From Brevibacillus sp. DP1.3A (GTDB taxonomy: Bacteria; Bacillota; Bacilli; Brevibacillales; Brevibacillaceae): a stretch of 64,000 bases of DNA. The DNA lies in NCBI RefSeq assembly GCF_013284245.2, contig NZ_CP085876.1:4199001-4263000 (forward strand), given 5' to 3'. Positions 1 through 64,000 of this stretch are shown piece by piece (within the stretch, counting starts at the first letter, position 1; each line of letters begins with the position of its first letter). The position numbers and the translations under genes are program-made. The notes under the pieces are model-generated. The model worked only from the letters and a program-made list of their open reading frames with translations. It made no database searches and was not told the origin of the DNA.

Positions 1-373
1 AATATCGTTCCACAGACTAGCAAGGCACATAGCGCATAATGACGGACAGATCGCATGGCAGTCTCCCTTTCCTTCGCTCTTTGCATTTATTATGGGCGGT
101 TACGATAAACTGAGTCTAGTCAGAATAGTTAGTCAAATAACTTCATTCTGCGCCATCCCTGGACAGCTTTCGCTTTCTTCTGCCCAAAACGTCGATTTTT
201 CGAGCGACTTCCCTCCATATGAATTCTTAATAGAAAGGTGCTTTACTCCGTAAAATTATTGATAAAGAAAAGGCGACTTTCAAATTGACCTATGTCCTTC
301 CCTTTTGCTAAGGTGGAATCAACAAAAAACCGTTTGAAAGAAACGGATTGGAATCCATTGAGGGGGAAGTACC
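1..373. other. non-coding stretch at the left edge, upstream of dat
   Basis: No supported gene lies in these 373 bases. A short basic reading frame on the minus strand (129-218) has no ribosome site and was rejected. The last part is the leader of the aminotransferase gene and carries its GAGGGGG ribosome site at about 361-366. I see no riboswitch or terminator here. Confidence 0.5.
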
Positions 374-1225
374 ATGCTGTATGTTGATGGCAAATGGGTA
401 GAAGACGGGCAAGTCGCAGTTCATCCAGAAGACCGCGGATATAACTTTGGGGATGGCATATATGAGGTAGTACGCATTTATAAGGGGCGCATGTATCAAT
501 GGGATGGACACCTTACCCGTCTGTTTCGAAGTGCCAAAGAAATAAAAATGGAGCTCCCTTGGAGCGCAGAAGAGCTGACAGACTTAGCGAATCAGCTGAT
601 CGCCAAAAACAACATCACGGAGAATGATGACGCCAGCCTTTACCTGCAAGTATCTCGTGGCGCCTCTCCGCGTGTACACGATATTCCGTCTGGTATCAAG
701 CCTGTGATCATGGGCTTTGTCCGTCGCAAGGACCGCCCTATCGCCGATATGAAAAAAGGCTGGACCGCTCAGCTCATTGAAGATATCCGCTGGCTGCGTT
801 GCGATATCAAAACGCTCAATCTGCTAGGGGCCGTTCTGGTCAAACAATACGCAAAGGATGCAGGTGCCCAAGAATCGATTTTGCACCGCAACGGCGTCAT
901 CACAGAGTGCAGCTCTTCCAATTTGTTCGTTGTAAAAAATGGCGAGCTGTATACACATCAGGCTGACAATCTAATCCTGCACGGAATTACCCGCCAAGCG
1001 GTCATTGATTTGGCTCGGGACAACGGGATCACTGTACACGAAAAAGCATTCGACATGGCTTTCTTGAAGCAAGCCGATGAAGTATTCCTCACCAGCACGA
1101 CCGCAGAAATCATGCCGCTCATCTCGGTAGATGGCGTCGCTGTCGGCAACGGACAGCCAGGACCTGTCGTTCTTACGCTACAAGACTTGTTTGAACAGTA
1201 TATCAACACAAGTGTTCTTGTGTAA
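374..1225 (+). CDS. dat: D-amino acid aminotransferase (class IV PLP enzyme)
   Basis: Transaminates D-alanine and other D-amino acids with 2-oxoglutarate, giving D-glutamate for the cell wall; cytoplasmic, PLP-dependent. The 283-residue length fits Bacillus Dat. The fold-type IV pattern is visible: RGYNFGDGIYEVVR near residues 21-34, the PLP lysine K146 in RCDIKTLNLL, and a C-terminal LTSTTAEIMP segment. The ATG follows GAGGGGG by about 7 bases. It is a single-gene unit facing lipM and ends in a bidirectional terminator. The nearest alternative is branched-chain aminotransferase, but the length and the YVDGKWV start favour Dat. Confidence 0.92.
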   Translation: MLYVDGKWVEDGQVAVHPEDRGYNFGDGIYEVVRIYKGRMYQWDGHLTRLFRSAKEIKMELPWSAEELTDLANQLIAKNNITENDDASLYLQVSRGASPRVHDIPSGIKPVIMGFVRRKDRPIADMKKGWTAQLIEDIRWLRCDIKTLNLLGAVLVKQYAKDAGAQESILHRNGVITECSSSNLFVVKNGELYTHQADNLILHGITRQAVIDLARDNGITVHEKAFDMAFLKQADEVFLTSTTAEIMPLISVDGVAVGNGQPGPVVLTLQDLFEQYINTSVLV

Positions 1226-1227
1226 TG

Positions 1228-1277
1228 AAAAAAAGCTCTCCCGGTATGCATATAATCCGAGAGAGCTTTTCTTTATT
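1228..1277. terminator. bidirectional terminator between dat and lipM
   Basis: An inverted repeat with arms AAAAGCTCTCCCGG and CCGAGAGAGCTTTT is flanked by A-rich and T-rich tracts, so it can end both convergent genes. Confidence 0.8.
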
Positions 1278-1279
1278 TT

Positions 1280-2110
1280 TTAACGACGGAGATTCCATTC
1301 GTCTGTGGCATAGCGCGTCTTAACGAGTTCCTCTGCCAACGCGAGTTCTTCATCCGTAAGCGTTGAAGGGATCAGCTCCACTTCCAATCCAGATGCAAAG
1401 CCTTTCGAGAACGCCTCTATGGATTCTTGCAGACTGATTGGCCGTGGGCTTACTTCGTTGATCGTCACTGCTTTTTGTCGGAAACTATCGATCATCCGTT
1501 GTTTTACCCGCTCCGATGGGAAGTGCAAGAGCGAGAATAGCAAATCTACGTCCATATCAAGCAGAATAGAGCCGTGCTGAAGAATAACGCCCTTTTGTCG
1601 GGTCTGAGCGCTTCCCGCTACTTTTTTCCCCTCTACCACGAGCTCATACCAAGAAGGCGAATCGAAGCAAGCGGATGACCCTGGCGAATTGTACTTTTCC
1701 TTCTCCTCTTCACTCGCCAAAGAGACCATTTCCGCCGAGAGTCCAAGGTTTTGGAATCCGTGCAGCAGTCCCAAGCTAATGATTTTATAGGCTTCCGTCA
1801 CACTCGAAGGCATTTTCGGATGGTCTTCGGATACGATGACACTGTATGTCAGCTCCTGATCGTGGAGAACAGCACGCCCTCCCGTCGCTCTGCGAACAAA
1901 GCCCAGTCCTCTATTTTGAACTTCCTCCAGGTTGATTTCCTTGATGGCCTTTTGGAAATAACCAATCGATAGTGTCGCGGGGTTCCACGTGTAAAAACGA
2001 ACGGTCGGCGGAACCTTGCCCTCACTGTGTAACTGCAAAATTGCTTCATCTACTGCCATATTCATCGCGGGTGACATTGCTTCCGTCACGATATAGCGCC
2101 ACTGTTCCAT
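1280..2110 (-). CDS. lipM: octanoyl-[GcvH]:protein N-octanoyltransferase LipM
   Basis: Moves octanoate from acyl carrier protein to the glycine-cleavage H protein, the first step of lipoyl assembly in Firmicutes. At 276 residues it has the LipM/LplA fold, with [12 protein letters not shown] at 73-84, the probable catalytic cysteine C148 in [11 protein letters not shown] and the lysine K163 in GKKVAGSAQ. It lies downstream of the glycine cleavage genes, as yqhM does in Bacillus subtilis, which fits supply of lipoate to that system. No GcvH or LipL gene is in the window. Confidence 0.9.
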
Positions 2111-2181
2111 CTATGTACCTCCTCATTCACAACGCCTTCATTGTACGCTTCTGGCACGAAGGACGGCAAGCTTCTGATGGG

Positions 2182-3261
2182 CTAATTGGAGCGAGCTGTT
2201 TCCTGTAAAATGGCCAAGACCTGCGCCAATGAATCTGTTTTCTTCGCATTCTCTTCCCGCATTCGCTGCAAGATGGACTCCCTGTTGTTTTGCAAGTCAT
2301 TCACCGCTTGAAAAAAGCGATCAGCCGTTAGCTCTTCTTCCAGCAAAACATGACACAAGCCCTGCCTTTTAAAAGACTGTGCATTTAGTATCTGATCACC
2401 CCGACTTGCTTCACGGGACAACGGTATCAAGAGCATCGGCTTTTGCAGGGCTAAAAACTCATAAATCGCATTGGAGCCTGCTCGTGATACGACAAGATCA
2501 GCCATCGCCAGCAAATCGGGCAATTCCTCCTGTACATACTCGAATTGCTTGTAGCCTGCCACCTGAATCGTTTCATCCACTTGATTTTTGCCGCAAATAT
2601 GTACAATGGAAAAATGTTCGAGCAAAGCAGTAAGCGAATGGCGTACCGCCTCGTTTATTCTCCGTGCTCCCAAGCTTCCACCCATGACAAGCATGACAGG
2701 TTTCTTTGTAGAAAAGGAGCAGGATAACAAGCCCGCTTCTCTTCTCCCCTGCTTCAGCTCATCTCGCACAACTGCACCTACGTGAATCCCTTTGTTTTTC
2801 GGCACTTTCGAAAGCGTATCTGGAAATGTTACGCACACCTTGCTGGAAAAAGGGACAGCCAGCTTATTTGCAAGACCGGGTGTCAGATCTGATTCGTGGA
2901 TGACTACCGGAAGGCGGTTTAGCCACCCCCCAAATACGACCGGCACGGAGACGAAGCCCCCTTTGGAAAAAATCACATCCGGCTTCCACTTACCGAGAAA
3001 GTGAGAAGCTTGCCAAATGCCTTTGAGGACTCGCAGCGGGTCACTTACGTTTTTCCAATCAAAGTAACGTCGCAATTTTCCTGAAGAAATGCCAATATAG
3101 CGAACATCCGGATGGTTGGCGACTAGCTCTCGTTCAATTCCTGTCGCAGAACCAATGTAGGCGACTTCCCAACCCAGCTTGATAAAGTGGGGGATGAGCG
3201 CAAGATTCACAGTGACATGTCCTGCCGAACCACCACCGGTAAACACAATCCTTCTCTTCAT
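2182..3261 (-). CDS. murG: MurG-family undecaprenyl-PP-MurNAc-pentapeptide GlcNAc transferase
   Basis: Adds GlcNAc to lipid I to make lipid II on the inner face of the membrane. The ATG at 3261 gives a protein starting MKRRIVFTGGGSAGHV. It shows the glycine-rich loop near residue 9, FSKGGFVSVPVV, HESDLTPGLANK and the C-terminal donor site VSRAGSNAIYEFLAL. The sequence resembles the MurG2 type of Bacillus (SGKLRRYFDWKN). It stands outside a dcw division cluster, so a second murG copy elsewhere is likely (inference). In the GGGSAGHVT loop the usual next proline is valine. Confidence 0.85.
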   Translation of the reverse strand: MKRRIVFTGGGSAGHVTVNLALIPHFIKLGWEVAYIGSATGIERELVANHPDVRYIGISSGKLRRYFDWKNVSDPLRVLKGIWQASHFLGKWKPDVIFSKGGFVSVPVVFGGWLNRLPVVIHESDLTPGLANKLAVPFSSKVCVTFPDTLSKVPKNKGIHVGAVVRDELKQGRREAGLLSCSFSTKKPVMLVMGGSLGARRINEAVRHSLTALLEHFSIVHICGKNQVDETIQVAGYKQFEYVQEELPDLLAMADLVVSRAGSNAIYEFLALQKPMLLIPLSREASRGDQILNAQSFKRQGLCHVLLEEELTADRFFQAVNDLQNNRESILQRMREENAKKTDSLAQVLAILQETARSN

Positions 3262-3313
3262 TCGGTTCGAACCCTCCCCTGCCTCTTCCTCCCTCATGAT
3301 AGCACCAATCCGA

Positions 3314-3350
3314 AAGAAAAGCCGCCCGTAACAACAGGCGACTTTTCCTG
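3314..3350 (-). terminator. terminator of the gcv operon
   Basis: On the minus strand AAAGTCGCCTG and CGGGCGGCTTTC form a GC-rich hairpin just after the gcvPB stop. Confidence 0.6.
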
Positions 3351-3360
3351 GAATCTAGAA

Positions 3361-4830
3361 TTAGGCTTGCGGTTGATAACGCAGAATTGGCTTTCTTGCC
3401 GCTGTCGCTTCATCCAAACGTTTGACCACAGTAGTATGAGGAGCTTCCTGAACGATTTCTGGCGTTTCCTCACACTCGCGGGCAATTTGGAGCATGACGT
3501 CGATGAACTCATCGAGCGTTTCTTTTGTCTCGGTTTCGGTCGGTTCGATCATGAGGCACTCGTCCACGATCAATGGGAAGTAGATCGTTGGCGGGTGGTA
3601 GCCGAAGTCGAGCAAGCGTTTTGCGATATCGAGCGTGCGTACGCCCAGCTTCTTCTGGATTACACCAGACAGGACGAACTCATGCTTGCAGACGCGATCA
3701 AATGGCAGATGATAAGCCGTTGCCAGACGACGCATCATGTAGTTGGCGGAGAGCACCGCATTTTGAGAAACTTGCAGCAAGCCTTCTGGACCCATGGTAC
3801 GGATATAGCTGTATGCACGAACGAGAATACCGAAGTTTCCGTTGTAGCCTTTTACGCGACCGATGGAAGCCGGACGATTGCTGTCCCAGTAGAAGCTGCC
3901 GTCTTCCTTTTTCGCTACGATTGGTGTAGGCAGGAATGGCTCGAGAATTTTTTTCACGCCGACCGGACCTGCACCTGGACCACCACCGCCGTGAGGCCCT
4001 GTAAACGTTTTGTGCAAGTTCAGATGCACCACGTCGAAGCCCATGTCTCCTGGACGGGCAATTCCTAAAATCGCGTTTGCATTGGCACCATCGTAGTACA
4101 AGAGGCCGCCAGCTTCATGAACGATTTTCGCCATTTCTACGATATCTTCTTCAAACAATCCCAGTGTGTTCGGGTTCGTCAGCATCAAAGCAGCCGTGTC
4201 TGGTCCTACTGCATCACGCAGTGCTTGAATGTCAACCAATCCACGATCGTCAGATGCAATCGTTACGGTATCCAAGCCAGCTACAGCAGCAGATGCCGGG
4301 TTCGTACCGTGTGCGGAGTTCGGCACGATTACTTTGGTACGATGCGCTTCCCCACGGCTCTCGTGGTAAGCGCGGATCATCATCAGGCCTGTCCACTCAC
4401 CCGCAGCACCAGCAGCTGGTTGCAGGGTAACTGCGTCCATGCCTGTAATTTCACCCAGTTCTTCTTGCAGGTTGTACAACAGCTCCAAAGCGCCCTGTAC
4501 GGTTTCTTCTGGTTGATACGGATGTGTCTGCGCGAAGCCTGCGTAACGGGCAACGTCCTCGTTGATTTTCGGGTTGTATTTCATCGTGCAAGAACCGAGC
4601 GGATAGAAGCCATTGTCTACCCCATGGTTGCGACGAGACAGTTCGGTATAGTGACGAACCAATTGCAGCTCAGATACTTCTGGCAGCTCAGCCGGCGTTT
4701 CGCGGATGAGGTGCTTTGGCAAAAGACTTGCTACTTCTACTTCTGGAACATCCAATGCCGGCAAATTGTAGCCCACACGGCCTGGTTTGCTCATTTCAAA
4801 GATCAGTGCTTTCTCCTGGTCGTTACGCAC
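3361..4830 (-). CDS. gcvPB: glycine dehydrogenase (decarboxylating) subunit 2
   Basis: C-terminal half of the split P-protein of the glycine cleavage system. With GcvPA it decarboxylates glycine and passes the aminomethyl group to lipoylated GcvH. At 489 residues it carries the PLP lysine K274 in [18 protein letters not shown]. The start is GTG at 4830, about 9 bases after GGAGG and inside the end of gcvPA (8-base overlap), implying translational coupling. It is the last gene of gcvT-gcvPA-gcvPB. Confidence 0.95.
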
Positions 4831-6175
4831 GTGTGATCGCCTCCAATTCAGCCGCCAATGTGTCGATTTCTTCTTTGGTACGTAGCTCAGTTACTGCAAG
4901 CAAGGTATGATTCGCAAACTCTGGATAGTCGAGACCGAGATCATAGCCCCCGATCATTCCAGCAGCCAGCAGCCCTTTGTTCACTTCTGCAACTGGTTTG
5001 TTCAGCTTCACCACAAACTCGTTGAAGAACGGTGAAGTGAATACGATCTCCAAGCCTTTTGCTTGCAGGGCATTTTTGGCGTAATGAGCTTTTTGCAGGT
5101 TCATCATCGCCATTTCTTGTACACCCTGCTTGCCGAGTGCTGTCATGGCAATGGAAGCAGCCAATGCGAGCAGCGCTTGGTTCGAGCAGATATTGGAAGT
5201 CGCTTTTTCACGACGAATATGTTGTTCACGCGCTTGCAGCGTCAATACGAAGCCGCGTTTGCCATTCTCGTCCTTCGTTTGACCGACGATACGACCTGGC
5301 ATTTTGCGCATCAGTTTGGATGTGGTAGCAAAATATCCGCAATGTGGTCCGCCAAAGGCTGCTGGGATACCGAATGGCTGCATGTCGCCCACTACGATAT
5401 CTGCGCCCAATTTGCCCGGCGCCTCCAGTACACCTAGAGCAAGCGGATTGGAGGATGTGATCAACAGTGCGCCTTTTCCGTGCGCAATTGGTTCAATCGC
5501 TCCCAAGTCCTCTACATTTCCGAAGAAGTTTGGATACTGCACGATGACCGCTGCTGTGTTTTCATCAACAAGCGCTTCCAGAGCCGCTGTATCCGTAACG
5601 CCGTCGCTGTTGATACCTACTTCAACCAGCTCAACATTTTGTCCATACGCATATGTTTTCAAAACACCACGCGCTTCCGGATGTACAGCGCGAGAAACGA
5701 TTACGCGCTTTTTGCCAGTGTGACCCGCAGCCATCATCGCTGCCTCTGCCAAAGAAGTCGCGCCGTCATACATCGAGGAGTTAGCTACCTCCATGCCAGT
5801 CAGCTCACATACCATCGTTTGGAACTCAAAAATAGCTTGCAGCTCACCTTGGCTGATTTCTGGCTGGTAAGGTGTATAAGCGGTAAAGAATTCACCGCGG
5901 AGCAACATGTGATTGACTGTGCTCGGTGTGTAATGTTGATAAACACCCGCGCCTAGAAAATTAACATGCGTGCTGAAGTTTACGTTTTTATTTGCGAGGT
6001 GTGTAAAATACTTCACCAAATCTGGCTCGGAAAGTGCTTCTGGAATATTCAATGCACCTTTGAAGCGTACTTCTTCCGGAATATCAGCAAACAGTTCTTC
6101 TACACTCGAAATGCCGAGGGTTTCCAGCATTTCGCGCTTGTCCTGATCAGTTTGGGGCAGGTAGCGGTATTTCAC
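4823..6175 (-). CDS. gcvPA: glycine dehydrogenase (decarboxylating) subunit 1
   Basis: N-terminal half of the split P-protein of glycine cleavage, 450 residues, matching the usual length. It begins [21 protein letters not shown] and keeps conserved segments such as [35 protein letters not shown] and [18 protein letters not shown]. The second gene of the operon, it overlaps gcvPB by 8 bases and follows gcvT by about 40. Split P-proteins are normal for Gram-positive bacteria. Confidence 0.95.
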
Positions 6176-6216
6176 GGACGTTGTCCTCCTCTAAAAGGAT
6201 GTATGTGGTGTATCGC

Positions 6217-7320
6217 TTAGTTTTTTGGGCGTTTATAAAATGGAGCGGCAACGACTTCTGCTTTCAGACGTTTTCCGCGAATTTCTACCTCTACTTGTGT
6301 ACCTAACGCAGTATGCTCTGTTTTTACGAGAGCGAGACCGACGTTCTTCTTCAAGGTTGGAGATTGTGTTCCCGTTGTCACTTCGCCAATGAGCTCTTCC
6401 CCCACATAAACGGGGTAATGCGTGCGCGGAATCCCACGGTCGATCATTTCGATCCCTACCAGCTTGCGTGGGGCACCGTTTTCTTTTTGTGCCTTCAGCA
6501 CGTCTTGACCGATGAACGGCACTTCTTTGTCTACCTTGACAGCAAAGCCAATGCCCGCTTCGATCGGAGTGATGTCTTTGCTAAGCTCTTGTCCGTACAG
6601 TGGCAGCTTGGATTCAAAACGAAGCGTATCGCGTGCACCGAGACCGCACGGCAAAAGACCTTCTTCTTTTCCGGCATCCAGTAAGATGTCCCACAGCTCT
6701 GCTGCACGATCGGCATCCAAATAAATCTCGAAGCCATCTTCGCCAGTATAGCCAGTGCGGGAGACCAATGCCGGAATACCGCTCACTTGCACCTCACGCT
6801 CAAAACGGAAAAAGCCGATTTGAGACAAGTCTGTAATCGTCAGCTTTTGCAAAATGGATTCAGCCAAAGGACCTTGAATCGCGATTTGTGCTGTTTGTGG
6901 CGAAATATTCTCAATCGTTACGCCTGGAATCAGATGTTCTTCTAGCCACGCATAGTCTTTGTCGATATTCCCCGCGTTGATGACGAGCAAGTAATGATCA
7001 TCTGCATACTTGTAAACAAGCAGATCGTCTACCGTACCCCCATCTGGGTAGCAAAGCACACTGTACTGCGCCTGTCCGACTGCCAGCTTGGACACGTCAT
7101 TCGTAGTCACACGCTGGAGATAAGAAAGAGCATTTTCCCCTTTTACGTCCACTTCTCCCATATGGGAAACATCAAATAGACCAGCTTTTGTCCGAACAGC
7201 TTCATGCTCTTGACCAATGCTTGTAAACTGCACCGGCAGATCCCAACCACCGAAGTCGATGGTTTTCGCGCCATACTTTGCATAAGAATCAAATAGTGGC
7301 GTACGTTTCAAATTGGACAT
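6217..7320 (-). CDS. gcvT: aminomethyltransferase (glycine cleavage T-protein)
   Basis: Transfers the aminomethyl carbon from lipoyl-GcvH to tetrahydrofolate and releases ammonia. The start [10 protein letters not shown] at 7320 follows the ribosome site AGGAGGTG, so the protein is 367 residues, the family norm. Folate-binding family segments are clear: [35 protein letters not shown] and [11 protein letters not shown]. It is the first gene of the operon and lies directly behind the riboswitch. An upstream in-frame ATG would put coding sequence into the riboswitch platform and was rejected. Confidence 0.95.
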
Positions 7321-7356
7321 GTGGCACCTCCTGTGAACAATAAGATCCAAAACAAA

Positions 7357-7412
7357 ACAGAGGGGGAAAAACGGGTACACCAAAATAATGGTGCCCATTT
7401 CTCCTCCTCTGT
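7357..7412 (-). terminator. riboswitch expression platform: intrinsic terminator before gcvT
   Basis: On the minus strand ACAGAGGAGGAGAAA can pair with TTTTTCCCCCTCTGT, followed by TTTGTTTT. The 5' arm is also the last part of the second aptamer (GGACAGAGGAGG). Glycine binding should therefore hold that arm in the aptamer and let transcription continue, making this an ON switch (inference from known gcvT riboswitches). Confidence 0.7.
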
Positions 7413-7610
7413 CCTTGGTACCTGAGAGTTACCTTGCGAATCACATGGGGATTACTTCCTTCCCCACTTGCAAGTTTCCCCTTTGGTGGCTCGTGTGAGC
7501 TCTCTCCAGAGTTGCGTCCAGTAGAGGTACTTTTGCCTGAGAGATTCACCGTTACCGGCTTGCTCCTTCGGCGCTGCAAAACGTTCAAGCAGTCTCTCCC
7601 TACTACCTTC
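7395..7610 (-). promoter_or_regulatory. tandem glycine riboswitch (two gcvT-type aptamers)
   Basis: The minus strand shows two glycine aptamers in series. The first has GGGAGAGACTG, GAAGGAGCAAGCC, then AATCTCTCAGGCAAAAGTACC. The second has GAGCCACCAAAGGGG and ends with GTAACTCTCAGGTACCAAGG and GGACAGAGG. The doubled CTCTCAGG core is diagnostic. A terminator platform and gcvT follow directly, so the element should turn on glycine breakdown when glycine is high. Confidence 0.95.
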
Positions 7611-7832
7611 ATTCGCGGTTGTTTCATGGTCATACATAAGTTTTTGCTATCATTTCCATACTAATGGATGTACTACCTCTTTATCCTACCATGAGAGTCC
7701 GAAGTTGAAAATATACAAATTAACAGTCAGATTCAGAAAAACTTAACAAAACACATTGACAATAGATAAATGTTCAGTTTTTAGACATTAACCTTGAAAG
7801 TTATGGCAGAGCTATGTAAAGGAGTATCTTAT

Positions 7833-9539
7833 ATGCCGAATGTTCCTATTTCATTTGATACGAGTTGGATCAATCCGCTTACAGACCGCATGCAAGAAGA
7901 TGGTCCCTGGGATAAGTGGGAGCTGTTCAAGCTCTCATTGGAAGCCGAGGAAGCGATGGCTGTTCACGAATTTGATCAGCTGCAATGTCTGAAATACCTT
8001 CCACTCTTGTCACCATTTCCACACCAGTTGGAAACGGCGAAACGTGTCCTGCTAGAGATGCGCGGACGAGCGATTCTCGCAGATGAGGTCGGTCTGGGAA
8101 AGACGATCGAAGCAGGTTTGATCATGAAGGAGTATATGGTCCGCGGCTTGGCTAAAAAAATTCTCGTCCTGGTTCCGGCCTCTCTCGTCATTCAATGGAC
8201 AAAAGAGCTTCATCAAAAATTCGGCATTGCAGCAGTCGCGCAAAAAAAAGAATATATGTGGCGGCAGCACGAAGTCGTTGTCGCATCAATTGACACAGCA
8301 AAACGAGATCCTCACAGGCGTCACGTCCTCGACATCGATTACGACATGCTCATCATCGACGAGGCCCATAAACTCAAAAATAAACGGACACGCAACTATC
8401 AGTTCGTCAAAGAAATCCGCAAAAAATATTGCCTGCTCCTTACCGCAACTCCTATTCAAAACGAGATGGACGAGCTGTACAACCTCATCAATTTGTTAAA
8501 GCCAGGTCACCTCGGCCATACTTCCACCTTCTCTACCAATTACGTTGAGGGCAAACGCCAATCCAAAAATAGCGAGAAATTGCGGGAAGAAATTGAAAAG
8601 GTCATGATTCGCAACAAACGAAGTGACGGTGGTATTCAATTCACCAGTCGCCGCGTTCAGTCGATTCCGATTGACCTTTCTCCTGAGGAATTGACCTTGT
8701 ACGAAGGTGTGACCCGCTTCGTCCGCGAGCAATACCAAACAGGATTTGGGGTTGGCGGCTTCAACTCTCTCGCTCTGATTACCTTGCAGCGCGAAGTCTG
8801 CTCCAGTAAGGAAGCTGCGTTCATGACGCTGTATAACATGCACCAGCGCACCGGCGAGGACTCTCCCCTGCGCGCACAAATTCTTGAGCTAGTCGAGATG
8901 ATCAAACAAATTGAGACGCATTCCAAGGCTGCCAAAACGGTTGAGCTCATTCAACAAATCAACGACAAAGTGATCATTTTTACAGAGTATCGGGCAACAC
9001 AAAACTATCTACAAAAGTATTTGCACGACCACGGCATTACTTCTGTCCCCTTCCGCGGCGGCTTTAAACGCAGCAAAAAGGACTGGATGACGGATCTTTT
9101 CCAAAATCGTGCACAAGTCCTGATCGCGACAGAAGCAGGCGGCGAAGGCATCAATTTGCAGTTCTGCAATCAGGTGATCAATTACGACATGCCTTGGAAT
9201 CCCATGCGCGTGGAGCAACGAATCGGTCGCGTCCATCGTCTCGGACAAAAAAGGGATGTGCACATTTACAATTTATCGACAACAGGAACGATCGAGGAGC
9301 ATATTCTCAAGCTGCTCTATGAAAAAATCGACCTATTTGAAATGGTCATCGGTGAACTCGATGATATTGTGGAACGTCTGAATTTAAATCATTCCTTGGA
9401 AGATAATCTGATTCAAATCATTATGGATTCCCGCTCCTCCAAAGAAATGGCACTGAAGCTCGATAACATTGGACACGCGATTCGGGCAAGCAAAATAACA
9501 AATGAAGCCGTCCCGCTTTCTGAGGCGGCTGACCAATAA
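7833..9539 (+). CDS. yqhH: SNF2-family DEAD/H helicase-like ATPase (YqhH type)
   Basis: A Swi2/Snf2-type ATPase, presumably a DNA translocase; its role is not known. The ATG at 7833 sits 8 bases after GGAG; the earlier in-frame ATG lacks a ribosome site. In the 568-residue product the Walker A motif ADEVGLGKTIEAGL is near 83-96, motif II DEAH near 176-179, motif III LLTATPIQNEMDELYNL follows, and motifs V-VI (GGEGINLQ, QRIGRVHRLGQ) lie in the C-terminal half. It pairs with yqhG downstream, divergent from gcv, exactly as in B. subtilis. Confidence 0.9.
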   Translation: MPNVPISFDTSWINPLTDRMQEDGPWDKWELFKLSLEAEEAMAVHEFDQLQCLKYLPLLSPFPHQLETAKRVLLEMRGRAILADEVGLGKTIEAGLIMKEYMVRGLAKKILVLVPASLVIQWTKELHQKFGIAAVAQKKEYMWRQHEVVVASIDTAKRDPHRRHVLDIDYDMLIIDEAHKLKNKRTRNYQFVKEIRKKYCLLLTATPIQNEMDELYNLINLLKPGHLGHTSTFSTNYVEGKRQSKNSEKLREEIEKVMIRNKRSDGGIQFTSRRVQSIPIDLSPEELTLYEGVTRFVREQYQTGFGVGGFNSLALITLQREVCSSKEAAFMTLYNMHQRTGEDSPLRAQILELVEMIKQIETHSKAAKTVELIQQINDKVIIFTEYRATQNYLQKYLHDHGITSVPFRGGFKRSKKDWMTDLFQNRAQVLIATEAGGEGINLQFCNQVINYDMPWNPMRVEQRIGRVHRLGQKRDVHIYNLSTTGTIEEHILKLLYEKIDLFEMVIGELDDIVERLNLNHSLEDNLIQIIMDSRSSKEMALKLDNIGHAIRASKITNEAVPLSEAADQ

Positions 9540-9575
9540 CTCTTGTTGGAAACGAAAAAGAAATGAGGTCTCCTG

Positions 9576-10700
9576 ATGCAACAACAGCAGGTCAGACAGT
9601 TTGTCGAGCGCTATTTGGCGACTTTTTCTGCCCATATCGTCGAGTCTCACCCGGATTATTTCACAGTCAAACTCCCTGTCGAGGTGGACAAAGATATCGG
9701 CAATCGCCCTTTTTACTGGAGCTGGGTGGATAAGATGAATTTAGCTTATCAGCCATTAGTGCTCACCTTTACTTTTCATCCGGATTGCATGCCTGAGGGT
9801 TTGCGATCCGAGCATCTGCATTTAGGGGCTGCACGCATGCAACAAATTTTCGCTTCAACCAAAAAGCATGGCAGCTTTGTCTGTATGTACGAACAACAAG
9901 GGGGCCTTTTAGGCAATGCCGGCAAGCGTCGTTCAACCCCTCTCGTGCCTTGGCTCGGGATGAACTTGAAGGTTTCTCTGCTCTGTGACAAGCGACGTGA
10001 CATTTTATTGTACCTGGGTATTAATTTGCATCAGCCACGAATGGTGACGGATTTCACTTCGTTTTTATTTTCACTTTCCTTGACCCCTGCGATCCCTGAC
10101 TACTATTACACGTTAGATCGAAAGGTAACCATACAGGAAGCCCTCCAAATGGCACAACAGGAAGTCGAACATACATTGGAACAAGCAGATCAGCAATGGG
10201 CAGAGGAAGCGCGCACACGTTTGAGCGAAGAAATGGCCATCTTGGAAGCGTACTATGAAGAGCTGGCACGGCGCGAACCAGAAAATGAGCAAACAAACGT
10301 AGACGAAACCGGGGAAGAAGCAGAACAGCCAGAAGCTCAGTCGTCACTCGAGCAAGAAACCCTGCACTCCGAACCTGATCCAGATGGACCAACTCCTGTC
10401 GAACAGCCAATATCTTTTGACGAATACCGGGCTTCTGGTGGACGAATCCTCGACTTTTTACGTGCAAATGGAATCCAAACCACTTCACGCGAAGAGATTA
10501 ATCAAGCAGAATGGAAAAAGAGCACGCCAGATGAGGAAAGACAACGCCGAAAAGACGAGCTGGCATGGCAATACGAGCCGCGGATCGAGGTTTCGTTCAT
10601 CAACGGCGGCTTGTTCTATTTATCTTCCGTTCCTCCGCTCATGCGGTCTTCAAAAGCAAAAAGCATGCGACATCTCCCCGCATCAGGGCGAATCATGTAA
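9576..10700 (+). CDS. yqhG: YqhG family protein, unknown function
   Basis: A cytoplasmic protein of 374 residues starting MQQQQVRQFVERYLATFSAH, recognised as the YqhG family that follows the SNF2 gene yqhH in Bacilli. No catalytic motif is visible. The middle to C-terminal part (about 190-275) is charged and probably partly coiled coil or disordered, rich in Glu and Gln. The gap to yqhH is 36 bases, so the two are probably co-transcribed and may act together (inference from conserved pairing). Confidence 0.8.
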   Translation: MQQQQVRQFVERYLATFSAHIVESHPDYFTVKLPVEVDKDIGNRPFYWSWVDKMNLAYQPLVLTFTFHPDCMPEGLRSEHLHLGAARMQQIFASTKKHGSFVCMYEQQGGLLGNAGKRRSTPLVPWLGMNLKVSLLCDKRRDILLYLGINLHQPRMVTDFTSFLFSLSLTPAIPDYYYTLDRKVTIQEALQMAQQEVEHTLEQADQQWAEEARTRLSEEMAILEAYYEELARREPENEQTNVDETGEEAEQPEAQSSLEQETLHSEPDPDGPTPVEQPISFDEYRASGGRILDFLRANGIQTTSREEINQAEWKKSTPDEERQRRKDELAWQYEPRIEVSFINGGLFYLSSVPPLMRSSKAKSMRHLPASGRIM

Positions 10701-10810
10701 AAGATCAACGAGAAAATGTGAAACAGAAAAGACACGTTGCAACAAATCTTTTTGTCATAGCTGGTTACAATAGGAATAGGTTAAGCCTTTACAAAAGGTG
10801 GTGCATAGTT

Positions 10811-11668
10811 GTGACCAGACGATTTCTTCCTTTTATCGCTGCTCTTTTGTCTCTGATGCTGCTCTCCTTACCAGCTTTTGCGCAAGACGAAGCTAGCTGG
10901 GACCAGCAATTCCAAGCACAAATTCGAGAATGGATGGATGCAATCGCAAGCCGAGACCCTCAATTCAAGCAATGGCAGGACGCAAAAACGGACGTGCAAA
11001 CACTTGGTGCAGGGCAGCATCAATGGCTGGTAAGTATAAAAAAAGCGGACAAGCAAGTAGGGTATTTGGTGATAGGAGAAGCACCTGATTCCAATTCCCA
11101 TGAGAAATTTGTTCTGCTGGAATACGGTGTCGGGGAGTACATCTTGTTCGATGACGCTTTTGCTCCGAAAGAAATCGCGGCAGAGCCAGTTTATGACGGG
11201 TTCGCTTCCTACTGGCTGATCACCCAGAAGTCAGATACACAAATGGTCAATGCAAAAACGGGAGAAATGTATCCCACTTCCTTTCAAATTAGTGAGCCCG
11301 CTGTCGATGCCTTTGCAGGCGAGCAGCTCATACAAAATGGACAACGCCTGACTCAAATGAGAATTTTAAGCGCAGCCGAGGCTGATCCTTTTGATCATAT
11401 CGGGTGGGTCAGCCAAATGAGTACAACAGACACAGACGTGTCCTGGAACCAATTGTGGCAGCAAGATTATACCTCGCCGGTAACATTAGCCGTCCCGATT
11501 CATCAGTCACAGGTTTTAGCACCCTTTGTCGTGGGGTCCCTGCATATATGGAACGACCAAAATGCTTATGTGGGCGTATGGGATGAGGGCCTGCGCTTTG
11601 TCCCGTATTCGTATGCACATCGTGTCGGACGATTTTTCGTAAACGAAACAAGCTCTCCTGCCGAATAA
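10811..11668 (+). CDS. secreted protein of unknown function
   Basis: A GTG start at 10811, eight bases after AAAGGTGG, gives a 285-residue product with a clear signal peptide: VTRRF, a hydrophobic core, then cleavage around LPAFA-QDE. I do not recognise the mature part; it is mixed alpha/beta in character, rich in Trp and Gln, with no cysteine pairs or metal motifs. The reading frame is open further upstream into yqhG, but that part has no signal peptide and no ribosome site. Its 3' end lies inside a terminator shared with ykuS. Confidence 0.7.
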   Translation: MTRRFLPFIAALLSLMLLSLPAFAQDEASWDQQFQAQIREWMDAIASRDPQFKQWQDAKTDVQTLGAGQHQWLVSIKKADKQVGYLVIGEAPDSNSHEKFVLLEYGVGEYILFDDAFAPKEIAAEPVYDGFASYWLITQKSDTQMVNAKTGEMYPTSFQISEPAVDAFAGEQLIQNGQRLTQMRILSAAEADPFDHIGWVSQMSTTDTDVSWNQLWQQDYTSPVTLAVPIHQSQVLAPFVVGSLHIWNDQNAYVGVWDEGLRFVPYSYAHRVGRFFVNETSSPAE

Positions 11669-11692
11669 CCGGTCGGAGAGCTTGTTTTTTAC
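11645..11692. terminator. bidirectional terminator between the secreted-protein gene and ykuS
   Basis: Arms ACAAGCTCTCC and GGAGAGCTTGT are followed by a T run on the plus strand. The stop codon of the upstream gene is in the loop. Confidence 0.8.
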
Positions 11693-11701
11693 GTTTTCTA
11701 T

Positions 11702-11956
11702 TCACCGATGTTCCGTAGGAGAGAGACGTTCATGAACGGCATGAAAAACTTCATTGACCGTCATTCCCTCTGCATTAATGACGGGTGCTCCTGTAATCGT
11801 TTTGTTTTGATCACCTAGCACGTTGATATCCTGGCCTGTAATGACAATCGCGTCTACCACCTGCTGCCAGTTGCCTAAATCAACAACTTCGTAACCATTT
11901 TGACGCAGCATCTCGCACACTTCAGACAGGGAATTTTCTACCGCTACTCTCGCCAT
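11702..11956 (-). CDS. ykuS: YkuS / UPF0180 family protein
   Basis: A small 84-residue cytoplasmic protein starting MARVAVENSLSEVCEMLRQNGYEVVDLG, the UPF0180 signature. Function is unknown. Residues 33-50 (VVDAIVITGQDINVLGDQ) are conserved in the family. The ATG at 11956 has GGAGGG about 7 bases upstream; a GTG two codons earlier would be too close to that site. Confidence 0.85.
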   Translation of the reverse strand: MARVAVENSLSEVCEMLRQNGYEVVDLGNWQQVVDAIVITGQDINVLGDQNKTITGAPVINAEGMTVNEVFHAVHERLSPTEHR

Positions 11957-11989
11957 ATGCACCCTCCGTCCATGATAGGTTTACGAATT

Positions 11990-12151
11990 TTATTTGCGCC
12001 ACAACAGTCGAATGGACATGGGAATGGCACCAAACCAGCGTGACGACCAGGACTCGCGTGGAGTCTTACGCAAACGGCGTTCATCTTTTGGAGTATCCAC
12101 GTACTGAACAAACAGTTTCGTCAGGTACTTTAAATATTCCTGAAAGGACAT
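11990..12151 (-). CDS. yqzE: YqzE family protein
   Basis: A 53-residue basic protein starting MSFQEYLKYLTKLFVQYVDTPKDERR and ending in an RWFGAIPMSIRLLWR hydrophobic stretch, typical of YqzE. In Bacillus yqzE follows the comG competence operon; here no comG genes adjoin it, and it sits just after aroK. Function is unknown. Translation from upstream in-frame ATGs is unlikely because GGAGG precedes the 12151 start. Confidence 0.75.
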   Translation of the reverse strand: MSFQEYLKYLTKLFVQYVDTPKDERRLRKTPRESWSSRWFGAIPMSIRLLWRK

Positions 12152-12208
12152 CGCACTTGACCTCCTTCTTACTCGCGGATTCAAACCATGGCGCAAGCGC
12201 TGTCCCCT

Positions 12209-12730
12209 CTATTGTTCCCCGTCCTGCGTTCTTTCAACCACTTGGCTCGTAATTTCCATCACAATATCGGAAAGGCTCTTTCCTGTCGTATCCACCTGAA
12301 TCGGCGCGAAATCGTATACACCTGCGCGCTCCGCCATTAAGGTTTTTACCCTTGTCGCTACTCCTCCTGCCAACAAGGGCCGGCCTGTATCCTTTTCCAA
12401 ACGCTTGATGAGTTCCTCTTCCGTGGCATGCAGTGCGATTACGATGCCATGCTCCATCATCATCTCTACGTTTTGCTTCCGTAATACAGCTCCTCCGCCA
12501 GTTGTTAGTACCTGAGGCCCTGCTGCCAGTAATTGTGCAAGACGTTTCGTCTCGACGTCTCGGAAATACGCTTCTCCTTGATCAGTGAAGATTTCTGGAA
12601 TGCTGCGATCTTCACTTTCCACAATCGCATCATCCAAGTCCGTATGCTTCATTCCCAAAGAGGCAGCGAGTGCGGCGCCAACCGTGGTTTTTCCTGTTCC
12701 CATAAATCCGACCAACACCAGGTTCATCAT
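12209..12730 (-). CDS. aroK: shikimate kinase
   Basis: Phosphorylates shikimate at the 3-position with ATP in aromatic amino-acid synthesis. The 173-residue protein has Walker A GFMGTGKTTVG (8-18), the shikimate-binding DLDD followed by the FRDVE segment, GGGAVLR and the lid region KDTGRPLL. The ATG at 12730 or the next codon (12727) could be the true start. No other aro gene is next to it. Confidence 0.93.
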   Translation of the reverse strand: MMNLVLVGFMGTGKTTVGAALAASLGMKHTDLDDAIVESEDRSIPEIFTDQGEAYFRDVETKRLAQLLAAGPQVLTTGGGAVLRKQNVEMMMEHGIVIALHATEEELIKRLEKDTGRPLLAGGVATRVKTLMAERAGVYDFAPIQVDTTGKSLSDIVMEITSQVVERTQDGEQ

Positions 12731-12756
12731 TTTGTTTCTGCCGCCTTTCCAATCGT

Positions 12757-14595
12757 TCAGTATGTATTGATCTTCACCGTTTTTTGTTGTTGATTGTACG
12801 CTGTTTCATATCCTAATGCTTTTTCAAAAAAGGACAGTGGAACCATCGTACGTTCTTTGATTTCGATTAACGGGCTACCTAAATCCATCCGCTTCCCATC
12901 TACGTCAGCAAAGCGCTCCCGTTCCTTTATAAATACTTCGCGCCCATTTCCTTTTACGCGGATCATTTGTTTCTTGTCGTCCCAGCTAATCGCTAATCCC
13001 ATTTTCTCACCGAGCTCACGCAACGGAATATACACCGTATTTTGGGTGACCCGAGCCGGAATCGATGGATAAAAGCTCATGTTATTGATGATCGTAGTGA
13101 TATAGGGCTCCAATTGCACTGCACCAAAGCCATTCTTATTTGCACTATTGGTATACAGGGTGAAATATTTCGCTTCCCCTTGCAAAGTTTGCCCAAGCGC
13201 TTGATCGAGATGCTCTGTACCAATGACACTACCATGATAATTTTGTTGGACGCGCTGCAAGAATCGCTTATAGGCATCGTCACCAATTTTGCGCCGCAGA
13301 TTGTCAAACAGGAGTGCTCCTCGGGAATACCAGGTCAGCTTAAACTCTTCTTCGGTGGCAAACTTCTGCAATGGCTTGTCCAGCTTTCCATTTGGATAAC
13401 GCTCTTGCAAACGTTTGACATCCCGGTTGTACTCATCTAACAAAGTCGTAGCTGATTGGGCACCATAACGCTTCTGTAAGTAATGAGACACGCCGATCTC
13501 CACCAGCCCCTCATCAAGCCACCCATGCGTGGACTCCAATGTAGCCACACTGTTATACCACCAAAGATGCCCTACCTCATGTGGCAGCCAATGATCGATC
13601 AGATTGTTGTAATGCATGTCTCTTTTGAATACGGCGAGATTCGCGTATTCCATGGCGTACGTCGTTCCTGTACTTGTTTCCGCAATCGCCACGTGCGGAT
13701 ACGGCAACGGACCATACATGTCGATGAAAGTAGGAAATACCGATTGGGCAATGGTCTTGATTCTTTCTATGTTTCCTTTATCAACGGAAGCAATGTCAAC
13801 CGTTAAATTCGGAGCAAATTGAATCGTTTCGATATGATAAAGCGGACTTCCGACCAGTCCAAAGTTCAACAGATTTTTTGCTTGATAATGGACTTGTTGC
13901 TTACTGCCACCGATTGACTTCGTTTGTCCTCTGCCCCATGAACTGACCCATTTGTAGCCTTGTGGAGAGGTAAACGACACATCGTAATCTCCATAGTGGT
14001 AAACGAATGGATCACCAAAATCAACGCGTTGCGGTGGGTCGTACCAAACACCTTTTTGATTTTGTGCCCCGAGCATCGGGTACCATGTCGTCAACGTCCA
14101 TATATCGTCTTTGACCCCAAAACGTGTGCCCCTACGTGGAACCGGGTTCTCAAATTCAATGGTTAGGGCCCCACGAAGCTCCTTACCAAGAGGATTTGCC
14201 ATCTTCACCAGCGATTGACCACGTTCAAAAGAAAGCGGCTTGTCCTTGTAGCGAATCGACTTCACCGTCATTTTGTTCCAAAGGTAGTCGTAAATATACA
14301 GTCGTACATCTGGAGTTTTCGGGTTGTCGAACTCCAAGGTCATGTTTCCGGTTATTTTCGCTTCGGACGTATGTAATTCAGCTTGAATCTTATATACAGG
14401 GTTCAAATCCTTTACATAAGACGGCAGAGGGGGATCATATGAAAATGGATCGACGAACTTTTGCTCCTCCTCAGGTGATTGATTCATGGCAATGATTTGT
14501 GAAATGGCTGGCCAATACGCGACGACCCCAACTGAGCCAAAAAAAACGAGGATCGTCACACATACTAGCAAGCTCGTTTTATGTAGTGATTTCAT
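12757..14595 (-). CDS. membrane-anchored M1-type metallopeptidase with C-terminal copper-amine-oxidase-N-like domain
   Basis: A 612-residue protein starting MKSLHK at 14595, 5 bases after GGGGG. An N-terminal hydrophobic segment (about 7-30) is a signal or anchor, so the enzyme should work outside. The zinc site is complete: HEVGH at 339-343 and the third ligand E362, in the M1 spacing HExxH-x18-E. The GAMEN-like exopeptidase motif is replaced by TYAMEYANL (about 312-320). Residues about 525-612 (YIPLRELGEKMGLAISWDD, TMVPLSFFEKALG) form a copper-amine-oxidase-N-like domain, common on secreted Paenibacillaceae proteins and probably for wall or protein binding. Substrate unknown. Confidence 0.85.
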   Translation of the reverse strand: MKSLHKTSLLVCVTILVFFGSVGVVAYWPAISQIIAMNQSPEEEQKFVDPFSYDPPLPSYVKDLNPVYKIQAELHTSEAKITGNMTLEFDNPKTPDVRLYIYDYLWNKMTVKSIRYKDKPLSFERGQSLVKMANPLGKELRGALTIEFENPVPRRGTRFGVKDDIWTLTTWYPMLGAQNQKGVWYDPPQRVDFGDPFVYHYGDYDVSFTSPQGYKWVSSWGRGQTKSIGGSKQQVHYQAKNLLNFGLVGSPLYHIETIQFAPNLTVDIASVDKGNIERIKTIAQSVFPTFIDMYGPLPYPHVAIAETSTGTTYAMEYANLAVFKRDMHYNNLIDHWLPHEVGHLWWYNSVATLESTHGWLDEGLVEIGVSHYLQKRYGAQSATTLLDEYNRDVKRLQERYPNGKLDKPLQKFATEEEFKLTWYSRGALLFDNLRRKIGDDAYKRFLQRVQQNYHGSVIGTEHLDQALGQTLQGEAKYFTLYTNSANKNGFGAVQLEPYITTIINNMSFYPSIPARVTQNTVYIPLRELGEKMGLAISWDDKKQMIRVKGNGREVFIKERERFADVDGKRMDLGSPLIEIKERTMVPLSFFEKALGYETAYNQQQKTVKINTY

Positions 14596-14737
14596 GACAG
14601 CCCCCATATAATAAACCGCCCGGCGGCAGGCGCTAAGTGTTTTTGTTTCATTGTAGCAAATATATGTCAAACTGAGTAGAAATTCAGGAGATTCTGTAGA
14701 GAAAACGCCTTATTTGACAATGGTCTTTCCTAGGTGA

Positions 14738-14786
14738 AATAAAAAAGCCGCCACTCATTGTATCGTAATGATTGGCAGCTTTCTTT
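14738..14786 (-). terminator. terminator of the molybdate regulator gene
   Basis: AAAGCTGCCAATCATT and AATGAGTGGCGGCTTTTTT pair on the minus strand, then T-rich sequence follows. Confidence 0.7.
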
Positions 14787-14791
14787 AGCGT

Positions 14792-15751
14792 TTACCACGT
14801 TTCGTACATAATTTTTCCTGTTTGGCTAAGATCATAGCCCCCGACCGCTTCCAATTCCTTTTGAAACGGACGCGATCCGAGAACATCAAGAACGGCCTGA
14901 ATGAGCGGTTCATTGTCCTTATTTTTCAACAAGACTAGGTCATATCGCTCACGCACAGTTGGGACAAACTCTACGCCGACGAGTGAAGCTACCTTTTCAA
15001 TGCCCACCCCTACGTCTGCTTCGCGCCGTGCTACTACCCCTGCGACTGCCAGGTGATTGGACTCTTCCCGTTCATAGCCACTCACGTCACTCCCCACTAT
15101 TTTTGCCAGTCGAAACTGCTCTTCAATCAGCGTGCGTGCACCGGACCCTTTTTCCCGATTGACCATGCGAATGCCCGGCTTCGTAAAATCGCTCCATGCT
15201 TTGATCTGTTTCGGATTGCCTGCCTGGACGTAGAATCCAGCCCAACGTGACAACATATTGATGACAACAAATTGATGCCCACACAAAATACGACGAATAT
15301 ACGGGACATTGTATTCATTGGTATCCCCATCGTACAAGTGCGTGCTGACGATATCTGCCTTACCCGTATACATCGCTACGAGGCTGTTTAGAGAGCCCAC
15401 GTACGAGCGAAGCGGTCGGTATGCCGCATCTTTTTTCTCCAAATGCCCCGCCAGTAGGTCCAAGCTCACATCCTGCCCGCTGATAATGATATTGCGGCCT
15501 GTACCAGCCTGCTCATATCGTGTCAATTGCTGAGCTTGTCCTGTCTGAGGAATGCTAACGGCTGAGGCTTGTCTGTATTCTCCCTTTGCCTTCGCCTTGT
15601 ACGCTTCTAGATCGCTTTCATCTACGCGCATTTGCCGACCGACGCGATAAGCGGGCAACTCTCCTTTTTTAATCAGATCGTAGACCGTCAGCTTAGAAAT
15701 ACGTAGAATTTTTGCTATTTCTTCGGTGGTATAAGAATTTTGTTGACTCAT
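14792..15751 (-). CDS. HTH regulator with periplasmic-binding-fold sensor domain (probable molybdate-responsive)
   Basis: A one-component regulator of 319 residues. Residues 8-55 are an excisionase/MerR-like winged helix (YTTEEIAKILRISKLTVYDLIKKGELPAYRVGRQMRVDES is the helix-turn-helix and wing). Residues about 85-315 resemble a periplasmic molybdate/tungstate-binding domain without a signal peptide, with RMVNREKGSGARTLIEEQF typical of that family. It is divergent from modABC, so it should sense cytoplasmic oxyanion and control that operon (inference). It is not the classical ModE architecture. Confidence 0.85.
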   Translation of the reverse strand: MSQQNSYTTEEIAKILRISKLTVYDLIKKGELPAYRVGRQMRVDESDLEAYKAKAKGEYRQASAVSIPQTGQAQQLTRYEQAGTGRNIIISGQDVSLDLLAGHLEKKDAAYRPLRSYVGSLNSLVAMYTGKADIVSTHLYDGDTNEYNVPYIRRILCGHQFVVINMLSRWAGFYVQAGNPKQIKAWSDFTKPGIRMVNREKGSGARTLIEEQFRLAKIVGSDVSGYEREESNHLAVAGVVARREADVGVGIEKVASLVGVEFVPTVRERYDLVLLKNKDNEPLIQAVLDVLGSRPFQKELEAVGGYDLSQTGKIMYETW

Positions 15752-15808
15752 GTTCCGCCTCCGTTATCTCCTTTGCTCTATTGTCAAACAAGTGTCGTAA
15801 AATCGCAA

Positions 15809-15836
15809 TTGATTATTCATTACGAATCCATATAAT
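15809..15836 (+). promoter_or_regulatory. sigma-A promoter of modABC
   Basis: TTGATT (15809-15814) and TATAAT (15831-15836) with a 16-base spacer. The start of transcription would fall near 15843, just before the palindromic operator. Confidence 0.6.
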
Positions 15837-15848
15837 CTAGTTATGTCC

Positions 15849-15868
15849 AGTTATAATTAATTATAACT
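15849..15868. promoter_or_regulatory. palindromic operator for the mod regulator
   Basis: AGTTATAATTAATTATAACT is a perfect 20-bp palindrome, placed just downstream of the predicted modABC start and between the two divergent genes. A second related half-site (ATATAATTAT) follows. Binding here would block transcription of modABC. Confidence 0.65.
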
Positions 15869-15894
15869 AAATATAATTATGGAGGTCTTTTTTT

Positions 15895-16692
15895 ATGAAG
15901 AAGCACTGGTTAGCCCTATTGACGGCATTTTGCTTGATGCTCACTGCTTGCTCGACAACGCAAACAGCACCACAAGCGAGTGAGCCAGCTAAAACCGAAA
16001 CAGCAAAGGTAGAACTGATGATTTCTGCTGCTGCTAGCTTGACGGATGCCTTGAATGAGTTGAAAACCCAATATGAAACGGAACACCCAGGAACGACCCT
16101 CACCTTTAACTTCGGAGGTTCGGGCAAACTCGCCACACAAATTACGCAAGGCGCTCCGTCTGATGTATTTTTGTCGGCTAGTAAAAAAGACATGGACGGC
16201 CTAGAGGAACAGCAACTGATCGCCAAAGACACACGTCAAGACTTCACGAAAAACTCGCTTGTTCTCATTGCAGGTAACACAAGTGCTGTCGCAATCACTT
16301 CTTTTGAAGAGCTGAGCAACACAGCGATCAAGCATATTGCCGTCGGTGAGCCTGAGACAGTCCCTGCTGGACGATATGCGAAAGAAACTTTGGATACGCT
16401 GAAAATGTGGGATTCTCTTTCGGCACAAATGGTATTTGGCAGCGATGTTCGCCAAGTTTTGACCTTCGTAGAATCCGGTAACGCGGAAGTCGGTATTGTC
16501 TACTCCAGTGATGCCGCAGCTTCGAAAAATGTAAAGGTATTGGCGACAGCCAAGCCTGAATGGCACAAGCCTATCGTTTATCCAGGTGCTGTTGTCAGCG
16601 CATCGAAGAACCCAGATGCAGCAAAAGCTTTTCTTGCCTACTTGACAAGCGACAAAGGAAAAGCGATCTTACAGAAGTACGGGTTTCAATAA
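15895..16692 (+). CDS. modA: molybdate ABC transporter substrate-binding lipoprotein
   Basis: Binds molybdate or tungstate outside the cell and delivers it to ModBC. At 265 residues it has a lipoprotein signal with lipid-modified C19 in MLTACS. Family segments are clear: ISAAASLTDALNEL near 42, FGGSGKLATQI, PSDVFLSASKKDMD, and AVGEPETVPAGRYAKETL. It starts an operon whose genes are 34 and 16 bases apart. The TATAAT-rich palindrome upstream is its probable operator. Confidence 0.95.
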   Translation: MKKHWLALLTAFCLMLTACSTTQTAPQASEPAKTETAKVELMISAAASLTDALNELKTQYETEHPGTTLTFNFGGSGKLATQITQGAPSDVFLSASKKDMDGLEEQQLIAKDTRQDFTKNSLVLIAGNTSAVAITSFEELSNTAIKHIAVGEPETVPAGRYAKETLDTLKMWDSLSAQMVFGSDVRQVLTFVESGNAEVGIVYSSDAAASKNVKVLATAKPEWHKPIVYPGAVVSASKNPDAAKAFLAYLTSDKGKAILQKYGFQ

Positions 16693-16726
16693 ATAAACCA
16701 ATCGAATCGAATTGGAGGTGGCAAGC

Positions 16727-17413
16727 GTGATCGAAACCAATCTTACTCCTTTGATGCTATCCCTTAAAGTAGCTGCGCTCTCCACCTCCTTTGTATTTGT
16801 CCTTGGGATGATTTCTGCAAGGTGGATGACACAAAAGGATTTTTGGGGGAAGAATGTGCTGGAGTCCTTCTTTTTGCTTCCGCTTGTTCTCCCTCCCACT
16901 GTTGTTGGCTTCGGCTTGTTGATGCTTTTCGGAAAAAACGGCTTTCTCGGCCAGCTTCTGCATGAATGGTTCAATATCACCGTCGTCTTTACGTTAACAG
17001 GAGCCGTTATTGCCTCGATTGTCGTTTCCTTTCCGTTGATGTATCAGAGTGCAGTCGCTGCCTTTACAGGAGTTGATCGTCGTTTGGAGAATGCGGCACG
17101 CACGATGGGCGCTTCCGAATGGCGATTATTCTGGACCGTTACCTTTCCATTGGCTTGGCCTGGCCTGTTGGCTGGGTTTGTTCTTTCTTTTGCCCGTGGT
17201 TTAGGGGAGTTTGGCGCTACGCTAATGCTCGCAGGGTACATCCCTGGGAAAACCGATACGATTCCCGTCGCCATTTATTTTGCTGTTGAGGCTGGTCAAA
17301 TGGATAAGGCATTGTTTTGGGTCATCATTATTGTTTCCTTGGGTATGGGTACGACTCTCTGGCTGAATTGGTGGAGTCGTCGTAACGTGCGCAGGTACGC
17401 CAATCAAAAGTAA
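16727..17413 (+). CDS. modB: molybdate ABC transporter permease
   Basis: Membrane channel subunit of the molybdate importer, 228 residues with about five transmembrane helices. The GTG at 16727 follows GGAGGTGG by 5 bases and is preferred to a TTG 15 bases upstream. The coupling loop for the ATPase is AARTMGASEWRLFWTVTFPLAWPGLLAG near residues 120-148. It lies between modA and modC. Confidence 0.93.
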   Translation: MIETNLTPLMLSLKVAALSTSFVFVLGMISARWMTQKDFWGKNVLESFFLLPLVLPPTVVGFGLLMLFGKNGFLGQLLHEWFNITVVFTLTGAVIASIVVSFPLMYQSAVAAFTGVDRRLENAARTMGASEWRLFWTVTFPLAWPGLLAGFVLSFARGLGEFGATLMLAGYIPGKTDTIPVAIYFAVEAGQMDKALFWVIIIVSLGMGTTLWLNWWSRRNVRRYANQK

Positions 17414-17429
17414 GGCAGGTGATTGGTAA

Positions 17430-18095
17430 ATGCTCTTTGTCCACATACAGAAGCGTTTGCCTGATTTTATTTTGGATGTGTCCTTTTCGGTACAGAAGGA
17501 AATTGTCGTGCTGTTCGGACCATCCGGCTCTGGCAAAACAACGATATTGAACAGTATTGCAGGTCTGGTTCATCCTGATACCGGCGTGATCCAATTAGAC
17601 GAGAACGTTTTTTATCGCGAAGGACAGAAGCCGCTTCCCGTACAAAAACGCAACATCGGGTATTTATTTCAAGATTATGCACTGTTCCCTCACATGACGG
17701 TCGACCAAAATGTTCGATACGGCTTAAAAAAGGGACATGAGCTCAATTTAGCCCCATTGTTGTCCACAGTGGGCATCGATCATCTGCTGCAAAAATATCC
17801 TCACCAGTTATCCGGAGGACAAAAACAACGGGTGGCACTCGTACGTGCACTTGCTACTGAACCAGACATTCTGCTCCTTGATGAGCCTTTATCTGCGCTG
17901 GATGCGGATACGCGTAAACAATGCCAGGATGAGTTACTTCGCCTTCACGCCATGTGGAACATCCCGTTTCTGCTGGTCACCCATGATCGTGAAGAAGCCG
18001 AGAAGCTCGCAGATGTCATTTTCCTGATTGATAACGGCACAATCAAAGAACGGAAACATGAAAAAAGCCATTCAGCAACGTCCATTTCCCGATAA
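17430..18095 (+). CDS. modC: molybdate ABC transporter ATP-binding protein
   Basis: ATPase of the molybdate importer. The 221-residue protein has Walker A GPSGSGKTT (30-38), signature LSGGQKQRVALVRAL, Walker B ILLLDEPLSALD and the H-loop VTHDREEAEKLAD. It is shorter than many ModC proteins because it lacks the C-terminal molybdate-binding (MOP) domain. That may be why a separate sensor, the divergent regulator, is present. Its last codons form the left arm of the terminator. Confidence 0.93.
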   Translation: MLFVHIQKRLPDFILDVSFSVQKEIVVLFGPSGSGKTTILNSIAGLVHPDTGVIQLDENVFYREGQKPLPVQKRNIGYLFQDYALFPHMTVDQNVRYGLKKGHELNLAPLLSTVGIDHLLQKYPHQLSGGQKQRVALVRALATEPDILLLDEPLSALDADTRKQCQDELLRLHAMWNIPFLLVTHDREEAEKLADVIFLIDNGTIKERKHEKSHSATSISR

Positions 18096-18122
18096 TGGGA
18101 TGGCATTGCTGGATGGCTTTTT
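18060..18122. terminator. terminator overlapping the end of modC
   Basis: AAAAAGCCATTCAGCAA and TTGCTGGATGGCTTTTT pair with one mismatch. The left arm is inside modC and the right arm ends just before the pxpA stop, so it can serve both convergent genes. Confidence 0.65.
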
Positions 18123-18123
18123 A

Positions 18124-18888
18124 CTATCGAGCTGTGATTGGTTCAATTTTCACATCGTTTTGCTTTGCCCACTTATGTACTTCGACAAGGAATTGCAGTA
18201 CGTCATGGCTCTCGTGATGGACACAAAGGGTATCGGCCGCCAAGTCAATGTGCTCGCCATTGACCGTCATTACTCTTTGTTTTAAAACGAGCTGACGTGT
18301 CTGCTCCATGCGCTCTTCCTTGCTGATCAGCACGCTTCCTTCCAACTCACGCGGGGCCAGTCGACCATTCGGCAAATAAGCCCGCTCTGCAAATACTTCC
18401 TCTGCCACCTGAAGCCCGTGTTCCAAGCCTGCCTCCACAAGCTTGCTGCCAGACAGTGCATAGAGGATCAGTTCTTCATCAATATCCGCAATGGCTTGGA
18501 CAACCGCTTCGGCGAGCTCTGGACGTTCAGCCGCTTCGTTATACAGCGCACCATGCAATTTCACATGGTGCAGCTCCCCGCCGAGTGCTTTTGTAGTCCC
18601 AGCCAAGGCTGCAATTTGATACAGCACTAGCTCATACACTTCATTAACAGACAAGTTCATCGAGCGACGTCCGAAGCCTTGAATATCTGCATAACCGGGA
18701 TGTGCCCCGATTTTCACATCATGCTTGAGTGCAGCTTCGATTGTTCTGCAAATAATATGGGGATCCCCTGCATGCAATCCGCAAGCAATATTAACGGAGG
18801 TGATCCATTTCATAATCCCCAAATCCTCTGATTGTCGACCTCTGCTGAAGCCCTCTGCCATATCGCAGTTAATATCCAGATGAATCAT
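18124..18888 (-). CDS. pxpA: 5-oxoprolinase subunit A (LamB/YcsF family)
   Basis: Subunit A of the ATP-dependent 5-oxoprolinase that opens pyroglutamate to glutamate. At 254 residues it has the family start MIHLDINCDMAEGFSRGRQSEDL, then SVNIACGLHAGDPHII and IGAHPGYADIQGFGRRSM. PxpB and PxpC partners are not adjacent, unlike in many genomes, so they must be elsewhere or the protein acts alone (inference). Confidence 0.9.
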   Translation of the reverse strand: MIHLDINCDMAEGFSRGRQSEDLGIMKWITSVNIACGLHAGDPHIICRTIEAALKHDVKIGAHPGYADIQGFGRRSMNLSVNEVYELVLYQIAALAGTTKALGGELHHVKLHGALYNEAAERPELAEAVVQAIADIDEELILYALSGSKLVEAGLEHGLQVAEEVFAERAYLPNGRLAPRELEGSVLISKEERMEQTRQLVLKQRVMTVNGEHIDLAADTLCVHHESHDVLQFLVEVHKWAKQNDVKIEPITAR

Positions 18889-18994
18889 GTATGCTCACCC
18901 TTCTTTCACTAATCTATCTTTTGAAAACGCATTCATGCGCGTGGCTTCTCGTTTTCTTCCACTTTAGCATACCATGTACGCCAGTTTAACAAAA

Positions 18995-19024
18995 GCAAAA
19001 AAGCTGCCGAAAAATGGCAGCTTA
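18995..19024 (-). terminator. terminator after ylbG
   Basis: AAGCTGCC, ATTTTTC loop and GGCAGCTTTTTT on the minus strand, just after the ylbG stop. Confidence 0.75.
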
Positions 19025-19032
19025 TGAACAAC

Positions 19033-19377
19033 TTATGTCGAACCAACGGTTGCTTGGCTGCTTTCTTCTGTCTGCAAGGTCTCTGCTAGTGCCATTACCT
19101 GGTTCTTCTCTTGTTTATAATCGTATTCCTTTGCCTTATCCGGTCTGGCATTGTTGTACTCTACCGGGATCTCATGGCGATGGGAACGTTCAATTTTCGT
19201 TACAAAGTGTAGCTTTTCCATAATGCGAATCGTTTCATCCAACAAATTGGCATCCACATACATCGAAACGTAATTTAAGCGTTTGGAGATGTAATGAATG
19301 GTGCCAAATTTGCGTAAATTTTTGGCGGCACGCGTGTTTTTCACCCACACGGCGACCCCCAGACGTCGCTCTCTCAT
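19033..19377 (-). CDS. ylbG: YlbG family protein (DUF2129)
   Basis: A 114-residue cytoplasmic protein. Residues 5-50 (RLGVAVWVKNTRAAKNLRKFGTIHYISKRLNYVSMYVD is the family core) and the NARPDKAKEYDYK motif near 85-95 identify YlbG. Function is unknown; in Bacillus it follows ylbF. Here the two are separated by an opposite-strand gene. The C-terminal 20 residues beyond the family core look disordered. Confidence 0.85.
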   Translation of the reverse strand: MRERRLGVAVWVKNTRAAKNLRKFGTIHYISKRLNYVSMYVDANLLDETIRIMEKLHFVTKIERSHRHEIPVEYNNARPDKAKEYDYKQEKNQVMALAETLQTEESSQATVGST

Positions 19378-19452
19378 GTTTTGCCGTCGGTCTCCTTCCC
19401 AATCGTGGTATACTTACTGGTGAAAGCTTATTATAGAAAGGAATCGTGGTCT

Positions 19453-19782
19453 ATGCTGGCTACGTTTTATCATCAATTCGAGGAAGCGCTTCACCGCGAA
19501 AAAATAGTGACCCATAGCAGTTGGCGTACATATGCAGGCCAGCTTTTTTTCTATGTATGCAGTACGCTCCCTGCTCCTATGCTGACAAAGCAGCTCATGG
19601 AAACAGGAGAGCGCCTGACCACTGATACCAAATTAAAGCCAGAATGCATTTACGTGCGTTCTGATGACGCGCAGCATGTGTATCGCTTCCGCTTTCGCGT
19701 ACCTGACGAAAAGCAATTTTGCTGTGGCAATCTTTGTGAAGACTGCTTTCTGCTGCGCCAAAATGAATCGGGAACAGCGTAA
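19453..19782 (+). CDS. small cysteine-rich protein of unknown function
   Basis: The ATG at 19453 gives 109 residues; AAAGGA upstream is a modest ribosome site. I do not recognise the family. The C-terminal end holds FCCGNLCEDCFLLRQN, a CC-x3-C-x2-C group that could bind zinc or an iron-sulfur cluster; it recalls the C-terminal cysteine group of FhuF-type ferric reductases, but the rest of the protein does not match. It is inserted on the plus strand between ylbG and ylbF and ends one base before the ylbF stop codon. Confidence 0.6.
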   Translation: MLATFYHQFEEALHREKIVTHSSWRTYAGQLFFYVCSTLPAPMLTKQLMETGERLTTDTKLKPECIYVRSDDAQHVYRFRFRVPDEKQFCCGNLCEDCFLLRQNESGTA

Positions 19783-19783
19783 A

Positions 19784-20239
19784 TTACGATGGCTTTTTCA
19801 CACTGCAGCCGCAGCTTCCGCCTGTCCCGCAGCCACTACCCTGCGCCTCTAAGAATGGATTGTTGCTCGGCACCTTGATCGTATCCGATACGGAATGAGC
19901 AATGGTTCTACTCACCTGATATAAGAGCTCATCCAGAGCATCCTCTGCTCTCTTGAATGCCTGTACGGAATCCCTCAGTTCAATGCTGCGCTTCAGTTCC
20001 CGTACTTCTTTGGATATATGATTGTAATCCGGGTGATACTTCCCGAACCGTTGCACATCTTCGTACTGTTCCTTCTTAGCCTCGAACACGACGAGCAGAC
20101 GTTGCACTTCCTCATCTGCTTCCATTTGGCGTTTGGCCTCTAGATACCCCGAGACCTCGCGCGATTGGTTAATCATCGTGGACAGCTCATGAGACTCCAT
20201 GATCAACTGTGACATATCCACAGCTTCCAATGTTTCCAT
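19784..20239 (-). CDS. ylbF: YlbF family regulator (Y-complex subunit)
   Basis: In B. subtilis YlbF, YmcA and YaaT form the Y-complex, which carries iron-sulfur clusters and steers RNase Y, affecting competence, sporulation and biofilm formation. This 151-residue protein has the alpha-helical YlbF core (about 15-115: SREVSGYLEAKRQME, KYHPDYNHISKEVRELK) and a C-terminal GSGCGTGGSCGCS tail able to bind a cluster. The start ATG follows GGAGG closely. ylbG is downstream on the same strand. Confidence 0.88.
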   Translation of the reverse strand: METLEAVDMSQLIMESHELSTMINQSREVSGYLEAKRQMEADEEVQRLLVVFEAKKEQYEDVQRFGKYHPDYNHISKEVRELKRSIELRDSVQAFKRAEDALDELLYQVSRTIAHSVSDTIKVPSNNPFLEAQGSGCGTGGSCGCSVKKPS

Positions 20240-20311
20240 AAAGCGAGACCTCCTTTCGCCGTAAAGCTTGAAAACTTTACGTCATTCCTGATTGTATCAT
20301 GATGCACACCC

Positions 20312-22216
20312 TTAGTACAGATATTCAGGCACTACAATGCGCACTCGCTCAATGTTGTCGAGACGGTAATAATGTTTACCGCTCTGTCCGGCAATCGAAA
20401 CCATCCAATACCCCATTTCCAGGCGTACTTCTGTCGGTAGCCCTCGCAGCTTTTCTTTTCCGCTTTGCTGGATCTCGACTTCCAGCTTCAGTTCTATTGC
20501 ACGCTTAAACAAATCTCGCATGGACTGTGGATGATACGATTGGAAATGCTTCGTCCACATTTTGGGTAGTGCTGCGATTTGCTCATTTTGCTCAGGTAAC
20601 GTGTTTTCTATAGCATAACCGTCCCAAGGCCGTTCGATGAGAAGCAAGCCCTTATTCCCGGCTTGACTGTTTTGGTGCAGTTGGAGCTCTTTGCTTGCAC
20701 TAGCAACATGTGACAGCACTTGCGGCTCATAACCGAAGTGACGAAGTAAACGGATCAGTTCTTTTTCCTGCGAGTACGGAATCAAAAACGCAGTCGGCGA
20801 TATCACTTGGGTAAGAAATGGGCGAAAGTCAGGAATTTCGCGCCATTCCTCCAGAAATCCAGCATGTGCTGTCCGAACGAGGAAGTACGGCTCCATTTGA
20901 ATCTGCCTTGCTGTTCTGGCCCATTGGCTCACAACCTCAATCAAGCTCTCAGGCAACGGATGAACACAGGAGGCACGAAGTTTTTCGATGACTTGCTCCT
21001 CCGTCCCTCCTTGAGACAAATACGTTTGCAACAGCCTTGCTTGTAATTCACCCCGAATCAATTGCCCATCAAATTGGAGCTGGCAAAACCGGCTGATCTC
21101 CCATACATCCAGCAACGGGACAAGCGGAGGAATTGTAATGGCACCTGTGGGGTCCACAAACCAGCCTTCCTCTGACGATAATCGCGGCAAGCTGCTCCAA
21201 CGCCAATAAATCCCACGTTCCTCGTCCATCCCGAGCTGAATCCATCCTAAGCCTAACAGCAAATGCATCCATTGCTCCACAATGCGCTCCTCTGCATTAT
21301 CGGGCAAAAGGAATCCTGCTTCTTTTAGCATGCGCAATTGCTCATGGATGGAACACCACTGCTCGACAGGAACCTGTCTCATCAATTGAATGAAAAATTC
21401 CCACCAGTCACCATGCGGCAAAAATTGTTCCATCACGAGTTGGTACATCTCTTCCCAACGTACGAGCGGCCGTTGATGCAGCCATTGCTTCGTTCGATTG
21501 AGATCGAGTACGAGTTCTCGCTCTTCCCTATGCACCAAGCCTAGTCTGAGCGCGATATCAAGGACAACGGTCAAGGATAAGCCCTCTCTTTGTTCCTGAT
21601 CGAGCGGTGGAATCACGATTCCTTTTACATGCTCGTCTGTAAACGAGAGCAGCGGCAGCATTTTTTGCGACATCCTGCGATGAATGCTTCCTTTTTGCGT
21701 AATGGGAATTTGGTTGTCTCGAATAAACAGCAGAAGCCCAAAAAGATCCAGCTGTATCCCTCTGCCTGCTGATATATAATAAGGGAGCGTTTTTGAAAGA
21801 GAAACAAAAGCCTGAGAGGCTTCCGGCAGCATTTGATTCGTCAATTGCTCTCGAACCTCTTGTGGCATCAAATAGCCGATCTCACTCCACATTTTCCGTA
21901 CAGTCAAGATCAGTCCAAGCCGTCGTAATTTCGTCAAGCCGACTGACAGATGTCTGTGCTCTTTTGCCGTTTCACGTTCCCAGGTTCGTTTGCTAAAAAA
22001 GCCTCTCGTCGCTTTGGTTACGAAAAGCCGGATAACGGCTAGTTCCAGCTCATCTGCCTCTTCCCATACTTGCCCAATAAAAACGGGGTCCAATAATCTA
22101 GCTGTTAAATCTTGCTCTTCGGCAATCTGATATCGTTTGGTCTGTTCATGTAGAATCGCTTGTCGCGTTGATTCGGACAGGTATTCCAGCGAATCCTTCA
22201 CACGCACGCCTGTCAC
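20312..22216 (-). CDS. helicase-associated-domain protein (XPB/Ssl2-like region, no ATPase motifs)
   Basis: A 634-residue cytoplasmic protein. The C-terminal third (about 480-545, ISPTAFLIPYSQEKELIRLLRHFGYEPQVLS is typical) resembles the helicase-associated domain found in XPB-like proteins, and the N-terminal half contains winged-helix-like segments (RRLGLILTVRKMW near 95). No Walker A or DEAH motif is present, so it is not itself a helicase. No helicase gene adjoins it. Role unknown; DNA repair or transcription is a guess from the family. Confidence 0.65.
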   Translation of the reverse strand: MTGVRVKDSLEYLSESTRQAILHEQTKRYQIAEEQDLTARLLDPVFIGQVWEEADELELAVIRLFVTKATRGFFSKRTWERETAKEHRHLSVGLTKLRRLGLILTVRKMWSEIGYLMPQEVREQLTNQMLPEASQAFVSLSKTLPYYISAGRGIQLDLFGLLLFIRDNQIPITQKGSIHRRMSQKMLPLLSFTDEHVKGIVIPPLDQEQREGLSLTVVLDIALRLGLVHREERELVLDLNRTKQWLHQRPLVRWEEMYQLVMEQFLPHGDWWEFFIQLMRQVPVEQWCSIHEQLRMLKEAGFLLPDNAEERIVEQWMHLLLGLGWIQLGMDEERGIYWRWSSLPRLSSEEGWFVDPTGAITIPPLVPLLDVWEISRFCQLQFDGQLIRGELQARLLQTYLSQGGTEEQVIEKLRASCVHPLPESLIEVVSQWARTARQIQMEPYFLVRTAHAGFLEEWREIPDFRPFLTQVISPTAFLIPYSQEKELIRLLRHFGYEPQVLSHVASASKELQLHQNSQAGNKGLLLIERPWDGYAIENTLPEQNEQIAALPKMWTKHFQSYHPQSMRDLFKRAIELKLEVEIQQSGKEKLRGLPTEVRLEMGYWMVSIAGQSGKHYYRLDNIERVRIVVPEYLY

Positions 22217-22268
22217 CTCAGTCTATATGATGTTCGATTCATTACTTTTACCTATTGGAGGGATCTTG

Positions 22269-22709
22269 ATGTTGCATGTATTTCCTAGCTTACTCTTAAC
22301 AGCAACCTTAGCTGTAACAGGTACACAAGTCTTGTCACCTCAACATCCTACCGTATCTGAGCCTGTGGCGAAAGAGGCTGTACAAGCAGATGCTGCTTAC
22401 GAGGCCGTTGCTGCTCCCTATCCGCCGGCTGTGCAGGAAGCTTTGAAGAAAGTTCGAAAAAATGGCGGTCACACTATTGTTCGTGCCAATGGAAAATCCT
22501 ATGTAGTCGTGGGTGCAGGACAGCGCCCTACAGGAGGATATCGTTTAGTGGCGGACCAAGTCAAGCGGACAGGCCCTCATGCCTTTGCCGTACACGTTCG
22601 GGTACAATCACCAGCTCCAGGTTCGATGAAAACGCAAGTCATCAGCTATCCGACTCTGGTGATTGCCCTGCCAGACCAGCAAGCAAAAGTCAGTGTGCAT
22701 ATGCGCTAG
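22269..22709 (+). CDS. secreted PrcB-domain protein
   Basis: The ATG at 22269 lies 7 bases after GGAGGG. The 146-residue protein starts with a signal peptide (MLHVFPSLLLTATLAVTGTQ). The C-terminal half (about 60-146) shows the PrcB pattern: a glycine-rich GAGQRPTGGYRL near 86, followed by a beta-rich region. In spirochetes PrcB is part of a surface protease complex; no protease partner is adjacent here, so the role is open. It is divergent from the helicase-associated gene. Confidence 0.7.
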   Translation: MLHVFPSLLLTATLAVTGTQVLSPQHPTVSEPVAKEAVQADAAYEAVAAPYPPAVQEALKKVRKNGGHTIVRANGKSYVVVGAGQRPTGGYRLVADQVKRTGPHAFAVHVRVQSPAPGSMKTQVISYPTLVIALPDQQAKVSVHMR

Positions 22710-22717
22710 TCTATCCA

Positions 22718-22772
22718 TGAAAAAAGCCGACAGTTCGAAAGCCACAAGGCGTATCGAAGTCGGCTTTTTTCC
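22718..22772. terminator. bidirectional terminator
   Basis: AAAAAAGCCGAC and GTCGGCTTTTTT arms, with an inner TTCGA/TCGAA pair, between two convergent genes. Confidence 0.8.
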
Positions 22773-22797
22773 TTTTCCCAACAGTTACCCTTACTTA

Positions 22798-23217
22798 TCA
22801 GGGCTTTACCTCAATGGAAAAGCTCTCTGCAACACCATACGACTCGTGGTTATTATGGGCCAATTCTACCTTGACCTCATGTTTCCCAGCCGGGATATCC
22901 TTCATGACATAGCTAGGCTCAAATACTTTGGCGATCTTTTTGCCGTCGAGGTACAGATGAACATGGCCTTCTCCGTGCTTGTTTTCTTTCCCCATGTTTT
23001 CGAGGGAAAAAGAGAAGTTCGTAACGGCCAATTTGAGCTGCAAATCATCTTTCTCAAGGGTATGCTTCACAGCGAGTGTCGGCGCTGCATGATGAGCGTG
23101 CGACTCGTCTGCTACCACTTCGGTTTGCGCTTGTTGGTTCGCGTACACAAACCATTCCACACCAGCCGCAATGGCAATCAATAGAAACAAGCGGAAAAGA
23201 AATCGTTTGGTTTTCAC
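22798..23217 (-). CDS. membrane-anchored histidine-rich extracytoplasmic protein
   Basis: A 139-residue protein with an N-terminal anchor or signal (about 5-25) followed by a histidine cluster DESHAHHAAP and a beta-sandwich-like domain with GHVHLYLDGKK and LAHNNHESYG. The histidines suggest metal binding, possibly copper, and the fold resembles small extracytoplasmic domains of the DUF4399 kind; I am not sure of the family. Its gene is alone, with terminators on its downstream side. Confidence 0.6.
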   Translation of the reverse strand: MKTKRFLFRLFLLIAIAAGVEWFVYANQQAQTEVVADESHAHHAAPTLAVKHTLEKDDLQLKLAVTNFSFSLENMGKENKHGEGHVHLYLDGKKIAKVFEPSYVMKDIPAGKHEVKVELAHNNHESYGVAESFSIEVKP

Positions 23218-23381
23218 CGGAGCTGCTCCCTTCCAAAATGAGTCTTACCCCAGTGTGCCCGACTCCTGATTGGTTCATTCATCCATTTTTGCCTCATAAT
23301 CTAACCAGCTATCCATACATACTCAGCTTTCCAATAGGTAAGAGTAACCTCAAGATGCTTTGGGGAGGTCAGTGACTGCGT

Positions 23382-25049
23382 ATGAATGCATGGAATGAAA
23401 CTCTTTCTATTTTTGCATTAGGAGGAGTATATGAAATCGGCAAAAACATGTACGGGATTCAATGCGGGGATGAAATTGTCCTCATCGATTGTGGCTCGAA
23501 GTTCCCGGATGAGAGTTATTTAGGAATTGATCTGATCATACCGGACATTAGTTATCTGCTGGAAAATCAGGAAAAAGTCCGAGCCTTGATTGTCACGCAT
23601 GGGCATGAGGATCACATCGGGGGCATTCCCTATTTTTTAAGACAATTAAACGTCCCTGTTTACGGTACCCGCTTAACGTTAGGACTTATCGAATTGAAGC
23701 TGAAGGAGCATAATTTGCTTCATCAGACCACCCTCATCTCCATCGATCGTCACTCTACTATTTCATTAGGTTCGCTCACGATTAGCTTTTTTCAAACGAA
23801 CCATAGCATTCCTGATTGCTTGGGTGTCGTGTTTGAGACAAAAGCAGGCTCTATAGTGCATACGGGCGATTTTAAATTTGATTTAACGCCGGTGCATAAG
23901 CAATCCCCCGATTTGCACAGAATGGCTGAAATCGGGCAGAAAGGTGTATTGGCCTTGTTGTCGGAGAGTACCAATGCGGAGCGCCCAGGCTTTACTCCAT
24001 CAGAAAGGAACGTGGGCGATCGTCTGTTAGAAGCATTCAGTAAGGCACAGCAGAAAATATTTGTCTCGACGTTCGCTTCCAATGTATACCGCCTGCAACA
24101 AGTCATTGATGCCGTAGAAGCGACGAATCGAAAGCTAGCTTTGCTGGGACGAAGTATGGTCAATGTGGTCAAAATCGCATCGGAACAAGGCTATTTGCAT
24201 ATCCCAGAAGACATGCTGGTGGAAGTAGAAGAAGTGAGCGAGCTCGATCCAGCCCGCGTCGCTGTTCTATGTACGGGAAGCCAAGGCGAACCGATGGCAG
24301 CCTTATCCCGGTTGTCGACCTCCGGGTATCGGCACGTTAAAGTAGAACGCGGCGATACCGTCATCCTCTCTTCTTCCCCCATTCCAGGGAACGAACGGAA
24401 TGTAGCGCGCATCGTCGACAACTTGTTTATTATGGGTGCCAACGTTATATATGGCTCTGGGACTGGCTTGCATGTGTCCGGCCACGGCTTCCAAGAAGAA
24501 TTGAAGCTCATGCTCACTCTCATGAGGCCACAATATTTTATCCCCATTCACGGTGAGTATCGGATGCTCCATCAGCATCGTCTGTTGGCTGAATCCGTCG
24601 GCGTTGATTTCGAGTCCACTTTCATTGTAAATAACGGAGATGTCGTGGATATTCAGGATGGTGTGGCTGTGCAGGAAAGAAAAATCCCTGCCGGAAATAC
24701 CTTGGTGGATGGTTTAGGAATCGGTGATGTAGGGAATGGAATATTACGGGATCGCAAACATCTTTCGGAAGATGGCATTCTCGTGATCGTTGTGACGCGC
24801 AGTAAAACCGACGGCAAGATTTTGTCGGGTCCTGACCTTATTTCTCGCGGATTCATTCATGCCCCGGAATCAGAGGGTCTGTTGGAAGAAGCGACTCGCC
24901 TTGCATCCGAGGTGATCACCAATTTACAGGAAGCGAATGTGAGTCAGTGGAACCGCTTGAAGCAAGGAATGCGGGAATCGATTGGGAAATTCGTATATGC
25001 CAAAACAAAGCGCAGACCCATGATCCTGCCGATTATTATGGATGTATGA
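23382..25049 (+). CDS. rnjA: ribonuclease J (RNase J1 type)
   Basis: A metallo-beta-lactamase/beta-CASP nuclease acting as 5'-3' exonuclease and endonuclease in mRNA and rRNA processing. It is 555 residues, the same length as B. subtilis RNase J1. Motif 2 is complete at 73-78 (HGHEDH in VTHGHEDHIGG). HTGDFKFD, STNAERPGFTPSER, the beta-CASP SGHG and HGEYRM motifs and the C-terminal RRPMILPIIM follow. The intact metal site separates it from J2. The start is preceded by GGGGAGG at a rather long 13 bases. Many Bacilli carry two J paralogues, so the symbol is provisional. Confidence 0.9.
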   Translation: MNAWNETLSIFALGGVYEIGKNMYGIQCGDEIVLIDCGSKFPDESYLGIDLIIPDISYLLENQEKVRALIVTHGHEDHIGGIPYFLRQLNVPVYGTRLTLGLIELKLKEHNLLHQTTLISIDRHSTISLGSLTISFFQTNHSIPDCLGVVFETKAGSIVHTGDFKFDLTPVHKQSPDLHRMAEIGQKGVLALLSESTNAERPGFTPSERNVGDRLLEAFSKAQQKIFVSTFASNVYRLQQVIDAVEATNRKLALLGRSMVNVVKIASEQGYLHIPEDMLVEVEEVSELDPARVAVLCTGSQGEPMAALSRLSTSGYRHVKVERGDTVILSSSPIPGNERNVARIVDNLFIMGANVIYGSGTGLHVSGHGFQEELKLMLTLMRPQYFIPIHGEYRMLHQHRLLAESVGVDFESTFIVNNGDVVDIQDGVAVQERKIPAGNTLVDGLGIGDVGNGILRDRKHLSEDGILVIVVTRSKTDGKILSGPDLISRGFIHAPESEGLLEEATRLASEVITNLQEANVSQWNRLKQGMRESIGKFVYAKTKRRPMILPIIMDV

Positions 25050-25080
25050 GGAAAAGCCTTCTTTCTGGAGGGCTTTTCTA
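25050..25080 (+). terminator. terminator after RNase J, copied downstream
   Basis: GGAAAAGCC and GGGCTTTTC form a short hairpin. A near copy at 25927-25957 follows the first paralogue. Confidence 0.55.
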
Positions 25081-25081
25081 G

Positions 25082-25186
25082 CATGATATTTTCAATCTTG
25101 GGGTGATTTGAAATGGGGAAAATGGTTAGACTTTTTACGTGCCTTCTTGCCATCTTTTTTATTTTCTTTGCTTCGGTTCCAGTGTC
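25082..25186 (+). repeat. 105-bp direct repeat, copy 1
   Basis: Covers the leader, ribosome site GGGGTGAT, start codon and signal-peptide codons of the first paralogue. It is identical over its whole length to 25959-26063. A third diverged copy starts at 27152. Confidence 0.9.
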
Positions 25187-25922
25187 TGAAGGGGCAGAAC
25201 TCAAAGCAAATGTCATTAGAGATTCAATGATTTATGGAGGATCAGAGGAAACCAATTTTTTTATTTATGCCCTATTCCTTAATCAAGGTGAAGCAACCGC
25301 TACAAATTTTAAATACTCAGGCCTCTCATTTACAGACAGAAACGGAAGGGTTCACTTCTACCCCGAAACTAGCCATACTGTTATCAATTCGTCGTTGAAG
25401 CTAGAGCCGGGACAGTTTGTAGAAGCAAAATTTGAACTCCCCTATGATTTTATCGATTCTAGGTTTAAGAACTTGAAAGACATCAAAAAAATTAGTATAG
25501 ACTTTATCCACGATAACGCTGCTCCTTATAAAGACGACTCAGCAGTGCTTGTGACCGTAAATAATAAAAAGCTTGTGCAACAAACCTTTGTTGAAAATGA
25601 TGTCACTTATGTTTCCCTTCGCGAGTTAGCCGGCATTATTGGTGCTTCTATCCAGTGGAATGATCCTACCCAAACGGCAACGCTCATCCTGAGAGACAAC
25701 TTCATGGAATACGATAGAAAAATAGTCATACCGGTTGGCAGTGATCGCTTTATTGATGAAGGTCGCGAAACTACTGTGTCGGGAAAAGCGAAGCTGTACA
25801 ATAACACCACCCTGGTTGTACCTTTACGAGATATTGTAGAAATGCTGGATTACTATGTTGTTTTTGAACATAAAGGGGGTCAGAAAACCATCATCGTCGT
25901 TCCGAATAATCTTTACAGATGA
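25113..25922 (+). CDS. secreted copper-amine-oxidase-N-domain protein, short paralogue
   Basis: 269 residues: signal peptide (1-27), a central beta-rich domain (about 28-150, LFLNQGEATATNFKYSG, SSLKLEPGQFVEAKFELPYDF) and a C-terminal copper-amine-oxidase-N-like domain (about 152-269, ENDVTYVSLRELAGIIGASIQWND). Compared with the next two genes it lacks a first domain of about 110 residues; the signal peptide joins directly to the sequence corresponding to residue about 140 of the paralogues. The frame is intact. Despite the domain name no copper ligands or enzyme activity are implied. Function unknown, probably envelope-associated. Confidence 0.8.
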   Translation: MGKMVRLFTCLLAIFFIFFASVPVSEGAELKANVIRDSMIYGGSEETNFFIYALFLNQGEATATNFKYSGLSFTDRNGRVHFYPETSHTVINSSLKLEPGQFVEAKFELPYDFIDSRFKNLKDIKKISIDFIHDNAAPYKDDSAVLVTVNNKKLVQQTFVENDVTYVSLRELAGIIGASIQWNDPTQTATLILRDNFMEYDRKIVIPVGSDRFIDEGRETTVSGKAKLYNNTTLVVPLRDIVEMLDYYVVFEHKGGQKTIIVVPNNLYR

Positions 25923-25958
25923 GTTGGGAAAAGCCTTCTTTCCTGGAGGCTTTTCTAA

Positions 25959-26063
25959 CATGATATTTTCAATCTTGGGGTGATTTGAAATGGGGAAAAT
26001 GGTTAGACTTTTTACGTGCCTTCTTGCCATCTTTTTTATTTTCTTTGCTTCGGTTCCAGTGTC
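25959..26063 (+). repeat. 105-bp direct repeat, copy 2
   Basis: Identical to 25082-25186. The exact match in non-coding and coding positions alike points to recent duplication or gene conversion. Confidence 0.9.
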
Positions 26064-27129
26064 CTATGCATCATTGGAGAAGAATCCTTTGCAGTTTGAA
26101 TTAACCGAATTAAAATTCATAACAAGTTCTGATGGAAGTCACTATGCACAGGGTTATATGAGATGGGGAAATGTCAGTCCCTATGAAATCCATGACCTTA
26201 AAGGAAGCGTTGATTTGGTCAATGGTAAAGGGCAAAAAATCGGCACTACACCTAAATACATTGACAGTTATCATTTGGAAGCAGGAGATAACGATTTAGG
26301 TCTTTTCGATATTGAAAACTTTGATCTGGCTCCTTTCGTTACCCATCCCTCACAGATTGAGGGTGCTTATCTAAAGCCAACATATACGTTTACATTAGGG
26401 AAAAAAGCAGAATTCAAACCAAACGTCATTTTTGGAAAACAATATCATGGAATGGACCAGGAAAAATTTTACTTCAGGACCTTTTTACTTAATCAGGGAG
26501 AGGCAACCGCTACTAATTTTACATACTCTGGGGTCTCCATTACGGACAAAAAAGGACTCGTTCATTTCTACTCCGAAACGACCCACCCAGTTGTCAATTC
26601 GTCATTACGTTTAGAGCCGGGGCAATATGTGTACGCATCATTTGATATACCACTTGATTTTATCAATTCTAACGTTGGAAAGTTTGAAGAAATTGATGAT
26701 GTCAGTATAACTTATACGCACGAGAACTCTGCACCTTATATAGACAACGCTGCGCTGAGTGTGACAGTAAATAATAACAAGCTATTACAACAAACCTTTG
26801 TTGAAAATGATGTCATTTATGTTTCACTTCGCGAGTTAGCCGATATTCTTGGTGCTACTATTCAATGGGACGACTCTACGCAGACCGCAACACTCATTGA
26901 AGAGGACACCTGGCAAGGGGAAAATAAGATAATCATCCCAGTTGGAAGTAATCGATTTGTCCATAATGGGTACCCAACCACTGCATCTGCAAAAGCAAAG
27001 CTGCATAATAACACCGTTCTGGTCGTACCTCTACGAGATGTAGTGGAAATGATGTATGGTTATGTTGATTTTGAACATAAATGGGGACGAAGATCCATCA
27101 TAGTTGTTCCGTACATCCCTGATATGTAG
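25990..27129 (+). CDS. secreted copper-amine-oxidase-N-domain protein, full-length paralogue 1
   Basis: 379 residues in four parts: signal peptide (1-25, identical to its left neighbour), an N-terminal domain (about 26-140, FELTELKFITSSDGSHYAQGYMRWGN), a central domain (about 141-258) and the C-terminal copper-amine-oxidase-N-like domain (about 262-379). The central and C-terminal domains closely match both neighbours. The ATG lies 7 bases after GGGGTGAT. Probably made for the cell surface; ligand unknown. Confidence 0.8.
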   Translation: MGKMVRLFTCLLAIFFIFFASVPVSYASLEKNPLQFELTELKFITSSDGSHYAQGYMRWGNVSPYEIHDLKGSVDLVNGKGQKIGTTPKYIDSYHLEAGDNDLGLFDIENFDLAPFVTHPSQIEGAYLKPTYTFTLGKKAEFKPNVIFGKQYHGMDQEKFYFRTFLLNQGEATATNFTYSGVSITDKKGLVHFYSETTHPVVNSSLRLEPGQYVYASFDIPLDFINSNVGKFEEIDDVSITYTHENSAPYIDNAALSVTVNNNKLLQQTFVENDVIYVSLRELADILGATIQWDDSTQTATLIEEDTWQGENKIIIPVGSNRFVHNGYPTTASAKAKLHNNTVLVVPLRDVVEMMYGYVDFEHKWGRRSIIVVPYIPDM

Positions 27130-27151
27130 CAACACAATTATCTTCTCCCAA

Positions 27152-27256
27152 CATGATATTTTCAACCTTGGGGTGATTTGGAATGGTGAAAATGGTGAGA
27201 CTTTTTACGTGCCTTGCTTTGACCTTTATTATTTTCTTTGCTTCGGTTCCAGTTTC
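27152..27256 (+). repeat. diverged third copy of the 105-bp repeat
   Basis: Starts CATGATATTTTCAACCTTGG and keeps the GGGGTGATTTG ribosome-site context and much of the signal-peptide coding, but carries many substitutions relative to the two identical copies. Confidence 0.75.
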
Positions 27257-28322
27257 CTTGGCATCTTTGGAGAAGAATCCTTTACTGTTTGAATTTACGG
27301 AAGTAAAATTTGTAACCAAGCCGGATGGAAGTCACTATGCACAAGGATACTTGAATTGGGGAAATCTCAGTCCTTATGAAATTATTGAACTTAAGGGAAG
27401 CATTGATTTGCTCAATAAGCAGGGGCAAAAAATCAGTACGAAACCTAAGTACATTGAACGTTATAATCTCGAAGCGGGTACTAGTGGTTATGACTTTTTC
27501 GAAATGGTAGACTTTGATCTTGTTCCTTCCGTTACAAATCCCACACAAATCGAGGGTGCTTATCTAAAACCAACGTATACATTTACATTAGGAAAAAAAG
27601 CCGAACTCAGACCTGAGATCGTACCCGGAGCAATAACATTTGGGCCGTCCGGGGACAATCTCTCCATCAAGACCATTTTAATTAATCGCGGAGAGGCAAC
27701 AGCCTCAAATTTTAAATACTTGGGAATATCATTAGCTGATGAGAATGGCATGGTTCACTTTTATTCCGAGACCAATCACGCTGTTATCAATTCATCACTG
27801 CGGTTAGAACCGGGACAATTCGCCCGCGTATCCTTTCAAATACCAATGAATTTTATCAATTCTAGGTTTAATAGCTTTCAAGATATATTCACGATAAAGT
27901 TTTCTTTTACGCATGAGAACTCAGCACCTTATAAAGATACAGCCCTGAGTGTGACAGTTAATAATAAAAAGCTTAATGATCTAATCTTGGTTGAAAATGA
28001 TGTCACATATGTGCCGCTTCGCGACTTGGCGGATGCTCTTGGTGCTACTCTTCAATGGGACGATTCAACTCAGTGCGCAACAATCACTCAAGAGACCTAC
28101 CCGGGAAGCGCAATTTGGATTACCATTCCAGCAGGAAGTAATCGATTCATAATCAATAATTACCCAGTTACTACATCGGCAAAAGCCAAGCTGCACAATA
28201 ATACCATTCTTATGGTCCCGTTACGAGAAGTTGCAGAAATGTTAAACTGCGAGGTTAATTTTGATCATAAATGGGGGCAGAAATCCATTATAGTGATCCC
28301 ACACGATTACAGCGAAGAATGA
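27183..28322 (+). CDS. secreted copper-amine-oxidase-N-domain protein, full-length paralogue 2
   Basis: 379 residues with the same three-domain layout as the previous gene and clear similarity along the whole length, but more diverged than the 5' repeat suggests for the other pair. Signal peptide 1-25. The C-terminal domain reads ENDVTYVPLRDLADALGATLQWDD. A strong terminator follows. Probably co-expressed with the other two or from its own repeated leader. Confidence 0.8.
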   Translation: MVKMVRLFTCLALTFIIFFASVPVSLASLEKNPLLFEFTEVKFVTKPDGSHYAQGYLNWGNLSPYEIIELKGSIDLLNKQGQKISTKPKYIERYNLEAGTSGYDFFEMVDFDLVPSVTNPTQIEGAYLKPTYTFTLGKKAELRPEIVPGAITFGPSGDNLSIKTILINRGEATASNFKYLGISLADENGMVHFYSETNHAVINSSLRLEPGQFARVSFQIPMNFINSRFNSFQDIFTIKFSFTHENSAPYKDTALSVTVNNKKLNDLILVENDVTYVPLRDLADALGATLQWDDSTQCATITQETYPGSAIWITIPAGSNRFIINNYPVTTSAKAKLHNNTILMVPLREVAEMLNCEVNFDHKWGQKSIIVIPHDYSEE

Positions 28323-28337
28323 CCAAATGACCACTGG

Positions 28338-28369
28338 AAAAAAGAGAGCCCACCGGCTCTCTTTTTTCC
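28338..28369. terminator. bidirectional terminator between the triple array and cotJC
   Basis: AAAAAGAGAGCC ACC GGCTCTCTTTTTT, a compact perfect hairpin with T runs on both strands. Confidence 0.85.
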
Positions 28370-28371
28370 TC

Positions 28372-28941
28372 TCAAAATATCTTCTTCGCATCCCGCTCTT
28401 CCTTCAAAATCTCTACAGCCTCGCGAAAACGCATAGAGTGAACGACTTCCCGCTCTCGCAAAAACTTCAAGCTGTCCTGCAAATCAACATCATCCGTCAT
28501 GTCAATCAGCCATTGATACGTCGCGCGGGCTTTTTCTTCAGCAGCGATATCCTCATACAAATCCGCGATTGGATCGCCCTTGGCAGCGATATAGGATGCC
28601 GTCCACGGCACACCACTGGCATTGTTGTAAAAGAGCGCCCGATCATGATTGGCGTAATGGTCACCCAGTCCCGCTTCCTTCAACTCTTCGACAGTCGCGT
28701 CTTTGGTCAGCTTATACACCATCGTGGCAATCATTTCGAGATGCGCAAACTCTTCGGTAGCGATATCCGTTAATAACCCTACGACTTTATTCGGGATCGT
28801 ATACCGCTGGTTCATATAGCGCAGAGCGGCTGCCAGCTCTCCATCCGCCCCTCCATATTGCTCAATTAAATACTTCGCCATTCTTACATCGCACTTACTG
28901 ACACGAACCGGATACTGCAGTTTTTTCTCATAAATCCACAT
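28372..28941 (-). CDS. cotJC: spore coat protein CotJC (manganese-catalase family)
   Basis: A 189-residue spore coat protein related to manganese catalases. Ferritin-like helices with Glu/His ligands are visible (TEEFAHLEMIATMV near 63-76 and AEEKARATYQWLID, REVVHSMRFREAVE). It starts MWIYEKKLQYPVRV, typical of CotJC. Third gene of cotJABC, 21 bases after cotJB. It is expected to be made in the mother cell during sporulation. Confidence 0.93.
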   Translation of the reverse strand: MWIYEKKLQYPVRVSKCDVRMAKYLIEQYGGADGELAAALRYMNQRYTIPNKVVGLLTDIATEEFAHLEMIATMVYKLTKDATVEELKEAGLGDHYANHDRALFYNNASGVPWTASYIAAKGDPIADLYEDIAAEEKARATYQWLIDMTDDVDLQDSLKFLREREVVHSMRFREAVEILKEERDAKKIF

Positions 28942-28962
28942 CGGTTTCGTTATCCCTCTCTT

Positions 28963-29235
28963 CTAAACTTGCCAAGGCCATGGATCATCATTCCACTGCC
29001 ACGGATACCCTGAATAGCTGCGACCAAGATTTTGCAAAGGCCCGTACAATTTCTCATATTCGTTCGCCAAAACCCAGCGCTGCTCCGTTAAATCATTAAA
29101 CTGGTGAAGCGCATTCTGATCGGTGGGATGCGTATCTAAATAAAGGCTGAGCTCTACCAGTACAAAGTCGATCGCTTGCAGCTGTTCAAGCAATGCGTAA
29201 TATTGTTCATCGCCAAATCTATTTTCAGCTGTCAT
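28963..29235 (-). CDS. cotJB: spore coat protein CotJB
   Basis: A 90-residue coat component with the family pattern LLEQLQAIDFVLVELSLYLDTHPTD (about 15-39) and QRWVLANEYEKLYGPL. Its start overlaps the last codon of cotJA by four bases (ATGA type), so translation is coupled. Confidence 0.9.
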   Translation of the reverse strand: MTAENRFGDEQYYALLEQLQAIDFVLVELSLYLDTHPTDQNALHQFNDLTEQRWVLANEYEKLYGPLQNLGRSYSGYPWQWNDDPWPWQV

Positions 29236-29465
29236 GAGTGCTCCCTCCCCAAATGACTCAGTCTGGGATCATAGGGGCTAAAAAGTGCCGGCCATAACGT
29301 ACCTAATTTCAACGCTTCCATCGGGCTGTATTGTGGTAAGTTCTCCGGCTGAAACGTCATGAACAGCTGAGGGGGCACCTGGTACGTCTTCACCCGAATC
29401 GGCGGACAAGGATCATAAGGACCTACATACGGATAGTAGTCACGTGTTTGCGAATGCAATGCCAA
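29232..29465 (-). CDS. cotJA: spore coat-associated protein CotJA
   Basis: A 77-residue proline- and tyrosine-rich protein (YYPYVGPYDPCPPIRVKTYQVPPQLF) with the conserved QPENLPQYSPMEALKLGTLWPALFSPYD segment near 39-66. First gene of cotJABC. GGAGGAGG precedes the ATG. Confidence 0.9.
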   Translation of the reverse strand: MALHSQTRDYYPYVGPYDPCPPIRVKTYQVPPQLFMTFQPENLPQYSPMEALKLGTLWPALFSPYDPRLSHLGREHS

Positions 29466-29503
29466 TATCCTCCTCCAACTTACATTTTCTATTCCTTCAT
29501 GAC

Positions 29504-29531
29504 TACACTATGCAGCCCACCCAGTAGGCGT
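29504..29531 (-). promoter_or_regulatory. candidate sporulation promoter of cotJABC
   Basis: On the minus strand CATAGTGTA (29504-29512) fits the -10 pattern CATAnnnTA of sigma-K and resembles sigma-E; an AC lies 17 bases upstream. In B. subtilis cotJ is read by sigma-E. The match is short, so this is tentative. Confidence 0.35.
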
Positions 29532-29549
29532 GATTGATCCCCCAAAACG

Positions 29550-29586
29550 AAGAAACCGCTCTCCTCTGTAAAAGGAAAGCGGTTAA
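29550..29586 (-). terminator. terminator after the rhodanese gene
   Basis: AACCGCTTTCC and GGAGAGCGGTTTC pair on the minus strand; the T tract is interrupted. Confidence 0.5.
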
Positions 29587-29588
29587 CA

Positions 29589-29972
29589 CTACGATTCCAC
29601 CTGTCCAGTCCATTTCGCCATGCCACCGTCCAGATTCGCAACATCTTTGTAGCCATTTTCTAACAGAAGGTTTCCGCTCTCCACTCCCATCCTTCCGGTA
29701 TGACAGACGAAGACGACTTTCTTGTCTGTGGGGATGCTCCTGTATTTCTCATTAATCTCTGCAAAAGGAATATTAATGGCATTGGGGACTCTTCCCTCTT
29801 CAAACAATTCAGGCTCGCGCAAATCCACAATCACCATATCTTTTTCACCCGTCATCCATTGCGCCAACTGTTCTGAATCTATGATTTGCAATGATTGTTT
29901 GGTATTCCAAAATACGAACGCTACCATAGCGAGCACGACCACCAGAGCACTCGTTATCCATATCTTTTTCAT
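29589..29972 (-). CDS. membrane-anchored rhodanese-domain protein
   Basis: 127 residues starting MKKIWITSALVVVLAMVAF, an N-terminal anchor, followed by one rhodanese domain (about 33-125). The active-site loop CHTGRMGVES holds the catalytic cysteine, so sulfur transfer or thiol chemistry outside the membrane is likely. ATG at 29972 is 5 bases after AAAGGTGG. It follows a CcdA-like gene by about 36 bases, suggesting an exported thiol-redox pair. Confidence 0.85.
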   Translation of the reverse strand: MKKIWITSALVVVLAMVAFVFWNTKQSLQIIDSEQLAQWMTGEKDMVIVDLREPELFEEGRVPNAINIPFAEINEKYRSIPTDKKVVFVCHTGRMGVESGNLLLENGYKDVANLDGGMAKWTGQVES

Positions 29973-30008
29973 CCGTTCCACCTTTTCGTATTTTATTTTG
30001 TCGCAGCC

Positions 30009-30758
30009 CTACCAAAATGCCATGAAGTCTGAAATACCGAGTAGGACAAACACGATACCAGCCAATTTTTGCGTTACCGCCCCCCATTTCCTTGTGTTCT
30101 TCATGAGAGAAGGGCTATCACTTGCAACGGCAAGCAGTAGTAAAACGATGAGTAGCGGCAGCGCCGTGCCAAGTGCAAATACAGTCGGAATGATCGGGCC
30201 GAACGAGCTCGTGAACATCAAAGGCATCGTCAGTCCAAAATAGAGCCAGAACATCGTCGGACAAAACCCGAGGGAAAAGGCAACGCCAAGCCAAAAGGAT
30301 TGTTTCTTTCCCTCAAATCGCTCCGAAAAACGCTTGATTTTTTCCTCAATTGATTGCGTATGTAGAAATGGCAGTCGAATCCATCCGATTAAGAACAATC
30401 CAATCAAAATAAACATCGGTGCTAGTAATTTTCTCGCCCACTGAAACAATGGAATCGCTTGTGTAGAGAGTTGTTCGCCAAACGCAAATACGATTGCTCC
30501 CAAAGCGGAATACACGACTGCTTTGCCAAGGATGAACGTCCATACATGACTACGAAAGCCACCTTTGACGACGACATTCTTCCCGAACACTGTAAATGCA
30601 GCCACATTCCCTGATAACTGGCACGGTGCAAACGCCCCAACGATCCCGAGCAACAACGCTCCAATCAACGGTGCTTGTTCACCCATTCCGTAATACAAAT
30701 CGGAAAAGGGCTTGCTGATCCATGCTCCATATTGATACAAGTACGAATACCAATCCAT
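30009..30758 (-). CDS. CcdA/DsbD-type transmembrane thiol-disulfide or sulfite-exporter-like protein
   Basis: 249 residues with about six transmembrane helices. APCQLS near residue 45 and SLGFCPTMFWLY near 173 give the pair of cysteines, one per three-helix half, that carry electrons across the membrane in CcdA. Fits reduction of an extracytoplasmic partner, plausibly the rhodanese encoded next. Some annotation schemes place such proteins with UreH-type transporters. Confidence 0.8.
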   Translation of the reverse strand: MDWYSYLYQYGAWISKPFSDLYYGMGEQAPLIGALLLGIVGAFAPCQLSGNVAAFTVFGKNVVVKGGFRSHVWTFILGKAVVYSALGAIVFAFGEQLSTQAIPLFQWARKLLAPMFILIGLFLIGWIRLPFLHTQSIEEKIKRFSERFEGKKQSFWLGVAFSLGFCPTMFWLYFGLTMPLMFTSSFGPIIPTVFALGTALPLLIVLLLLAVASDSPSLMKNTRKWGAVTQKLAGIVFVLLGISDFMAFW

Positions 30759-30823
30759 GCTTCTCCTCCGAGTGGGGCTTCCATTTCTTTTCTTTTATTT
30801 TACAAAAAGGTTGTGAGGAAACT

Positions 30824-30856
30824 ATGAAGAAAAAAAGAAAGGCATGATTCGCCTCT
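30824..30856 (-). terminator. terminator after the cupredoxin gene
   Basis: AGAGGC and GCCTTTC with TTTTTTTC downstream on the minus strand. Confidence 0.55.
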
Positions 30857-30864
30857 CCTTTGCT

Positions 30865-31773
30865 TCATCCCGTCACTTGCAAGCGTCCCATCATGCCGCT
30901 TTCTTTGTGTCCAGGGATCGTACAATAAAATTCATAGATTCCTTCCTCCAATGCCTTCCATACTGTTTCAACAGACTCTCCCGGTTTGGCGTGCAAATGA
31001 ACCACGCCCTCAGCCATTGCTCCATGCCGATGTTCCGTGCTTGATTCTGAAATCGTTACAATTTTTCCATGCGACACAACCTCGATATCGTGCTCTACAC
31101 TGCCATCATTTTGAAAGACGACTTTGATCTCCGTATTTTTTTTCACGGTAAATTGGTTCGGTTTATAGGAAAAGTCGACGGCTGTGAGGTTGATTTCTGT
31201 CGCGCGATCGCCTGCATAAAGGGCCGGGGATGGAAACGGTAATGATTGAAACCAGAAGAAGACGGCAAGCAGCAACACAGCTGGAGCGGCAGGATGATGA
31301 AAAATGGAGGACCACTTCGTTTCTTTTTTATTAAAATCAATCAGCTTGGCTACGAGCAGCATACATACGGTATAGAGCATGACGAAAACAAACAAGAGAG
31401 GCTCTACTTTTTCACTAGGGACCATCTCTCCCAGCATGGCGCCCATCATCCCGCCCATGACGCCTGATAAGATTCCTTCTACAATACTCAGGATCGACAA
31501 TGGAACTCCTAGCAGAAAACCAGACAGTCCACCTGCCAGCATTCCCCACATGGTGGATACATAAAGGTCTCCCCTGTAAACATCGCCGAGGATCAACCCT
31601 CCAATCAAGCCAATCATCATACTGACAGACATCGTGCTCATCATGCCTTGCATATGATCGATTCCCTGCTTTCGTCGCCATATAAACCATGTGAAACAAA
31701 CGTAAGCGAAACCGACGTAGATCAGGACCTGATACACCGCGCTCAAGATACCACCCCCGAGTATATTCCCCAC
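30865..31773 (-). CDS. polytopic membrane protein with C-terminal cupredoxin domain
   Basis: 302 residues. The N-terminal 185 residues hold about five helices, with glycine- and methionine-rich stretches (GVMGGMMGAMLGEM). Residues about 205-302 form a cupredoxin: first copper histidine in VEHDIEVVSHG, then YCTIPGHKESGMMG supplying Cys, His and Met, a type 1 blue-copper set. The domain should face outside. With the CcdA-like and rhodanese genes it suggests copper or electron transfer at the cell surface (inference). Confidence 0.8.
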   Translation of the reverse strand: MGNILGGGILSAVYQVLIYVGFAYVCFTWFIWRRKQGIDHMQGMMSTMSVSMMIGLIGGLILGDVYRGDLYVSTMWGMLAGGLSGFLLGVPLSILSIVEGILSGVMGGMMGAMLGEMVPSEKVEPLLFVFVMLYTVCMLLVAKLIDFNKKETKWSSIFHHPAAPAVLLLAVFFWFQSLPFPSPALYAGDRATEINLTAVDFSYKPNQFTVKKNTEIKVVFQNDGSVEHDIEVVSHGKIVTISESSTEHRHGAMAEGVVHLHAKPGESVETVWKALEEGIYEFYCTIPGHKESGMMGRLQVTG

Positions 31774-31821
31774 ATTGTAAAGTATGTCCTACGCCAACAA
31801 AATAGGACAAAACGAACGAGA

Positions 31822-31852
31822 AAACCCTCTGACTACTGTCGAGAGGGCTCAC
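31822..31852 (-). terminator. terminator after the peptide ABC transporter operon
   Basis: GCCCTCTCGACAG and AGAGGGTTTTC pair on the minus strand. It lies past the cupredoxin start, and the transporter operon reads away from it, so its assignment is uncertain. Confidence 0.35.
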
Positions 31853-31859
31853 ACATTTT

Positions 31860-32906
31860 CTAGTTCGCATGCCTGTTGGTAGCCTTTGCGCTCTCATATT
31901 CCCCCTGGTGATGGATACATGAAACATAGTGGTCGGATGAGATTCGCTCTAGCATAGGTACCATATTCCGGCAGTGGTCAACCTGATGGGGGCAGCGGAC
32001 AAGGAAAGGACATCCTCTTTGGATTCCTTCATTCTGCACTTCCCCATCTACTATCAGCTCTTGCCTGTGTTTGAGAAAATGATTAAGATCGGATACCACG
32101 GCTACGAGTGCACGTGTGTAAGGGTGAGAGGGATGATACAGAATCTCATGAGTCGGTCCGATCTCGACGATATTCCCTTGATACATAACAGCTATCCGAT
32201 CACACATGTAGGCAGCCGTCGACAGATCATGGGTAATAAACAGCATCGTCAGACCCATTTCTTCCTTCAATGATTTTAATAGCTGCAAAACGCCCATTCT
32301 GACCGACACATCCAACATGGAGGTCGGCTCATCAGCCGCAACGAACTTTGGTTTTAAAATGAGCGCTCGAGCGATTGCAATTCTTTGCCGCTGTCCCCCG
32401 CTTAGCTGATGCGGATATCGCTGCAAATAGCTTTCGGCAGGTCTTAACTCGATATGGTTGAGAATTTGAAGCACTTTCTCCCTCTTCTCTTCAAAGGTGC
32501 TCGCTTTTTTATGGGCATGGAGCGGCTCCATTAAGATTTCAAGAATAGTCATTCCTGGATTCAATGAATCGTACGGGTCTTGAAAAATCATTTGCATCTC
32601 TTGCCGAATTCCCCTCACTGCCCGTTCCCCTAATCGACACAAATCTTGCCCATCAAAAAGAATTTGACCGGATGATTCTTTTGTAAGCCGCATAATCATT
32701 CGAGCAGTCGTTGTTTTCCCGCACCCGCTCTCCCCGATGATCCCGAGAATCTCCCCCTTTTTAATAGAGAAATTCACATTGTTTACTGCATAGACCGTCG
32801 TCTTTTTGCTGCGAAAAAACGCTCCCTGCTTCTTTTCAAAGCGTTTGACCAGATGTTGCACCGTCACCAAATCATCATTGGATTGCGACTTTTGTGTGAT
32901 TGCCAT
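31860..32906 (-). CDS. oligopeptide/dipeptide ABC transporter ATP-binding protein (OppF/DppF)
   Basis: 348 residues. Walker A GESGCGKTT near 59-67, signature LSGGQRQRIAIARAL near 168, Walker B FVAADEPTSMLD, H-loop ITHDLSTAAYMCD. The C-terminal oligopeptide extension with CPFLVRCPHQVDHC supports peptide-importer ATPases. Second ATPase of the operon, 3 bases after the first, and last gene. Confidence 0.9.
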   Translation of the reverse strand: MAITQKSQSNDDLVTVQHLVKRFEKKQGAFFRSKKTTVYAVNNVNFSIKKGEILGIIGESGCGKTTTARMIMRLTKESSGQILFDGQDLCRLGERAVRGIRQEMQMIFQDPYDSLNPGMTILEILMEPLHAHKKASTFEEKREKVLQILNHIELRPAESYLQRYPHQLSGGQRQRIAIARALILKPKFVAADEPTSMLDVSVRMGVLQLLKSLKEEMGLTMLFITHDLSTAAYMCDRIAVMYQGNIVEIGPTHEILYHPSHPYTRALVAVVSDLNHFLKHRQELIVDGEVQNEGIQRGCPFLVRCPHQVDHCRNMVPMLERISSDHYVSCIHHQGEYESAKATNRHAN

Positions 32907-32909
32907 GTC

Positions 32910-33866
32910 TTACCCTCCTACAAAACAGGATACAAAATGCCCTTCATGCACTTCTCTTATTGGAGGTGACTCTACCTTGCATTTGTCTTGCACATGTTGG
33001 CATCTCGTATGAAATCTGCACCCTTTTGGCGGGTTAATGAGCAGCGGCACTGTCCCCGGAATCGAACGGCATTCTTTCTCGGGGTCATTCATATCGGGAG
33101 TGGCAGCGAGCAAACCTTGTGAGTACGGGTGCCTTGGGTTCGTAATCAATTGTTCCGTTGTCCCCCATTCCACAATCTTGCCCGCATACATAATGGCAAT
33201 CCTTTCACAGATGGCTGTCACCATCGGCAGGTCGTGAGAGATAAGAATAATAGACAAGTCCATAGATCGTTGCAGATCTTTCAAAATCGCGATGACTTGC
33301 GCTTGGGTCAAAACATCCAGTCCGGTCGTCGATTCATCTGAGATGACGACCTGCGGATTACAGGCTAGCGCCATCGCTATGGCTACACGCTGTTTCATTC
33401 CTCCGCTGAATTCATGTGGGTACGACTTGCGCCTTTGCTTGGGAATCCCGACCATTTCCAATAGCTGCTCTGTTCGTCGAATCGCTTCCTCCATCGTCAT
33501 TTTTTCGTGTAACAGAATCGCTTCCATAATTTGTTCCCCGACCGTAAATACAGGATTTAAGGCATTCATCGCGCTTTGAGGAATAACCGAAATTGATTTC
33601 CAGCGAAGCTTCTCGATCTGCTCTGCTGGCGCCTGCAACAAGTCGACTCCACCCAGCATGGCTTTCCCGCTCATGACCTTCCCCGGGTATTCGAGTAATC
33701 GCAGAATGGACTGAATCACGGTGGACTTCCCGCAGCCAGACTCTCCGATCAGTCCGAGCATTTCCCCCTTTTCCAGGTGAAAGCTGACATCCTCAACGGC
33801 TTCTACTACACCATTTGCCGTAAAAAAGTGTGTGTGCAAATTTTCGACGACGAGAACTTTATTCAT
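32910..33866 (-). CDS. oligopeptide/dipeptide ABC transporter ATP-binding protein (OppD/DppD)
   Basis: 318 residues. Walker A GESGCGKST near 39-47, signature FSGGMKQRVAIAMAL, Walker B VVISDESTTGLD (Ser where Pro is usual), H-loop ISHDLPMVTAICERI, and the C-terminal oligopeptide extension GCRFHTRCQHVQDKC. It forms the ATPase heterodimer with its downstream neighbour. Confidence 0.9.
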   Translation of the reverse strand: MNKVLVVENLHTHFFTANGVVEAVEDVSFHLEKGEMLGLIGESGCGKSTVIQSILRLLEYPGKVMSGKAMLGGVDLLQAPAEQIEKLRWKSISVIPQSAMNALNPVFTVGEQIMEAILLHEKMTMEEAIRRTEQLLEMVGIPKQRRKSYPHEFSGGMKQRVAIAMALACNPQVVISDESTTGLDVLTQAQVIAILKDLQRSMDLSIILISHDLPMVTAICERIAIMYAGKIVEWGTTEQLITNPRHPYSQGLLAATPDMNDPEKECRSIPGTVPLLINPPKGCRFHTRCQHVQDKCKVESPPIREVHEGHFVSCFVGG

Positions 33867-33872
33867 GGCTAG

Positions 33873-34727
33873 TCACCCTTTCCGCAGCCGAGGATTAAAG
33901 ATTTGTTCCAGTGAGTAGCCAGCAAAAGCAAACCCGATAACCAGCGCCGTAATTAACACACCTGGTGGCAAGATCCACCATAGCCATGCATCCGTCAGGA
34001 AAGCACTTCTGGCCTGTGCATAATACAGGGTCGTTCCCCAGCTTTTATTCAAAGGGTCGCCCAGCCCTAGGAAACTAAGGGAAGCTTCCAGCAAGATGGC
34101 GTTGCTCGCGGCCATGATGAATTGTGATAAGGCGATCGGTACGACTCCCGGCAAAATATGACGGAACATCACGGTAGAAACGCTGCTGCCAATTGATCGT
34201 GCAGCCTCCACGAACCCTTTCGTTTTTATCGTAAGGACCTGTGAGCGAACCACCCTAGCAGGAGATGCCCAGGTCAATACGGTAATGACGAAAATGAGAT
34301 TCCAAAAGCTCGGACCGATAAACGCGGCGAGCAAAATCATCAAAGGCAAAAAAGGCACAACGAGTACCAAATCTACCAGTCTCATGAAAGCAGAATCGAT
34401 TTTTCCCCCGAAGTATCCGGCAACGATCCCCACAAGAGAACCGAGCAAGATAGAAAACAACGCAGCTAAAATACCGATCGTCAATGAAATGCGCGAGCCG
34501 TACAGGAGCTCGCTAAAGATGTCTTGTCCAACGTCATTGGTTCCGAGTACATAATCTCCGCCTGGCGGAAGAAATGGCGCAGCTACACGTTCGTCTGGGT
34601 CAAAAGGTGCTAGGAGTGGTGCCGCTAGCGCAACAATTACAAACAAAAGTAGGATGATGATACCAATCGCCCCGAGTCGGCTAGATTGAAAAATGGTCCA
34701 GTACTGCAGCCATTTGCCTTTATCCAT
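33873..34727 (-). CDS. oligopeptide/dipeptide ABC transporter permease (OppC/DppC)
   Basis: 284 residues with six helices. Begins with a short cytoplasmic N-terminus, then ILLLFVIVALAAPLLAPFDPDERV, the DppC signature, and the coupling-loop region SIGSSVSTVMFRHILPGVVPIALSQF. Overlaps the previous permease gene by 8 bases. Confidence 0.9.
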   Translation of the reverse strand: MDKGKWLQYWTIFQSSRLGAIGIIILLLFVIVALAAPLLAPFDPDERVAAPFLPPGGDYVLGTNDVGQDIFSELLYGSRISLTIGILAALFSILLGSLVGIVAGYFGGKIDSAFMRLVDLVLVVPFLPLMILLAAFIGPSFWNLIFVITVLTWASPARVVRSQVLTIKTKGFVEAARSIGSSVSTVMFRHILPGVVPIALSQFIMAASNAILLEASLSFLGLGDPLNKSWGTTLYYAQARSAFLTDAWLWWILPPGVLITALVIGFAFAGYSLEQIFNPRLRKG

Positions 34728-35697
34728 TGTTCCTTCCCACCTTTGGATCGAGAATCGGGTATAAGATGTCCGCTAGGAAGTTGGCGATGACTACGCTCAG
34801 TGTAATGATAAGAAAAGCAGCCTGTATCACCGGATAGTCCCTGCTTAAGACGGCCTCAAACATCAGCCTGCCGATGCCTGGGTAGGCAAACACGGTTTCA
34901 ATCACCGTTGCCCCTCCAAAAATATTACCGAGACTGAGCATAAAAACCGTAGCTACCGGGAGTAACGCATTCCGCATCGCATGACGGTATTTGATCATTT
35001 TTTCTTTTACGCCTTTGGCTCTGGCCATCATAATGTAGTCCTCGCCCAGCACGTTCAGCATCGAATAGCGCATCGTCATATAGGTTGTCGTAACGGTGAT
35101 CAATACGAGTGTCACCAGAGGTAAAACGAGATGATGGGCAATGTCGGTAACGCGATCTAATCCAGTCAAATTGCTCCATGCCGTCTGCGCGCCAAAGATG
35201 GGAAACAACCCCCATTGTGCGGCAAAAATCGCTACCAGAATCATGCCCAGCCAGAAGGACGGCATCGCGCTTAAAAACATAAAAATCGTCAAGAGACTAA
35301 CATCGCTTCTTTTCCCCCATTTCCAGGCAGATATCGTCCCAAAAATGACGCCTAACAAGGTAGAAATCACTAAGTTCAATCCAGTTAACAGCAGCGTCCA
35401 CGGCAACCGCTCTGAAATCAACTCCGTTATCGGCATCTTTTGTTGGTAGGAATAGCCGAAATCCATCGTCGCCATATTTCCCAAATAGATGACGTATTGC
35501 TCCAAGAGTGATTTATTCAATCCGTGCGCCTCTAATATGGCCTCCTTCTCTTCCGTCGTCATGAGCATGATGTCTTCTCCCGCTATATACGCGAGGGGAC
35601 TGCCTGGCATCAAACGAGGGAGGAGGAAGTTCAATGTCAGCATAATAAAAATAACGAAAATATATTGAGTGACCTTGCCTGTTAGAAATCGGGTCAT
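34720..35697 (-). CDS. oligopeptide/dipeptide ABC transporter permease (OppB/DppB)
   Basis: 325 residues starting MTRFLTGKVTQYIFVIFIML. The ATG at 35697 follows GAGGTGT; the longer in-frame version lacks a ribosome site. RLMPGSPLAYIAGED and AKGVKEKMIKYRHAMRNALLPV (EAA coupling loop) are typical of DppB. It is 93 bases after the binding-protein gene. Confidence 0.9.
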   Translation of the reverse strand: MTRFLTGKVTQYIFVIFIMLTLNFLLPRLMPGSPLAYIAGEDIMLMTTEEKEAILEAHGLNKSLLEQYVIYLGNMATMDFGYSYQQKMPITELISERLPWTLLLTGLNLVISTLLGVIFGTISAWKWGKRSDVSLLTIFMFLSAMPSFWLGMILVAIFAAQWGLFPIFGAQTAWSNLTGLDRVTDIAHHLVLPLVTLVLITVTTTYMTMRYSMLNVLGEDYIMMARAKGVKEKMIKYRHAMRNALLPVATVFMLSLGNIFGGATVIETVFAYPGIGRLMFEAVLSRDYPVIQAAFLIITLSVVIANFLADILYPILDPKVGRNNG

Positions 35698-35790
35698 GAG
35701 TACACCTCTTCTTTCGATAATCAACAGGAACAAATGGTTCCCCCGCAATAACCTTTAGGAGCATTACTGCAGAGGAAGCTGTCAACATGC

Positions 35791-37614
35791 TTACTGTTCG
35801 CTCTTCGTTTTTCTTCTGCTGAGCAAATACCATCCACCCGCTACGACAACGATAATAATGAGAATGGTCACGATCGAGGTCGTGCCTTTTCCCGTATTCG
35901 AATTCGCATTCGCCTGTGCTTCTGTGGATACAGATGTAGCACTTTCTGTAGCAGTAGCAGGCGTTGTGCTTGCAGGTGTTGCTGCTGGCTGTTCCGTTGT
36001 CACAGCCGCTTTTTCGCCATTGGAAACAAAGGAGAGCTTGTTGATGATGCCTTTCCCATCCTGGAATACCCACCCGTCGTATTTAGCGGGATTGTACGCA
36101 CCAATTTCCTCAGCATAGTACAAGGGGACGATCGGATAATCTTTGGCTACCTGCTCTTGCATCTGATTGATAATCTGTTGGCGTTTTTCCGGTTCCAATG
36201 TGGCATCGAGCTGTTCAGCCAGCTTGTCAAACTCTGCACTTTTGAATCCGCCAATATTGGTTCCTCCTTTGCCAGCTAGATCGGAGTGGAACAAATCAAT
36301 CAATCTGGCAGGGAACAGCTGCATCGTAGTCGACCAGCCAAACATCGTCATGTCATAATTCCGGCCTTTGGTGACATCATATTCGGGCCAGACAAGACTA
36401 ATCACGGTATCGGGGTCCATCGGTCGAACTTTCATATCAATCCCGATCGTTTTTATCCATCCGGCAATGATTTCAGCAGAGCGTATGCTAGAAGGGTTGT
36501 TTGATTGGACTAGATTGACGAGTTCGAGCTTTTTGCCATCTGGCGCCTCTCGCAAGCCATCATTGTTCGTGTCTTTATAGCCTGCTTGTTCAAGAATGGA
36601 TTTGGCTTGTTCAACATCGGTCTTATGTACGACTGCCTTGTTGTAAGAAGAAGTAGCTGGATGAATAAAGCCGGGACTTCCTTTTGTGCCAAAGCCGAGC
36701 AAAACCGTATCTACCAAGTATTGCGGGTCGATAGCAAGACTAATCGCTTGGCGAAATTTTTGATCGGACATCGGGAACTTTTCGGCGTTGAATTGGAGGA
36801 ACGTTGTAGCAAAACCGGGGCCTCTTTCCACTTTAATTGACGGATTGCTTTCAAACTCTTTGACGAGTTCCGGTTGGACTCTGCGACTGATGACATCCAG
36901 CTGCCCGGCCGCGAGTGCTGTAAACATGGCGTTAGCTTCTGCGATGATGGGGATGACTAACGTATCGATTTCCGGTTTGCCTTTAAAGTACTGCGGGTTC
37001 GCTTTCAGCTTGTAGAATTGATCCTTTTTGTAATCCTCTAAAATGAAAGGACCGCTCCCCAAGGAATTGTTGAAGTTATCAGGATCCGTCACAGAGCTCC
37101 AAATATGTTTCGGGAGAATTGGCAAATCAGCGAGAGGTTGAATGAAGAAATCTGGTTCAGGCTTCTCAAGCTCCATGATTACGGTGGTTGGGTCGGGTGT
37201 TTGAATGCTTTTCACGAGTGCAGCTGGGGTTGTAAAGCGGGATTTTTTATATTTCAAAAGGTATTCGTAGGTGAACTTCACATCCTCTGAGGTCAAAGGC
37301 TTTCCGTCCTGCCACAAGATTTGGTCATGCAAGATCATTTTGTATTGCTTGCCGTCGTCGGATACCGTGAATTCTTTGACCAGCCAAGGAATGGGGTTGT
37401 TGCTTTTATCGAGGATAAATAGCGGGTCGTAAAGAAGATTAACCAGCTCGAGTCCAGGAAAGCCGGTATTGTATGTGTATAGATTCAAGGAGCGTTCATC
37501 CTGTGTGATCCCAAGCTTCACCTCCCTGTGATTCTCGGCACCAGCCGGAATAGCGAACAACGCGGAAACCAGAGCGATGAGCAGCCATATGATCCCGATT
37601 CGATTATGCTTCAT
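35791..37614 (-). CDS. peptide ABC transporter substrate-binding protein with C-terminal membrane anchor
   Basis: 607 residues, SBP family 5 (TSEDVKFTYEYLLKYK, RQAISLAIDPQYLVDTVLLG, and MFGWSTTMQLFPARLIDLFHSDL). The N-terminal signal ends near AIPAGA-EN and has no lipobox cysteine. Instead residues about 575-597 form a transmembrane helix (TSIVTILIIIVVVAGGWYLL) followed by RRKTKSEQ, preceded by a Thr/Ser/Ala-rich linker (about 535-573). So it is anchored at the C-terminus rather than by lipid. No LPxTG motif is present. Confidence 0.88.
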   Translation of the reverse strand: MKHNRIGIIWLLIALVSALFAIPAGAENHREVKLGITQDERSLNLYTYNTGFPGLELVNLLYDPLFILDKSNNPIPWLVKEFTVSDDGKQYKMILHDQILWQDGKPLTSEDVKFTYEYLLKYKKSRFTTPAALVKSIQTPDPTTVIMELEKPEPDFFIQPLADLPILPKHIWSSVTDPDNFNNSLGSGPFILEDYKKDQFYKLKANPQYFKGKPEIDTLVIPIIAEANAMFTALAAGQLDVISRRVQPELVKEFESNPSIKVERGPGFATTFLQFNAEKFPMSDQKFRQAISLAIDPQYLVDTVLLGFGTKGSPGFIHPATSSYNKAVVHKTDVEQAKSILEQAGYKDTNNDGLREAPDGKKLELVNLVQSNNPSSIRSAEIIAGWIKTIGIDMKVRPMDPDTVISLVWPEYDVTKGRNYDMTMFGWSTTMQLFPARLIDLFHSDLAGKGGTNIGGFKSAEFDKLAEQLDATLEPEKRQQIINQMQEQVAKDYPIVPLYYAEEIGAYNPAKYDGWVFQDGKGIINKLSFVSNGEKAAVTTEQPAATPASTTPATATESATSVSTEAQANANSNTGKGTTSIVTILIIIVVVAGGWYLLSRRKTKSEQ

Positions 37615-37631
37615 CCGACATCTCTCTCCTA

Positions 37632-38375
37632 TTAGTTGATCAGTTCTTTCAAATGAAAGTTCCCATCACGTTTATATGCTTCTGCTAATGTAAAATGACC
37701 ATGTGTTGCCAAACCGTGATAGACGTGAATGGCTTGATCGAGTACCTTGTGCACTGCTCTTCCCTTTTCGTAGTCAGAGGGCAACGCGGAAAAACCAGGG
37801 ACGATAGCCTCCATTGCCTTCGCATCTATCGCTTCTTCAAAATGTCGGCCACTGAACTCCATCTGACTGTGCAAGACATCCATCGCTCGATTTTTCTGTT
37901 CCCACACTGACGAAATATCAACGACACAGTTGGGATGATGCGGAGTCATGTAATAGATCGCCGGGATCGGATGTGCCTCCAAGCCAGGCATTTCATCTAA
38001 AGCAAACTCCCGACTTGCCAATGCGATACTTTCTAAGATTAAAATCATGGCCTGCCTACGGTCTGGGTCCAAGTCGTGAAAAGAATGCTCCGGGTCCTGC
38101 GTAATGATAATATCTGGCTTCACTTCCCGGATAATCTGTACGAGCTTTTTCTTGGACTCCGGACTGACATCAACATAACCGGATTGAAAGCCGGGAAAAT
38201 ACATCTGAACCCCCAATACCGCTGCCGCCTCTGTAACTTGCGGGCGTGATTTTTCGCTAGACAGTATGATCGAGGCGTACGATTCCCCTCCATTGTTCAC
38301 GTTAATGGCAAGAGCACCGCCACACTCCACCACTTCCATGCCGTACACACCTAACAGCAACATTTTCTTGCCCAT
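37632..38375 (-). CDS. PIG-L/LmbE-like deacetylase family protein with degenerate metal site
   Basis: 247 residues with the family fold: LLLGVYGMEVVECGGALA (6-23), then VKPDIIITQDPEHSFHDLDPDRRQAMILIL near 89-118 and HPNCVVDIS near 148. The first motif, AHPDDxE in active members, reads VYGMEVVE here, so the usual His, Asp and Asp zinc and base residues are missing. It is the first gene of the peptide transporter operon, 17 bases before the binding-protein gene. It may be a pseudoenzyme or have changed chemistry. Confidence 0.7.
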   Translation of the reverse strand: MGKKMLLLGVYGMEVVECGGALAINVNNGGESYASIILSSEKSRPQVTEAAAVLGVQMYFPGFQSGYVDVSPESKKKLVQIIREVKPDIIITQDPEHSFHDLDPDRRQAMILILESIALASREFALDEMPGLEAHPIPAIYYMTPHHPNCVVDISSVWEQKNRAMDVLHSQMEFSGRHFEEAIDAKAMEAIVPGFSALPSDYEKGRAVHKVLDQAIHVYHGLATHGHFTLAEAYKRDGNFHLKELIN

Positions 38376-38478
38376 TTTTTCATCTCCCTTGTCATCCTGT
38401 TCGATTGATATTTTCTGTATTATGAAAATATTCTGACTTAAAAATACTATACCCCACTAACCTATATTTCGCAATAAT

Positions 38479-38507
38479 AAAAAAGCTTCATTTCTGAAGC
38501 TTTTTAT
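38479..38507 (-). terminator. terminator overlapping the csoR stop
   Basis: AAAAAGCTTCAGAAATGAAGCTTTTTTATT on the minus strand reads as a near-perfect hairpin, and the stop codon of csoR lies in its 5' flank. Confidence 0.75.
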
Positions 38508-38827
38508 TTCATCAGCTTATTCATCGTGGTTAACAGCTCGTCAATGACTGCGCTGTCCCCTTCTTGGATGCGTTCAATCACACAGGATTTCATATGTCCT
38601 TCCAAAAGGATACGTCCCACTGAATTTAAGGCAGATTGTACCGCAGCAATTTGATTCAAGACATCATCACAATAAGCATCCTTCTCCACCATGCCTTTAA
38701 TCCCGCGAATCTGTCCCTCAATCCGATTGAGGCGCGCCTGCAAGTTTTGCTTGGTTTTTTCTGAATGATGACTGTTTCGATCTGATGTATGACAAGACTG
38801 TACAACGTTCAATTCTGCACTTGACAA
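38504..38827 (-). CDS. csoR: copper-sensing repressor CsoR
   Basis: A TTG start at 38827, 8 bases after GAGGAGG, gives 107 residues; the longer frame begins without a ribosome site. Four-helix CsoR/RcnR-family repressor. Copper ligands in the Cys-His-Cys pattern are C53 (AYCDDV), H78 and C82 (GHMKSC). Apo-CsoR represses copper-export genes and releases DNA on binding Cu(I). Its probable target is the copZ promoter at 39892-39920. No copper ATPase gene is present in the window. Confidence 0.88.
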   Translation of the reverse strand: MSSAELNVVQSCHTSDRNSHHSEKTKQNLQARLNRIEGQIRGIKGMVEKDAYCDDVLNQIAAVQSALNSVGRILLEGHMKSCVIERIQEGDSAVIDELLTTMNKLMK

Positions 38828-38918
38828 TGAGATTCCTCCTCTAATCATCCTAGCAAACATACGCTTCGATTATAATCCAAATTTTCAAAATGTAGCAAGT
38901 TCCATATTCACATATCTG

Positions 38919-39545
38919 TCAGGAAGACAGCCCCAATTCTTTTCGGACATTTTCCAATCCATATCGCTCGACAAACTTGAAAAACTTCTCTCTCTTTTTC
39001 CCTTGCGTCTGATACAACGTAATGATGCTTTGGACGATGGAGGATAATTGTTCTTCCTTCACCTGCTCGACCAGGAGCTCGGCTGTTTTGGCCTCCATTG
39101 TTTTCGATTGGCCTCCGACGTAGATTTCAAAGGTTTCTTTTCGCTTGACGATCCCGATATCTTTTACCAACGGCTCTCCACAGGCATTTGGGCAGCCCGT
39201 ATAACCGACTCTCATCGTAAAAGGAACGACCATCCCTGCGATCGTATCATTCAAATTTCTCGCAGCCTCTAGCCCTTCAATCTCTGCTCCTTTGCAAAAA
39301 GAACAGACAGACAAATTCTTCACAACAGAGCCCGTTTCGTACACGCATAAGCCTTTTTCACGCAGCGCTTTTTTCGCATCCTCAGCCTTCTCTTCATTCA
39401 TCTCGACAATAAGCTGCTGAAAGGTTGAAAGTTCAATTTGTGCATCCTCGCCAACGATTTGACCGATCGCCACCATATCTTTTGGGGTAAACACAGAACC
39501 GCCGACACGAATTTCTGGACTTACGGCAAACTGCACACGCTTCAA
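38919..39545 (-). CDS. half-size nitrite/sulfite-reductase-like protein
   Basis: 208 residues with one ferredoxin-like half domain (about 1-68) and one siroheme/4Fe-4S-type domain (about 69-165). The second cluster motif GCPNACGE gives C118 and C122. The first motif is unusual: C81 and C84 are in VCSFCKGAEIEG, whereas canonical enzymes have Cys-x5-Cys; the sixth position after C84 is Glu90. The gene lies between csoR and copZ on the same strand. Reaction unknown; a redox or sulfur role linked to copper stress is an inference. Confidence 0.75.
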   Translation of the reverse strand: MKRVQFAVSPEIRVGGSVFTPKDMVAIGQIVGEDAQIELSTFQQLIVEMNEEKAEDAKKALREKGLCVYETGSVVKNLSVCSFCKGAEIEGLEAARNLNDTIAGMVVPFTMRVGYTGCPNACGEPLVKDIGIVKRKETFEIYVGGQSKTMEAKTAELLVEQVKEEQLSSIVQSIITLYQTQGKKREKFFKFVERYGLENVRKELGLSS

Positions 39546-39646
39546 AAGACATTCCTCCTACACATTTGAATTTTAAATTTTCGGTTAACTGCAAGCTATA
39601 AGAAAGACTGCAATTCTACAATCACAGCCTTTCCCGCAACCTTTCC

Positions 39647-39850
39647 TTAAACGACATCGTATCCTTGATCTTCAATGGTCTCTTTCACATTGTCCAGCGA
39701 AACAACGAATTCATCAAAAGTCACGCTTACCTGATTGTCAGCAAGGCTTACCGTTGCTTTGCTAACCCCGTCTAGTTTTTGAAGTGCACCTTCTATGGAG
39801 ATAACGCAGTGATTGCAGGACATTCCTTGTACGTTCAAAGTGACATTCAT
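39647..39850 (-). CDS. copZ: copper chaperone CopZ
   Basis: A 67-residue heavy-metal-associated domain with the Cu(I) site GMSCNHC (9-15). It carries Cu(I) in the cytoplasm to the exporter CopA, which is not in the window. The ATG follows AGGAGG. Its promoter contains a CsoR-type operator, so it should be induced by copper. Confidence 0.93.
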   Translation of the reverse strand: MNVTLNVQGMSCNHCVISIEGALQKLDGVSKATVSLADNQVSVTFDEFVVSLDNVKETIEDQGYDVV

Positions 39851-39891
39851 TTTACATCCTCCTTTGTTTTTGGGGAGCTTTACTTGATTTC

Positions 39892-39920
39892 ATTTTACGA
39901 TACCCCTGTAGGGTATGCAA
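39892..39920 (-). promoter_or_regulatory. copZ promoter with CsoR operator
   Basis: On the minus strand TTGCAT (39915-39920) and TAAAAT (39892-39897) are 17 bases apart. The inverted repeat ATACCCTACAGGGGTAT (39900-39916) fills the spacer and matches the known CsoR box of copZA promoters closely. Confidence 0.85.
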
Positions 39921-39956
39921 TACCCAATTTTACATTTTCCTGCTGTGTACATACAA

Positions 39957-39991
39957 AAAAGCTCCCCATCTATAAAAGACAGGGAGTTTTC
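39957..39991 (-). terminator. terminator after the MHYT-GGDEF-EAL gene
   Basis: AAAACTCCCTGTC and GATGGGGAGCTTTTTT pair on the minus strand. Confidence 0.7.
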
Positions 39992-39992
39992 C

Positions 39993-42443
39993 TTACGCTT
40001 CTTGGCTGAGATGATTTCTGATGGGAGCAAAAAACACGTGCTCCACCTCATTCGCGGATAATGGGCGACTATAATAGTACCCTTGAATTTCCTTGCAATG
40101 ATTTTCTGTCAAAATATCTAATTGATCCTTCGTTTCAATACCTTCTGCAATCACATCCAATTTCAGATGCTTCGCCATCGAAATAATGGTGGCCACAATG
40201 GCTTTATCGTTATCATTTCGAGAAAGGTCTGTTATGAAGGAGCGGTCAATTTTTAGTTTGTGGATCGGGAACTTTTTCAAATAGCTCAAAGAGCTGTAAC
40301 CGGTTCCAAAATCATCCAAGCTAATTCTCGTTCCGATTTTGTTTAACTCATGCAGGATACTGATCGATACGGCCGGGTCCATCATCATGCTCTCCGTGAT
40401 TTCCAGTTCCAAAAAGTGCGGGGCAAGCTTGGTTTCCTCGAGGATATTTTTGATGTACTGGACGAGGTTCCGTTGGTGGAATTGATGGGAGGACAAGTTG
40501 ACGGATACGGGGATCAACGGTCCCCCTTCATCATGCCAATGCTTCATTTGCCTGCACGCCTCGCGAAGCACCCATGTACCGATCTCATAGATCAACCCTG
40601 TCTCTTCAGCAATAGGGATAAACACTCCTGGTGAAAGCATCCCTTTGGTCGGATGATTCCACCTGACGAGCGCCTCCACTCCGATCATGCGATTACTTTC
40701 CGCATGAAATTGAGGTTGGTAATACACTACCAGCTCGTTACGTTCAATTGCTTTTCTGAGATCACTTTCTATTTCAATATTTTCTAGCAATTGGACATCA
40801 AAATCGGGTGTATAGAACAGGTGACCATTTTTCCCCTGTTTTTTCACCTCGTACATGGCCGTATCCGCTTTTTTGAGCAGCGCGACAGCATCCGTTCCGT
40901 GATCTGGGAATATCGCCGTTCCAATACTTGCTGATATGTAAAATTCACTGTCTTTTAGCGAGAATGGCTGTTTCAATGCTTCAATGATCTTATCCGCTAA
41001 ACTCTCCGCTTCCCGTCGGTCCGCTCCTGTTTCGCAGAGGATGGTAAATTCATCTCCACCCATCCGGGCAATTGTTGCGTGGTACCCTTCCGCATTTTTT
41101 ACGATTCTGTCGCTGACCCCCTGCAAAAAGATATCGCCGTAGGAGTGTCCCAAGGAATCATTGATCATTTTGAACCGATCGATGTCGATAACCATGACGG
41201 CAAAGCTCGATGAATCTTGGCTACTTTTTTCAATGGATTGATGAAGGACTTGATTAAACTTTCTTCGGTTCGGTAAGTCGGTCAGCTCATCGTGATAAGC
41301 CAAATATCTGATTTTTTCTTTCACGCGATTCTCTTCGGTAATATCCTTCACAATGATGTGATTCCCCACCACTTCTCCCTCAATCTCAACCGGGACATTG
41401 AGTACACTCAGCTCTACGCGATTTCCGTTCGGATGAAGGATGGTCGTCTCAAAATTATTACGAATGGGCTGAAACGACTGGGCAAAAGAATCTTTAGTGA
41501 TGTCCCTTTTCTCCTCAACAATATGCATGCCAATTTTGGATACATGTTGATTCATAAATTCTTCCTCACTCAGACCACCAATCTTCGTGACAGCTGGGTT
41601 CATTTTGATAATACATCCACCTGTATCTAAGGAAATAATGCCGTACTCATTATTTTTATAAAGGGAACGATACCAGCTTTCATTTTCCTGAATGACCGTA
41701 TCTTTTTGCGAGAGTCGTTTGTTAATAAACAATCCAAACAATGTAATGCCGATCAGTAAAAAAGTGGCTAAGACAATGATATAGGCCAAGGTCTCCGGTT
41801 CGATTTGCGTTTCCACCTCGGTTGTCGGCAGTTCCGTTACGTAGAAATGCGCTGCAACCATCCCAGTGTAATGCATACCCGCTATTGCAGCTCCCATAAT
41901 GAGTGAACTGCCCAATTTGTATAAATACGCGTATTTCGACTGATCGCGGCGAAAGTAAAACAAGAGCCAAAGTGCCGCTGCCGAAGCAGTCGCTGCAATG
42001 ATAATAGATAAAATGACGATCCACATATCGTATGTAATTTCGATAATCATCGCGGCCATTCCAACGTAGTGCATCCCAGATATTCCTGCGGCCATCAAAA
42101 TTCCCGCGATACCTAACTGTCGTGCATTGAGGTTGCTTTTCGTGACGGTAAACAAGGCTATGCTTGAGACAAAAATGGCAAGAATGACAGATAGGATGAC
42201 ATACTCCATGTCATACATAACCTTAATAGGGAGGGTAAGTGCCAGCATTCCGACAAAATGCATGGACCATATTCCAAGCCCCATCGTTGTGGCACCAAAA
42301 ATCAACCAGAGTAGCTGATGCTTCCCCTTACTTGTACTCACTCTGGCTGCCAGGTTGAGAGCAGAAAAAGAAGCTGCAACCGCGATTAAATAAGATAGTA
42401 TTACAAGGAAATTGTCGTACGTCCCATGTATCTGGTGATCCAA
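39993..42443 (-). CDS. MHYT-PAS-GGDEF-EAL cyclic-di-GMP protein
   Basis: 816 residues. N-terminal MHYT sensor domain (about 10-215, seven helices, motifs MHFVGM, MHYVGM, MHYTGM, thought to bind copper or gas), a PAS domain (about 255-375), GGDEF (about 385-545, motif RMGGDEF) and EAL (about 555-805). EAL residues for hydrolysis are present (GVEALVRW, NLSSHQF, ITESMMM, DDFGTGYSS, KIDRSF, AEGIET). The RxxD inhibition site before GGDEF is missing. Could make or break c-di-GMP; the complete EAL set favours phosphodiesterase. It neighbours the copper genes, and MHYT-copper binding is proposed in the literature. Confidence 0.88.
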   Translation of the reverse strand: MDHQIHGTYDNFLVILSYLIAVAASFSALNLAARVSTSKGKHQLLWLIFGATTMGLGIWSMHFVGMLALTLPIKVMYDMEYVILSVILAIFVSSIALFTVTKSNLNARQLGIAGILMAAGISGMHYVGMAAMIIEITYDMWIVILSIIIAATASAAALWLLFYFRRDQSKYAYLYKLGSSLIMGAAIAGMHYTGMVAAHFYVTELPTTEVETQIEPETLAYIIVLATFLLIGITLFGLFINKRLSQKDTVIQENESWYRSLYKNNEYGIISLDTGGCIIKMNPAVTKIGGLSEEEFMNQHVSKIGMHIVEEKRDITKDSFAQSFQPIRNNFETTILHPNGNRVELSVLNVPVEIEGEVVGNHIIVKDITEENRVKEKIRYLAYHDELTDLPNRRKFNQVLHQSIEKSSQDSSSFAVMVIDIDRFKMINDSLGHSYGDIFLQGVSDRIVKNAEGYHATIARMGGDEFTILCETGADRREAESLADKIIEALKQPFSLKDSEFYISASIGTAIFPDHGTDAVALLKKADTAMYEVKKQGKNGHLFYTPDFDVQLLENIEIESDLRKAIERNELVVYYQPQFHAESNRMIGVEALVRWNHPTKGMLSPGVFIPIAEETGLIYEIGTWVLREACRQMKHWHDEGGPLIPVSVNLSSHQFHQRNLVQYIKNILEETKLAPHFLELEITESMMMDPAVSISILHELNKIGTRISLDDFGTGYSSLSYLKKFPIHKLKIDRSFITDLSRNDNDKAIVATIISMAKHLKLDVIAEGIETKDQLDILTENHCKEIQGYYYSRPLSANEVEHVFFAPIRNHLSQEA

Positions 42444-42485
42444 GCTCCTTCACCGCTTTCCTTTTGTTAATCTGGATGGTTTCAC

Positions 42486-44933
42486 TTAAACCATGCTGCC
42501 TGATTCACCATAACGATTTACCTGCAAGTAGGAATCGATTTCTTTCATGGGCAGCGGTTTACTGTAGAAGTACCCTTGGACTTCATTACACATTTGTTCC
42601 TTTAGAAAATCAACATGTTCTTGTGTTTCTACACCCTCTGCAATAACAGCAATTTTCATGTTGTGTGCCATATGGATGATCGTTTTAATAATCGCTTGAT
42701 TCCGTGGATTCAAATTCCGGACAAAGGATTGGTCGATTTTGAGCCGATCGATCGGAAATTGACTTAGATAGCTCAAAGAACTGTAGCCCGTCCCGAAATC
42801 ATCGATACTGATGCTAATCCCAAGACCTTTCAAGCGATTCAAAATCCGAATCGTATAGTCTACATTTAGCGCCATGCTTTCCGTGATTTCCAGCTCCAAG
42901 TATTGCGGAGATAAGCCTGTTTCTTCAAGGATCGAGGTAATCATCTCAATGAGATTGTTTTGCATAAATTGGCGTAAGGATATATTCACCGCAACCGCCA
43001 GCTGTGTAAAGCCTGCTTTCTGCCACACTCTTGTCTGTTGGCAAGCCGTTCGCATTACCCATTCCCCAAGCGGTACGATTAAGCCTGTTTCTTCTGCGAT
43101 CGGGATAAATTGAATAGGTGGGATGAGACCAAGGTCTGGATGTTCCCAACGAATCAACGCCTCCATGCCAATAATCTGGCCCGTTTGCAATTGAATCTTC
43201 GGTTGGTAGTGCAGCGTAAATTGTTTCTCATCCAAAGCTTTTCGCAGCTCTCTTTCAAGCTGTAGCTTTTTGGCTAAAACCTGATGCAGCTCCTCCGAGA
43301 AAAATTGATAATTATTTTTCCCTTGCTCTTTTGCCAAATACATGGCAGCGTCTGCATGCTTCAACAGCGCTTCAATATCGTCTCCATCCTCCGGAAACAT
43401 GCTGATGCCGATACTTGGTGTTATAAAGATTTCGATATGGTCCAACGTAATCGATTCGGACATGCTCGTGATGATTCGTTGTGCAATTTCACCAACCTCT
43501 TTGTGTGTGACACCTGTGAGAAAGATGGCGAACTCATCTCCGCCTAGTCGAGAAACAGAATCTTCTTTTCGCAAACAACCGATGAGACGATTTGCTACTG
43601 CTTGTAAAAGGACATCCCCTATGGAGTGACCCAGCGTATCATTTATGTTTTTGAATCGATCCAAATCGATGAACATGACGCCGATTTTCTCATCTTTTTG
43701 CTTTGCTTTGAGCATGGCCTCTGCCAGTTTTTCATGAAAAAGCGTTCGATTAGGCAGGTTGGTTAAGGAATCGTAATGGGCCATGTAGCGAATCGTTTCT
43801 TCGGCCTTTTTTCTCTCGGTGATGTCAATCATGGAGCCTACCATTTCCACGATTTCTCCGTTTTCCTCAATAGGTGACAACGTAATGTAATAATCATTTC
43901 CGGATAGTTTCAGTTCGAAGGTAACGGGCTCGCCAGCAAAAGCTCTGCGAAAATAGCTTTCCATTTGCTCCGCTACCTCATAAGGAAAGATTTCATACGA
44001 CGTTTTTCTCAACATCCTCTCAGACGTTAGCCCGAGCTCTTCCGCAATCTTCCCTTCACACAAGGTATAGGTGATGTTCCCTTTTGGATCTGTCACGATC
44101 TTGAACACACAGTTTTGCAAGTTTTGAACCGTCCGGCGAAAATCGTTCTGCAATGCTTCTGCCAAAGCTGCTTCTGCTTCAATGCGGTCGGTAATATCCG
44201 TACGAATCGAAACATATTGATACGGAACTCCCCGGTCGTCTAGAAATGGAACGATGGTCGTATTCATCCAGTATTCATTACCATTTTTGGCGCGATTCTT
44301 CACTTCGCCCTTCCAGACACGTCCTTGCTTGATCGTTTCCCACATCAATTTAAAAAACGACTTGGAATGATAGCGAGAGTTAATGACCCGATGTGTATTT
44401 CCAACCAATTCATCCACTTCGTATCTGGAGATTTCACAAAACTTGTCATTTACATAAGTAATGACGCCTTTGTCGTCTGTAATCGCTACAATCGAAGATT
44501 CATCCAGTGCATTTTTGATATCGTGCAAGTCCTTCATTGTCTTTGAAAGAGACTCTTCCATCTGCTTTCGTTTCGTGATGTCCGTCCCGATTGCCACGTA
44601 CTGATAAAGGAATCCACTGTTGTTCATGAACGGTACTAACGTCATGCTAAGCCAATATTCCGTACCGTCCTTCGCCCGATTTTTCATCTCGCCCTTCCAT
44701 ACTTTTCCTCGGCTGATGGTATCCCATAGCGATTTAAAATAGTCTCGCGGATGGAAACCGGAATCGACGATGTTATGGTTCTCTCCGATTAATTCCTCTC
44801 TACTAAACTTGGATACTTGACAGAAGTTGTGATTGACGTAGGTGATGATTCCTTTTTCATCTGTTATCGAAATAACTGATGACTCTTCCAATGCAGATAA
44901 TGCATACTTTACATCTCTGATTTGATTAAACAC
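42486..44933 (-). CDS. multi-PAS GGDEF-EAL cyclic-di-GMP protein
   Basis: 815 residues without a transmembrane segment: three PAS/PAC units (about 1-125, 130-250, 260-375), GGDEF (about 385-545, RLGGDEF with the RKED inhibition site five residues before) and EAL (about 550-805, GMEALIRW, NISLRQF, ITESMAL, DDFGTGYSS, KIDQSF, AEGVET). Both catalytic halves look complete. The first two PAS units are near-duplicates. It lies 24 bases from the chemoreceptor gene, so the two are likely co-transcribed. Confidence 0.88.
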   Translation of the reverse strand: MFNQIRDVKYALSALEESSVISITDEKGIITYVNHNFCQVSKFSREELIGENHNIVDSGFHPRDYFKSLWDTISRGKVWKGEMKNRAKDGTEYWLSMTLVPFMNNSGFLYQYVAIGTDITKRKQMEESLSKTMKDLHDIKNALDESSIVAITDDKGVITYVNDKFCEISRYEVDELVGNTHRVINSRYHSKSFFKLMWETIKQGRVWKGEVKNRAKNGNEYWMNTTIVPFLDDRGVPYQYVSIRTDITDRIEAEAALAEALQNDFRRTVQNLQNCVFKIVTDPKGNITYTLCEGKIAEELGLTSERMLRKTSYEIFPYEVAEQMESYFRRAFAGEPVTFELKLSGNDYYITLSPIEENGEIVEMVGSMIDITERKKAEETIRYMAHYDSLTNLPNRTLFHEKLAEAMLKAKQKDEKIGVMFIDLDRFKNINDTLGHSIGDVLLQAVANRLIGCLRKEDSVSRLGGDEFAIFLTGVTHKEVGEIAQRIITSMSESITLDHIEIFITPSIGISMFPEDGDDIEALLKHADAAMYLAKEQGKNNYQFFSEELHQVLAKKLQLERELRKALDEKQFTLHYQPKIQLQTGQIIGMEALIRWEHPDLGLIPPIQFIPIAEETGLIVPLGEWVMRTACQQTRVWQKAGFTQLAVAVNISLRQFMQNNLIEMITSILEETGLSPQYLELEITESMALNVDYTIRILNRLKGLGISISIDDFGTGYSSLSYLSQFPIDRLKIDQSFVRNLNPRNQAIIKTIIHMAHNMKIAVIAEGVETQEHVDFLKEQMCNEVQGYFYSKPLPMKEIDSYLQVNRYGESGSMV

Positions 44934-44957
44934 ATGGCACCCCCGCCTGTTCTCGCA

Positions 44958-46649
44958 TTACAATTGAAACTTACGAATGGAATGCTGCAGCTCTTCTGCC
45001 ATTTCGGCGAGTGTACTGGAAGCGGTTGTAATCTGTTCCATAGAAGCTGTTTGTTCTTGTACAGAAGCAACTACGCTTTGCGTGTTTTCCGCTGCCATTC
45101 TTGAAACATGCGCAATTCCCTCTATAAATTCCACTACGGAAACAGTTCCGTTATTGGCTTCATTGATTTGTCCTGACATTTCTTGTGTTCTTTTCGAGAC
45201 TTCGTCTACTACCCCCAAAATTTTATAGAAGGCAACCCCAGCTTGTTCGATCATGATGACTCCTTCTTTAACTGCTACGTCCCCTTGACTCATGACGTGA
45301 ATCGCCTTTTCCGTATCTCTTTGAATATCCCCGATGATGGAAGCGATCTGCGAAGCTGCTTGCGCGGACTGTTCTGCTAATTTGCGAACTTCATCTGCTA
45401 CAACTGCGAATCCTCTTCCCTGTTCTCCCGCTCTCGCCGCTTCAATCGCTGCGTTTAGCGCCAATAAATTCGTTTGACTCGCGATTTCCGTAATAATTGA
45501 AACGATTGAACCGACTTCTTTGGATTTTTCGCCGAGCATATTGACCACTTCGGTAGAAGAGCTCACTCTTTGATTAATCTCATTCATTTGTTCGATTGAT
45601 TGGGCAACCACTTCATTGCCTTCGGTTGCTGTTTTGTTCGCTTCAATGGATGAGCTGATCGCATGATCCATGCTCATTGATACTTGCTGCATAACTTGCG
45701 AGATGCTCACGGCAATCTGTGTGGCATTCTCTGCATCATTTACTTGCTGCTCAGCACCTGCTGCAATACCTTGGATCGATTGGGATACGTTCTCTGCTGT
45801 CTGACGTGTTAATTCGGAGCTGGCTGTCAATTCCTCGGAGGAGGCGGCTACTTGTTGTGAATGGAAGGAGACTCGTTCTAATAAATCTTGCAGATTATGC
45901 TTCATTTGGGAAAAATGGCGGGCCAGATCACCGATTTCGTCGCGATTCTTGATTTGAATATCTGCTGAGGCCAAGTTCCCTGCGGCAATTTGTTCGGCTG
46001 CATTCGTGATCAGTAAAACGGGATGAGAAATGGCACGTCCAATCATGAAGGAGATACCTGCTCCTGTGAGAAGAGCAAGTAAGCTAAGCAAGACAACCAG
46101 GAGCTTCGTAGATTGAATACCGCTATCCAGCTCGGCAATATCTTGTTCCAATAGCTTCTGTTCGAGAGCAACAAATTCTTGGGCTTTTTGAATGAACAAT
46201 TCGCCGACTGGCGTACATTCATCTCTGACCAAGCGCGTGTACTCTTCTACCTTGTTTTGTTGTTTTAAGACTACAACCCGATCAATAATTTCCTCGTGTT
46301 GGGCATGTAGCTCGTTCATCTCTGTTACGAGTTTTTGCCCTTCAGAAGTCATGCCCAAATTGAACATTTCTGCTGTAAGCTCTTTATAACGGTCATTTGC
46401 TTTTGAATACCCCGTCAGGTAGCTATCATCGCCTACAATGACATATCCGCGTGCATACTTTTGTCGTTCACTGACACTTGCAATAATGTCCTTGGACAAC
46501 ATCTCCTTGTTAACTCGGTCTTCAATCATCCTCCCATAACGGGAATCGATGGAAGAAATCTGAGAAAAACCAATCCCTGCTACTGCCACTAAAAGTAATA
46601 ACACTGCCAAAAATCCTAAAAATAGCTTTTTCCTTACCGTCAACTTCAT
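44958..46649 (-). CDS. methyl-accepting chemotaxis protein
   Basis: 563 residues from the ATG at 46649, whose GGAGG lies 11 bases upstream. Two transmembrane helices (about 9-28 and 185-207) bracket an extracellular helical sensor of about 155 residues; a HAMP domain (about 208-262) and signalling domain (about 300-563) follow. The highly conserved hairpin tip is [41 protein letters not shown]. The ligand is unknown. The downstream c-di-GMP gene is probably linked to the same response. Confidence 0.92.
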
Positions 46650-46814
46650 AATAGTTGTTTCCTCCATCGTAATTCTACGAATTATTCCTTCATTCTGTGA
46701 ACTATGTAAGTTATTTTATAATCCCTTCCTCTTATGTAACGGCATTTTCTATAGGTCTTTTGACCTTTTTATCATACAACATCGTTCTGTAACATTTTTG
46801 GAATTCTTTTCGAC

Positions 46815-46857
46815 AATGAAAAAGCCCCGACTGCCAAGGCGGACGAGGCTTACCTAT
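46815..46857 (-). terminator. terminator after the nuclease gene
   Basis: AAGCCTCGTCCGCC and the CAGTCGGGGCTTTTT arm on the minus strand. Confidence 0.7.
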
Positions 46858-46888
46858 CCATTTATGCTGCTACTTTTCCTTACATATC

Positions 46889-47599
46889 TTATCGTTTTGG
46901 CGCCCGAAAGCCTGCTTGCTGCGCTTCTTCCTCCGTCGCAAACCACATCTCCGCGTTTGTTTGCTCGTAGCTAGAGGAGCCTGGAACGTGGTAGATTTTC
47001 TCGCCTTTGCTGTTAATATTGCCCTTGATGGTCTTGCCTTCTGGTGGCGCGGTCTCTGCGGCTGTATTGTTATTGGACTGTTTTTTGGGCTTGGCTTTTT
47101 CCTTAGGAGCCTCTGTCTGCTGCCCTTCTAAAGCCCACAGTCCGCGATTCTGCTCCCGCGCCTCCCGCTCTGCTGCCAGGAACAGCTCTGCTTGGGCTAC
47201 ATTCGGTGGGATTGTCATGATCCGGGCGTAGCCGTCACGAACGAGCTTTTCATTGACGAAGGTGCCGTCTTCCAAATATACGTAAGCAAGCAAACGCTTG
47301 TATTTGTCATAGGGCTCTACATCGAACTTCAGCTTGACCTTTTTGCCAGTTAAAAGCTCCTTGGAGTAATTGCTCGCTTCTTTCCCATACGGTTCGACTG
47401 GATGGTTGGGTTTCACTGTCTCTGGGGTATCTACGCCAATCATACGGACTTTTTCTCCGCTGTCCAGCTCGAATGTATCGCCATCAACCACTCGTTTGAT
47501 CACAGCATCTATCTCACCGTTAGCTTCTGGCTGGCCGGACGATCCACATGCCGATAGCAAAAGAACCAGTGCGAACAGATATATGGTTAATCGTTTCAT
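46889..47599 (-). CDS. thermonuclease-family lipoprotein
   Basis: 236 residues. The lipobox LLSAC gives a lipid-modified cysteine near residue 18. The Staphylococcal-nuclease-like domain (about 30-160) has [35 protein letters not shown] and the catalytic Arg/Glu set of the family. A linker rich in Pro and Lys leads to a C-terminal [22 protein letters not shown] domain (about 190-236) seen on extracellular nucleases and transport proteins. It should cut DNA or RNA at the cell surface, for nutrition or uptake. Confidence 0.88.
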
Positions 47600-47720
47600 A
47601 GACTTCGTTCTCCTCTTCTACGTTGCATTGTTTTCCAGCGTAGTGGATTTGCCAGCGCAGGTCAATAGGAGAGAAAAAAGTACAAATGTTCAAGATAGAA
47701 GTCCTTTTTTCCTAACGAAA

Positions 47721-47750
47721 AAAACGACCTTCACGCAAGGTCGTTTTGTC
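47721..47750 (-). terminator. terminator of the 34-residue membrane protein gene
   Basis: ACGACCTTGCGTGAAGGTCG with a long T run on the minus strand. Confidence 0.8.
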
Positions 47751-47764
47751 TATACGTCCAGATT

Positions 47765-47869
47765 TTAGTCACGATCAGCGCTAAACAAGAACAACAGGAC
47801 GACCACGACAATAATAATCCATATAAATTCCTCGTTTTCGCGATCAAAAAAACCGTCGAACAGACCCAT
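47765..47869 (-). CDS. 34-residue single-pass membrane protein
   Basis: Starts ATG at 47869, well placed after AAGGAGG. The product has an acidic-basic head (MGLFDGFFDRENEEF) and one transmembrane helix (WIIIVVVVLLFLF), ending SADRD. Its own strong terminator follows. It is shorter than the family-scanning threshold and recalls small spore or membrane peptides of Bacilli (YjcZ type), but I cannot place it. Confidence 0.65.
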   Translation of the reverse strand: MGLFDGFFDRENEEFIWIIIVVVVLLFLFSADRD

Positions 47870-47959
47870 GGTGGAGTCCTCCTTTCCTTCTCGCTACAGC
47901 CTATGCAAAAGGCTAGACGCGTGCCAGTAGTTGGAAGAGCCCAAAAGTGAAATGCGTGT

Positions 47960-49000
47960 TCAAATCTTACAAGTAGACAAGATCAAATGCGTAAAGGTAC
48001 CTAGCTGTCTTACTTCATTCGTAAAACCAAGATTGGCAAGCTCCTTTAGCAATCGAGAGCGATCGGCATAACAGCGGTCCTGAATATCTGCTATCATTCT
48101 CGTATGACCTGCCTCCGCTAGGGCATCAAGATGAGCTTGTCTATGCGTCTGATCCACAAACATCAAATCGGCAATGACCAACCGCCCCCCTGGTTTTAAC
48201 ACACGACGACATTCCGCCAAGGCGAGCTGCTTCTGATCATCCGTCAAATGGTGCAAGGCGTAACTCGTAGCCACAAAGTCAAATCGGTTTTCTAAAAACG
48301 GAAACGCGAAAAAGGTTCCCAGCTTCGTCTCGACCTCCGGGTGTTTCGCTCTGCATTGCTTCAGCATTTGCGGAGATTGGTCGAACCCGCTCATCCTAGC
48401 TCCTTTGTTCACGAGACGCCCTGCGAGGTTTCCTGTACCCGTTCCAGCATCCAGACCACACTCCCCCGGTTTGACCGCAACTGTCGCAACGACCTCATCT
48501 AGTACGTTTTCGTATGATTCATGACCATTCCCGCCATGTGCCCATTCGTCGTAGCGGTCCGCCCATTCATTAAAATCCCATCGATCCACCCAGTTATCTC
48601 GTGTCTGCTTCAATCGCTTGTTCGCTTCTGCCAGTGTAAACAGCTCTCCTGGATCAATCGATTCTCTACCCTTTATCCGCTCAATCATCGCTTCTGTCGT
48701 TTGGATGACCTTGCTCATTTCTACCCACCTTGTATACATAAACGAGCGCTGCAGCTCTAAATAATGGAGAAGACTTCCTTCCTGATCTTTCATTTGAATC
48801 AGGAGCTCCCGAATGTCTTCTACCGCCATCCCGACCTCGCGGAGTGTAATGATGGTTTGCAGCCTCCAGACATCTTCCTCTGTGAACTGGCGATACCCGG
48901 ACGCATCTGCTTTCGATGGCTTGATTAACCCTTTTTCTTCATAATATCGAATCGCACGCGGGGTTATTTGCAAGCGATGGGCCATGTCTTTGATTTGCAT
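47960..49000 (-). CDS. MerR-type regulator fused to a class I SAM-dependent methyltransferase
   Basis: 346 residues from ATG 49000; the open frame continues upstream through the CBS gene but that is shadow. Residues 1-75 are a MerR winged helix (RLQITPRAIRYYEEKGLIKPS, DVWRLQTIITLREVGM), 76-125 the dimerisation helix, and about 135-346 a methyltransferase with GLDAGTGTGNLAGRL near 175, FDQSPQMLKQ and VATSYALHHLTDDQKQLALAE, similar to YrrT-like enzymes. So the usual MerR ligand domain is replaced by an enzyme. Substrate unknown. Confidence 0.85.
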   Translation of the reverse strand: MQIKDMAHRLQITPRAIRYYEEKGLIKPSKADASGYRQFTEEDVWRLQTIITLREVGMAVEDIRELLIQMKDQEGSLLHYLELQRSFMYTRWVEMSKVIQTTEAMIERIKGRESIDPGELFTLAEANKRLKQTRDNWVDRWDFNEWADRYDEWAHGGNGHESYENVLDEVVATVAVKPGECGLDAGTGTGNLAGRLVNKGARMSGFDQSPQMLKQCRAKHPEVETKLGTFFAFPFLENRFDFVATSYALHHLTDDQKQLALAECRRVLKPGGRLVIADLMFVDQTHRQAHLDALAEAGHTRMIADIQDRCYADRSRLLKELANLGFTNEVRQLGTFTHLILSTCKI

Positions 49001-49068
49001 GGAACTCTCTCCCTGTATCATTCTTTCCTTATCATAAACCTTGACGCAGCGTGAATGTACAGAACGAA

Positions 49069-49106
49069 AGAAAAAAAGCTGCCGGATTCTTTCCGACAGC
49101 TCGTTT
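49069..49106 (-). terminator. terminator after the CBS-domain gene
   Basis: GAGCTGTCGG and CCGGCAGCTTTTTTT arms on the minus strand. Confidence 0.75.
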
Positions 49107-49121
49107 CTATCTTCTATCTTA

Positions 49122-49562
49122 TTAATGTCTCGCCGGCTCAGAAATTTGCTGGAGAGCGTCACTCGCCTCATCTTGGTGAAACTGACGAACAGCCATATCT
49201 GCCAACGCCACAATTCCGACCAGCTTGCCAGATTCGACAACAGGCAGACGACGAATTTGATGCTGGGCCATGATCCTAGCCGCTTCATCGACAGTCGTTC
49301 CAGGTTGCCCAAGAATAATGTCTCGTGTCATGACGACCTCTGTGGCGGTCGAGCCTTCATGCTTTTCAGCCAAGCCACGAATGACGATATCACGATCCGT
49401 AATGATCCCGATCACATCATCTTTTTCATCCACAACCGGAATGACCCCTACATTCCAATCGCGCATTTTGCAAGCCACTTCATACACATTATCCTTAAGC
49501 GTCACAGTAGCGACATCTTTTGTCATAATTTCGCGCAATGTGCGATTTTCCAGCTTCGCCAT
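49122..49562 (-). CDS. CBS-domain pair protein
   Basis: 146 residues starting MAKLENRTLREIMTKDVATV at 49562, with GGAGG 9 bases upstream. Two CBS domains (about 8-65, 73-130) carry the typical GIITDRDIVIRGLA and RRLPVVESGKLVGIVALADMAVR elements. It binds adenyl nucleotides in related proteins; the target is unknown. A single-gene unit. Confidence 0.85.
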   Translation of the reverse strand: MAKLENRTLREIMTKDVATVTLKDNVYEVACKMRDWNVGVIPVVDEKDDVIGIITDRDIVIRGLAEKHEGSTATEVVMTRDIILGQPGTTVDEAARIMAQHQIRRLPVVESGKLVGIVALADMAVRQFHQDEASDALQQISEPARH

Positions 49563-49714
49563 TTGTATTCTCCTCCTTTTGCTAATCAACGATTGTAGTT
49601 TGTCCTCTCAGCTATCGTTTCATGCGCAAGAAAGAGTATGATATATTGCGCTTCTTCCAAAAACAGACTATGATTAATAAGTGAATATCTCACCCATTTT
49701 TAGGAGGAAAAAGA

Positions 49715-50059
49715 ATGGTCATTAAGGACACGGGGATTGGCACGAAAGAAGTCTTTTTCGCCGATCTGGAACATTACATGAGCGAACTCGGCTTTGATCG
49801 CGGCGCCTGGGATTACAAGCATGCTACATACGATTATAAAATCCAAGATAAAGGCACTGTCTTCTACCTGCGCATCGAAGCGAACGTGACAGAAGGCAAA
49901 CTTGAGGATACGCACGCCGTCCTGAAGCTCGAAGATCCTTATATGGGCAAACATCTTTTCCCACACGGTCTGGATTACGATTACCCAATGCCAGACTCCG
50001 TTGTAAAAACAGCGAAATTAAAGCTGCAAATGCTGGGCGAAAAGCTGTCCTCACACTAA
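49715..50059 (+). CDS. yugN: YugN family protein
   Basis: 114 residues; starts MVIKDTGIGTKEVFFADLEHYM after AGGAGG. The family pattern with DRGAWDYKHATYDYKI, YMGKHLFPHGLDYDYPMPD is clear. Function unknown, thought to be cytoplasmic. It sits upstream of a SEDS gene on the same strand, with a hairpin between them. Confidence 0.85.
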   Translation: MVIKDTGIGTKEVFFADLEHYMSELGFDRGAWDYKHATYDYKIQDKGTVFYLRIEANVTEGKLEDTHAVLKLEDPYMGKHLFPHGLDYDYPMPDSVVKTAKLKLQMLGEKLSSH

Positions 50060-50079
50060 AAAATGAATTGGCACGGTGT

Positions 50080-50102
50080 ACAGAGAGGAATCCCCTCTCT
50101 GT
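50080..50102 (+). terminator. hairpin between yugN and the SEDS gene
   Basis: ACAGAGAGG AATCC CCTCTCTGT, a perfect stem followed by only three T. A weak terminator or attenuation hairpin. Confidence 0.5.
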
Positions 50103-50125
50103 TTCACGTAGAGGGGGGTATTTTT

Positions 50126-51295
50126 ATGAAGACGAGGGGCGTACCTGACTTCTTGCTCCTGTTTTTGACCGCCCTACTTGTTGGGTTTGGGATAACCATG
50201 GTGCTCAGCTCCAGCTCCATTTTCGCGTTGACCAGTTTTACAAGCGGCGGCTGTGATTATTGTGGCGGAGATGAGCTTTATTTCGTGAAGCGTCAATCGG
50301 TTTTCTTGCTGCTTGGTGTCGTTGGGATGCTGGTGGCCATGAACATTCCCTTCTCCTTTTATAAGAGAAATTTCTTATTGATTGCGCTCGTCAGCTTCTT
50401 TTCTTTGCTCCTGGTTCTTGTTCCAGGGATTGGTAAGCAAGTTAACGGAGCACGATCGTGGTTTGAAATCGGTTCTGCAACCATACAGCCTGCGGAGTTT
50501 GCCAAGCTTGGTCTTATTCTGTACTTGGCAGCGATCATCTCCAAAAAAGGCAACGGGATACAAAAGTTGAAATCTGGTTTGATGCCGCCACTAATGGTAA
50601 CTGGGCTGTTTTTTATGCTGATTGTAGTCCAACCCGACCTCGGTTCTGCCGCCATCTTGCTCGGATGCGCTTTGATTGTCATGATCTGTGGTGGGGCCAA
50701 AATCCGTCATCTAGTCGGTCTCGGTGCACCAACTGTGACTGTTGCACTATTGGTATACATCACAGCAAAGCCCCATGCCTTGAATCGGATCTACTCCTAT
50801 CTCGATCCGTGGAGTGATATGGATGGCACTGGCTACAACATCATTCAATCCTGGATTGCAATTGCACATGGCGGTCTGACTGGGACAGGCTTTGGAAAAA
50901 GCATTCAAAAATATTTGTATCTGCCCGAGAGGCATACCGATTTTATTTTCTCAATCATGACTGAAGAGCTTGGTTTTATCGGTGCCTCTGTGTTCCTCTT
51001 GATCTTCTTGCTTTTCCTGCTGCGCGGTATCCATATTTGTCTGCGCGTAAAGGATACCTTTGCCAGTTTGGCAGGAATCGGTGTTGTCAGCATGTTCGCC
51101 ATTCAGGCGATCCTAAACATTGGCGGAGTAACGGGTTTGATTCCATTGACAGGTGTACCTTTGCCGTTTATCAGTTATGGTGGTTCCTCTTTACTCGTAT
51201 GTCTGCTCGCCACTGGCTTTTTGCTCAGTATTTCGCGGGAAGTCAGTCGCCAAAAGGTAGAAGAGCAATTACAAAAACAACCCTATGCCATGTAA
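50126..51295 (+). CDS. SEDS-family peptidoglycan glycosyltransferase (FtsW/RodA/SpoVE)
   Basis: 389 residues from ATG 50126 (GAGGGGGG upstream), with ten helices. SEDS signatures are present: VNGARSWFEIGSATIQPAEFAKLGLILYLA (about 125-154), a PDLG motif, the HTDFIFSIMTEELGFIGA segment, and PLPFISYGGSSL at the end. An unusual CDYC pair (C43, C46) lies in the first external loop. Which SEDS role it plays (division, elongation or spore cortex) cannot be told from this window, and no cognate class B PBP is next to it. Confidence 0.88.
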   Translation: MKTRGVPDFLLLFLTALLVGFGITMVLSSSSIFALTSFTSGGCDYCGGDELYFVKRQSVFLLLGVVGMLVAMNIPFSFYKRNFLLIALVSFFSLLLVLVPGIGKQVNGARSWFEIGSATIQPAEFAKLGLILYLAAIISKKGNGIQKLKSGLMPPLMVTGLFFMLIVVQPDLGSAAILLGCALIVMICGGAKIRHLVGLGAPTVTVALLVYITAKPHALNRIYSYLDPWSDMDGTGYNIIQSWIAIAHGGLTGTGFGKSIQKYLYLPERHTDFIFSIMTEELGFIGASVFLLIFLLFLLRGIHICLRVKDTFASLAGIGVVSMFAIQAILNIGGVTGLIPLTGVPLPFISYGGSSLLVCLLATGFLLSISREVSRQKVEEQLQKQPYAM

Positions 51296-51305
51296 GAAAC
51301 AAACA

Positions 51306-51340
51306 AAAGGGATACCGGATGCGTCCAGTATCCCTTTTTT
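51306..51340. terminator. bidirectional terminator between the SEDS gene and the Asp23 gene
   Basis: AAGGGATACCGGA and TCCAGTATCCCTT with T runs at both ends. Confidence 0.8.
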
Positions 51341-51341
51341 C

Positions 51342-51683
51342 TTACTCATTTCGAAGGAGCTCGATTGTTTCCACCCGTACATTCACGGCTTCCACATAAA
51401 GACCAGTCAATGTTTCCACTGCTTCCTTTACTTTTTCCTGTAGGACGTGACAGACGTGATGGATCTGCGCCCCATAACGGACGGACACACGCATGTCAAT
51501 GGTGACTCTGTCGTCTATTACGGATACGGTAATGCCTTTCGCGCCGCCATTCAGCTTTTTCGCCAAATCTTGATAGATTCCGCCTGAACGAACTGTGACT
51601 TCCAACACATCTTCTACAGCAACACCAGCAATAATCGCGATCACCTGATCTGCTACTCTGATTTCGCCAAGCCTGTCAGCCAT
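51342..51683 (-). CDS. Asp23/Gls24 family envelope-stress-related protein
   Basis: 113 residues from ATG 51683, 8 bases after GGAGG. The Asp23 domain is visible: GEIRVADQVIAIIAGVAVEDVLEV near 6-30 and KGITVSVIDDRVTIDMRVSVRYG near 52-74. Related proteins are membrane-associated or bind fatty-acid or cell-wall partners. Function here is unknown. Confidence 0.85.
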   Translation of the reverse strand: MADRLGEIRVADQVIAIIAGVAVEDVLEVTVRSGGIYQDLAKKLNGGAKGITVSVIDDRVTIDMRVSVRYGAQIHHVCHVLQEKVKEAVETLTGLYVEAVNVRVETIELLRNE

Positions 51684-51757
51684 CAGGACGTCCTCCTCTT
51701 CGCCCGTTTCGTACTTCACCCACTGGTTTCATTTGCCTTTTTTTCATTATAAACAAA

Positions 51758-53386
51758 TCATGCTTGGGCTTGGAAGGAAATTTGTTTTTTTCTCTCCGTT
51801 AGTGTCGGAGACGTGCAATGAATGTCGACGAGTGTCAACTGATCTGCAGCAAACGCCTCCCGCAATACCGGCTCTAGAGCATGTACCTCTTTGACGACCT
51901 TACCACTGATTCCGCAAGCATTCGCCAATTGTTGAAAATCTGGATTATGCAATTTTACTCCAAAAGGGATCAAGCCCGCCTGACTCATTTTGACCTCTTC
52001 CAATCCTAATGTCCCATTGTTCACCACGAGAATCACAATCGGAAGTTGGAGCTCTGCCACTGTCATAAGTTCTGCCAGACTCATTTGCAATCCCCCATCT
52101 CCAGCTACGCAGACGACCTGCTTCTCCGGATAGGTTAGCTTTGCAGCCACAGCCGCAGGCAACCCAAATCCCATCGTTCGCCACTTCCCGGAAAAGAGTG
52201 GGGTCTGTTTTTTCCCACGGAACGCCCGATTAAACCAGATCGTGTGCTCACCCGTATCTAGGACGATAATCGCATCTTCATTGACCACGCCCCCAAGCGT
52301 ATTCATCAAGGTTTGTGGTTTTACTTGTTCACTCGCTTGTTGAATGACCGCTTGCTCTGTCTCCTCGCCAAACTCTTCATGCCACCGCTTGATCTGTTCC
52401 TGCCACGCATCGTCCATCCTGCGTGATTGCAAGCGTCTCATCCAGATAGGCAGGACATCGTCCAATTCAGCAGTGACAGACTGGAGGTAGGGATGTGCAT
52501 GTATCGATCCTGGCTGATGATCTACTTGAATGACGGACAGTTTCTTTGGTAAAAAAGCGCGCGGGAACCAGCTCGCTCCCAAAATCAGCAACAAATCGGC
52601 TTCCGCTAAGGCATGTAAAGCTGTTTCGCTGCCCCCCTCTCCCCATCCGCCGATCACAAGTGGATGAGATTCATCTACCGCCCCTTTTGCTCCGAGTGAC
52701 AGCAACACGCCTGCCCCTAGCTGTTCCGCTAGCTTTACACACGAATCCGCCGACTTGCGGGCACCGATACCAAGCAGTATGAGAGGCTTTTGCGCCTTCA
52801 CAACCTGCTCGCAAGCGAGCTCGATCTCCATCCGATCAGGATAAATGGCATGTGGAATACGTGGAAGTGCTGGAAAAACAGCATCTGAAGTCGTTTGCGT
52901 AAAGACGTCTTTGCAAATGGAGAGATGGCTCACGCCTTTTTGCTGCATAGACGTTACAAATGCTTTGTGCAAAACACTTTGGATTGCATCTGGATGCGTA
53001 ATCGTCGTCGAATAAAAACTGATGGGACGTATCATGTCTTCTTGTGAGATAAACTGTTTGTACGCGCCACCCAGCTTGTATGTCTCCACTTGACCCGTAA
53101 TCGCAATGACAGGTGCGCGATCTGTATGCGCATCTGCAAGTCCATTCAGCAGATTGACGAAACCCGGCCCCATCGTCGCGGTACAAACAGCCGGATTTCC
53201 CGTCAGTTTTGCTTCCGCACTTGCCATCATGGCCGCAGCAGATTCATGCTTGCAAGCAATATATTGAATGTCGGATTGCTTCGCGATCTGATCCAGCCAC
53301 GCAAAGATTCCGTCACCTGCCACCCCGTATATTCGTTTTACTCCCCATCTGATCAATTGTTCCGTCAAATATTGCGCGACCTGCAT
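51758..53386 (-). CDS. thiamine-diphosphate enzyme, pyruvate-oxidase/acetolactate-synthase-like
   Basis: 542 residues from ATG 53386, 9 bases after AAGGGG. The three-domain layout is present: Pyr domain with the catalytic glutamate in KHESAAAMMASAEAK (near 52), a central domain, and the PP domain with the GDGG cofactor motif (VVCVAGDGGLQMSLAELMTV) and NNGTLGLEEVKMSQ. It resembles YdaP-type pyruvate oxidases. Neighbours give no operon context, so the substrate is inferred from family only. Confidence 0.8.
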   Translation of the reverse strand: MQVAQYLTEQLIRWGVKRIYGVAGDGIFAWLDQIAKQSDIQYIACKHESAAAMMASAEAKLTGNPAVCTATMGPGFVNLLNGLADAHTDRAPVIAITGQVETYKLGGAYKQFISQEDMIRPISFYSTTITHPDAIQSVLHKAFVTSMQQKGVSHLSICKDVFTQTTSDAVFPALPRIPHAIYPDRMEIELACEQVVKAQKPLILLGIGARKSADSCVKLAEQLGAGVLLSLGAKGAVDESHPLVIGGWGEGGSETALHALAEADLLLILGASWFPRAFLPKKLSVIQVDHQPGSIHAHPYLQSVTAELDDVLPIWMRRLQSRRMDDAWQEQIKRWHEEFGEETEQAVIQQASEQVKPQTLMNTLGGVVNEDAIIVLDTGEHTIWFNRAFRGKKQTPLFSGKWRTMGFGLPAAVAAKLTYPEKQVVCVAGDGGLQMSLAELMTVAELQLPIVILVVNNGTLGLEEVKMSQAGLIPFGVKLHNPDFQQLANACGISGKVVKEVHALEPVLREAFAADQLTLVDIHCTSPTLTERKKQISFQAQA

Positions 53387-53534
53387 CAAATCTTCCCCTT
53401 CCAGTACAAAGTGCAAATACATTACTCGTAGTCTACGCATTCTCCAATATTTTACTAAGGCCAAAATGACGGAAGTTGGAGAACCTAACAATATTCAACT
53501 GATATTCAAATCCATACCCGAAGGAGGGTAAGAA

Positions 53535-54293
53535 ATGAAACAGCCTGTCAAATGGCTGCTAGCTGTGGTAGTATTCGCACTTCTGGTTACGACTGCGGTT
53601 ATGGTATCTCCGTTGCGCTCAGATGCATTCAGTAAGCAGATCGTCAAAGTAGGGGCAGAAGGCTCAGACGTGCGTGAGATGCAGTATCGCTTGAAGCACC
53701 TTGGTTTTTATACGGGAAAAGTAGACGGCGTATTCGGGTGGCGTTCTTATTGGGCGTTGCGTAACTTTCAGTATGAGTTTGGCTTAACCATAGACGGTGT
53801 CCTCGGAGCGCAGACGAAAGTAAAGCTATATAACACAACGAAAAATTATAAGCCCACTGCTTCTGATCTCGGGGCGCCACAAACCGCAACCCCTGCACCA
53901 TCGAAGCCTTCTAAGCCTACGTATCACGCAGCCGGAATATCGGAGAATGACCTGCGTTTGATGGCGAATGCTGTTTACGGAGAATCGCGTGGAGAGCCTT
54001 ACATCGGCCAAGTGGCAGTGGCGGCTGTCATTCTAAACCGGGCGAAGAACGCGGCCTTTCCCAATACACCCGCGGGCGTTATCTTCGAACCGCGTGCCTT
54101 TACAGCCGTGGCGGATGGTCAAATTTGGCTAGCACCGAACGAGCAGGCAAAAAAAGCAGTGAATGACGCGCTCAAAGGTTGGGACCCATCAGACGGAGCC
54201 ATTTATTATTTCAACCCGGATACAGCTACATCCGGTTGGATTTGGAGCCGCCCTCAAATCAAAAAGATCGGCAGACACATTTTTTGCCGCTAG
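53535..54293 (+). CDS. sleB: spore cortex-lytic enzyme SleB
   Basis: 252 residues: signal peptide (1-32), a peptidoglycan-binding domain (about 37-98, VKVGAEGSDVREMQYRLKHLGFYTGKVDGVFGWRSYWALRNFQ), a Pro/Lys linker, then the SleB/CwlJ catalytic domain (about 135-252, ISENDLRLMANAVYGESRGEPYIGQVAVAAVILNR). It degrades the cortex on germination. GGAGGG precedes the ATG. The partner gene ypeB is not adjacent, unlike in Bacillus. Confidence 0.93.
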   Translation: MKQPVKWLLAVVVFALLVTTAVMVSPLRSDAFSKQIVKVGAEGSDVREMQYRLKHLGFYTGKVDGVFGWRSYWALRNFQYEFGLTIDGVLGAQTKVKLYNTTKNYKPTASDLGAPQTATPAPSKPSKPTYHAAGISENDLRLMANAVYGESRGEPYIGQVAVAAVILNRAKNAAFPNTPAGVIFEPRAFTAVADGQIWLAPNEQAKKAVNDALKGWDPSDGAIYYFNPDTATSGWIWSRPQIKKIGRHIFCR

Positions 54294-54301
54294 CATTCCA
54301 T

Positions 54302-54347
54302 AAAAAACAGGCACGACAGTCGTAAGCTGCGTGCCTGTTTTCCTTTT
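54302..54347. terminator. bidirectional terminator after sleB
   Basis: AAAACAGGCACG and CGTGCCTGTTTT arms between convergent genes. Confidence 0.8.
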
Positions 54348-54353
54348 CGAGTC

Positions 54354-54614
54354 TCATTTCGAACGCTGTGCTTGCATATGCTGGGCCATTTTGACGAATC
54401 GCTCTTCCGGTTCTGTGGTCCCACAAACTCCACATTGTATCATGTAGTTCTCACCTTTGTACGGCTGGTGAAACATATCGAGCTGTTCTTGATGGAGTTC
54501 TGCTACGACTTCGCCTGACTGTGGGTCGAGTCTTATATAGCGAGGGGTCTGCTCGATGACAGTGAACCTCATCCGATTCGATTTACATGTCGGGCATAAC
54601 AAAGGCTGGGTCAT
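54354..54614 (-). CDS. small zinc-ribbon-like protein
   Basis: 86 residues from ATG 54614, 6 bases after AGTGAGGTG. Two Cys pairs, CPTC near residue 7 and CGVCG near 62, separated by a charged middle, suggest a zinc ribbon. I do not recognise the family. It lies divergent from the cation exchanger. Confidence 0.65.
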   Translation of the reverse strand: MTQPLLCPTCKSNRMRFTVIEQTPRYIRLDPQSGEVVAELHQEQLDMFHQPYKGENYMIQCGVCGTTEPEERFVKMAQHMQAQRSK

Positions 54615-54716
54615 AAAAAACACCTCACTTTTCTTGTTCATGGTTAGTTTTGTCCAGAACAGGAACTCTATACCTATGAGGTTTTAGGGATGAGTAAAAA
54701 CTGCTGAGGTGATGAT

Positions 54717-55760
54717 ATGAACTTGAAACTCTTTTTCTCATTAGTAGGCGGGAGCATGCTGTTAGCTCTTTTCGCCCACTATTTTTCTGGAAATGAAATG
54801 CTCCAATTCGTCACGGCTTCTCTTGCCATCATTTTTTTTGCGGCTTGGCTCGGAAAATCGACAGAGAGCGTCGCCCATTATGCTGGGGACCGAATCGGCG
54901 GCTTTCTTAACGCTACCTTCGGAAATGCCGCAGAACTCATTATTGCCTTTTTTCTGGTGAAAGAAGGCTTGTTCGATATGGTCAAAGCCTCTATTACGGG
55001 TGCGATCATCGGAAATATGCTGTTGGTTCTTGGCTTGAGTACGTTACTGGGCGGTCTCAAATACAAGGAACAAACCTTCAATAGCAGGCTGGCAAGTCAC
55101 AATGCTTCGCTGATGACACTCGCGATCGTAGCTTTGTTCATACCGGCCGTCTTCATGTTCGATTTGCCTATGATCAAGGTGGAGATCATCAGCATCGTCA
55201 TCGCCAGCCTGCTCATCATTGCCTACATTTTGTGGCTCATCTTTTCAATGATTACACACAGCGATTTTTTATCGGATATCGAGCCACAAGAAAGTGATGC
55301 AGTTTGGTCAAAGGGTGTCTCACTCTTGATGCTTGCTGTCTCCACTTTTTTCGTTGCCGTTGTCTCGGAATGGCTGGTAGAGGGTGTACAGCATGTCTCC
55401 GAATCGTTAGGGTGGTCGGAGTTATTCGTCGGTGCTTTTGTCATTGCGATCATCGGGAATGCCGCAGAGCACAGCGCTGCCTTGCTTTTGGCACTAAAAG
55501 GACGCATCGGTGCAGCAGTTGAAATCGCGATCGGCTCCAGCCTGCAAATTGCCTTGTTCGTAGCCCCTACTCTCGTCATCATCAGTCTCTTGCTAGGCAA
55601 TCCTATGGACATCGTGTTCACTACCTTTGAATTGGCTGCGATCGGAGTTGCTACCTTTATTACCATTTCCATCACTCGGGATGGCGCCACGAACTGGTTT
55701 GAAGGCGTACTTCTCTTGACGGTGTATGTTATTTTGGGTACGGTCTTTTTCTTCGCGTAG
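54717..55760 (+). CDS. calcium/proton exchanger (Cax family)
   Basis: 347 residues, eleven helices, in two pseudo-repeats. The paired GNAAELI motifs are seen as [20 protein letters not shown] (about 63-82) and [17 protein letters not shown] (about 248-264). Exports Ca2+ or related cations in exchange for protons; close to YfkE. The gene stands alone with a perfect terminator. Confidence 0.9.
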
Positions 55761-55774
55761 GGCGCAGGAACAAA

Positions 55775-55813
55775 ACAAAGGCTTCGCCATCCTCTGTGGC
55801 GAAGCCTTTCGTT
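55775..55813. terminator. bidirectional terminator after the cation exchanger
   Basis: AAAGGCTTCGCCA and TGGCGAAGCCTTT, a perfect 13-bp stem around a 7-base loop. Confidence 0.85.
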
Positions 55814-55816
55814 TTG

Positions 55817-57151
55817 TTACCAGATACCCAGCATTTGCAGGAAAACGGCGAGAATCGCGATAGGTGCTACATATTTAATCAGGAGCAGCCAAATGATAAA
55901 CATGCGTTTGCCCAGAGAAGTATGCGCCCCCAGCTCGTTTATCAAGGTTTCACGCTTCATTTTCAGCGGAACGAAGATCGCAATGAGCAGCGCTCCCAAT
56001 GGCATCAAGATATTACTGACCAAAAAGTCCATCGCATCAAAGATAGATTTGCCGAACAGCGTAACCTCGCTCCATACGCCGAATGACAAAGCCGACGGAA
56101 CACCAACGATAAAAATCAACAGACCAATCACCCAAGCGAGACGTTTACGCTTCGTTTCGTCCCCCTTTGCAAGAGAAGCTACGATAATTTCCATCATCGA
56201 AAAAGCCGAAGTCAATGTAGCGAAAAGGAAAAGAGCCAAAAAGATTAACAGAAAAATGCTACCGAAGGCAATTTGTTCAAACACAGAAGGCAGTACGATA
56301 AACAGTAATCCTGGCCCTGCTGTTGGTTCTACTCCAAGGGAGAAGACTGCAGGGAATATCGCCAAACCGGCAAACAGCGATACGAGCAGATTCAAACTGA
56401 CAATCGATCCAGCAGAACGAACCAGACTTTCGTTTTTGGCAAGGTACGAGCTGTACGTGACCATGACGGACACCCCGACGCTCAGCGCGAAAAAGGATTG
56501 ACCCAATGCGTACAGGATCGATTCAGCAGTCAGCTTGGAAAAATCAGGACTCAGAAAGAAGGAAACGCCCTCCATAGCCCCATCCAACGTCAAGGAACGA
56601 ACCATCAATACCATGAATAAAAGGAACAAACCAGGCATCATGTACTTGTTAGCAGACTCAATTCCACTCTGTACGCCTCTCGCTACTACCCATGCGGTAA
56701 TGAGCATGAAAACCAACTGGGCAACTACTGCCCCAACAGGATCACCGATAACGTCACCAAATACTTTATCATAAGCTGGCCCTTGCAATTGACCAGTAAA
56801 CCCGCGAAGAAGATAACTAAGAATCCAGCCCCCCACCACACTGTAAAAGGACAAGAGCAAGAAGCAGGTGATCACTCCAAGGCGACCAATCCAATGCCAG
56901 AGTGAGCCAGGCGCAATTGTTTTATACGCACTGATCGCCTCTTTTTGTGTACTGCGTCCGATTGTGAATTCTCCTAGCAACAGCGGAAGACCAATTCCTA
57001 GCGTAAAGATGATGAATAGCAGAAAGAACGCTCCACCACCGCTCGTTCCAACCATATAAGGAAATTTCCAAATGGCCCCCAGTCCAATTGCCGAGCCTGC
57101 TGCTGCCAAGATGAAGCCGAGCCTGCTCGTCCATTGTTCGGCTTGTTTCAT
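55817..57151 (-). CDS. Na+-dependent neurotransmitter-family (NSS) amino-acid transporter, probably for phenylalanine or aromatic residues
   Basis: 444 residues from ATG 57151, whose GGAGGG lies 11 bases upstream; a GTG three codons earlier is too close to it. The N-terminal NSS signature [26 protein letters not shown] (about 8-33) contains the sodium and substrate site region of TM1. Predicted eleven helices and the short length match bacterial MhsT-type transporters of hydrophobic amino acids. Two tandem T-boxes upstream read TTC (Phe), so its cargo is probably phenylalanine (inference from regulation). Confidence 0.88.
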
Positions 57152-57194
57152 AGTTTTCACCCTCCAAAGATATTCTTTTTATGCTCAAAAATGG

Positions 57195-57450
57195 ATACAA
57201 AAAAACCCGCCCCAAAAAGGGACGAGTTATTATTTCTCGCGGTACCACCCTACTTAGACATCCCCTATAGGCGATGTCTCGCTTCGTCATTGATAACGGG
57301 AATGACCCGGACTCTCCTACTGGCGGCGCCTGCGTTCAGAGGTCAGCTCAAGAGTGAATTCTACGGGGCTTACATCAGGCTGCTCTCAGTCTATGGCAGC
57401 CTTCCCTGTCATGTAGCAGGTCCGTTTACTAGTCTCTTTCCTTGCTTGTT
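57195..57450 (-). promoter_or_regulatory. T-box riboswitch, proximal copy (phenylalanine specifier)
   Basis: The minus strand shows stem I, a specifier loop GTAGAATTCACTCTTGAGC with codon TTC (57356-57358), then the T-box AGGGTGGTACCGCG (57238-57251) and a terminator AACTCGTCCCTTTTTGGGG with a T run (57200-57227). TGGT in the T-box bulge pairs with an ACCA tail, i.e. discriminator A as in tRNA-Phe. Unloaded tRNA would stabilise the antiterminator. Confidence 0.88.
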
Positions 57451-57482
57451 TCTATAATTCGATTGTTGGGCGTCTTGCGAAA

Positions 57483-57740
57483 ATAAAAAAAACCCGTCCA
57501 AAAAAGGGACGAGTTATTCGCGGTACCACCCTGATTAAGTGCACGGGATACAGATTCCCTACGCACTTCTCTCCATCATTGATAACGGGAATGACCCGAT
57601 TCCTCCTACTAGGCAAAAAGCCATTAAGAGGGCTGCTCAGGAGGGAATTCTACGGCGCGCGCTTCAAAGCTGCTTTCAGTCTAAGGCAGCTTCTCCCTGA
57701 CAAGCGGTGATTCCGCATACTAGTCTCCGTCATTGCATTT
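57483..57740 (-). promoter_or_regulatory. T-box riboswitch, distal copy (phenylalanine specifier)
   Basis: Second complete T-box, with the specifier loop GTAGAATTCCCTCCTGAGC and codon TTC at 57646-57648, T-box AGGGTGGTACCGCG at 57519-57532 and a terminator of AACTCGTCCC and GGACGGGTT with a T run at 57487-57516. Both T-boxes share the same specifier and bulge. Confidence 0.88.
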
Positions 57741-57751
57741 CAAAATTAATA

Positions 57752-57765
57752 AAAAATTATAGACT
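57752..57765 (-). promoter_or_regulatory. -10 element upstream of the T-boxes
   Basis: TATAAT on the minus strand (57756-57761) lies about 20 bases before the distal T-box stem I. I did not find a convincing -35 element. Confidence 0.35.
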
Positions 57766-57850
57766 TTAATTTAATATAAATATACGAAATAGGCAAGTAC
57801 TTTTTCATTCAACAAAATGAAAAGCGAGGATAATCGCCGCTCTCCTCGCC

Positions 57851-58132
57851 TTACTTTTGATTAAACAGTTCATGAAGATGGGCCAATTTACGTTCCAATG
57901 AACCCATAATTTCTCGACCAATGTCTTCGCTAATCAGTCCTAAGCGGACCGCGTACTCTACTTCACGAGAAAGCCCGAACATTTGGGTATCCAGCACTTC
58001 TTCATACAGTGGGCACTGCGGCATGGTCAGGTTTTCCATCTGTACGTCGATCAGCTTGTAAATTTTGTCGGCGTCTGCTTGAAGCAACGCTAGCGCTTTT
58101 TGTTCCAGATCGGGAACCTTAATTTCTGTCAA
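57851..58132 (-). CDS. ylaN: YlaN family protein (UPF0358)
   Basis: 93 residues, helical, starting [53 protein letters not shown], the YlaN pattern. Essential under some conditions in B. subtilis and reported to act on iron homeostasis through Fur. The next gene upstream is glsA, as in B. subtilis (ylaM-ylaN). Confidence 0.9.
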
Positions 58133-58225
58133 AACCTATCCCTCCGTTTGCCTCCATCCTTATCATACATAGTACGCGATTCTGGGCCATTTGAAAAGGG
58201 GAGAAGACAGATCAACTGCAAGAAG

Positions 58226-59158
58226 CTAAAAGATACCAAGCTTCCACTCTTTTGAAAGCAGCTCCAACAGCTTGACACCGCCTACTGAATTTCCTTTATC
58301 ATCCAAAGATGGACCGAACACACCAATCCCCATACGATGTGGCACTGTTGCCATAATACCGCCAGCAACCCCACTTTTCGCGGGGATTCCTACGTCAATC
58401 GCGAACTCACCAGAGGCATTGTACATCCCACAAGTCACCATGAAGGTCTTACAGATTCGCGCTACTTCTTCTGGAATCACTCGCTCACCTGTATTCACGA
58501 GAATTCCGTCTGCTGCAAGCACCATCCCTAGTGTAGCTACTTCCTTCGCTGTCACTTCTATCGAGCAATGGCGAAAATACAGATCAAGCGTCTCTTCTAC
58601 ATCCGTTTCCAGAATGCCGCTGTCCTTTAGAAACCAAGCGAGGGCACGATTGCGATCAGCCGTTTTCTTTTCAGAACAATAAACAGCTTGATTGATAGAA
58701 AGATGAGGATTCCCCGTCATTTTCCGCATTAAAGCCATCACAGCATCTAGCCGTTCGTCCACGTTGGCACCGCGAATCATGCCCGCAACCGCAATGGCTC
58801 CTGCATTGATCATCGGGTTCAGTGGTTTATGGGATTCGGTCGTCTCGAGCTTAATAATCGAATTAAACGGGTCTCCAGTTGGTTCTTTTCCCACATGCCG
58901 AAACACGTGTTCCTTCCCGTTCTGGCATAAGGCGACGATCAGAGAGAATATCTTGGAGATACTTTGCATCGAGAAAGGCACATCTGCATCACCAGCAGAA
59001 AGGATCGTCCCATCGGGCAAGCATACAGCCACTCCCAATTGATGTGGATCGACTTTTGCCAATTCAGGGATGTAGGAAGCAACACTCCCCTTGTTTGTAT
59101 ACTTAAGTGATCGGTTGCGTACTTGCTCCAATTGTTCGGACGCTTGTTTCAAATCCAT
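58226..59158 (-). CDS. glsA: glutaminase A
   Basis: Hydrolyses L-glutamine to glutamate and ammonia. The ATG at 59158 follows GAGGGG by 7 bases; 310 residues is the family length. The serine-lysine catalytic motif is SISK (in MQSISKIFS, near residue 65), with the Tyr in YCSEK and AKSGVAGGIMATVPHRMGIGVFGP near the C-terminus. It is followed by ylaN, forming the pair ylaM-ylaN seen in Bacillus. Confidence 0.92.
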   Translation of the reverse strand: MDLKQASEQLEQVRNRSLKYTNKGSVASYIPELAKVDPHQLGVAVCLPDGTILSAGDADVPFSMQSISKIFSLIVALCQNGKEHVFRHVGKEPTGDPFNSIIKLETTESHKPLNPMINAGAIAVAGMIRGANVDERLDAVMALMRKMTGNPHLSINQAVYCSEKKTADRNRALAWFLKDSGILETDVEETLDLYFRHCSIEVTAKEVATLGMVLAADGILVNTGERVIPEEVARICKTFMVTCGMYNASGEFAIDVGIPAKSGVAGGIMATVPHRMGIGVFGPSLDDKGNSVGGVKLLELLSKEWKLGIF

Positions 59159-59236
59159 CGAAAAACCCCTCAGTCTATTACGTCGATGTATACAGATTCG
59201 ATTGTAGGTTTCTACATGGGACATGTCAAATTATCC

Positions 59237-60406
59237 CTACTTCTGCACGGCGTGCTCCAATCTTTCCATCGCTTCGACTAGAATCGATCTCGGGCAAGCA
59301 AAATTGATTCGCATAAACCCTGCACCATCCGGCCCAAACGTGGTGCCATCGTGTAAGCCAAGCTTTGCTTCCTCGCGAATGAGCTTGTTCAACTCCGCCT
59401 GACTACGTCCTAGCTGTCTAAAATCCATCCACCCCAAGTATGTCGCTTCTGGAATGGCCATGGATACCCCAGGAATACGAGTCGATAAAAACTCATGCAC
59501 ATAGGCTGCATTCTTACGTAAATAGATCAACAGTTCTTCCAGCCATGCTTCTCCATGTTGGTAGGCTGCAATCGTTGCTTCCATCCCAAACAGATTCAGA
59601 TTCTCATAGCCCATTTTGGACGCTGTAATGGAGAAGTTCCGCAATAACTGCTGATTTTCTGTCATCAAATAGGAAGTATACAGACCAGCCAAATTAAACG
59701 TTTTGGCGGCTGATAGAAAGGTAACGCTCTGATCGGCTAATTCCGGTGCCAGCGAATAGTAAGGCGTATGAACATTCGGCTCATAGACCAAATCCGAATG
59801 AATCTCATCGGCAACAACAAGCACGCCATTTTCTACACACAATCTTCCCAAGCGCTCCAGCTCTTCTCTGGTCCATACTCGCCCGATCGGATTGTGCGGT
59901 GTGCAGAGCAGCATGAGCTTCACCCGCGGGTCGCTCAGCTTTTGTGCGAGATCATCCCAATTCATTTCATAACGGCCGTCACGCTCCAATAGGGGGCTGG
60001 TAACGACATGACGTCCGCGATTTTCGACTGCATGATAAAAAGGATGGTACACAGGCGTCTGGATCAAGACACCGTCTCCCGAGGCTGTATACGCCTCTAC
60101 CGCTACGTGAATGCCGGGAACGACTCCAGGTATCCCTGTCATCCAACTCACATCTACCTCTACACCAAATCGCTTGTGTATCCACTCTTTCAAGCTCTGG
60201 TAAAGGGCATTTGACTTCAAAGTGTATCCGTATATCGGGTGCCTCGCTCGTTTGATCAGTGCCTCTGTGATTTCAGGAGCGCAAGCAAAATCCATATCCG
60301 CCACCCACAGCGGAATCATTCCTTCACCATTCACTTTTGGATTCTGAATCTCCCATTTGACACTATCTGTCCCTCTGCGTTCGATGCGCTGATCAAAATC
60401 GTGCAC
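59237..60406 (-). CDS. PatB/MalY-type cystathionine beta-lyase/aminotransferase
   Basis: 389 residues from a GTG start at 60406, 7 bases after GGGAGGG; earlier in-frame ATGs lack a ribosome site. Fold-type I PLP enzyme with WVADMDFACAPEI, CTPHNPIGRVW near 165, DEIHSDLVY and the PLP lysine in LSAAKTFNLAGL. Cleaves C-S bonds of cystathionine or acts as an aminotransferase. Single gene. Confidence 0.88.
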   Translation of the reverse strand: MHDFDQRIERRGTDSVKWEIQNPKVNGEGMIPLWVADMDFACAPEITEALIKRARHPIYGYTLKSNALYQSLKEWIHKRFGVEVDVSWMTGIPGVVPGIHVAVEAYTASGDGVLIQTPVYHPFYHAVENRGRHVVTSPLLERDGRYEMNWDDLAQKLSDPRVKLMLLCTPHNPIGRVWTREELERLGRLCVENGVLVVADEIHSDLVYEPNVHTPYYSLAPELADQSVTFLSAAKTFNLAGLYTSYLMTENQQLLRNFSITASKMGYENLNLFGMEATIAAYQHGEAWLEELLIYLRKNAAYVHEFLSTRIPGVSMAIPEATYLGWMDFRQLGRSQAELNKLIREEAKLGLHDGTTFGPDGAGFMRINFACPRSILVEAMERLEHAVQK

Positions 60407-60491
60407 TTTCGTTCCCTCCCTTATTCCCTTCACATACATACACACAGCATAAACCGTCTTTTTCCAATTGTCCAAGCTTCTGGTGTACGAA

Positions 60492-60526
60492 AAAAAGAGC
60501 CGCCCTGATGAGCGACTCTCTTCTTA
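60492..60526 (-). terminator. terminator after the AbgT gene
   Basis: AGAGTCGCTC and GGGCGGCTCTTTTTTT arms on the minus strand, just after the stop. Confidence 0.65.
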
Positions 60527-60538
60527 CTAAAGACTAGA

Positions 60539-62065
60539 TTAGCGAGCATATACGCCAGGACCAAATGGGAGATCCAGGAAGTACCACACTGTCAATTGCA
60601 AGATCCAAATCACCAGGAAAACGATTGCATACGGAGTCATGGTAGAGAAAATCGTTCCCATTCCTGCATTCTTATTATACTTCTGATAGAAAGCCAGGAA
60701 GAGCGGGATGTACGGATTCACAGGTGAGATCGTATTGGTTGCAGAGTCCGCAATCCGATAAGCGACTTGGATAAACGCCGGATTGTAATCTAACAGCATC
60801 AGCATTGGCATGAATACAGGTGCCAGGATCGCCCACAGCGCTGAACCACTCGTGATAAACAAGCTACAGATACCCGTGAAAAGTGTAAAGGCAATAATGA
60901 TCGGCAAGCCCGTCAAGCCCATGTTTGTCATGAATTCTGCGCCATTGACAGCCATCAAAATACCAATGTTGCTCCAGTTAAAGAACGCGATGAACTGCGC
61001 TGCTGTAAACGCTAACACAATAAAGCCGGACATATCCTTGATTGCTTCGGACATGTAATGCGGAATGTCCTTCGATGTTTTAATCAGTCCCATTGCTCTA
61101 CCGTATACAAACGATACGGTCACGAAGAACAACAGGATGATGGGAATGATCCCTTTCAAAAACGGTGATGTCAAGAAGTCACCTGTCTTTGGATCACGCA
61201 ACAGTGAACCTTCTGGAACGACCAGCAATCCTACAATGACTACGAAAATCAACGCTGCGATACCCGCTTTACGCAGTGCTTTGTTTTCTTGAGGTGTTAC
61301 TTCTTCGAATTGTACGTTTCGATCGCCGTGATACGTGCCAAGGCGTGGTTCGATAATTTTATCGGTAATCCATCCACCAATGAAAGCGAGGATGACAACA
61401 GAAGCTGACATGAAGAACCAGTTATCTACTGGTGTAACCATTGCATTCGGATCAATCGTTTTCGCTACTTCGGTACTGATCCCTGCCAAGAGAGCATCTG
61501 TACCGGCAATGAAAAAGTTCGCTGTAAAACCGGAGGATACACCAGCCATACCAGCTGCAAAACCTGCAATCGGGTGACGCCCCATTGCCAAGAACACAAG
61601 ACCGCCAAGCGGAGGAATAATAACCATGGCTGCATCAGAAGCAAGATTTCCTAATATACCGACAAAGACAATTGCATAACTGACAACCGATGCCGGAATA
61701 CCTGCCATCATTTTGCGTAGAACAGTCGTCAAAAGACCGATTTTTTCTGCCAGTCCAATTCCAAGCGTCATCGCCAGAACGAGACCAAGTGCTGGAAATT
61801 CAATAAAGTTTTTCAGCATACTCGTTAAAATCCAGTGAATACCTTCGACGCTAAGCAAACTCTTAACCGCAACCTCTTCGCCTTTAGCAGGATGCATAAC
61901 CGAAAAGTCCATGGCTGCGAGGATTGCTGAGACTACCATCAATACACCACACAAAATAATGAACAATACAAATGGATGCGGGAGCTTATTCCCTACCGTT
62001 TCAATCCATTTTAGGATACCTTTTTGCTTCATCAGATCTGCTTGCACATTCGTGCCTTTCGCCAT
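60539..62065 (-). CDS. AbgT-family transporter
   Basis: 508 residues from ATG 62065, after GGGGGCG. Eleven to thirteen helices. Conserved segments KLPHPFVLFIILCGVLMV, FPALGLVLAMTLGIGLAEKIGL, GNLASDAAMVIIPPLGGLVFLA and the AVGGWITDKIIEPRLG region identify AbgT/YdaH carriers, known for p-aminobenzoyl-glutamate import or sulfonamide export. Driven by a promoter 265 bases upstream; the leader is unusual and described separately. Confidence 0.88.
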   Translation of the reverse strand: MAKGTNVQADLMKQKGILKWIETVGNKLPHPFVLFIILCGVLMVVSAILAAMDFSVMHPAKGEEVAVKSLLSVEGIHWILTSMLKNFIEFPALGLVLAMTLGIGLAEKIGLLTTVLRKMMAGIPASVVSYAIVFVGILGNLASDAAMVIIPPLGGLVFLAMGRHPIAGFAAGMAGVSSGFTANFFIAGTDALLAGISTEVAKTIDPNAMVTPVDNWFFMSASVVILAFIGGWITDKIIEPRLGTYHGDRNVQFEEVTPQENKALRKAGIAALIFVVIVGLLVVPEGSLLRDPKTGDFLTSPFLKGIIPIILLFFVTVSFVYGRAMGLIKTSKDIPHYMSEAIKDMSGFIVLAFTAAQFIAFFNWSNIGILMAVNGAEFMTNMGLTGLPIIIAFTLFTGICSLFITSGSALWAILAPVFMPMLMLLDYNPAFIQVAYRIADSATNTISPVNPYIPLFLAFYQKYNKNAGMGTIFSTMTPYAIVFLVIWILQLTVWYFLDLPFGPGVYAR

Positions 62066-62335
62066 AGTTTCGCCCCCAAAGTCGTTTGAATTCCCTGAAT
62101 GTTTCTGCGGCTTTGCAACCATCCTCGGGATGAATGATGTGGTCTTCCTTCTCTAGCGCTCATCGCCGTTGATGGTTCAGCGGGAGAAAGACGAAGTGAG
62201 CTTCCCTTTTTTCGTGAAAGCCTTTCCAAGAATCGAAAGGCTTGTACACAATGCCTTTTATCTGACCCCAACTTTTTAGTAGGAACTCAAATATCATAGG
62301 CAAAGTTCATTCTCACATAATAACTTTCTAATATG
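62066..62335 (-). promoter_or_regulatory. long structured leader of the AbgT gene (unrecognised)
   Basis: About 265 bases of transcribed, non-coding leader. It contains a hairpin AAGCCTTTC loop GAAAGGCTT (62218-62243) with no T run, followed by segments such as CCGCTGAACCATCAACGGCGATGAGCG that can form further stems. It matches no riboswitch class I know (not glycine, THF, lysine or T-box). It may be a regulatory RNA, but that is an inference from length and pairing. Confidence 0.45.
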
Positions 62336-62363
62336 ATTATATAATCTACAAAATGCATGTCAA
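62336..62363 (-). promoter_or_regulatory. sigma-A promoter of the AbgT gene
   Basis: TTGACA (62358-62363) and TATAAT (62336-62341) with a 16-base spacer, both consensus hexamers on the minus strand. Confidence 0.75.
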
Positions 62364-62471
62364 TAATTTTTAGACTATTTTATGAAATTTTCGCTTTTTG
62401 GATAATTGCTGTCATTTGCGAGTCTATAGTAATATAGAGATTGACTACGAATGATCACGGAGGAATGACGT

Positions 62472-62975
62472 ATGTCTGATGTTATCGTGTTCAAAGGGGC
62501 TATTGCTTTCCCCATTACATTGGATCCAACCGTTTGGGTTTTTGATGAACGCAAATTCGATCTGAAAACATACTCGGGCGAAGATGATAGCTCGCTAGCT
62601 ACACAAGCAAAGTATTTGGCTGGCACGGGGACGCAGTGGGATAAGGAATTGCGCGAGGGGGCTACGCTTCCTTCCGAACGAAAAAGCTTAGCAGAAGAAC
62701 GTAAAGTGCTCGAAGGCGAGTACGGAATCCGTCTCGATCCCTTCATTACAAACGCTGAGCCCCTACCAGAGGTGACTCATGTCCGTCTTCACCGCGGGGA
62801 TCAGGAAGCAATCGTTCTTCCACTTGCTGAGGCAAGAAGAGCCATCCTACAATTCTCCAAAGACGGCAAGCCTATTAAAGAAGATGGTCCTGTGTACTTA
62901 TATTTGCCGGAAGTGTTGCTGGCAAATGAAGCACCGATCAAAGGAATTACCGCTTTGGAGTTTATTACCAAGTAA
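62472..62975 (+). CDS. conserved-looking cytoplasmic protein of unknown function
   Basis: 167 residues from an ATG after GGAGG. Not recognised. The sequence is soluble and acidic, with VWVFDERKFDLKTY near 22-35, KSLAEERKVLEGEYGIRLDPF near 71-92, and HVRLHRGDQEAIVLPLAEARRAILQF near 105-131; it has no signal peptide or cysteine motif. A strong terminator follows, and it is divergent from the AbgT leader. Confidence 0.65.
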   Translation: MSDVIVFKGAIAFPITLDPTVWVFDERKFDLKTYSGEDDSSLATQAKYLAGTGTQWDKELREGATLPSERKSLAEERKVLEGEYGIRLDPFITNAEPLPEVTHVRLHRGDQEAIVLPLAEARRAILQFSKDGKPIKEDGPVYLYLPEVLLANEAPIKGITALEFITK

Positions 62976-62986
62976 GCGTAAGATAA

Positions 62987-63031
62987 CAAAAGCCATCCTC
63001 CTTCGAAAAAAGAGGATGGCTTTTGCCATAT
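62987..63031. terminator. terminator after the unknown gene
   Basis: AAAAGCCATCCTC and GAGGATGGCTTTT arms with a short loop. Confidence 0.8.
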
Positions 63032-63057
63032 GTTACGTATGTGTGATAATTTTGCTC

Positions 63058-63195
63058 TTAGGCGCTGAACTGCGTGATACGGATATTCCGATGCTGTAGT
63101 TCTTCGCGAAGCAATTCGATAAAAGCTGCATCTAGTTGAAGGTCGACAGCTCGATGATATACTTCTATCAACATTTGGTCACTTAAGTATTTCAC
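63058..63195 (-). CDS. sda: checkpoint inhibitor of sporulation Sda
   Basis: A 45-residue protein from a GTG start at 63195, 8 bases after GGAGGT. It reads MKYLSDQMLIEVYHRAVDLQ in its first part and LDAAFIELLREELQHRNI in its second, the two-helix hairpin of Sda. Sda binds histidine kinases such as KinA and blocks Spo0A phosphorylation while DNA replication is active or damaged. The upstream region carries DnaA boxes and an SOS-like box, as expected for this checkpoint. Confidence 0.9.
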   Translation of the reverse strand: MKYLSDQMLIEVYHRAVDLQLDAAFIELLREELQHRNIRITQFSA

Positions 63196-63248
63196 CTTTG
63201 CTCACCTCCATCTCTCATATGAGCCCATTGTAACAGATGCATTTGTAT

Positions 63249-63262
63249 CGAACAATCGTTCG
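63249..63262. promoter_or_regulatory. LexA/SOS-like box upstream of sda
   Basis: CGAACAATCGTTCG keeps the CGAAC-n4-GTTCG core of the Gram-positive LexA site. It lies 54 bases before the sda start, within the promoter region. Confidence 0.55.
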
Positions 63263-63263
63263 G

Positions 63264-63372
63264 ATATCCACAAGCAATGTGGACATCTTGTTGGTAACAT
63301 GTGGGTAAATTGTGTGTAACTTATAAGTATCCAAGCATTTCCTTTGTGGATGTTTTCTTCCATTTATCCACA
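63264..63372. promoter_or_regulatory. DnaA-box cluster upstream of sda
   Basis: A perfect box TTATCCACA (63364-63372) and near matches: ATATCCACA (63264-63272), TGTGGACAT (63278-63286), TGTGGGTAA (63300-63308), TGTGTGTAA (63311-63319) and TGTGGATGT (63345-63353). The cluster lies in the region upstream of sda, matching the DnaA control known in B. subtilis. Confidence 0.75.
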
Positions 63373-63429
63373 GTCAGTCGAAAATTGTCGAACGAATGAT
63401 GTGACTATTCTGTCATAAAGAACCCTCAA

Positions 63430-63468
63430 GAAAAAAAGCCACCCTGTACAGGATGGCTTTTTTCGTTG
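63430..63468 (-). terminator. terminator after rocD
   Basis: AAAAAAGCCATCC TGTACAG GGTGGCTTTTTT arms on the minus strand. Confidence 0.8.
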
Positions 63469-63471
63469 CTA

Positions 63472-64000
63472 TTATGCGTTTGCAGCTTCTGTCACGTGCA
63501 GAACTTGCTTGATGCGATCAATTGCCCAATCCAGATCTTCTTTGCTGATGACGAGTGGCGGTGCAAAGCGAATGGTTGTCTCATGTGTTTCTTTGCACAG
63601 GAGTCCCAGTTCTTTTAGTTTTTCGCAATATGGACGAGCCGCTGTTGTCAGCTCCAAACCAATGAACAGACCGCGACCGCGAATTTCCTTGATGATTGGG
63701 TTGTTGATTTCTTTCAATTTCTCCATGAAGTATGCGCCCATTTCCAGGGAGCGCTGTACAAGACCTTCGTCAGCCAATACATCCATAGCTGCAACAGCAA
63801 CTGCACATCCGAGTGGATTTCCGCCAAAGGTAGAACCGTGGGAGCCTGGCTCAAACACGCTCAAGATTTCTTTATCTGCTGCTACTGCGGAGATTGGGAA
63901 CACGCCACCGCCAAGAGCTTTCCCCATGACGTACATGTCTGGTACTACATCTTCCCAATCGCTGGCAAACATTTTACCTGTGCGACCAAAGCCCGTTTGA
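63472..64000 (-). CDS. rocD: ornithine--oxo-acid aminotransferase, C-terminal part (runs off the window)
   Basis: Converts ornithine and 2-oxoglutarate to glutamate semialdehyde in arginine breakdown. Only the last 175 or so codons are in the window, the open frame continuing to the edge with [18 protein letters not shown]. The PLP lysine is in [17 protein letters not shown] and [18 protein letters not shown] follows. Class III aminotransferase, PLP-dependent. The 5' end is missing, so start and neighbours cannot be judged. Confidence 0.88.

Follow-up and report, generated by a model that had tools for sequence, protein, structure and literature searches.

Two tandem phenylalanine T-boxes related to pheS leaders precede an NSS transporter gene in Brevibacillus

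The locus described here, found in the genome of Brevibacillus sp. DP1.3A, raised the question of which tRNA is sensed in front of a gene of the sodium:neurotransmitter symporter (NSS) family, and of what two T-boxes in place of one might mean for the control of that gene. The window, that is, the whole stretch of 64,000 nucleotides that was analysed, was compared with Rfam by cmscan. Two RF00230 matches were obtained on the minus strand (Table 1). Each spans the entire model (1-219 of 219) and exceeds the gathering score of 93, and no further T-box reached the gathering score in the 64-kb window. A chance origin of the matches was ruled out by their E-values. A single NSS gene was preceded by two complete T-box units of the same specificity, each with a terminator of its own. 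This is the arrangement claimed in the preliminary description, which had been made from the letters of the DNA, and the boundaries given there (57195-57740) proved correct to within a few bases; the covariance-model check of both leaders that it had proposed returned the two full-length matches with the bit scores listed in Table 1. Beyond the NSS gene lies a convergent gene of the Na/Ca-exchanger family, and the NSS unit is for that reason probably monocistronic. The same genome contained at least 25 T-boxes at E <=0.001 (150 of 181 candidates scored), and a second tandem pair, with the Leu specifier CUC, was located before leuA (G000:C1:5630374-5630919; gene and specifier by eye). Elsewhere in the window, at 7399-7611, two tandem glycine riboswitch aptamers were seen, an ordinary arrangement with an apparent gcvT and two gcvP genes downstream (names assigned by eye).

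Table 1. Features of the NSS locus and its two leaders, in positions of the window.
Feature	Position	Strand	Evidence or remark
Weak promoter-like element TTGCCT-17-TAAATT, upstream of T-box 1	57768..57796	(-)	by eye, alignment
T-box 1, promoter-proximal	57502..57742	(-)	RF00230, 104.1 bits, E 6.6e-22
T-box 1 specifier UUC (Phe)	57645..57647	(-)	sequence; site calibrated on pheS leaders
T-box 1 bulge UGGU, fits tRNA-Phe ACCA end	57525..57528	(-)	sequence and tRNA genes
T-box 1 intrinsic terminator hairpin	57491..57515	(-)	T-run; -11.4 kcal/mol as isolated hairpin
T-box 2, gene-proximal	57215..57451	(-)	RF00230, 116.6 bits, E 4e-25
T-box 2 specifier UUC (Phe)	57356..57358	(-)	sequence; site calibrated on pheS leaders
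T-box 2 bulge UGGU	57244..57247	(-)	sequence and tRNA genes
T-box 2 intrinsic terminator hairpin	57204..57228	(-)	T-run; -15.7 kcal/mol as isolated hairpin
Ribosome site GGAGGG of the NSS gene	57165-57160	(-)	sequence
NSS transporter gene	55817..57151	(-)	ATG at 57151
Na/Ca-exchanger family gene	54717-55760		convergent with the NSS gene

Both T-boxes carry AGGGTGGTACCGCG with a TGGT bulge. The Rfam alignment and the terminator hairpins indicated that antiterminator and terminator are mutually exclusive by sequence, with the CUCGUCCC strand used by both, and a terminator hairpin built on the 3' strand of the antiterminator was present in 36 of the 37 NSS T-boxes of Brevibacillus. The canonical antiterminator was not the lowest-energy structure in folds of the isolated pieces, which is expected because the tRNA is absent from such folds, and the result counts as no support. 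Upstream of T-box 1, a CTTGC element was conserved in all the tandem genomes aligned (14/14), and the spacer between T-box 1 and T-box 2 was poorly conserved among them; the combination of a poorly conserved spacer and a conserved upstream element suggests that the two T-boxes lie on one transcript. A consensus promoter scan gave one match against 1.0 expected from shuffles, and the promoter-like element of Table 1 was missed by it. In one tandem locus (L039), an insertion of about 100 bases separates the two T-boxes.

The specifier was assessed by comparison with pheS leaders. The pheS gene of the same genome is itself preceded by a T-box (L022; gene by eye), and the specifier loop reads GAA-UUC in this leader as well as in both NSS leaders. 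PheS was additionally taken from 25 further genomes, all of which had a T-box core upstream (25/25), and UUC stood at the equivalent site in each of the 26 pheS leaders, the own genome included. The phenylalanine specifier TTC that had been read earlier in both NSS leaders falls at this same site. Among the 26 Brevibacillus genomes analysed, UUC was the specifier of 37/37 NSS T-boxes, and the UGGU bulge was likewise present in all 37, although the search pattern itself fixes UGG. Two copies of tRNA-Phe(gaa) were identified in the own genome among the pattern-search matches. Both have the discriminator A (A73), which pairs with the U of UGGU, in agreement with the initial proposal that the bulge fits an A discriminator.

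The 26 Brevibacillus genomes each contained one NSS match at E <=1e-60, 77-100% identical to the transporter of the window. Strain DP1.3A itself falls in the brevis group of the genus, and the closest transporters found among named species, at 97-98% identity, come from B. porteri, B. fortis and B. formosus. The orthologous transporter was preceded by two Phe T-boxes in 14 genomes, by one in nine and by none in three. Two gates are consequently not essential, as 12 of the 26 genomes lack the tandem. The T-box counts were derived from a motif scan, and an Rfam cross-check agreed with it for the window's own pair, for all 10 named loci (12 matches in seven of the 10) and for 11 of the 26 genomes (10 matches in eight of the 11, four of these 10 being below the gathering score); the counts for the other 14 genomes come solely from the motif scan. 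In L054, L059 and L060 the T-box has been lost, and a remnant consisting of CCGCGAGA and CTCGTTCCC before a T-run was recognised by eye, corresponding to the 3' half of the antiterminator and a terminator-like hairpin in front of the transporter gene. DUF1507, glsA and the exchanger gene adjoin the NSS gene in the five Brevibacillus loci displayed.

When the T-boxes of the own genome were aligned, the NSS pair matched each other best and then the pheS T-box (77.0, 64.5), and the remaining 22 scored no more than 21.0. A quick tree of 96 T-boxes, whose branches are long and many of whose forks are weak (of 93 forks, 14 starred and 43 open), grouped the 37 Brevibacillus NSS rows (SH-aLRT 96) and placed them together with the 26 pheS leaders in one group (63 rows, SH-aLRT 97). 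Eight Phe T-boxes that precede NSS genes of other families fell outside the pheS group. The strings AGGGA and GACTG occurred together in the early leader of 26/26 pheS leaders and 35/37 Brevibacillus NSS T-boxes, and in none of the 22 other own T-boxes or the 11 NSS T-boxes from elsewhere. The NSS leader is thus like the pheS T-box leader in its UUC specifier and in these stem I strings, and differs from it in the base after the specifier, which is a purine in 24/26 pheS leaders and 14/37 NSS T-boxes. No T-boxes are closer to it than the pheS leaders, and it therefore probably arose as a copy of a pheS leader that was later doubled, where we infer the direction of copying to have been from pheS to the NSS gene. 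The agreement of the tree with the AGGGA/GACTG marker indicates that NSS genes probably came under Phe control on two or more separate occasions. In a further tree, composed of the 37 NSS T-boxes and the own pheS T-box, the T-box 1 clade contained 12 rows and the single T-boxes of L045-L047 (98/98), and the T-box 2 clade contained 12 rows (100/99), which the single T-boxes of L048-L050 joined weakly (66/53; 80 in the 96-T-box tree). Because the first and second copies fall into lineages of their own, the duplication is older than the species in the 12 tandem genomes, and the same separation over 12 genomes ruled out a strain-private duplication. The copies of the other two tandem genomes (L055, L058) were not assigned to the T-box 1 or T-box 2 lineages by the tree, and the first copy of L058 grouped with the single T-box of L057 (99/93); an independent duplication in these two genomes is possible.

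In the class, 299 genomes were searched for NSS genes, 172 of which had a match at E <=1e-90, and 40 upstream regions were hand-picked from the higher-scoring rows listed that lie outside the family. A T-box match was found in eight of these 40 regions, all with UUC (by eye), and the other 32 gave no T-box match. The Phe T-boxes of other Bacilli before related transporters have a different stem I type. One region upstream of an NSS gene (L091) contains a partial tandem, in which two antiterminator/terminator cassettes share a single Phe stem I ahead of them. In another genus of the same family, T-boxes preceded three of 12 NSS genes (five genomes), all with CUC, i.e., Leu (by eye). These Leu T-boxes (L062, L063, L064) stand before NSS transporters 68-69% identical to that of the window (68.2%, 302/443, for the Leu-type transporter compared), and they grouped with the leuA T-boxes of the DP1.3A genome (SH-aLRT 89 in the 96-T-box tree). 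The tested neighbours were not found around the Leu-type transporter in the one genome checked (G028).

The assignment of the transporter to the NSS family, made at the outset, was upheld by profile matches to PF00209 (E 1.9e-57) and NF037979 (132.7 bits against a cut-off of 50). An MhsT-like length had also been remarked on, and MhsT (PDB 4us3) was the best solved relative by sequence (E 1.9e-106), with 194 of 435 aligned residues identical (44.6%); the two proteins share the family and a similar length. The TM1 Asn and the TM6 motif GMG were taken as criteria for an MhsT-type protein. The TM1 Asn (chain position 33), which we take to participate in the Na1 site, was replaced by Ala in 13/13 Brevibacillus rows used, and GMG, the Met of which presumably contacts the substrate, was replaced by GVS in the Brevibacillus group. 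Given this Ala and GVS, the transporter of the window is treated as a homolog of MhsT and not filed as MhsT itself, and since both sites differ, the MhsT substrate data may not carry over to it. Among 65 aligned members of this NSS group, the TM1 site was Ala in 62 (Val, Thr and Asn in one each), hinting at a changed sodium site in the group. The TM6 Met position was Val in 21/21 rows from Brevibacillus and from other transporters with Phe T-boxes (including two Brevibacillus rows in which the T-box was lost) and Ile in 3/3 rows of the Leu lineage, which count as one lineage. Val was also the commonest residue in rows without a T-box (26/41), and therefore it fails to separate Phe transporters.

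As judged from its relatives, the protein is probably a hydrophobic amino-acid symporter with Phe among its substrates, and it would most likely import Phe alongside further amino acids of hydrophobic or aromatic character in a sodium-coupled manner. We give somewhat better than even chances to the reading that the transporter is a broad importer of hydrophobic amino acids, for which a shortage of Phe is merely the signal that switches it on. MhsT is broad, accepting Trp, Tyr, Phe, Val, Leu and Ile (PMC9350835), and the same suggestion has been made for published NSS genes, which carry Leu, Trp or Phe T-boxes (PMC2494555). The 68%-identical relative from the other genus of the family, with its Leu T-box, fits a broad importer too; however, it is non-syntenic in the one genome checked and may be a paralog of other specificity. 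Against a merely signalling role, Phe specifiers were seemingly gained two or more times in related NSS lineages, a pattern suggesting that the uptake of Phe is what counts most.

The two T-boxes of the pair differ in the base 3' of the specifier, which is C in T-box 1 (57644) and A in T-box 2 (57355). This base was C in 15/15 T-box-1-type leaders, A in 12/15 T-box-2-type leaders and C in five of the seven remaining Brevibacillus NSS T-boxes; the 26 pheS leaders had A in 23 cases, G in one and C in two. A purine at this position is a preference of T-boxes and not an invariant. A review describes it as conserved and records that tRNA binding by the glyQS leader of B. subtilis was abolished when the base was changed, whereas for an ileS leader the effect was 2.4-fold (PMC7583486). 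The Stem II S-turn strand of T-box 1 reads UAA for GAA in nine brevis-group genomes and is kept as GAA in the other six T-box-1-type leaders. Isolated terminator hairpins ranged from -11.4 to -12.6 kcal/mol in the 15 T-box-1-type leaders and from -15.7 to -16.9 kcal/mol in the 15 T-box-2-type leaders. The features of T-box 1 would be expected to weaken tRNA binding, and the differences suggest that the first gate is the weaker one, but they are small in number and inherited, and the C is common to several other T-boxes. Placed against the transporter gene on the tree, the pyrimidine after the specifier showed seven changes but only one independent pair, which left the comparison without statistical power.

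We regard as unlikely the explanation that T-box 2 alone senses the tRNA and that T-box 1 is a decaying copy acting mostly as a leaky terminator. Decay would account for the C in place of a purine, the altered S-turn strand of the nine brevis-group genomes and the weaker terminator, and loci with a reduced number of T-boxes are common among the genomes of the genus. Yet T-box 1 has kept its specifier and bulge in every one of the 12 tandem genomes of the lineage, three genomes retain a T-box-1-type leader alone with the same C, and this C occurs in four of the 25 own-genome T-boxes, T-box 1 included (by eye). Equally tentative is our own proposal that the pheS-derived pair is unequal by design. 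Gate 1, with a conserved pyrimidine under the codon-anticodon duplex and a weaker terminator, would be a weak sensor and gate 2 a strong one, such that Phe starvation would have to go deeper before the transporter answers than before pheS does; as part of the same proposal, a related leader in three species would work as a Phe T-box without Stem II. In the alignments, these species had a sole Phe T-box lacking Stem II (L048, 1225-1440; L049, 2973-3183; L050, 1234-1445), with scores of 81.9-90.6, under the gathering score of 93. Such leaders may be either dying or an exception to the presence of Stem II.

It is very improbable that the specifier was misassigned and that a different tRNA is sensed, for although neighbouring frames of specifier loops are readable in principle (PMC7778990), a misreading is ruled out by the UUC that 26 pheS leaders share at the equivalent site, and the nearest own T-box of the pair, each other aside, is that of pheS. 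Serial gating of an NSS importer by Phe T-boxes is, as a whole, the best explanation of the locus, and we hold it with good confidence. According to this model, transcription would probably start upstream of T-box 1, leaving two attenuators in series to be passed. By default, each T-box would fold into its terminator. Uncharged tRNA-Phe would pair at two places, its GAA anticodon binding the UUC specifier and its ACCA end binding the UGGU bulge, and the paired tRNA would stabilise the antiterminator; once both gates were open, the NSS gene would be transcribed. Because both gates must open, the uptake gene would be on only when much of the tRNA-Phe is uncharged. It is plausible that tandem T-boxes tighten control.

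Through these leaders, a shortage of phenylalanine is linked to a clade of sodium symporters that have not been characterised. One orthologous gene provides a natural series with two, one or no T-boxes, with C or A under the codon, and with or without Stem II, which lets the questions of tandem T-boxes and of Stem II be tested directly. According to a review (PMC7583486), it is still not known how tandem T-boxes act, and such T-boxes are reported to be enriched in Bacillota (PMC12452182). In the T-box and MhsT literature searched, no description of this Brevibacillus leader was found, and its absence from print is not claimed; no NSS gene was seen among the tandem T-boxes in part of Table 2 of PMC12452182. 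The closest published parallel is the B. cereus group, in which Phe, Leu and Trp T-boxes precede NSS genes and T-boxes spread as modules (Wels et al. 2008, PMC2494555); the same article mentions four cases in which a sodium symporter has a T-box 300-480 nt upstream of it. Both systems have an NSS gene behind a Phe T-box, T-box duplication and insertion as modules, and Leu or Trp versions on paralogs. The Phe T-box of Wels et al. is related to the tyrS leader, whereas Brevibacillus has two copies of one that is akin to the pheS leader. The locus also resembles the tandem T-boxes of Bacillota that belong to trp, leu, ilv, thrS and others (PMC12452182), in that two complete T-boxes serve one operon. 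Regulation of NSS genes by T-boxes has been published already, as has the tandem arrangement, and the Brevibacillus leader combines both, with a pheS-type origin.
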